From a virus: a stretch of DNA of 25,842 bases. Of this stretch, positions 1 to 25,842 are shown one piece after another. The notes under the pieces are model-generated. The model did no database searches and was not told the DNA's origin. It worked only from the letters and a program-made list of their open reading frames with translations. A program made the position numbers and the translations under genes. The stretch lies in IMG/VR virus record IMGVR_UViG_3300017788_000150, positions 1-25,842 of that record; one strand, given 5' to 3'. Within the stretch, counting starts at the first letter, position 1, and each line of letters opens with the position of its first letter.

Positions 1-375
1 ACTATTGATGCTAACATTGATCTCGGTTTTGATATCTGTCTCAGTAAGCGAATTCGTCTTGCGGGCATTGACACGCCTGAGAGTAGAACAAAAGATGAAT
101 ACGAAAAGAAACTCGGACTCGAAGCAAAAGAGTGGATGAAGAATAGATTACAATTTGCTAAAAATATAATCATCAAAACAGAACTTCCAGACAGCACAGA
201 GAAGTATGGAAGAATTTTAGGATGGCTATATATTAATAATGAACCCTCTTCATTAAATGAGCAGATGATCCAACAGGGTTATGCTTGGTCTTATCTTGGA
301 AATACTAAAGTTAAAGACTTTAAACTTCTAGAATCTAGACGTAATGGTGAAGTGGATACCCGCAATTATGTATGA
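1..375 (+). CDS. Thermonuclease-like (SNase-fold) protein, 5' truncated
   Basis: The open frame enters from the left edge with no start codon in the window and ends at TGA 373-375, leaving about 124 visible residues. Around residues 19-27 it reads RLAGIDTPE, the staphylococcal-nuclease signature in which Arg, Asp and Glu form the active site and Ca2+ site. A later stretch (EKYGRILGWLYI, then LNEQMIQQGYAW) matches the usual SNase C-terminal half (E-K-Y-x-R, then N-x-x-M-I-x-x-G-x-A). The family cleaves DNA or RNA phosphodiester bonds; the physiological target in the phage is unknown, with nucleotide salvage or DNA processing before packaging as possibilities. It overlaps the terminase start by 4 bases (ATGA), so the two are probably translationally coupled. 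The internal ATG at 136 is not the true start because the catalytic motif lies upstream of it. Confidence 0.85.
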   Translation, partial: TIDANIDLGFDICLSKRIRLAGIDTPESRTKDEYEKKLGLEAKEWMKNRLQFAKNIIIKTELPDSTEKYGRILGWLYINNEPSSLNEQMIQQGYAWSYLGNTKVKDFKLLESRRNGEVDTRNYV

Positions 376-2021
376 ATTATAACGACATTTATCTTGGCAA
401 TCCTAATCTAAAAAAAGCAAACGTAACTGTTGAGTTTACACAAGAACAGATTGAAGAATTTATCAAGTGTAGTCGAGACCCACTTTACTTTGCAAAGGAA
501 TATGTAAAAATTGTTTCCTTGGATGAAGGTCTTATTCCATTTAAGGTATGGGATTTCCAAGAGCAACTTATTAAGAATTTTCACCAAAATAGATTTAACA
601 TTGCAAAGCTCCCACGTCAGACAGGAAAATCAACAACGTGTGTTTCCTATCTGATGCACTATGCATTGTTTAATGATAATAGTAAGATTGCTATTCTTGC
701 AAACAAGGCAGAAACGTCAAGAGAACTTTTGTCTCGTTTGCAACTATCATATGAAAATCTTCCCAAGTGGATGCAACATGGTATTGTATCCTGGAACAAG
801 GGATCCTTAGAATTAGAAAACGGTTCTAAGATTATTGCTGCATCTACATCATCTAGTGCAGTTCGAGGGAACTCGTTTAATATTATCTTCCTAGACGAGT
901 TTGCATTCATTCCAAATAATATTGCAGAGCAGTTCTTCTCTTCTGTATATCCTACGATTTCATCTGGTAAAACAACCAAGGTAATTATCATTTCGACACC
1001 AAACGGAATGAACATGTTCTATAAACTTTGGCATGATGCTGAAAGGCAGAAGAATAGTTATATCCCTCTAGAAGTTCATTGGTCTCAGGTTCCTGGCCGT
1101 GATGCTGCATGGAAAGAACAAACAATTGCAAATACTTCTCAGAGACAGTTTACTCAAGAATTTGAGTGTGAGTTTCTGGGATCGGTTGATACTCTAATCA
1201 ATCCAGCAAAATTAAGGAATATGGTTTATGAAGATCCCATTACATCGTACAAGGGATTAGATATTTACGAAGAATCCAAACCAGAGCATCAATACATACT
1301 AACAGTTGATACTTCAAGAGGAACGAGTCAAGATTACTCAGCATTTATCATTGTGGATATTACAACTATCCCATATAACATTGTAGGTAAGTACAAAAAT
1401 AACGACATCAAACCAATCCTATTACCAAATATTATTCATGACGTTGCTAAAAATTATAATAAAGCATACATTTTAATCGAGGTAAATGATATTGGAGGAC
1501 AAGTTGCCGATATCTTACAATACGATCTTGAATACGACAATCTTTTAATGTGTTCAATGAGAGGACGTGCAGGTCAAATTGTAGGATCTGGTTTCAGTGG
1601 TAAGAAAGCTTCGTTGGGAGTTCGCATGACTGCTGCTGTTAAGAAGGTTGGTTGTTCTAACCTGAAGGCACTAATAGAAGAAGACAAACTTATTGTAAAA
1701 GATTACGATATTATTAGTGAACTGACAACATTCATTCAGAAAGGTAATTCGTTTGAGGCAGAAGAAGGATGTAATGATGACTTAGCAATGTCTCTAGTTA
1801 TCTTTTCTTGGCTTGCTATGCAACCTTATTTCAGGGAAATGACTGACAATGATGTTCGCCAAAGAATCTTTGATGATCAAAGAGAAGCAATTGAAGCAGA
1901 CATGGCACCATTTGGATTTATTCTAGATGGAACAGAAGAAGAAAGTTTTGTTGATGTTCAAGGTGATAGATGGCATTTAGATGAATACGGTGATGCTGCA
2001 TATATGTGGGAATACAGGTAA
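372..2021 (+). CDS. 17: Terminase large subunit (gp17)
   Basis: This is the DNA-packaging motor ATPase and headful nuclease of T4-like phages. The 549-aa product shows a Walker A-type motif LPRQTGKST (about residues 80-88), Walker B IIFLDE (171-176) followed by the catalytic Glu, and the coupling motif STPNG (208-212). A C-terminal RNase H-like nuclease follows, with D313 in TVDTSRG, a second acidic segment EVNDIGG and a third near NDDLAMS. The length is close to T4 gp17 (about 610 aa) but shorter at both ends. The start overlaps the preceding nuclease stop (ATGA), and the stop overlaps the next start (TAATG). No late promoter is visible directly upstream, so it is probably read from a promoter left of the window. 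Confidence 0.97.
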   Translation: MNYNDIYLGNPNLKKANVTVEFTQEQIEEFIKCSRDPLYFAKEYVKIVSLDEGLIPFKVWDFQEQLIKNFHQNRFNIAKLPRQTGKSTTCVSYLMHYALFNDNSKIAILANKAETSRELLSRLQLSYENLPKWMQHGIVSWNKGSLELENGSKIIAASTSSSAVRGNSFNIIFLDEFAFIPNNIAEQFFSSVYPTISSGKTTKVIIISTPNGMNMFYKLWHDAERQKNSYIPLEVHWSQVPGRDAAWKEQTIANTSQRQFTQEFECEFLGSVDTLINPAKLRNMVYEDPITSYKGLDIYEESKPEHQYILTVDTSRGTSQDYSAFIIVDITTIPYNIVGKYKNNDIKPILLPNIIHDVAKNYNKAYILIEVNDIGGQVADILQYDLEYDNLLMCSMRGRAGQIVGSGFSGKKASLGVRMTAAVKKVGCSNLKALIEEDKLIVKDYDIISELTTFIQKGNSFEAEEGCNDDLAMSLVIFSWLAMQPYFREMTDNDVRQRIFDDQREAIEADMAPFGFILDGTEEESFVDVQGDRWHLDEYGDAAYMWEYR

Positions 2022-2248
2022 TGGATATCAATCAACAAATATCACTAGAGCATTTATTATTTGTTGATCGTCAATGCAGAACGTGTGGTATCACTAAAAA
2101 TTTATTAACTGATTTCTATAGGACTAGAAAGGATCGTGGATCTTACCCATCCTCATATTCATATGAATGTAAACTTTGCACTATCAAAAGAATACAAGAT
2201 GGTAGAAAGACAGATATTAACCTTACGTGGGACTATCCTGACTGGTAG
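2021..2248 (+). CDS. Small zinc-finger-like protein, unknown function
   Basis: The 75-aa product has two CxxC pairs (CRTCG near residue 19 and CKLC near residue 50) separated by about 28 residues with basic and aromatic content, which suggests one structural zinc site of the HNH or zinc-ribbon kind. No HNH catalytic histidines are obvious. The start is placed at ATG 2021, whose A is the last base of the terminase TAA stop, giving a tightly coupled TAATG junction. An in-frame GTG at 2006 would lie inside the terminase gene and is less likely. Small CxxC proteins after gene 17 look familiar from cyanomyoviruses, but I cannot assign a function. Confidence 0.8.
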   Translation: MDINQQISLEHLLFVDRQCRTCGITKNLLTDFYRTRKDRGSYPSSYSYECKLCTIKRIQDGRKTDINLTWDYPDW

Positions 2249-2288
2249 TTTGTTCATGCATTGTTTCCCCAATAGAAATATAGCAAAT

Positions 2289-2296
2289 TATAAATA
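2289..2296 (+). promoter_or_regulatory. T4-type late promoter for tail sheath gene
   Basis: An exact TATAAATA octamer lies 32 bases upstream of the gene 18 ATG. This is the T4 late-promoter -10 element recognised by gp55-bound RNA polymerase; cyanophage versions are described as NATAAATA. It sits in the 3' part of an inverted repeat (TAGAAATAT at 2273-2281 with ATATTTCTA at 2294-2302). A ribosome site AGGAA (2316-2320) follows before the ATG. Confidence 0.85.
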
Positions 2297-2328
2297 TTTC
2301 TAGAATCCACCCCTTAGGAAATAATAAC

Positions 2329-4560
2329 ATGGCATTAAGTCAATTTTCCCCAGGTGTAGTTATCAGAGAAATTGATAACACAACTGTAACCACTGTATCC
2401 AATCCCACTTTTGGTGCATTAGTGGGTCCTTTCGCAAAAGGCCCAATCGAACAAGTAGTAACCATTACTTCCGAGTTAGATCTTGATAAAGTTTTTGGCA
2501 AACCAAATGATCTTAATTATGAGTATTGGTTCTCTGCTGCTCAGTATCTTACTTATGGCGGAGCTATTAAAATCGTAAGAACTGATTCTACCTCTGCCAA
2601 AAACGCAGTTAGCAATGGTACAGCAGTTAAAATTCGTAACGAAGATGATTACGAGACAAACTATGAATATGGTAGTACTCCATGGTATTTCGCATCTAGA
2701 ACGGCAGGAGACTATGGAAATGGTGTAAGAGTTTATGTAACTGATGCAGGACCAGACCAAATTCTTACCATCGATGCACCAACATCAGGAAACGAATTCC
2801 AGTTTGTTGTTGGCGATGCTATCTCGGCTGCTAGTGGTGCTGCTGGTAAGGTCTACAAATACAGCCACAAAGTTCAACTTGCCGAAGGTGTTGTGGGTAA
2901 ATTTGCCCCTGGCGTCGCTGTGATTGGTGGGGACGGTTGTACAGTTCTTGCATACGATGAACTTAACAGAGTTCTTGAAGTTTTACTGGACTCTGATTAT
3001 ATTGGTATTGTTACTCCTGCAGACACTGTTACTCAATCAGCAACTGGTGCTTCTGGAGTTGTTGCAACAGGCACTACAGCAGTTAAGAGAGAGTTACTCG
3101 TTGTTCTCAACAAAGGATCTATTAGTTTTGCTAATGGTAACGACATCCTCGATGACAACGCTGCAGAGTGCAACATTGGTAGCGTACAGAAAGAGTATCT
3201 AACTAGAGAAGTATTTCCTGGTTTGAAGTGGGCCAATATCGGCATTCGTCCTGGTACTTCACCTTCAGTTGCTTCTAAGAATGGTTTCAGAGATGAACTA
3301 CACATTGTTGTTGTTGACACCGAAGGAAAGATCACTGGTACTCCTAATACAATCCTAGAAAAATTTGTTGGTTTGTCAAAAGCATCTGATGCTAAGACTC
3401 CCAATGGTGAAGTCAATTACTATAAGCCTGCAATCGCTGGAAAATCAGCTTACATTTACATCGGAGATCATAACCAAGCAGACACATTCCAAGTTGGTGC
3501 TGGTTCCTCTGATGGAGATTGGGGCCAAGCATCTGCAAACGTGAGTTTTGATCTTGCACAAGGAGCATCAGTAACTAATCCAATTGGTGGAGATGTATTG
3601 GTTGGATCCGTAGAAGGACCAACTGTACAATATGTTCTTTCTGGTGGTGTTTCTAATTACACCCCAACTAACTCAGAATATATTAATGCATTAACTTATC
3701 TTTCAGACGCAGAATCCCAGGACATAGACTTCTTTATTCCTGGAGCGATGGGTGCAAGCCAATCAGAAGGTCTTGCAAGAGTCGCTGCAATTGTTTCTTT
3801 GGTTGAAGGAAGAAAAGATTGCATGGCGTTCTTCTCTCCACTTAGAGAACTTGTCGTTGGTTTGAGTGATACAAATCAGATTACAACAAACTTGGTTAAC
3901 TGGTTCTCCAAACTCCCAAGCACATCATATGCTGCTTTTGATACTGGATACAAGTACATCTATGATAGATATAACGATACTTTCCGTTATATCCCTTGCA
4001 ATGCTGATATGGCCGGTCTCTGCTTATCAACACAAGTTAATGCAGATCCATGGTTATCTCCTGCTGGATTCCAAAGAGGAGTTCTAAGAAATGCTATTCG
4101 TCTAGCATATTCACCCAATAAAGCACAAAGAGATCAACTTTATGTTGAAAGAGTCAACCCAATCGTTGCTTTCCCTGGTCAAGGTATTGTTCTTTTCGGA
4201 GACAAGACTGCTCTGGGTTATCAATCTACATTTGACAGAATTAACGTTCGTCGTCTCTTCTTAACCATTGAAAAATCAGTTGCTAGAGCAGCACAAAATG
4301 TATTGTTCCAGCAAAATGACGATACATCCAGATCTAGTTTTGTTAATGTCGTTGAGCCTTTCCTTAGAAATATTCAAGGCAGAAGAGGTTTAACGGACTT
4401 CCTCGTTAAGTGTGATCAATCAAATAATCCACCTGACGCTGTTGATAGAGGTGAGTTTTTTGCTGAGATTTATCTCAAGCCAACAAGAACCATCAACTAT
4501 ATTTCAATTTCCTTCATTGCAACGAGAACTGGTGTTGCATTCGAAGAAGTTGCTTCGTAA
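2329..4560 (+). CDS. 18: Tail sheath protein (gp18)
   Basis: This is the contractile sheath subunit, polymerising around the tail tube and contracting on injection. The 743-aa product is longer than T4 gp18 (659 aa). The N-terminus (MALSQFSPGVVIREID) and the C-terminal domain (KPTRTINYISISFIATRTG) are characteristic of myovirus sheath proteins. The extra length appears to lie mainly at residues 145-255, which contain two glycine-rich beta-type motifs, GDAISAASGAAGKV (about 162-175) and DTVTQSATGASGVV (about 232-245), before the frame returns to typical sheath sequence (KRELLVVLNKG). It has its own late promoter and an AGGAA ribosome site, and is followed 34 bases later by the tube gene. Confidence 0.97.
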   Translation: MALSQFSPGVVIREIDNTTVTTVSNPTFGALVGPFAKGPIEQVVTITSELDLDKVFGKPNDLNYEYWFSAAQYLTYGGAIKIVRTDSTSAKNAVSNGTAVKIRNEDDYETNYEYGSTPWYFASRTAGDYGNGVRVYVTDAGPDQILTIDAPTSGNEFQFVVGDAISAASGAAGKVYKYSHKVQLAEGVVGKFAPGVAVIGGDGCTVLAYDELNRVLEVLLDSDYIGIVTPADTVTQSATGASGVVATGTTAVKRELLVVLNKGSISFANGNDILDDNAAECNIGSVQKEYLTREVFPGLKWANIGIRPGTSPSVASKNGFRDELHIVVVDTEGKITGTPNTILEKFVGLSKASDAKTPNGEVNYYKPAIAGKSAYIYIGDHNQADTFQVGAGSSDGDWGQASANVSFDLAQGASVTNPIGGDVLVGSVEGPTVQYVLSGGVSNYTPTNSEYINALTYLSDAESQDIDFFIPGAMGASQSEGLARVAAIVSLVEGRKDCMAFFSPLRELVVGLSDTNQITTNLVNWFSKLPSTSYAAFDTGYKYIYDRYNDTFRYIPCNADMAGLCLSTQVNADPWLSPAGFQRGVLRNAIRLAYSPNKAQRDQLYVERVNPIVAFPGQGIVLFGDKTALGYQSTFDRINVRRLFLTIEKSVARAAQNVLFQQNDDTSRSSFVNVVEPFLRNIQGRRGLTDFLVKCDQSNNPPDAVDRGEFFAEIYLKPTRTINYISISFIATRTGVAFEEVAS

Positions 4561-4594
4561 CCCTTTTTCAAAATAGCACAGGAGAACACAACAA

Positions 4595-5329
4595 ATGGCA
4601 CAGAATAATAGGGCTAAAATCACAACCTTTAGAGCCAACTCACAACTAGACTATGCAAGACCCAATCTATTCCAAGTAGATATCGATTGGCCAGCTGCTC
4701 TTGTAGCACTTATCGGGGGAACTCCTGATACTGGATCCACTGTTGGTAGCACAGTTTTAACGGCATCGGCACTGGCGGCGCCAAGTGCCACCAGCGGGTC
4801 GGGCAGCACCACCGCCAGTGGTCCAGATTCTGCAAGAAGACTTGGTGCATTCACTATTAAAGCAGCCCAAATTCCAGCATCAGTTGTTGGAGTTATTGAG
4901 GTTCCTTTCCGTGGAAGAATGCTCAAGATTGCTGGAGATAGAACCTTTGAACCATGGACTATTACCATTCACAACGATACTAGTTTTATTCTAAGATCAT
5001 ATTTTGAAAGATGGATGGAAGCAATTCAACTTTATGATGAGAATGCTACCGAGTTTGACTACGGTAATACGCCATCTGCAGACCCACAATACCTAAAGTA
5101 TATGGCTCCAATGCGTGTATCACAATTAGATAGAAGAGGTAATGCAGTAAGATCGTATGACTTTGTTGATGTATGGCCTTCAAACATTGCCGCAATTGAT
5201 CTCGATTACGGATCAAACGATGCTATCGAAGAGTACACTGTTGAACTGCAAGTTCAATACTTCAGACCTCTGGCCATGCCTAGTGGTACTGGTGGTACTG
5301 GATCTGGTACTCTAATTGAATTAGAATAA
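4595..5329 (+). CDS. 19: Tail tube protein (gp19) with extra internal and C-terminal segments
   Basis: This is the inner tail tube subunit, through which DNA passes. It is recognised by the MAQNNRAKITTFRA start, the VPFRGRMLKIAGDRTFEPW block and the DVWPSNIAAIDLDY block. The 244 aa compare with 163 in T4. The excess lies in an internal Gly/Ser/Thr/Ala-rich segment (about residues 48-80, bases 4735-4835) and a Gly-rich tail (SGTGGTGSG) made of repeated GGTACT units near 5285-5311. The internal segment is encoded by a very GC-rich island (4761-4820, 45 of 60 bases G or C), unlike the rest of the gene, with codons such as GCG, GCC, ACC and GGG. The start has a clear AGGAGA ribosome site (4580-4585). 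It is probably co-transcribed with gene 18. Confidence 0.93.
   Translation: MAQNNRAKITTFRANSQLDYARPNLFQVDIDWPAALVALIGGTPDTGSTVGSTVLTASALAAPSATSGSGSTTASGPDSARRLGAFTIKAAQIPASVVGVIEVPFRGRMLKIAGDRTFEPWTITIHNDTSFILRSYFERWMEAIQLYDENATEFDYGNTPSADPQYLKYMAPMRVSQLDRRGNAVRSYDFVDVWPSNIAAIDLDYGSNDAIEEYTVELQVQYFRPLAMPSGTGGTGSGTLIELE
4770..4820 (+). repeat. Inverted repeat bounding a GC-rich island inside gene 19
   Basis: A perfect 9-bp inverted repeat, CACTGGCGG (4770-4778) and CCGCCAGTG (4812-4820), encloses 33 bases of very GC-rich sequence. It lies in frame within the tail-tube gene. As RNA it could form a strong hairpin inside the coding region; as DNA it could mark an inserted segment. Confidence 0.7.
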
Positions 5330-5351
5330 TTAGAAGCACCATAATAATTTT

Positions 5352-5359
5352 GATAAATA
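5352..5359 (+). promoter_or_regulatory. Late promoter for portal gene
   Basis: GATAAATA matches the cyanophage late motif NATAAATA (7 of 8 bases to the T4 consensus) and lies 29 bases upstream of the gene 20 ATG in the gene 19-20 gap. It overlaps the left arm of a 9-bp inverted repeat. Confidence 0.65.
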
Positions 5360-5384
5360 GTATCGGACTAATCTTCGATACTAT
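5357..5384 (+). repeat. Inverted repeat between late promoter and portal start
   Basis: ATAGTATCG (5357-5365) and CGATACTAT (5376-5384) form a perfect 9-bp inverted repeat with a 10-base loop. It ends 3 bases before the gene 20 ATG and leaves no purine-rich ribosome site. No T-run follows, so it is not a normal terminator. It may be a start-site secondary structure or an operator. Confidence 0.6.
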
Positions 5385-5387
5385 AAA

Positions 5388-7019
5388 ATGTCTCAATTAT
5401 TTGGATACTCTATCGAGAGAGCAAAGAAGGTTCCGAAAGGGCCTTCTTTTGTGCAGAAAGACAATCAGGACGGAGCAACTCCTATTGTTGCTGGCGGTCA
5501 TTACGGTTATTATGTAGATATTGACGGAACCGTCAAGAATGAATGGGAGATGATTACTCGTTATAGAGACATGATTCTTCAACCAGAGTGCGACTCTGCT
5601 GTAGATGATGTTGTTAATGAAACTATTTGCGGAAGTTATAATGATGTTCCTGTTTCGATTAACTTAGAAAATATAAAAGGTGTTAGTGAAAAAGTTAAAA
5701 AATTAATTCGTGAAGAGTTTGATTATGTTTTAGAACTTTTAGATTTTGAAAACAAATCGTATGAAATTTTCCGTCGCTGGTATGTTGATGGAAGACTTTT
5801 TTATCATAAGATCATCGACCCGAAAGATCCTGCAGAAGGAGTTATCGAACTCCGTTATGTAGACCCAAGGAAAATTCGTAAGGTTATCGAAATCGAAAAT
5901 AGACCAGAAAGAGTAGATCCAACAAATCCATCTCAAGCGTTTATGCAAAAAACGGTTGAGTATTTTATTTACAATGGTAAGGGTTTAAAGGCTGGTGATA
6001 CTCAAGGAATCAAAATTGCTACAGATGCAATCACTTTTGTGCATTCTGGAATTTTTGATATGAACAAAAACATGGTGGTTTCTCACCTCCATAAAGCAAT
6101 CAAAGCAGTTAATCAGTTGAGAATGATCGAAGACTCACTGGTTATCTATCGTCTATCTCGTGCGCCAGAACGTAGAATTTTCTACATTGATGTTGGTAAT
6201 CTACCCAAGATTAAGGCAGAGCAATATCTCCGTGAGGTGATGTCTCGCTACAGAAACAAACTTGTATATGATGCGAATACTGGAGAGATCAAAGATGATC
6301 GCAAATTTATGTCGATGCTTGAGGACTTTTGGCTCCCTCGTCGTGAGGGTGGTAGAGGAACGGAAATTAGTACTCTCCCTGGTGGGCAGAATTTGGGTGA
6401 ACTGGAGGATGTCAAATACTTCCAAAAGAAACTCTACAAAGCATTAAATGTTCCCTCATCAAGATTAGAAACAGAAACTACATTTAATATTGGTCGTTCA
6501 ACTGAAATTACCAGAGACGAACTTAAGTTCCAGAAATTTATTAACCGTCTTCGCAAGCGTTTCTCTGATCTTTTCCAAGATATTCTTAAGACTCAACTTC
6601 TACTTAAGGGTGTAATTACCCTTGAAGATTGGGATCAAATTAAAAATCATATTCAATATGATTTCATTGCAGACAATTACTTCAATGAACTCAAGGGTAT
6701 GGAGATGATGAATGAGAGAATGAATCTCGTAGCAACAATGGATCCATTTGTTGGTAAGTACTTCTCTATTGAACAAATTCGCCGTAATATTCTTAAGCAA
6801 ACTCCTGAAGAGTTTAAAGAAATTGATAAGCAAATTGAAAAGGAAATGGAAGAAGGTAAGATCATGGATCCAAATGCAATGATAGATCCTGCAACTGGAA
6901 TGCCGATGGATCCTAATGCCGATCCTAATGCTCTCCCACCCGCCGAAGAACCTGGTGCAGTGGTTGGTAATGAAGGAATTGAGGCTGATCCTGCAGACTT
7001 GAAAAAAGCAGAATTCTAA
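5388..7019 (+). CDS. 20: Portal vertex protein (gp20)
   Basis: This is the dodecameric portal at the unique head vertex, nucleating head assembly and serving as the channel for packaging. The 543-aa length agrees with T4 gp20 (524 aa). Conserved blocks include DSAVDDVVNETI near residue 70, RRIFYIDVGNLPK in the centre and a TEITRDELKF(Q)KFI stretch. The DNA at 6172-6196 matches, as I remember it, the CPS1/CPS4 cyanophage g20 primer, and 6748-6768 nearly matches the reverse primer CPS8. The C-terminal 50 residues are low-complexity (M-D-P-N-A repeats). There is no convincing Shine-Dalgarno sequence before the ATG. Confidence 0.97.
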   Translation: MSQLFGYSIERAKKVPKGPSFVQKDNQDGATPIVAGGHYGYYVDIDGTVKNEWEMITRYRDMILQPECDSAVDDVVNETICGSYNDVPVSINLENIKGVSEKVKKLIREEFDYVLELLDFENKSYEIFRRWYVDGRLFYHKIIDPKDPAEGVIELRYVDPRKIRKVIEIENRPERVDPTNPSQAFMQKTVEYFIYNGKGLKAGDTQGIKIATDAITFVHSGIFDMNKNMVVSHLHKAIKAVNQLRMIEDSLVIYRLSRAPERRIFYIDVGNLPKIKAEQYLREVMSRYRNKLVYDANTGEIKDDRKFMSMLEDFWLPRREGGRGTEISTLPGGQNLGELEDVKYFQKKLYKALNVPSSRLETETTFNIGRSTEITRDELKFQKFINRLRKRFSDLFQDILKTQLLLKGVITLEDWDQIKNHIQYDFIADNYFNELKGMEMMNERMNLVATMDPFVGKYFSIEQIRRNILKQTPEEFKEIDKQIEKEMEEGKIMDPNAMIDPATGMPMDPNADPNALPPAEEPGAVVGNEGIEADPADLKKAEF

Positions 7020-7045
7020 ATACTATATAAGGAGATTGAATTATT

Positions 7046-7210
7046 ATGTCAACAGAAATTTTCGATAGCATTTTTGCAAAAAATAACGCATACACCGTTG
7101 AGCTTGTTACTGACACATTGCAGTCTAAAGCATATGACCTAATCCAACAGAGAAAGGTTGATGTGGGGCAAAATATGTTTAACCAAGAAGAACCAGAGGA
7201 ACAGGAATGA
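7046..7210 (+). CDS. 67: Prohead core protein, gp67-like
   Basis: A 54-aa gene lies between portal and protease, exactly where T4 has genes 67/68. It has an AAGGAG ribosome site (7029-7034) and ends at TGA 7208-7210, overlapping the protease ATG. The product contains AYDLIQQRKVDVGQNMF and ends EEPEEQE. The spacing of D-L-I, K, F and the acidic E-E-P-E tail resembles T4 gp67 (DLIKEEK...F...EEPED, from memory). T4 gp67 is an 80-aa acidic core component cleaved by gp21 during maturation; this version has a much shorter acidic tail. Assignment rests on position plus this motif. Confidence 0.75.
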   Translation: MSTEIFDSIFAKNNAYTVELVTDTLQSKAYDLIQQRKVDVGQNMFNQEEPEEQE

Positions 7211-7854
7211 TGAAACTAATTACAGAGAATATCGAAGATATTCAAGTTCTTACCGAAGAGAAGGACGGTAAGAAAAATTACTACATTGAAGGTATTTTCC
7301 TTCAAGGTGATCTAACTAATCGTAATGGTAGAAATTACCCTGTAAATATTTTAGAACGCGAAGTTACTAAATATAATGAGAACTTTGTTGGAACAGGCAG
7401 AGCTCTTGGGGAACTCGGTCATCCTGATGGTCCTACTATCAATCTAGATCGTGTTTCTCATAAAATTCTTTCTCTTTCGAGAGAAGGAAATAACTTCGTA
7501 GGTAAAGCAAAACTCTTAGAAACCCCCATGGGTAAAATTGCTAAGAGTCTTCTAGATGATGGAGTTAAACTCGGAGTTTCTTCCAGAGGACTTGGTTCAA
7601 TGACCGAGAAAGATGGAGTTAACTACGTTGGTGAAGATTTCATGCTTGCTACTGCTGCTGATATCGTAGCCGATCCTTCTGCTCCAGATGCTTTTGTTGA
7701 AGGAATCATGGAAGGTAAAGAGTGGGTTTGGGACAGTGGTCTCCTTAAGGAAGTTGAACTCAACAAAATTAAGAAAACTATTGACGAATCAACTCAATAT
7801 AATCTTCAAGAACGCAAAGTAAAAGCTTTTGCAGCGTTCCTAAGAAGTCTTTAA
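7207..7854 (+). CDS. 21: Prohead core protein protease (gp21)
   Basis: This serine-type protease of the herpesvirus-assemblin-like fold resides in the prohead core and processes scaffold and capsid proteins before packaging. The 215-aa product matches T4 gp21 (212 aa). The catalytic His is likely H72 in GELGHPDGP, and the Ser lies in GVSSRGLGS (S125 or S126). Two consecutive ATGs occur at 7207 and 7210; the first overlaps the TGA of the gp67-like gene. It is co-transcribed with the upstream head genes and followed by a late promoter for the scaffold. Confidence 0.95.
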   Translation: MMKLITENIEDIQVLTEEKDGKKNYYIEGIFLQGDLTNRNGRNYPVNILEREVTKYNENFVGTGRALGELGHPDGPTINLDRVSHKILSLSREGNNFVGKAKLLETPMGKIAKSLLDDGVKLGVSSRGLGSMTEKDGVNYVGEDFMLATAADIVADPSAPDAFVEGIMEGKEWVWDSGLLKEVELNKIKKTIDESTQYNLQERKVKAFAAFLRSL

Positions 7855-7865
7855 TTATTTGTACA

Positions 7866-7873
7866 TATAAATA
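7866..7873 (+). promoter_or_regulatory. Late promoter for scaffold gene
   Basis: An exact TATAAATA lies 44 bases upstream of the gene 22 ATG. It continues as TATAAATAATTAC, a 13-mer shared exactly with the gene 23 promoter at 8947. A strong AAGGAGT ribosome site follows near 7902-7908. Confidence 0.88.
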
Positions 7874-7917
7874 ATTACACGAAATATCCGTAAAACAATA
7901 GGCAAGGAGTACTTCTA

Positions 7918-8934
7918 ATGTCAGAACAAATTGAAAACATGGATCTTGAAGAAGGATCTAACGTAGTAACCAAGGGCGCTAAACCCGCTGAAAGATCTGA
8001 TTTGCACGATGAGTCCGAAGAAATTGGTGGTCCTACCCCAACATCAGGTAAACCAGATGACACCGAATCAATCGGTAAAAAAGTCGCAGCAAAGATGAAG
8101 GGTGCTACTGCTCCTTCAAATAAGCCTTCTGCAGCGTCAGGTGATACTCAAGATTCTTTAAACAAGAAACCAACATTTGAGGAGACCGAAGAAGATGGAG
8201 AACTCATCGAAGAAGAGCAAGAAACTGTTCAGTACTCATTCGACGAGGATCTTGACGCTCTTGTATCTGGTTCAGACCTTACAGAAGAATTCAGAGACAA
8301 AGCGAAGCTCATCTTTGAAGCGGCAGTAACAGCAAAACTTAACGAAGAAGTTGCACTCATGGCAGAAGCATATGAGCAAGCATTCGAAGAAGTTGTTACT
8401 GAATTTAAAACAGAAATGTCCGAGCAAATTGACTCGTATCTCACTTTCGTTGCTGAGAAGTGGATCGAGGAGAACGCTCTCGCAATTGATAACGGCATTA
8501 AGACCGAGATTGCTGAGAACTTAATGAGCGGACTAAGAAATCTCTTCAGTGAGAACTATCTTGAAGTTCCTGAAGAGCAGTTCGAGATCGTCAATGAGAT
8601 GACCGAACAACTCAATGTTATGGAGTCGAAGCTCAATGAGCAAATCGATGCAAACGTTGAGATGCATAAGAAACTTGGTGGTTATATTAAGAATGGGATC
8701 GTGAGCGAAGTTTCTGTTGGACTTGCGGAAACACAAAAAGATAAACTACAAGGTCTATCTGAAGGTGTAGAGTTCACTACCGAGGAAGATTTTCGTGAGA
8801 AGATCGAAACTCTCAAGGAGTCATATTTTGCAAGAGCAGCTGCTCCTGCAGTAGAAGATACTCCTGTAGAACAACCCGTTGCTGGAGATGCAATGTCGGC
8901 TTATATGTCGGCAATTTCCCGCTGGTCCAAATAA
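7918..8934 (+). CDS. 22: Prohead scaffold/core protein (gp22)
   Basis: This is the internal scaffold on which gp23 assembles, later degraded by gp21. The 338-aa product is highly acidic and largely helical, rich in E, K, A and L. The N-terminal 90 residues are disordered-looking (G, S, T, P, E), followed by a long helical region (YSFDEDLDALVSGSDLTEEF through NVMESKLNEQID). T4 gp22 is 269 aa; the extra length is mainly the disordered N-terminus. Identification rests on position between genes 21 and 23 and on the conserved central helices. It has its own late promoter and a good ribosome site. Confidence 0.93.
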   Translation: MSEQIENMDLEEGSNVVTKGAKPAERSDLHDESEEIGGPTPTSGKPDDTESIGKKVAAKMKGATAPSNKPSAASGDTQDSLNKKPTFEETEEDGELIEEEQETVQYSFDEDLDALVSGSDLTEEFRDKAKLIFEAAVTAKLNEEVALMAEAYEQAFEEVVTEFKTEMSEQIDSYLTFVAEKWIEENALAIDNGIKTEIAENLMSGLRNLFSENYLEVPEEQFEIVNEMTEQLNVMESKLNEQIDANVEMHKKLGGYIKNGIVSEVSVGLAETQKDKLQGLSEGVEFTTEEDFREKIETLKESYFARAAAPAVEDTPVEQPVAGDAMSAYMSAISRWSK

Positions 8935-8946
8935 ACAAACGTAATT

Positions 8947-8954
8947 TATAAATA
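8947..8954 (+). promoter_or_regulatory. Late promoter for major capsid gene
   Basis: An exact TATAAATA lies 58 bases upstream of the gene 23 ATG. It forms the centre of an inverted repeat, CGTAATT (8940-8946) and AATTACG (8954-8960). A strong AAGGAG ribosome site is at 9000-9005. This is expected to be the strongest late promoter in the region. Confidence 0.9.
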
Positions 8955-9012
8955 ATTACGTATTTGTTATTGATTTAACACAATAAAAACTCATTTTTCA
9001 AGGAGAAAGCAA

Positions 9013-10374
9013 ATGTTCCAATCCGAGCATCTGCAGGAAAAGTGGGCACCTATTCTTGAACATAAAGATGCTGAACCCATTCAGGATTCTTACAAGAAAG
9101 CTGTCACCTCAGTCCTGCTAGAAAACCAAGAGCGTTTCCTACGCGAAGAGCGTGGATTCCTCTCAGAAGCAGCACCTACCAACTCACTAGGTGGCGCTGG
9201 TTATACTGGTAGCAGCACAGCAACAGGTCCTGTTGCAGGTTTCGATCCAGTTCTAATCTCACTAATTCGTCGTTCGATGCCTAAGCTTATTGCTTATGAC
9301 ATCTGCGGTGTTCAACCAATGACTGGTCCTACTGGACTCATCTTCGCAATGCGTTCAACTCAAGGCACTGCACGCGATATCGCTGCTGGCGCTACTGAAA
9401 CCTTCTTCAACGAAGTTGATACCGAGCATTCATCTGAGAACAGCGGCAACTCACTTGCTTCAAACACTCAGACTGGTACTAACCCTGGTCTTCTAAATGA
9501 CAGCGGCACCTATACCCAAGGTGGTCAAGGTATGACGACTGCTCAATCAGAAGCACTTGGCGATGGTGCTGGTAACCACTTCCGCGAAATGGGCTTCTCA
9601 ATCGAGAAGGTAACCGTTACCGCTAAGTCACGCGCCCTCAAGGCAGAGTACTCGCTAGAACTAGCACAAGACCTCAAGGCTGTCCATGGTCTTGATGCTG
9701 AAACTGAACTAGCGAACATCCTCTCAACTGAGGTTCTTGCTGAGATCAACCGTGAAGTCGTTCGTACCGTATACCGTATTGCTAAGCCTGGTGCTCAGAA
9801 CAATACTGCTACTGCTGGTATCTTCGACCTCGACGTTGACTCCAACGGTCGCTGGTCCGTAGAGAAGTTCAAGGGTCTACTCTTCCAAATCGAAAGAGAA
9901 GCAAATGCCATCGGTCAACAGACTCGTCGTGGCAAGGGCAACTTCATCATCTGCTCTGCAGACGTTGCAAGTGCTCTAGGCATGGCTGGTGTTCTTGACT
10001 ACACCCCAGGTATCAATGGCAACAATGGTCTTGCTGGTGTTGATGATACTTCCTCAACTCTAGTTGGAACCCTCAACGGTCGCATCAAGGTTTATGTTGA
10101 TCCTTATTCAGCAAACGTATCCAACCGTCACTTCTTCGTGATGGGTTATAAGGGTTCGTCTGCTTATGATGCAGGTCTATTCTATTGCCCATATGTACCT
10201 CTCCAGATGGTACGTGCCGTTGGTCAGGACACCTTCCAACCCAAGATCGGCTTCAAGACCCGCTACGGAATGGTTGCAAACCCATTCGCAGAAGGTCTAA
10301 CCCAGGGTGCTGGTGCTCTCACCGCAAACGCAAACGTATACTACAGACGTGTACTTGTAGACAACCTAATGTGA
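9013..10374 (+). CDS. 23: Major capsid protein (gp23)
   Basis: This HK97-fold hexameric capsid subunit is the most abundant virion protein. The 453-aa product contains the signature DICGVQPMTGPTGLIFAMR and ends YYRRVLVDNLM. The N-terminal about 52 residues form the scaffold-binding propeptide. A gp21 cleavage site is likely after FLSE (residue 52, before AAPTN), in line with the T4 L/I-x-x-E rule in loose form. Codon use is visibly shifted to C-ending codons (ATC, AAC, GAC, TTC, CGC) compared with neighbours such as gp3, as expected for very high expression. The gene has its own late promoter and a terminator at its end. T4 gp23 is 521 aa, and cyanophage versions are shorter, as here. Confidence 0.98.
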   Translation: MFQSEHLQEKWAPILEHKDAEPIQDSYKKAVTSVLLENQERFLREERGFLSEAAPTNSLGGAGYTGSSTATGPVAGFDPVLISLIRRSMPKLIAYDICGVQPMTGPTGLIFAMRSTQGTARDIAAGATETFFNEVDTEHSSENSGNSLASNTQTGTNPGLLNDSGTYTQGGQGMTTAQSEALGDGAGNHFREMGFSIEKVTVTAKSRALKAEYSLELAQDLKAVHGLDAETELANILSTEVLAEINREVVRTVYRIAKPGAQNNTATAGIFDLDVDSNGRWSVEKFKGLLFQIEREANAIGQQTRRGKGNFIICSADVASALGMAGVLDYTPGINGNNGLAGVDDTSSTLVGTLNGRIKVYVDPYSANVSNRHFFVMGYKGSSAYDAGLFYCPYVPLQMVRAVGQDTFQPKIGFKTRYGMVANPFAEGLTQGAGALTANANVYYRRVLVDNLM

Positions 10375-10392
10375 GTCATTCACATTCTTCTG

Positions 10393-10417
10393 GGGACCCT
10401 GAGGGGTCCCTTTTTTT
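10393..10417 (+). terminator. Intrinsic terminator after gene 23
   Basis: A 7-bp GC-rich stem GGGACCC (10393-10399) and GGGTCCC (10404-10410) with loop TGAG is followed at once by seven T. It begins 18 bases after the gene 23 stop and insulates the capsid transcript from genes downstream. This is the clearest terminator in the window. Confidence 0.95.
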
Positions 10418-10421
10418 ATTG

Positions 10422-10429
10422 GATAAATA
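10422..10429 (+). promoter_or_regulatory. Late promoter for gp3-like gene
   Basis: GATAAATA lies immediately after the gene 23 terminator and 22 bases upstream of the next ATG. It is the same variant as at 5352. It restarts late transcription for the tail-completion gene. Confidence 0.7.
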
Positions 10430-10451
10430 ATAAGTAGCTTGGGAAGTTGAC

Positions 10452-11039
10452 ATGGCCGCCAATTGGTATGAACAACAGATAAAAAACAATAATTATTTGT
10501 CTCCAATAGGTTTTAAGTTTTTGATTGAAAAAGCGCCTAAGACTACTTTTCTATGCCAAACAGCAAGTATTCCAGATATATCTCTAGGTGAAGTTGATAT
10601 CCCAACACCCTTCACTGCGTTTCCGATTGAAGGAAATTTTAAATATGGTGAACTAAATTTCAAATTTTTGATTGATGAAAATTTAGAAAACTATCTTGAA
10701 ATACATAACTGGATGAGAGCTCTTGGTGTTCCTTTCGACTTTACCGAAAGACGACAGTTTGAAAGAGCAGTTCAAAAAATAGAAGATCGTCAAAAAGATC
10801 GCAATATCTTTAGTGACGGAACTCTAATTGTACAAACAAATAACCTAACTTCTAATTTTGATATTGTATTTACAGACATGTTTCCAACAACACTATCAAC
10901 TCTAGAGTTTGATGCAACAGTCACTGACAATAATTTCATGACTGCACAAGTATCTTTTGCGTATACATATTACGAAATTAGACCACAAGGCCAAACAAAA
11001 CGGAGAACCAAATCTTGGTGGAATCCAACGGGTACATGA
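10452..11039 (+). CDS. 3: Tail completion / tube terminator protein (gp3-like)
   Basis: The 195-aa product has tail-tube-like sequence features: an N-terminal YLSPIGFKFLIEKAP, then a TPFTAFPIEGNFKYGELNFKF strand pair, and a C-terminal TAQVSFAYTYYEI. In T4, gp3 (176 aa) caps the tail tube and stabilises the tail before joining the head. In cyanomyoviruses a gp3 gene follows gene 23, and this position is the main reason for the name. Its own late promoter fits a structural role. A gp19 or gp54 paralogue is a less likely alternative. The C-terminus is very basic (KRRTKSWW). The ribosome site is weak (GGGAAG). Confidence 0.75.
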   Translation: MAANWYEQQIKNNNYLSPIGFKFLIEKAPKTTFLCQTASIPDISLGEVDIPTPFTAFPIEGNFKYGELNFKFLIDENLENYLEIHNWMRALGVPFDFTERRQFERAVQKIEDRQKDRNIFSDGTLIVQTNNLTSNFDIVFTDMFPTTLSTLEFDATVTDNNFMTAQVSFAYTYYEIRPQGQTKRRTKSWWNPTGT

Positions 11040-11045
11040 TATAAT
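11040..11045 (+). promoter_or_regulatory. Possible sigma-70 -10 box before uvsY
   Basis: TATAAT lies 21 bases upstream of the uvsY ATG in the 27-base gap after the gp3-like gene. The best -35 candidate (TTGGTG near 11015) has a 19-base spacer, so this is a weak call. It would give uvsY/uvsW early transcription separate from the late gp3 transcript. Confidence 0.35.
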
Positions 11046-11066
11046 ATTATTACTTGACTCTTTATT

Positions 11067-11495
11067 ATGAATCTAGAACAGATACAGGAAATGTGGAAGA
11101 AAGATTCTGAGATGGATGCCGATCTTCTTTGCGAAGAATCTCTCCGTGTTCCACAATTGCACATGAAATACTTTGAATTGTACAACACATTTTCTCTGAT
11201 GAAAAGAGAAAACCAATACAAACTCAGGACACTTGTTCGTGATAAGTGGAAGTATTACAAAGGCAAGGCACCTAAAGAAATCTATAAAGACATTCCGTTT
11301 GATCTGAAGTTAACCACTAAAGATGAAGTTGAAATGTTCATTGATGCTGATGAGGACATTCAAAAGGCACAGTACAAACTGGACTACATAGAACAGATAC
11401 TCACTTATCTTGATAGCATTTTAAAAATGGTAAGTAATCGCTCCTATCAAATTAAGAATGCAATCGAATGGGAGAGATTTAAATCGGGAGTATAG
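11067..11495 (+). CDS. uvsY: Recombination mediator UvsY
   Basis: The 142-aa product (T4 UvsY 137 aa) helps load UvsX recombinase onto gp32-coated single-stranded DNA during recombination-dependent replication and repair. The N-terminus (MNLEQIQEMWKKDSEMD) and the C-terminal pattern (SNRSYQIKNAIEWERFKSG) line up with T4 UvsY. The middle contains DKWKYYKGKAPKE and the DADEDIQKAQ segment. It sits directly upstream of uvsW with a 1-base gap, as a recombination pair. No uvsX is present in this window. Confidence 0.9.
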   Translation: MNLEQIQEMWKKDSEMDADLLCEESLRVPQLHMKYFELYNTFSLMKRENQYKLRTLVRDKWKYYKGKAPKEIYKDIPFDLKLTTKDEVEMFIDADEDIQKAQYKLDYIEQILTYLDSILKMVSNRSYQIKNAIEWERFKSGV

Positions 11496-11496
11496 A

Positions 11497-12972
11497 ATGG
11501 ATCTGAAGATTCGTAAGAAGAACGAAGTTTATTTGAAAATTGTAACTACACCACATATCAATGTTGAATTAGCCGAATACTTTACTTTTGACGTACCCAA
11601 TGCCAAATACATGCCTCAGTATCGTAATAAGTTTTGGGATGGAAAAATCAGACTCTATTCTCCAGGAACAGGAGAATTATACTGTGGTCTTGTAGATTAT
11701 TTGGAGGAGTGGTGCAATGAAAGAGGGTATAGTTATGAACATTCTGACTGTGACTTCTATGGACATCCTCAGGAAACCAATGAACTAGTTTCTCCTGAAG
11801 GTATAGTTGATTTTGTAAAGTCTCTTGGTACACATCACAAGCCAAGAGCTTATCAATATAGAGCAATTTACGAAGCACTAAAATACAATCGAAGACTACT
11901 TCTTTCTCCAACTGCATCTGGTAAGTCTTTGATGATTTATTCTATCATTCGATACCATGTGAATGCTGGTAGGAAGATTCTTCTCGTTGTTCCTACAACA
12001 TCATTGGTAGAACAGATGTATAAGGACTTTGAAGATTATGGTTGGAATGCTTCCGCACACTGCCATAAGATCTATGCAGGCAGAGAGAAGTATGGTATCG
12101 ATTCGGATGTTGTCATTACTACTTGGCAGTCAATCTATAAGGAAGATAAAAAGTGGTTCAACGGATTTGATACAGTCATCGTTGACGAAGCACATCTAGC
12201 AAAAGCAAAGTCTTTAACTGGAATCATGACTAAGATGCATGATTGCAAATATCGTATCGGATTTACAGGAACTTTAGATGGTAGTCATACAAACAAGTTA
12301 GTTCTAGAGGGTATCTTTGGTAGATGCAATCAGGTTACTAAAACCAATGAACTGATGCAACAGGGCCATCTTAGCAGATTAAAAATCAAAGTACTTCTTC
12401 TAAAGCACAAGTTTATTAGATTTCAATCATATCAGGAAGAGATAGATTACATTATTTCGCATCCTGGAAGAAATAAATTAATTCGTAACTTATGTCGAGA
12501 TCTAGACGGAAACACGCTAGTACTCTTCTCTTATGTCGAGAAACACGGAGAGGTGCTTTACAATTTGATAAATAATAGTGTGGGGGATAAACGAAAAATA
12601 TTTTTTATTCATGGTGGTGTAGATACAGAAGAGAGGGAGGCAGCTCGACAAATCTGTGAACAAGAAAAAAACGCCATTATTGTCGCTAGTTATGGAACTT
12701 TTTCTACTGGGATCAATATTCGCAATCTCCATAACGTTATTTTTGCATCACCTTCTAAATCTCGTGTTCGTAATCTCCAGTCTATAGGTCGTGTTCTCCG
12801 AAAAGGGGAGAACAAAAATCAAGCAACTCTTTATGATATTGCTGATGATATTTCTAATAACAATTTGAAAAACTTTACCTTAAATCATTTGGTTGAAAGA
12901 GTTAAGATATACAATGAAGAAAAATTTGATTATGAAATAATAGAAGTTCGCTTAAAAGAATCTTATGATTAA
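11497..12972 (+). CDS. uvsW: UvsW DNA/RNA helicase
   Basis: This SF2 helicase drives branch migration and unwinds R-loops, turning off origin-dependent replication and promoting recombination. The 491-aa product is close to T4 UvsW. Visible motifs are SPTASGKS (Walker A, residues 137-144), VDEAH (229-233), FTGTL (256-260) and QSIGRVLRKGE (motif VI, near 428). The N-terminal 100 residues match the UvsW substrate-recognition domain (YMPQYRNKFWDGKIRLY). The start is set at ATG 11497, two bases after the uvsY stop and preceded by GGGAG (11486-11490). An upstream in-frame ATG at 11458 lies inside uvsY and has no such site. Confidence 0.96.
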   Translation: MDLKIRKKNEVYLKIVTTPHINVELAEYFTFDVPNAKYMPQYRNKFWDGKIRLYSPGTGELYCGLVDYLEEWCNERGYSYEHSDCDFYGHPQETNELVSPEGIVDFVKSLGTHHKPRAYQYRAIYEALKYNRRLLLSPTASGKSLMIYSIIRYHVNAGRKILLVVPTTSLVEQMYKDFEDYGWNASAHCHKIYAGREKYGIDSDVVITTWQSIYKEDKKWFNGFDTVIVDEAHLAKAKSLTGIMTKMHDCKYRIGFTGTLDGSHTNKLVLEGIFGRCNQVTKTNELMQQGHLSRLKIKVLLLKHKFIRFQSYQEEIDYIISHPGRNKLIRNLCRDLDGNTLVLFSYVEKHGEVLYNLINNSVGDKRKIFFIHGGVDTEEREAARQICEQEKNAIIVASYGTFSTGINIRNLHNVIFASPSKSRVRNLQSIGRVLRKGENKNQATLYDIADDISNNNLKNFTLNHLVERVKIYNEEKFDYEIIEVRLKESYD

Positions 12973-13402
12973 CTACGTCCGTCATGATGAAGAATTTCAC
13001 TTCTTAGTAAAGTTAGTTTCTGGTGAAACAATCATCGGAAAAGGCTTTGCAACAGAAGATGAAGGTGCCTCAGTAATATACGTTCAAAATCCTGTAGAGA
13101 TATCAGTTGTCACTAAATCTCTAGGGGAGGGAAGAGGCCTCAAAGGAGTATCAATGAATAAGTGGATGGAATTTTCTAGTGAAGACTTTTACATCATTAA
13201 CGAAAAAGATATTATGACCATGGGTGGATTATCACAAGAGATGACATTTATGTATGAACTCTTTATTAAAAAAGATAGAGAAAAAGAGGATGTTGAAGCA
13301 ACAATAGAAGAAGCTAAACTTCCTTTAGATAAAGAAATGGGCCACAAAGGAAAGATAGCAGAGATTAAAAGGAAGTTAGAAAAGATCTTTAAAACTCTAT
13401 AA
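12965..13402 (+). CDS. Sm/LSm-like small protein, unknown function
   Basis: The 145-aa product overlaps the uvsW end by 8 bases. Residues 12-50 (FLVKLVSGETIIGKG, then an acidic turn, then VIYVQNPVEISVV) have the strand-turn-strand pattern of an Sm1 motif: hydrophobic, S/G-G-E, G, acidic, hydrophobic, N-P. A charged coiled-coil-like C-terminus follows (residues 100-145, E/K-rich). A second protein with the same S-G-E ... N-P pattern is encoded at 22463-22753. Sm-like proteins bind RNA, but no RNA-binding function is shown here. I do not recognise a T4 homologue. Confidence 0.8.
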   Translation: MINYVRHDEEFHFLVKLVSGETIIGKGFATEDEGASVIYVQNPVEISVVTKSLGEGRGLKGVSMNKWMEFSSEDFYIINEKDIMTMGGLSQEMTFMYELFIKKDREKEDVEATIEEAKLPLDKEMGHKGKIAEIKRKLEKIFKTL

Positions 13403-13428
13403 GATAACTTTTGAACCCCTACAGAGTT

Positions 13429-13457
13429 ATTGTACATGTATTTTTTAAAGTTGTCAA
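13429..13457 (-). promoter_or_regulatory. Divergent sigma-70-like promoter facing into the Sm-like gene
   Basis: On the minus strand TTGACA (complement of 13452-13457) is followed by exactly 17 bases and TACAAT (complement of 13429-13434). The -35 is the left arm of the same inverted repeat that carries the -35 of the rightward gp55 promoter. There is no minus-strand gene; any transcript would be antisense to the 3' end of the preceding gene. Confidence 0.45.
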
Positions 13458-13472
13458 GACCCTTGACAACTT
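13448..13472 (+). repeat. 11-bp perfect inverted repeat in gp55 promoter
   Basis: AAGTTGTCAAG (13448-13458) and CTTGACAACTT (13462-13472) are perfect complements around a 3-base centre, ACC. Both arms contain a TTGACA hexamer, one per strand. There is no adequate T-run afterwards, so operator or DNA-structure roles are more likely than termination. Confidence 0.85.
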
Positions 13473-13491
13473 CTGTTGTTAAGATTATAAT
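13463..13491 (+). promoter_or_regulatory. Consensus sigma-70 promoter for gp55 operon
   Basis: TTGACA (13463-13468), 17-base spacer, TATAAT (13486-13491) is a perfect match to the bacterial housekeeping consensus, 21 bases before the gene 55 ATG. It implies strong early transcription by unmodified host RNA polymerase of gp55-47-DUF3110-46. Confidence 0.92.
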
Positions 13492-13512
13492 ACTAACACA
13501 TTAAGTTAACTT

Positions 13513-13980
13513 ATGATGGAAAAGAAAAAGCAACACTATCTAGATAATAAGGAGTTTTTGAGTGCTCTTGTTGAATATAAAAAAAGTGTTGCAAAAGCCG
13601 AAGCTAATGGACTCGAAAAACCAAGAGTCAACAATTACATCGGGGAATGTTTTTTAAAGATTGCTACTCACTTATCTTATCGTCCAAACTTTATTAATTA
13701 CATGTATAAAGATGATATGATTTGTGATGGTATAGAAAATTGTATTCAATACGTTGATAATTTCGATCCAGAAAAATCTAAGAATCCCTTTGCATATTTC
13801 ACTCAGATCGTGTTTTATGCTTTTCTTAGAAGAATCGCAAAAGAAAAACGTCAAATGGATATCAAAGACAAATTAATCGAGAGGTCTGGATATGAAGAAG
13901 TTTTCTCTTCAGATGGAGATGATGTAAACAACTCCTACAATCAAATTAAAGCTAACATTGAATACAGCTATCGTTATTGA
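13513..13980 (+). CDS. 55: Late-transcription sigma factor (gp55)
   Basis: This divergent sigma-2-like factor redirects host RNA polymerase to ATAAATA late promoters. The 155-aa product (T4 gp55 185 aa) has the characteristic blocks NNYIGECFLKIATHLSYRPNF, DDMICDGIENCIQYVDNFD and KNPFAYFTQIVFYAFLRRI, which parallel T4 gp55 region 2. T4 gp55 ends with a hydrophobic and acidic clamp-binding tail (SLDFLYE, from memory); here the protein stops about 30 residues earlier at NIEYSYRY and no such tail is evident. Two in-frame ATGs (13513, 13516) are possible. It stands behind the best sigma-70 promoter in the window, and the late promoters listed here are its expected targets. Confidence 0.93.
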   Translation: MMEKKKQHYLDNKEFLSALVEYKKSVAKAEANGLEKPRVNNYIGECFLKIATHLSYRPNFINYMYKDDMICDGIENCIQYVDNFDPEKSKNPFAYFTQIVFYAFLRRIAKEKRQMDIKDKLIERSGYEEVFSSDGDDVNNSYNQIKANIEYSYRY

Positions 13981-13982
13981 TT

Positions 13983-15017
13983 ATGAAAGTACTTGTTATT
14001 ACTGACCAACACTTTGGTGTTCGTAATGATTCACAAATTTATGTCGAGTACTACCGACAATTTTATTCCAAGGTAGTTATTCCTTACATTAAGAAGAATA
14101 AAATTAGGCAAGTTCTTTGCCTGGGTGATACTTTTGATCGTCGTAAATCTGTTAATTTCAGTTCGCTGGAAGCAGCGAAAGAAATGTGGTTTACCCCGTT
14201 ACAAAAACTGGGTGTAAAAATGACCATGCTTGTAGGAAACCATGACATCTACTATAAAAACACTCTCCGAATTAATGCCCCATCTCTCCTCTTGGGAGAG
14301 TATGGAAACATTCAGGTTGTGGATAGCCCTGGTGAATTCCTTCTTGGTTCTTTGCCTGTACTTGGCATCCCTTGGATATGTGATGATAATCGATCCAGAG
14401 TTTACGAACTTCTGGAACAATCTACTTCAACTCTCTGTGTGGGCCATCTTGAGTTTACTGGTTTTGAGAGCGTCCCTGGCATTGTAATGGAACATGGAAT
14501 ATCTACTGAACCGTTCGCTAAATTTGAGAAAGTCCTTTCAGGACATTTTCATACAAAGTCATCAAAAGGTAATGTTTATTACCTTGGAAATCCATACCAG
14601 TTGTATTGGAACGATTATAAAGCAACTAGGGGATTTCATATTCTAGACACCGATAATCTAGAACTTGAATACGTTAAAAATCCTTATACTATGTTTGAAA
14701 AAATCTTTTATAGGGATGCCACGGACTGGAAAGATCTTAGTGGATATCAAGGCAAGTATGTCAAAGTAATTGTTGAAGATAAACAGGATCAACTAAAGTT
14801 TGACAGACTGATCAAGATGTTGTATGATGTACAAGTTGCAGATCTCAAGATTATCGAAGATCTATCTGTAGAATATGGAGAGGTATCTGATGATGTAGAA
14901 ACCGAAGATACTATGACCATGTTGGACAAATATATAGATGATGTAGAGTTTAATGCTAACAAAGAATCTATTAAGTCCATAGTAAGATCCCTTTATCTAG
15001 AAGCTTGCGAGGTCTAA
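13983..15017 (+). CDS. 47: Recombination endonuclease subunit gp47 (Mre11-like)
   Basis: This is the nuclease subunit of the gp46-gp47 (Rad50-Mre11-type) complex, which resects DNA ends for recombination and helps degrade host DNA. The 344-aa product (T4 339 aa) shows the metallophosphoesterase motifs D8-x-H10 (ITDQHFG), GDTFDRR (D49), GNHD (N86-H87-D88) and GHFH (H188, H190). The start is placed at ATG 13983, three bases after the gp55 stop. A TTG at 13977 overlapping the stop is possible but less likely. Its stop forms a TAATG junction with the next gene. Confidence 0.96.
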   Translation: MKVLVITDQHFGVRNDSQIYVEYYRQFYSKVVIPYIKKNKIRQVLCLGDTFDRRKSVNFSSLEAAKEMWFTPLQKLGVKMTMLVGNHDIYYKNTLRINAPSLLLGEYGNIQVVDSPGEFLLGSLPVLGIPWICDDNRSRVYELLEQSTSTLCVGHLEFTGFESVPGIVMEHGISTEPFAKFEKVLSGHFHTKSSKGNVYYLGNPYQLYWNDYKATRGFHILDTDNLELEYVKNPYTMFEKIFYRDATDWKDLSGYQGKYVKVIVEDKQDQLKFDRLIKMLYDVQVADLKIIEDLSVEYGEVSDDVETEDTMTMLDKYIDDVEFNANKESIKSIVRSLYLEACEV

Positions 15018-15268
15018 TGTATATACTAGTATCCAAAAAACATGGCGGTGTTTATGCTGTAATGAATAAAGATGGTAAAAGAACCGTACAAATATTTTCT
15101 CAAGAAGATGATGCTATTCGATACCATGGACTTTTAGAAGCCGATGATTTTGACGATCAACTAGAAATACAGGAATGTGATGAAGAACAAGTAACACAAA
15201 ACTGTGCTGTTTATGGATATAATTATTGTTTTATTGAACCTGATGATGTTGTGATTCCCCCTACATGA
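15017..15268 (+). CDS. DUF3110-like protein between gp47 and gp46
   Basis: The 83-aa acidic product begins MYILVSKKHGGVYAV. It contains FSQEDDAIRYHGLLEADDF and then EECxEEQV...YGYNYCFI-type sequence. This closely follows the pattern I remember for DUF3110, a small cyanobacterial and chloroplast family of unknown function (Y-V-L-L, F-x-x-x-D-D-A-x-R-Y-x-x-L-L-E-A-x-D-F, C-x-x-x-G-Y). The start is at ATG 15017, whose A is the last base of the gp47 TAA. The stop overlaps the gp46 start (ATGA). Its coupled position suggests expression with the nuclease complex. Confidence 0.8.
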   Translation: MYILVSKKHGGVYAVMNKDGKRTVQIFSQEDDAIRYHGLLEADDFDDQLEIQECDEEQVTQNCAVYGYNYCFIEPDDVVIPPT

Positions 15269-16983
15269 TTACTTTTAACACGATTCGCTGGAAAAATTTT
15301 CTCTCTACTGGAAATCAATTTACACAACTAGAACTGGATACGAGTCCTTCAACTTTGATTCAGGGAACGAATGGTGCTGGGAAGTCAACTCTTCTCGATG
15401 CCATTTGTTTTGTCTTGTTTAATAAACCATTCCGTAAAATCAACAAACCTCAACTTGTCAATAGTATCAACGAGAAAGAGTGTGTTGTTGAGATTGAGTT
15501 TACTATTGGTAATACTGTATGGAGAGTACATCGAGGTATTAAACCAAACAAATTTGAAATCTATAGAGATGATGTCTTTGTAGATCAAGTTGCGGCTGCG
15601 TCAGACCAACAAAAGTGGTTAGAACAAAATGTTCTAAAGATGAACTTCAAGTCTTTTACTCAGGTAGTAATTCTGGGATCATCGACATTCGTTCCTTTCA
15701 TGCAGTTAACTCCTGCATATAGGAGAGAAGTCATTGAAGATATTCTGGACATTCAAATCTTTTCTACAATGAATGTTCTCCTGAAAGATAGACTTCGCCA
15801 GGTTTTAGAAAAGCAAAGAGAGTGTGGATATGAATTAAAGGCAGCAGAGACTAAGGTCAAAATGCAGGAAGATCATATTCGCAATTCGCAAACGACGAAT
15901 GTGGGTGAAATTGAACTTAAGCATAAAGAGATTGCTGTATTAGAAGAAGAAATTTTTGAAATTAAAAAATACATCAATATACTTGAAGCAGAGAATATTG
16001 ATATTCACACGGAGATTACTGAGTTTGATGATATTTCTGACAAGATCAGAAATATTAATGAGTTGAAATATAAAATTCAACATAATAATTCTGCAGCATG
16101 TAAAGAACTTCATTTCTTTAAAGGAAATGACACTTGCCCTACTTGTACTCAGGTTATCGAAAAAACATTCAAAGATCGGAAAATTTCCGATTTAGATACC
16201 ATGACTGAGGAATATGAACAGGCTCTACTTAAACTTGAGTCTAGACATATTACCTTGGATAAGAAGTATACCAAGATGTTGGACTTTAAAGATAAACTGA
16301 AAAAGAACTACACTGAAATCCAGCATCAAAATAGTTTGATTGCTCGCAACGAAAAAAATATTTTGAAAATCAATTCTGAGATTCAACGTCTTGATGAATC
16401 ACCTGACATTGCAAAGATGCAAGGTAAGTTAGAAGTTTATCAGGAAGAACAATTTGAGGTTGAAGAACGTTGTGCTCAAGTATCAAAGACAAGAGTTGAG
16501 TATGAAGTCATTGCAAATCTCCTAAAAGATAATGGAATCAAATCTCAGGTTATCAAGAAGTACATTCCTGTCATCAACAAGCTTATCAATAAGTACTTGA
16601 CAAGCATGGATTTTTATGTTAACTTCACTTTAGATGAAGAGTTTGATGAGGTCATTAAGTCTCGCTACCGTGATGAGTTTTCATACGCATCGTTTTCGGA
16701 AGGAGAAAAACAAAAGATTGATTTGGCTCTTCTCTTCACTTGGAGGGAGATTGCTAGAATGAAGAGTAGTGTTAGTACTAATCTTCTTATTCTAGATGAA
16801 GTATTCGACAGTTCCTTGGATACTTCTGGAACTGAAGAATTACTGAAGATTCTTAAGAACCTAGATAGTTCTACGAATACGTTCGTAATCTCCCATAAGG
16901 GTGAAATTCTTACCGATAAGTTTGTGAAGAACATACGATTCGATAAGATTTCTGACTTCAGCAAAATTGTTGAGGAAGGATGA
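15265..16983 (+). CDS. 46: Recombination endonuclease subunit gp46 (Rad50-like)
   Basis: This SMC-like ATPase partners gp47. The 572-aa product (T4 560 aa) has Walker A GTNGAGKS (residues 34-41), a long coiled coil (about 180-430) with a zinc hook CPTC (C291, C294) at its apex, signature FSEGEKQ (about 477-483), Walker B LLILDEVFD (about 507-515) and the switch His in VISHK. It overlaps the DUF3110-like gene by 4 bases and ends 2 bases before the tRNA gene. Confidence 0.97.
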   Translation: MITFNTIRWKNFLSTGNQFTQLELDTSPSTLIQGTNGAGKSTLLDAICFVLFNKPFRKINKPQLVNSINEKECVVEIEFTIGNTVWRVHRGIKPNKFEIYRDDVFVDQVAAASDQQKWLEQNVLKMNFKSFTQVVILGSSTFVPFMQLTPAYRREVIEDILDIQIFSTMNVLLKDRLRQVLEKQRECGYELKAAETKVKMQEDHIRNSQTTNVGEIELKHKEIAVLEEEIFEIKKYINILEAENIDIHTEITEFDDISDKIRNINELKYKIQHNNSAACKELHFFKGNDTCPTCTQVIEKTFKDRKISDLDTMTEEYEQALLKLESRHITLDKKYTKMLDFKDKLKKNYTEIQHQNSLIARNEKNILKINSEIQRLDESPDIAKMQGKLEVYQEEQFEVEERCAQVSKTRVEYEVIANLLKDNGIKSQVIKKYIPVINKLINKYLTSMDFYVNFTLDEEFDEVIKSRYRDEFSYASFSEGEKQKIDLALLFTWREIARMKSSVSTNLLILDEVFDSSLDTSGTEELLKILKNLDSSTNTFVISHKGEILTDKFVKNIRFDKISDFSKIVEEG

Positions 16984-16985
16984 AC

Positions 16986-17058
16986 GGGGAATTAGCTCAG
17001 TTGGTAGAGCATCGCCTTTGCAAGGCGGGTGTCAGGAGTTCGAGTCTCCTATTCTCCA
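16986..17058 (+). tRNA. tRNA-Ala, anticodon UGC
   Basis: The full cloverleaf can be drawn. Acceptor GGGGAAT pairs with ATTCTCC with G3:U70, the classic alanine identity pair. D-arm GCTC/GAGC has an AGTTGGTA loop, anticodon stem TCGCC/GGCGG has loop TTTGCAA (anticodon TGC), and T-arm AGGAG/CTCCT has loop TTCGAGT. Discriminator is A73. CCA is not encoded. It begins 2 bases after the gp46 stop, so it is probably processed from the gp46 transcript. UGC reads GCA/GCU codons that are frequent in this AT-leaning genome. Confidence 0.97.
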
Positions 17059-17087
17059 TTCATAATTAATCCTTATCGGTCAACCCC

Positions 17088-17116
17088 TTGACCCCTGCTT
17101 TGCTATGCCCTATATT
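17088..17116 (+). promoter_or_regulatory. Sigma-70 promoter with dyad -35, for VWA-metallopeptidase gene
   Basis: TTGACC (17088-17093), 17-base spacer, TATATT (17111-17116). The -35 is the right arm of an inverted repeat GGTCAA (17078-17083) - CCCC - TTGACC. The sequence ATGCCCTATA before and in the -10 is shared with the promoter at 19257-19285. Start codon at 17140. Confidence 0.82.
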
Positions 17117-17139
17117 AGGTACATACGAAACGAGGTCCG

Positions 17140-19260
17140 ATGGTCAACACCGAAGTCAAAGGCACTCTTGCCAAACTGCTCGCAACCGAGAATCTGAATG
17201 TTGAGCACCGTAAGGTAGAGACTGCTTATTTCGATGTGCAGAACCGTATCCTCTGCCTGCCGATCTGGAAGGATGTTAGCAGCAGTGTGTATGACATGCT
17301 GGTGGGTCATGAAGTGGGTCATGCCCTATATACTCCTCTGGACTACGGTGTGGCAAGTTTAGAGGTGCCTGGGGACATTCTGAACGTGCTGGAGGATGTT
17401 CGTGTTGAGAAACTCATGAAACGTCGTTATCCTGGACTGGCCCGATCTTTCTTTAAAGGGTATAGTGAACTAGATCAGAAAGACTTCTTTGAACTGGAAG
17501 GTAAAGATCTTTCCAAGATGGCTTTGATCGACCGTATCAATGTTCACTACAAAGTTGGAGTGGTTGGTAATCGTACCATTGTGGATTTTGAACGTGATGA
17601 GATGCAGTGGGTTAATCGTGCTGCTGATACTGAAACGTTTGAAGATGTAGTTGAACTGGGTAAGGATCTGGTTGAATATTTGAAACGGGAAATGCAACAA
17701 AAGACCGAAGTTCCTGCAAGTCCTTCTGCTCAATCTGGTCCTGCTTCAGGGCAGAGTGAAGGGCAGAGTGATGATCAACAACCTGGTCAATCTGATCAAG
17801 GTCAAAACTTTGGTGAAGAAGGTGATGAAGAACAACAATCCACCACTGGATCTTCCGATGGTCGTGAAGGTAGTAAAGGTGATGATGTTGATGAACTGAA
17901 ATCTGAAACTTATCGTGCTCTTGCTGAAAAGCAGAAAGATCTTGTTGATAAGAATGCCCGTGACTATCTTTACATTGATATTCCTCAGATCAATCTCAAA
18001 GATACGATTGTTCCCTTTAAAATGATGCTTGAAAGTTTCACTCAATATGTAAATCAGGATCATCGTGGATTTCAAGATGGACGACAAGAATGTGTCAAGT
18101 CTTATCGTGAGTACAAGAAAGATAGTATCAAATCCGTGAACTATCTGGTCAAGGAGTTTGAATGTAAGAAAGCAGCTGATCAGTATGCTCGTTCATCTAC
18201 TTCTCGCACTGGTGTTCTTGATACTGCACGTCTGCACACTTACAAGTTCAGTGATGATGTGTTCAAGAAAGTGACCACCACTCCTGATGGTAAGAATCAC
18301 GGTCTTGTGTTCTATCTTGACTGGTCTGGTTCGATGTCAAATTGTATGGTCAATACGATCAAGCAACTGTATGATCTGATCTGGTTCTGTAAGAAAGTTG
18401 CAATTCCTTTCCGTGTGTACGGTTTCTCCGATGCCTATACCAACGATAGTGTTGCTCCTGGTGTTCCTTCTGAAAATAAAGAGAACTACCTGCACATTGA
18501 TAAAGATTTCCGTTTGCTGGAGTTCTTCTCATCCAAGATGAATGCACAAACTCTTGATACGATGATGGAATACTTCTACGTCAATTGTGAAGGTTTCCGT
18601 AAGAACCATGGTTACAACTATGAATTTTCTCTGTCTGGAACTCCTCTGGTAGAAACCATCGTTACCACCCCTCAAGTTGTTGAAAAATTCAAAAGTGAAG
18701 AGAAAGTCCAGAAAGTTAATGTGATTTATCTTACTGATGGAGAAGCTTGCCATCCTGGGTATAATACTTTTATCAAAGCTTTGAATGAAGTTCATTCTCA
18801 ACCTTTTTATGCTGATCGTATTTGTGTTCTTCGTGATCCCAAATCTCGTTATTCCCGCAAGGTTGAACTCAACAACTATTCACTGACGAATGAGTTTGTA
18901 GATTATATCTCCAATATTGTTGATTATAATCTGCTTGGTTTCCGTCTCTGTAGTAAATCTGAGATTCGTACCATGTGTCGTATTTACGATATGAATTCTG
19001 CTCAGTTTGAGAAACAATGGGAAAAGAATAAGTGTGCTGCAATTCCTAATTGTGGGTTCAAAGAACTTTATCTTCTTCCTTTGCCTAAGACTCAAAATCA
19101 TTATTATCGTTACTGGAATCCTGGTGAAGAAGAATCTGATGATCTTGCAGTCAAAGATCCTTCATCTAAGACTCAATTGACCAGTGCATTTAAGAAACAT
19201 ATGAATGGTAAGATGGTCAATAAGACAATCTTATCGAAGTTTGCGGGTCAAATTGCTTGA
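17140..19260 (+). CDS. HEXXH metallopeptidase with C-terminal VWA domain (CobT/DUF2201-like)
   Basis: The 706-aa product has three parts. Residues 1-100 contain H57-E-V-G-H61 (GHEVGHALYTP), a zinc-peptidase motif, followed by NVLEDVRVEK (about 82-91), whose acidic residues could supply the third ligand. Residues 185-255 are a low-complexity S/G/Q/E/D linker. Residues 385-600 form a VWA domain with MIDAS D394-W-S396-G-S398 and a T-D-G-E at 532-535. HEXXH plus VWA resembles DUF2201/VWA-like metallopeptidases, and acidic linker plus VWA resembles CobT. Such proteins work with MoxR/CobS AAA+ ATPases, and the next gene is exactly that. Substrate is unknown. Leu and Arg codons (CTG, CGT) differ from those favoured in gp46, suggesting a separate origin. 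The GAGG at 17132-17135 supports this start. Confidence 0.85.
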   Translation: MVNTEVKGTLAKLLATENLNVEHRKVETAYFDVQNRILCLPIWKDVSSSVYDMLVGHEVGHALYTPLDYGVASLEVPGDILNVLEDVRVEKLMKRRYPGLARSFFKGYSELDQKDFFELEGKDLSKMALIDRINVHYKVGVVGNRTIVDFERDEMQWVNRAADTETFEDVVELGKDLVEYLKREMQQKTEVPASPSAQSGPASGQSEGQSDDQQPGQSDQGQNFGEEGDEEQQSTTGSSDGREGSKGDDVDELKSETYRALAEKQKDLVDKNARDYLYIDIPQINLKDTIVPFKMMLESFTQYVNQDHRGFQDGRQECVKSYREYKKDSIKSVNYLVKEFECKKAADQYARSSTSRTGVLDTARLHTYKFSDDVFKKVTTTPDGKNHGLVFYLDWSGSMSNCMVNTIKQLYDLIWFCKKVAIPFRVYGFSDAYTNDSVAPGVPSENKENYLHIDKDFRLLEFFSSKMNAQTLDTMMEYFYVNCEGFRKNHGYNYEFSLSGTPLVETIVTTPQVVEKFKSEEKVQKVNVIYLTDGEACHPGYNTFIKALNEVHSQPFYADRICVLRDPKSRYSRKVELNNYSLTNEFVDYISNIVDYNLLGFRLCSKSEIRTMCRIYDMNSAQFEKQWEKNKCAAIPNCGFKELYLLPLPKTQNHYYRYWNPGEEESDDLAVKDPSSKTQLTSAFKKHMNGKMVNKTILSKFAGQIA

Positions 19261-19285
19261 CCTGCAGGGGCATATGCCCTATACT
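19257..19285 (+). promoter_or_regulatory. Sigma-70 promoter with dyad -35, for MoxR/CobS-like gene
   Basis: TTGACC (19257-19262), 17-base spacer, TATACT (19280-19285). As at 17088, the -35 is the right arm of an inverted repeat, GGTCAA (19246-19251) - ATTGC - TTGACC. The spacer holds a perfect 12-bp palindrome GGGCATATGCCC (19268-19279). The -35 overlaps the stop codon of the upstream gene (TGA 19258-19260). Confidence 0.82.
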
Positions 19286-19312
19286 ACTTAAGTATTCAAC
19301 AGACACCCATCC

Positions 19313-20431
19313 ATGATCTCCGTGCACGATCTTCTCATCTCATCTCTGGTTCAACGCTTCGGTCCTACCGTAACTTCAGAATCACTCAAAGTATATTCTG
19401 CTGAGGTGGGTATGCATTATCAGACGATTGCAAACAAACTGAAGAACTATAAAATTGGTCGGGGACTTTGGAACCTGGAACAGGAGGTAGAAAAACTGGA
19501 ACAAATTTATACTCATGCTGCAGTTGTTCCCGATCAGGAACAAGTGTCCTTTATTCCCCAGAAAGATCCTGGTTTTGTCCCGTTCGGGAATTTCTCTGAT
19601 CTGAAGAAGGTTATTCAGTCCAAACAATTTTATCCTGTGTTTATCACTGGCATGTCTGGTAATGGCAAGACGGTGAGTGTAGAACAAGCATGTGCTCAAC
19701 TCAAGCGTGAACTCATTCGGGTAAACATCACTATCGAAACCGACGAAGACGATCTCATCGGTGGGTTCCGTCTTGTGGACGGCAATACTGCTTGGCACAA
19801 CGGTCCTGTGGTTGAGGCTCTTGAACGAGGTGCCGTACTGCTTCTTGATGAAATCGACCTTGCAAGTAACAAGATCCTCTGTCTGCAAAGTGTTCTCGAA
19901 GGTAAAGGTGTTTTCCTGAAAAAAATCGGTAAGTATGTCCGTCCTTCTCATGGTTTCACTGTGGTTGCTACTGCTAACACTAAAGGAAAGGGTTCTGATG
20001 ACGGAAGGTTCATCGGTACGAATGTACTTAATGAAGCATTCCTGGAACGTTTCCCGATCACCTTTGAGCAAGAGTATCCTGCAGAGAAAACCGAAGTAAA
20101 GATTGTTGCTGCGGCCATGGATAATCAGGATCAGGACTTTGCTGAGAAACTTGTTCGTTGGGCACAAGTGATCCGTAAGACCTTCTATGATGGTGGTGTG
20201 GATGAAATCATCAGCACTCGTCGTCTGGTTCACATTGCTAATGCTTACAAGATCTTTGGCAAACGTGACAAGGCAATCCAAGTGTGTGTGAATCGTTTTG
20301 ATTCTGACACCAAACAATCCTTCATGGAACTCTATTCCAAGGTGGATGCTAATGTGAATCCTGATGATGACGATAACGAATCTCCAGAAGAGATGGTTCG
20401 CCGTCATGCTAGTGAATCATATCAGGGTTGA
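19313..20431 (+). CDS. cobS: MoxR/CobS-type AAA+ ATPase
   Basis: The 372-aa product shows Walker A GMSGNGKT (113-120), ETDEDDLIGGF (142-152, typical of MoxR/CobS), Walker B VLLLDEID (175-182), sensor-1 TAN (220-222) and the arginine region LERF (243-247). Cyanomyovirus homologues are usually called CobS, a cobaltochelatase subunit. Here the partner is a metallopeptidase-VWA protein and no CobN is seen, so a MoxR-type chaperone or remodelling role is at least as likely. Residues 20-60 look like a small helical, HTH-like N-terminal domain. No clear ribosome site precedes the ATG (CACCCATCC). It has its own promoter about 28 bases upstream. Confidence 0.87.
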   Translation: MISVHDLLISSLVQRFGPTVTSESLKVYSAEVGMHYQTIANKLKNYKIGRGLWNLEQEVEKLEQIYTHAAVVPDQEQVSFIPQKDPGFVPFGNFSDLKKVIQSKQFYPVFITGMSGNGKTVSVEQACAQLKRELIRVNITIETDEDDLIGGFRLVDGNTAWHNGPVVEALERGAVLLLDEIDLASNKILCLQSVLEGKGVFLKKIGKYVRPSHGFTVVATANTKGKGSDDGRFIGTNVLNEAFLERFPITFEQEYPAEKTEVKIVAAAMDNQDQDFAEKLVRWAQVIRKTFYDGGVDEIISTRRLVHIANAYKIFGKRDKAIQVCVNRFDSDTKQSFMELYSKVDANVNPDDDDNESPEEMVRRHASESYQG

Positions 20432-20456
20432 CTTATTGCTACCTTTTTGTTATACT
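20428..20456 (+). promoter_or_regulatory. Sigma-70 promoter for replisome operon
   Basis: TTGACT (20428-20433), 17-base spacer, TATACT (20451-20456), 44 bases before the ATG of the DUF3310-like gene. The -35 overlaps the stop codon of the AAA+ gene, the same compact layout as the promoter before it. No dyad surrounds this -35. Confidence 0.78.
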
Positions 20457-20458
20457 AC

Positions 20459-20478
20459 AGGGGAGTTAATCCTCCCCT
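20459..20478 (+). repeat. Hairpin in leader of replisome operon
   Basis: AGGGGAG (20459-20465) and CTCCCCT (20472-20478) form a 7-bp GC-rich stem with a 6-base loop just downstream of the -10 box. With no T-run it is not a typical terminator. It would lie at or near the 5' end of the transcript, where it could stabilise RNA or serve as an operator. Confidence 0.6.
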
Positions 20479-20499
20479 TCACTTTGGAGAACTTTAATT

Positions 20500-20808
20500 A
20501 TGCAATGGAAGTACACTGAGGATAAAATCCTTAAAGATGTTGAAGACTATGTTGTGAGCACTTATGGTAGCCACTACTGTGGTCATAATGATGCCTACAA
20601 AGAGATTCAAACTATTGATTTGATGGCAGCGAAAGATTTGGCATCAGACTTCTGTCAAGCAAACATCTTAAAATATGGCAGTCGTTATGGAGATAAAGAC
20701 GGTCGCAACAAACGCGACTTGCTAAAAGTGATTCACTATGCTATGCTACTGCTTCACTTTGATAAACATTATAGTCGCATGGAAAACGGTCTTGGAGAAT
20801 TTAAATGA
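20500..20808 (+). CDS. DUF3310-like small protein
   Basis: The 102-aa product contains DLASDFCQANILKYGSRYG, then KRDLLKVIHYAMLLL. This is the F-x-x-(G/A)-N-x-x-K-Y-x-x-R...K...D-L-x-K-x-x-x-Y pattern of DUF3310, a phage family sometimes annotated as nucleotide-kinase-like without good evidence. It is the first gene of the clamp operon and overlaps the gp45 start by 4 bases (ATGA). A TTGGAGAA ribosome site precedes it. The function is unknown. Confidence 0.75.
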   Translation: MQWKYTEDKILKDVEDYVVSTYGSHYCGHNDAYKEIQTIDLMAAKDLASDFCQANILKYGSRYGDKDGRNKRDLLKVIHYAMLLLHFDKHYSRMENGLGEFK

Positions 20809-21518
20809 GTATTGTAATTAGTCCTAGGACTGCTAGTGTGTTGTCTAACTTTTTAGAGATCAATAAGTCAATTTATATTAAAGCTGGTAATAAGATCACA
20901 ACTCTGTCAGTCAATAAAAATATCATGGCCGAGTTTATATCAGAGGAAGAATTTGATCGTGAGATTCCCATTTATGATCTGGGCGATTTGATGACTGCAT
21001 TCAGGATCACCACCTCCAAAAGTGCTGGTGGAGATGGTCTGACTCTACTCGATTTGTCTAATCCAAATTGTCTGGTTGTCTCTAACGAGAGTGGTAACCA
21101 GAAGACTCGTATTTACTATTCCGATCCTGATCTAATTGTATCTGCTCCAGAAAAAGAGTTCACACTTCCTGCACCTGATGTTAAATTTCATCTGTCAGTA
21201 GATGCTCTTTCGCAACTGAAATATGCATCTACTTCATACGGTGTACCTGATCTTTGCGTGTATGGTGTTGATGGTCAGATGCACATTTGTGTGACTGACA
21301 AGAAGAATGAAACTTCAAATACCTTCTCAATTGAGCTTGGTGAGGTTGCAGGAGATGATTTTTGCTATTGTTTCAAGCAGGAAAACATCAAACTTTATTT
21401 CCATCGGGATTGCGACGGATATGATGTCTCTATTCATGGTGGCAAAGTAGCTCTATTTGAATCCAAGAAACTTCAACTCAGGTATTGGATTGCTCTTGAA
21501 CCTAACACAACAAAGTAA
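20805..21518 (+). CDS. 45: Sliding clamp (gp45)
   Basis: This trimeric DNA polymerase processivity clamp is, in T4, also the mobile activator of late transcription through gp55 and gp33. The 237-aa product (T4 228 aa) has the N-terminal pattern LSNFLEINKSIYIKAGNKI and the second-domain segments FHLSVDALSQLKYAS and VTDKKNETSNTFSIELG typical of T4-like clamps. It lies directly upstream of gp44. Through gp55 it links replication to the late promoters in the first half of the window. Confidence 0.95.
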   Translation: MSIVISPRTASVLSNFLEINKSIYIKAGNKITTLSVNKNIMAEFISEEEFDREIPIYDLGDLMTAFRITTSKSAGGDGLTLLDLSNPNCLVVSNESGNQKTRIYYSDPDLIVSAPEKEFTLPAPDVKFHLSVDALSQLKYASTSYGVPDLCVYGVDGQMHICVTDKKNETSNTFSIELGEVAGDDFCYCFKQENIKLYFHRDCDGYDVSIHGGKVALFESKKLQLRYWIALEPNTTK

Positions 21519-21521
21519 TAT

Positions 21522-22466
21522 ATGAAAGACCACTTCCTTTGGGTGGAAAAGTATCGGCCTCGCAAAGTGGACGAATGTATTCTACCTCTAAATATCAAAC
21601 AAACTTTTACCGAGTTTATTGAGAAGGGAGAAATACCTAATCTTCTTCTCTCTGGACCTCCTGGTATTGGTAAAACCACTGTAGCAAAAGCAATTTGTGA
21701 ACAATTAGGAGTAGATTATTATGTCATCAATGGATCTGATGAAGGACGATTTTTGGACACGGTACGGAACCAGGCAAAGAACTTTGCTTCGACCGTATCA
21801 CTTCAAGCAACTGGTAAACACAAGGTCATTATTATTGACGAAGCTGATAACACAACCAACGATGTACAACTCCTTTTACGGGCAAATATTGAGGCGTTTT
21901 ATAGCAACTGCAGGTTCATCTTCACAGCAAACTTCAAAAACAAAATCATTGAACCTCTCCATTCCCGATGCTCAGTCATTGACTTCAGTATCCCAGGAAA
22001 GGAAAAACAATCAATCGCAGCAGAGTTCTTCAACCGTGTCAGGACTGTACTTACGCAGGAGAATATCGAATACGATCCAAAGGTTGTTGCAGAAGTAGTT
22101 CAGAAACATTTTCCAGATTGGAGAAGAACTCTGAATGAGTTGCAAAGATATTCATCTAGTGGTAAAATAGATAGTGGTATCTTAGCACTGGTCTCAGACG
22201 TAAGAATTAACAATCTTATTGATTACCTTAGAGATAAAAACTTTACTGAAGTTCGTAAGTGGGTAGTATCTAACTTAGACAATGATCCTAGTCTGGTACT
22301 TCGTAGAATCTATGACACTGCTTATGAATGTCTTACACCTGCAACTATTCCTGCAGCAGTTCTTATCATTGCCAAATACCAATATCAAAGTGCATTCGTA
22401 GCTGACCAAGAAATAAATCTGTTAGCTGCATTAACCGAAATCATGTGTGAGTGTAAATTCAAATGA
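21522..22466 (+). CDS. 44: Clamp loader ATPase subunit (gp44)
   Basis: This AAA+ clamp-loader large subunit loads gp45 on primer-template together with gp62. The 314-aa product (T4 319 aa) has Walker A SGPPGIGKT (44-52), Walker B IIIDEAD (103-109) and the SRC motif (148-150) with the trans-acting Arg. The N-terminal WVEKYRPRKVDECILP is the standard clamp-loader opening. It is 3 bases downstream of gp45. In T4, gene 62 follows directly; here three other genes lie between. Confidence 0.97.
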   Translation: MKDHFLWVEKYRPRKVDECILPLNIKQTFTEFIEKGEIPNLLLSGPPGIGKTTVAKAICEQLGVDYYVINGSDEGRFLDTVRNQAKNFASTVSLQATGKHKVIIIDEADNTTNDVQLLLRANIEAFYSNCRFIFTANFKNKIIEPLHSRCSVIDFSIPGKEKQSIAAEFFNRVRTVLTQENIEYDPKVVAEVVQKHFPDWRRTLNELQRYSSSGKIDSGILALVSDVRINNLIDYLRDKNFTEVRKWVVSNLDNDPSLVLRRIYDTAYECLTPATIPAAVLIIAKYQYQSAFVADQEINLLAALTEIMCECKFK

Positions 22467-22753
22467 ACATTAAACTTATCCGTATGTCCTCAGGTGAGGA
22501 CGTTGTAACTACTGTCCTTGACGAACGAGAGGATGTTATTGTTATTACTAATCCCATTGTCGCTGTTCCAACTGAAAAAGGTCAGATTGGTTTTGCTGCC
22601 TGGTCTCCTATTATGAATAGGCAAGTACCAGAAATTGAAGTCAGTAAAAAATTTGTTGTTTTTACAACTGAAGTGGATCCTCCAGTTCATGATCACTATG
22701 TCAAACTCTTTAGTGTTGTTGATCTACCACCTGCCAAGAAAATTATTGTATGA
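22463..22753 (+). CDS. Second Sm/LSm-like small protein
   Basis: The 96-aa product overlaps gp44 by 4 bases. It reads IKLIRMSSGEDVVTTVLDE, acidic turn, VIVITNPIVAV, then strand-rich sequence (FAAWSP, KKFVVFTT) and LFSVVDLPPA. The S-G-E ... hydrophobic ... N-P-x-x pattern matches the protein at 12965-13402, suggesting two diverged members of one family with an Sm-like small beta-barrel. No function is assigned. Tight coupling to the clamp loader suggests expression with replication proteins. Confidence 0.8.
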   Translation: MNIKLIRMSSGEDVVTTVLDEREDVIVITNPIVAVPTEKGQIGFAAWSPIMNRQVPEIEVSKKFVVFTTEVDPPVHDHYVKLFSVVDLPPAKKIIV

Positions 22754-23397
22754 AGACTCTAGATTTATTTCCAGTTACTCTTCATAAATTTTCTAATCCA
22801 GATCCAAGACCATCTGAAGTTATTTCAATTATAGAAAAACACCAACCAACACAAAGAAGTGGTGATTGGTCTCAATGGGAAGAAATGAGAGTACAAACAA
22901 CAGACGGTGTTTTGCATAGGGAACCAAAGTTAAAGTTTTTAATTGATTGGTTTCGTCAATGTTTAAATGAATATCATGAATATTACGGACTGGATTGTGA
23001 TAGATTAGACATTGCTGTCTGTTGGGGAAATAAATCTTCTCCTGGAAGAAAGGCTGCTCATCATGTACATAATCATAATCTTTCATATATCAGTGCTGTC
23101 TATTACATAACTAAAGGATCCCCAACCGTATTCTTAGATCCTCTTGCAAGCAAAGGTGGAACGAATATGGATATTAACTGGTCAAAGAATAGACAAATTG
23201 AAAGAGAAGTTTATCCTGAACCTGGAAGTTTAATCGTGTTTCCATCATGGTTACCACATTGCTCTAGGCCTCATGTGGGAAATGAACCTAGATACACTAT
23301 GAGTTTTAACGCCTTGCCAACTGGAAAAATTCATGCTAACCTATATGGGTTCCCAATGGCACACATTACTCTAGATCAATATGAAACTGACTCCTGA
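22750..23397 (+). CDS. 2OG-Fe(II) oxygenase (TIGR02466-like)
   Basis: The 215-aa product is a double-stranded beta-helix dioxygenase of the type common in cyanophages. Fe(II) ligands are likely in HHVHNHN (H105-H109) and H170 (FPSWLPHCSRPH), with R181 (EPRYTMSFN) binding 2-oxoglutarate. The N-terminal DLFPVTLHKF and the SYISAVYYI strand after the first motif fit the family. The expected middle acidic ligand is not obvious: the first motif reads H-x-H-N-H-N. The substrate is unknown; protein, nucleic acid or small-molecule hydroxylation are all possible. It overlaps both neighbours (4 and 17 bases). Confidence 0.87.
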   Translation: MKTLDLFPVTLHKFSNPDPRPSEVISIIEKHQPTQRSGDWSQWEEMRVQTTDGVLHREPKLKFLIDWFRQCLNEYHEYYGLDCDRLDIAVCWGNKSSPGRKAAHHVHNHNLSYISAVYYITKGSPTVFLDPLASKGGTNMDINWSKNRQIEREVYPEPGSLIVFPSWLPHCSRPHVGNEPRYTMSFNALPTGKIHANLYGFPMAHITLDQYETDS

Positions 23398-24439
23398 AGA
23401 TGCCATTTATGCTGCTGATAAATTCATAACCTATTACAATAAGTTCAATCGTATTGATGACTATCTCCGTTTTGTTAAGAGTAGCAGAATGGAAAATGCT
23501 GGTGGATGTTTGTTCGGTCCTGAGGATGAGATCTTTTCAGAATTCAATATGAGTCCTAGTGACATGAACTTTAAAATTCATGTTGTAGATACTTCGTCAA
23601 AACCATCATCAAAGTATAATCAGAATCTTTATTCCGAGATTCTAACTAAGACTGCATCTAATGCTATTGAGGAAGCAATCCCAGGTAGAACGCATAAGTG
23701 GATTGTAGTTGAAGAGAATACTAAAAAGATTGTTGGTGTAGTCAGGTTTGGTTCTCCAACAATCAACTCGAAACCACGTAATAATTATTTTGGTGAAGTC
23801 CTTCCTCTTGGAGAGATCAACCAAAAGTTTGTTATGGGTTTCAATATTGTTCCAACACAACCATTTGGATACAATTATCTTGGTGGAAAATTACTGGCCC
23901 TACTTGCCTCTTCGAACTTACTGAAGAGACAGTTTGATGAAAAGTATGGTACAGATCTTCAATACTTTGAGACCACTTCTTTGTACGGAACAACCAAGGG
24001 TGTATCTATGTACGATGGATTAAAACCATTTGTCCGTCATATTGGAGATACAGAGAGTGACTTTCTTCCACTCTTTCATGATGATCAATTTCGAGATTTT
24101 TTTTGGTGGTTCAATGAACGTAATGGTGGAGAAAGATTAATCCCCGCAGATAAGTCATCAAAGAAACTGAAGATACAAACAAAGATGATATCTATCATTC
24201 GTTCTTCTCTCGAAGATGATGAGAAACTAAAAGAGTTTAATGACTGCATCACACATGCAAAAACATTGACTGAGAAGAAACGATACTACATCTCTAAGTT
24301 TGGGTATGAACCCGAAGAGGTAATTGAATGGTGGAAGGTCAAGGCAACACGCAGATACGATAAGTTGGTTCAAAGTAACACGCTTAGAACTCAGATTGAA
24401 TTGTGGGAACCTGGAGTTGATTTGGAGATTATTCGATGA
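23381..24439 (+). CDS. DUF4338/DruA-like protein in replisome operon
   Basis: The 352-aa product is not T4-like. Residues 106-125 (KWIVVEENTKKIVGVVRFGS), 147-176 (NQKFVMGFNIVPTQPFGYNY, then LGGKLLALLA) and 185-215 (DEKYGTDLQYFETTSLYGT, then GVSMYDGLKP) reproduce the pattern I remember for DUF4338, the family of DruA from Druantia anti-phage systems: V-G-x-x-x-F-G, F-x-I-x-P, L-x-x-x-L-L-A-L-x-A, Y-G-x-x-x-x-x-x-E-T, G-x-x-Y, I/V-G. The fold looks GNAT-like. The C-terminus (240-352) is basic and helical. It overlaps the oxygenase by 17 bases and gp62 by 4. Assignment is by motif memory only, and a conserved phage protein of unknown function is the fallback. Confidence 0.6.
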   Translation: MKLTPEDAIYAADKFITYYNKFNRIDDYLRFVKSSRMENAGGCLFGPEDEIFSEFNMSPSDMNFKIHVVDTSSKPSSKYNQNLYSEILTKTASNAIEEAIPGRTHKWIVVEENTKKIVGVVRFGSPTINSKPRNNYFGEVLPLGEINQKFVMGFNIVPTQPFGYNYLGGKLLALLASSNLLKRQFDEKYGTDLQYFETTSLYGTTKGVSMYDGLKPFVRHIGDTESDFLPLFHDDQFRDFFWWFNERNGGERLIPADKSSKKLKIQTKMISIIRSSLEDDEKLKEFNDCITHAKTLTEKKRYYISKFGYEPEEVIEWWKVKATRRYDKLVQSNTLRTQIELWEPGVDLEIIR

Positions 24440-24822
24440 AGTATGAACTAAAGCATTATCTCAACTCTATCAATTATGATAAAGTAAATTTAATGGATGC
24501 TGATGAAGAAGCAGTTCGTCAGTATCCTCCTTATATTATCAATCGTTGTCTCTCTGGATTTATGGATACAGTTCTCTATGCAAACGAGATGAACATGGCT
24601 TCGAATTTAGATAGCAAGATGCAATATGACTTTTTTATAAATAGTATTCGTAAGAGAAAACGTTTCTCTCCTTGGTTAAAGAAAGATCCCTTAAAGGACC
24701 TTGAGATCGTCAAGCAATACTATGGATATAGTAATGAAAAAGCAAAGACTGCTCTTGGTTTATTAACCAAAGAACAACTTGAATTCATAAAGTCGAAGCT
24801 TAATGTTGGAGGAAAAAGATGA
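24436..24822 (+). CDS. 62: Clamp loader small subunit (gp62)
   Basis: This is the single small subunit of the gp44/62 clamp loader. The 128-aa product is shorter than T4 gp62 (187 aa). The blocks YPPYIINRCLSGFMDTVLYA, NEMN, MQYDFFINSIRKRKRFSPWL and VKQYYGYSNEKAKTAL match T4-like gp62. Its start overlaps the preceding gene by 4 bases, and its end overlaps regA by 4 bases. In T4 the 44/62 ratio is set by translational coupling of adjacent genes; here gp62 is about 2 kb from gp44. Confidence 0.9.
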   Translation: MKYELKHYLNSINYDKVNLMDADEEAVRQYPPYIINRCLSGFMDTVLYANEMNMASNLDSKMQYDFFINSIRKRKRFSPWLKKDPLKDLEIVKQYYGYSNEKAKTALGLLTKEQLEFIKSKLNVGGKR

Positions 24823-25235
24823 TGGGCACTGAAGTGAAATGGTCTGAAGAAGATATGGTCGAAGTAGTTCTTAGTGAACCAGATGACTTTCTTAAAGTAA
24901 GAGAAACACTGACTAGAATTGGTGTTGCTTCTCGTAAGGAAAAGAAACTATACCAGTCCTGTCATATTCTTCATAAGAAGGGTAAGTATTATATTGTTCA
25001 CTTCAAGGAGCTGTTTGCTCTTGATAGAAAGGATACTAATTTTTCGTTGAATGATGTACAACGCAGAAACCGTATCATTCAATTGCTTTCCGATTGGGGA
25101 TTAGTAACTGTTGTGAAACCAGATAGTATTGTTGATGCAGCACCACTTAATCAAATTAAAGTAATCGCATATAAAGATAAATCTGAATGGACATTAGAAT
25201 CTAAATATAATATTGGTAAGAAAAAAGAAGGATAA
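24819..25235 (+). CDS. regA: Translational repressor RegA
   Basis: This RNA-binding protein represses early mRNAs, including replisome genes, by binding near their start codons. The 138-aa product (T4 122 aa) contains DDFLKVRETLTRIGVAS, LYQSCHILHKKGKYYIVHFK and LLSDWGL, nearly identical in order to T4 RegA. It has a 14-residue N-terminal extension before the usual opening strand. GGAGG (24808-24812) precedes ATG 24819. It directly follows gp62 as in T4. It is the last gene of the early replisome operon; a late promoter starts 1 base after its stop. Confidence 0.96.
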   Translation: MMGTEVKWSEEDMVEVVLSEPDDFLKVRETLTRIGVASRKEKKLYQSCHILHKKGKYYIVHFKELFALDRKDTNFSLNDVQRRNRIIQLLSDWGLVTVVKPDSIVDAAPLNQIKVIAYKDKSEWTLESKYNIGKKKEG

Positions 25236-25243
25236 TATAAATA
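25236..25243 (+). promoter_or_regulatory. Late promoter after regA
   Basis: An exact TATAAATA begins at the base after the regA stop codon and lies 26 bases before the next ATG. It marks the change from early replication genes to late, probably virion-associated, genes. Confidence 0.85.
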
Positions 25244-25269
25244 GAGAGGACATTTCTCACATTGAAGAC

Positions 25270-25644
25270 ATGGCTGACCAAACCAAAAGGGCACAATGTA
25301 TGAGCACAATTGTTAGGATATCAGTTTTGAGTTGGAGTGCTGCATTGCTTACCGCAAGTTATGCAGGGTTGCTTGCTAAGATGGACCCAACCTTTATTGC
25401 TACAGTATTCACTGCTGCAGCTGCTACCTTTGGCGTAGATACCCTCAAGAAGTCTGAAGACAAGAAGGAGGAAGATGCCAAACCCGATTCCCTACCTGCA
25501 GTCACCGCAGTCGAACCCACTCCAGTTGCAGCAGAACCAACTGTCGAACCCATCTTTAATCCCGAACCTGAAGTCGAATCAGTTGCCGTCGAACCAACTG
25601 CTTCCGATACAGAACCCTCCAGATACGAAGATACCACGGTTTGA
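25270..25644 (+). CDS. Small membrane protein with Pro/Glu-rich tail
   Basis: The 124-aa product begins MADQTKRAQCMSTIVRISVL. Residues about 16-35 (ISVLSWSAALLTASYAGLLA) and 39-58 (FIATVFTAAAATFGVDTL) are two hydrophobic helices, consistent with a small inner-membrane protein such as a holin-like or virion membrane protein; this is inference. The tail (about 75-124) is rich in VEPT/EPEVE units encoded by degenerate repeats (GTCGAACCNACT). The start at 25270 is chosen because it follows the late promoter; a start at 25213 would precede that promoter inside regA. The last 170 bases are overlapped out of frame by the next gene. Confidence 0.78.
   Translation: MADQTKRAQCMSTIVRISVLSWSAALLTASYAGLLAKMDPTFIATVFTAAAATFGVDTLKKSEDKKEEDAKPDSLPAVTAVEPTPVAAEPTVEPIFNPEPEVESVAVEPTASDTEPSRYEDTTV
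25465..25471 (+). promoter_or_regulatory. Shine-Dalgarno site for overlapping gene
   Basis: AAGGAGG lies inside the membrane-protein gene, 3 bases before ATG 25475. It is one of the best ribosome sites in the window and decides the start of the overlapping frame. Confidence 0.8.
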
Positions 25645-25842
25645 TCCTCCTGTAGTGCAGCAATTGCAAGTTCCTGTCATGCGGGGACTTGCTTCACCTG
25701 TCTTTAATTATCCAAATACAGCAATTCAATATCCTGTTCTTAGAGTGCCCACTCAACAAGAATTTGATGCGGCCGCAAAAGCAGAGAAAGAAAAGCAAGA
25801 AACAGAAGAAAGAGATAAACCCAGGCAGCTACCAACATCTAC
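25475..25842 (+). CDS. Out-of-frame overlapping gene, probable late structural protein, 3' truncated
   Basis: From ATG 25475 the +1 frame (relative to the gene at 25270) stays open to the window end, at least 122 codons. The first 57 residues are coded entirely within the upstream gene and are P/Q/N/L/S-rich (MPNPIPYLQSPQSNPLQLQQ). Beyond the upstream stop the sequence becomes more protein-like: RFDPPVVQQLQVPVMRGLAS, then PVFNYPNTAIQYPVLRVP, then a helical AAAKAEKEKQETEERDK segment. The strong AAGGAGG site and continuity past the upstream stop support a real gene. The P-V-x-x-x-P-style repeats suggest a virion or baseplate-type protein, but I do not recognise it. Confidence 0.75.
   Translation, partial: MPNPIPYLQSPQSNPLQLQQNQLSNPSLIPNLKSNQLPSNQLLPIQNPPDTKIPRFDPPVVQQLQVPVMRGLASPVFNYPNTAIQYPVLRVPTQQEFDAAAKAEKEKQETEERDKPRQLPTS

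Follow-up and report, generated by a model that had tools for sequence, protein, structure and literature searches.

Does the cobS-like gene that T4-like cyanophages carry, together with the gene beside it, serve vitamin B12 synthesis, or do the two encode a protein-remodelling machine with another client? A 2010 comparison placed cobS among the cyanophage core genes (PMC3037559); it is one of the few extra genes that all T4-like cyanophages compared have in common, and ocean virus surveys routinely count it towards B12 genes. The pair was already called cobST by Liu et al. in 2021 (PMC8651126). If the pair is instead a zinc-site remodelling machine with a different client, B12 gene counts are being misread and a core infection step of very common marine phages has been overlooked. 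Our main reading, to which we assign a probability of roughly 0.55, is that the pair is an ATP-driven protein-remodelling machine of the NorQD/CobST type with what is probably a metal site, and that cobalt chelation is not its dedicated task. What is new is an intact zinc-type site in a CobT-like protein, a motif apparently unweighed in the literature on the pair, and evidence from gene distribution against a tie to CobN.

The stretch of DNA analysed here (the window) is a 25.8-kb virus record in which gene-family annotation reveals a T4-like order of genes. Terminase, sheath, tube and portal genes are followed by 47/46-type recombination genes; a tRNA-Ala (TGC) gene at 16986-17058 lies directly between gene 46 and the VWA/AAA+ pair; and after the pair come a small gene and the sliding clamp. 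A reading of the sequence on its own had described a 706-aa frame with HEVGH, an acidic linker and a VWA MIDAS, followed by a MoxR/CobS-type AAA+ frame; both are present as claimed, with the following features.

17088..17116, plus strand: sigma70-like promoter TTGACC-17-TATATT, 5' of the VWA/zincin gene (sequence match)
17140..19260, plus strand: most likely a CobT/NorD-like VWA protein with zincin-type N-domain, 706 aa (phrog_459 'peptidase', E 9.5e-252)
17308..17322, plus strand: HEVGH, residues 57-61 (H57, E58 and H61 invariant in 77/77 homologues)
17392..17409, plus strand: EDVRVE, residues 85-90, with E85 the candidate third zinc ligand; shared with CobT LExxRxE (homologue alignment)
17710..17883, plus strand: disordered acidic/Gln/Ser linker, residues about 191-248 (pLDDT <50)
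18292..19089, plus strand: VWA domain core, about residues 385-650 (best structural neighbour NorD VWA, Z 15.4)
18319..18333, plus strand: MIDAS DxSxS, D394, S396 and S398 (77/77 homologues)
19257..19285, plus strand: sigma70-like promoter TTGACC-17-TATACT, 5' of the AAA+ gene (sequence match)
19313..20431, plus strand: CobS-like MoxR AAA+ ATPase, 372 aa (phrog_249 'porphyrin biosynthesis', E 1.6e-136)
19649..19672, plus strand: Walker A GMSGNGKT, residues 113-120 (G113 and S115-T120 invariant in the ATPase alignment)
19832..19858, plus strand: Walker B region AVLLLDEID, residues 174-182 (mostly invariant in the ATPase alignment)

The gene pair is real, conserved and already catalogued, since phrog_459 and phrog_249 are known cyanophage core families whose members in cyanophages and pelagiphages have been named cobT and cobS (PMC8651126, PMC7029224); the window pair is a somewhat divergent member. 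A survey of co-occurrence, which had been proposed as a check, gave equal numbers of phage records for the two families (365 Synechococcus, 61 Cyanophage and 24 Prochlorococcus), and in nearly all viral contigs with room the two genes are adjacent or close, a linkage that is strong though not always immediate. The claim that the cassette includes no other gene holds in the window; in relatives the gap is usually 13-80 nt but reaches 1-3.7 kb. The partner thus linked to the ATPase is a VWA protein with a MIDAS (DxSxS...T/S...D in 77/77), as is characteristic of MoxR AAA+/VWA pairs. A single contig with full room, IMGVR_UViG_3300042475_001995, has a peptidase homologue with neither CobS nor a Walker A motif in the 4 kb downstream of position 2382. 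In the unverified record of Pseudoalteromonas phage XG4 (PP712099, 4881-8434) the machine is spread over four ORFs, namely VWA, zincin domain, Walker-A half and Walker-B half; the two AAA+ halves join at the helix-2/pore region with stop and start codons adjacent, an arrangement that resembles a split-gene version. Kayvirus gp48 was rejected as another candidate pair, its neighbour gp47 having neither HExxH nor MIDAS.

The two genes were also said to have their own promoters of nearly identical design. Both sites are real, belonging to four TTGAC-17-TATA promoter-like sites in the window (13463, 17088, 19257 and 20428) where 0.44 are expected for the pattern TTGACN-N16-TATANT; those at 13463 and 20428 stand before other genes, however, so the promoters are not special to the pair and we rejected promoter pairing as a distinguishing feature. 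Among relatives, a 10/12 promoter match is found 5' of cobS in 31% (control 2%) and 5' of the peptidase gene in 12% (control 1%). Elsewhere in the window, a terminator-like hairpin at 10392-10411 lies just 3' of the gene ending at 10374, and the site at 13463, a perfect TTGACA-17-TATAAT, overlaps an 11-pair hairpin at 13448-13491.

The genomic position of the pair bears on the suggestion that it acts as a virion-assembly chaperone, as has been put forward for the MoxR/VWA pair p618/p892 of Acidianus two-tailed virus. That precedent places a viral AAA+/VWA pair in tail development, as cited in PMC7911831, and a virion role would suit the core status of the genes in these phages. In the window and in Pelagibacter phage HTVC008M, however, the pair is flanked by recombination genes (46/47) on one side and clamp/clamp-loader genes on the other, and in XG4 it adjoins clamp-loader-type genes, so that its neighbours are not tail or head genes; moreover, cobS is missing from the non-cyanophage T4-like genomes compared in 2010 although their virions are of the same kind (PMC3037559). 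We regard this chaperone role as distinctly improbable.

In the 706-aa protein, H57, E58, H61, E85, D86, R88 and E90 are identical in 77/77 homologues from viral contigs, as are D394, S396, S398 and D533 of the MIDAS, with position 501 being T or S (T501 in the window); because this identity persists down to ~37% overall identity, neither HEVGH nor MIDAS is a chance match. An HExxH with a downstream acidic ligand candidate, conserved throughout, constitutes a zincin motif, and on this pattern of conservation the N-domain probably carries a metal site. Among the CobT-like partners of phages beyond this clade, those of Rhizobium phage V1VFA-S, Gordonia phage Newt, Vibrio phage ICP2 and Pseudoalteromonas phage XG4 retain the HExxH, whereas that of Stenotrophomonas phage ANB28 has REVST in its place. 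In a fold search with a model of the 706-aa protein, the matches listed were VWA domains (NorD VWA, Z 15.4; MDN1 MIDAS, Z 14.5; generic VWA domains, about 11); no CobT structure was among the rows listed, which weighs on neither side. No Pfam family matched the protein at E up to 1, CobT, CobT_C and peptidase families included, and a PDB sequence search with the partner profile, CobT entries included, likewise returned no match at E up to 1. Family labels are unstable: the homologue in Synechococcus phage S-CREM1 (OP535465, 155935-158067) is labelled 'RNA binding protein'.

Such a motif could mean that the pair is an ATP-coupled metalloprotease, whose HExxH domain would cleave a host or phage protein presented by the AAA+/VWA part. 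The invariance of H57, E58, H61 and E85 and the retention of HExxH in the Rhizobium, Gordonia, Pseudoalteromonas and Vibrio phage relatives agree with this, and a purely structural zinc would not need the conserved catalytic-type glutamate E58. However, the Stenotrophomonas phage relative has lost the motif and the cellular CobTs considered below do not have it, yet they preserve the architecture and the pairing; the machine as such can therefore do without it. The lack of a Pfam peptidase match and of an FtsH-like ring-protease fusion also weighs against proteolysis, which we consider rather doubtful.

The sequence-only reading had taken the peptidase motif as an argument against CobT, but this poses a false choice: the 706-aa protein and CobT probably have homologous N-domains, and CobT, like NorD, shows the same succession of N-domain, acidic linker and VWA, so the motif fails to separate the 706-aa protein from CobT. 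Two phage proteins act as intermediates for this probable homology: those of the Rhizobium and Stenotrophomonas phages have VWA domains that match CobT_C (E 8e-36 and 8e-30), and their N-domains match the Pfam CobT N-domain model at E 0.006 and 1.3e-4, respectively, both under the curated cut-off. Profile comparison relates the cyanophage N-domain to these two phage N-domains (P 2.8e-11), and these in turn to a diverse alignment of cellular CobTs (P 2.1e-5), whereas the direct comparison of cyanophage and cellular CobT N-domains gives P 1-3e-3; reversed controls gave at least 0.1. Support for the link came from the diverse CobT alignment and the phage intermediates only, a narrow CobT alignment giving no significant match; the homology thus appears well supported through intermediates and weak directly. 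The common core pairs phage EDVRVE...YPG with CobT LExxRxE...G, and when the Rhizobium phage protein is aligned with CobT, the HExxH lies opposite the ADAxAL segment of CobT. In 18 divergent cellular CobTs, the first 250 residues contain no HExxH. Given the bridged homology and this absence, the 706-aa protein is most likely a CobT-like protein with a zinc-type site that is missing in the cellular CobTs examined.

The pairs of ICP2, Newt, V1VFA-S and ANB28 thus resemble the window pair in joining an AAA+ to a VWA protein, most with HExxH kept, and differ in a VWA domain closer to CobT_C (E 8e-36 to 3e-7) and in hosts unrelated to cyanobacteria. Cellular CobST (CobT PF06213/PF11775, CobS TIGR01650) likewise combines an AAA+ gene with an N-domain/acidic linker/VWA-MIDAS partner and shares the LExxRxE...G motif; the phage pair, unlike it, has the HExxH, scores far under the curated cut-offs, comes with no phage CobN, and places the VWA gene ahead of the AAA+ gene, the reverse of the fetched cellular loci, where the AAA+ gene (cobS) precedes cobT. 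The closest solved folds are those of NorQ/NorD (nitric oxide reductase iron insertion) and CbbQ/CbbO (Rubisco activase), the AAA+ model matching CbbQ2 at Z 22.5 and NorQ at Z 21.4, but sequence identity is low (10-28%) and the targets of these systems are not near the phage pair. With AAA_5 and CbbQ_C both above the Pfam cut-off in the 372-aa ATPase, these fold matches and the linkage support the proposed MoxR AAA+/VWA machine.

A different role was proposed by Liu et al. (PMC8651126): the phage pair supplies missing CobST, which joins host CobN to make up a cobaltochelatase, and the resulting rise in pseudocobalamin serves the host's class II ribonucleotide reductase or methionine synthase. 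The ATPase profile does score best on true CobS among solved MoxR-type sequences with a single AAA+ domain (100.6 bits, vs 53.9 on NorQ), and the partner is CobT-like. On the other hand, the ATPase reaches 82.3 bits against the CobS equivalog TIGR01650, whose curated cut-off is 558.55, the partner profile has no match to PDB CobT sequences, and a review doubts homology to bacterial cobS (PMC5083919).

The distribution of CobN speaks to the same proposal. The general expectation that cyanobacteria do without CobNST is correct only in part: CobN exceeds the curated cut-off in 88/101 Cyanobiaceae genomes, but CobT is found in 0/101, and the phage CobS profile in 1/101, the single match being in the centre genome, at the locus that the phage query had fetched and that was judged a phage contig (0/100 in the others). 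The host lineage sampled thus offers no homologue of the pair that would mark it as a host-derived auxiliary gene. The combination of host CobN without CobT favours completion of the chelatase by the phage, and with CobN in 88/101 genomes help to the chelatase may occur in cyanobacteria, a point against our main reading there. As had been claimed, no CobN accompanies the phage pair: 2/50,697 phage records match CobN, neither of them a cyanophage. An intact full-length pair is also kept, in a similar gene order, in Pelagibacter phage HTVC008M, whose SAR11 host clade is reported neither to need nor to make B12 and to be without the B12 pathway (PMC8552899), SAR11's lack of CobN being taken from that report.

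Cells themselves frequently have CobT without CobN. In a sample of 106 alphaproteobacterial genomes, CobT (77 genomes) was about twice as common as CobN over the cut-off (36 genomes), and 36 of the 77 CobT-bearing genomes had no CobN match at all; because some of the genomes are incomplete, part of these absences may reflect gaps, but the assemblies concerned did yield CobT, and 13 of the 36 measure 3 Mb or more. The control genome of Caulobacter vibrioides has CobT and CobS and no CobN. This suggests a CobN-independent role of cellular CobST and makes it less safe to conclude, from the label CobS or CobT, that a protein takes part in cobalt chelation. We consider the proposal of Liu et al. 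unlikely as an account of the pair, whose conserved job would not be CobN cobalt chelation, at least not family-wide. The doubt that the sequence-only reading cast on the CobS label is supported by these occurrences apart from CobN and by scores under the CobS cut-off, and the extra zinc-type site adds to the doubt about the vitamin-gene label.

How, then, would the remodelling machine of our main reading work? The pair has NorQD-like parts, an unstructured linker included, and by analogy with the NorQD mechanism (PMC13036017, PMC9976466) the CobS-like ATPase would form a hexameric ring with the VWA domain of the partner seated in its pore. The MIDAS may then bind an acidic residue of the client protein while the N-domain, tethered by the flexible acidic linker, would grip the client at a second place, so that ATP hydrolysis would turn the VWA domain and the client would be opened or reshaped; the N-domain would keep a zincin-type metal site (HExxH plus E). 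CobN is a less likely client than phage proteins or host proteins that are widely conserved.

A broader and quite tentative idea is that CobT-type proteins descend from a zinc metallopeptidase-like adaptor, that the zinc site was retained in the phages, where the machine serves as an ATP-driven protease or for metal insertion on a non-B12 target, and that CobN became a partner later, by specialisation of a broader CobST machine which in many cells also occurs without CobN. Because CobST is frequent in cells that have no CobN match, whether the machine has another client can also be tested in laboratory bacteria, Caulobacter among them.

A tree of the AAA+ proteins, informative only on the separation of the cyano/pelagiphage clade from cellular CobS, places that clade (98/99) apart from the cellular sequences, with long branches for ICP2, Gordonia and Acinetobacter. 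Cyanophage-type cobS loci also occur in assemblies labelled Nonlabens, Planctomycetota, Euryarchaeota, Parcubacteria and others; these are most likely binned phage contigs or contamination.
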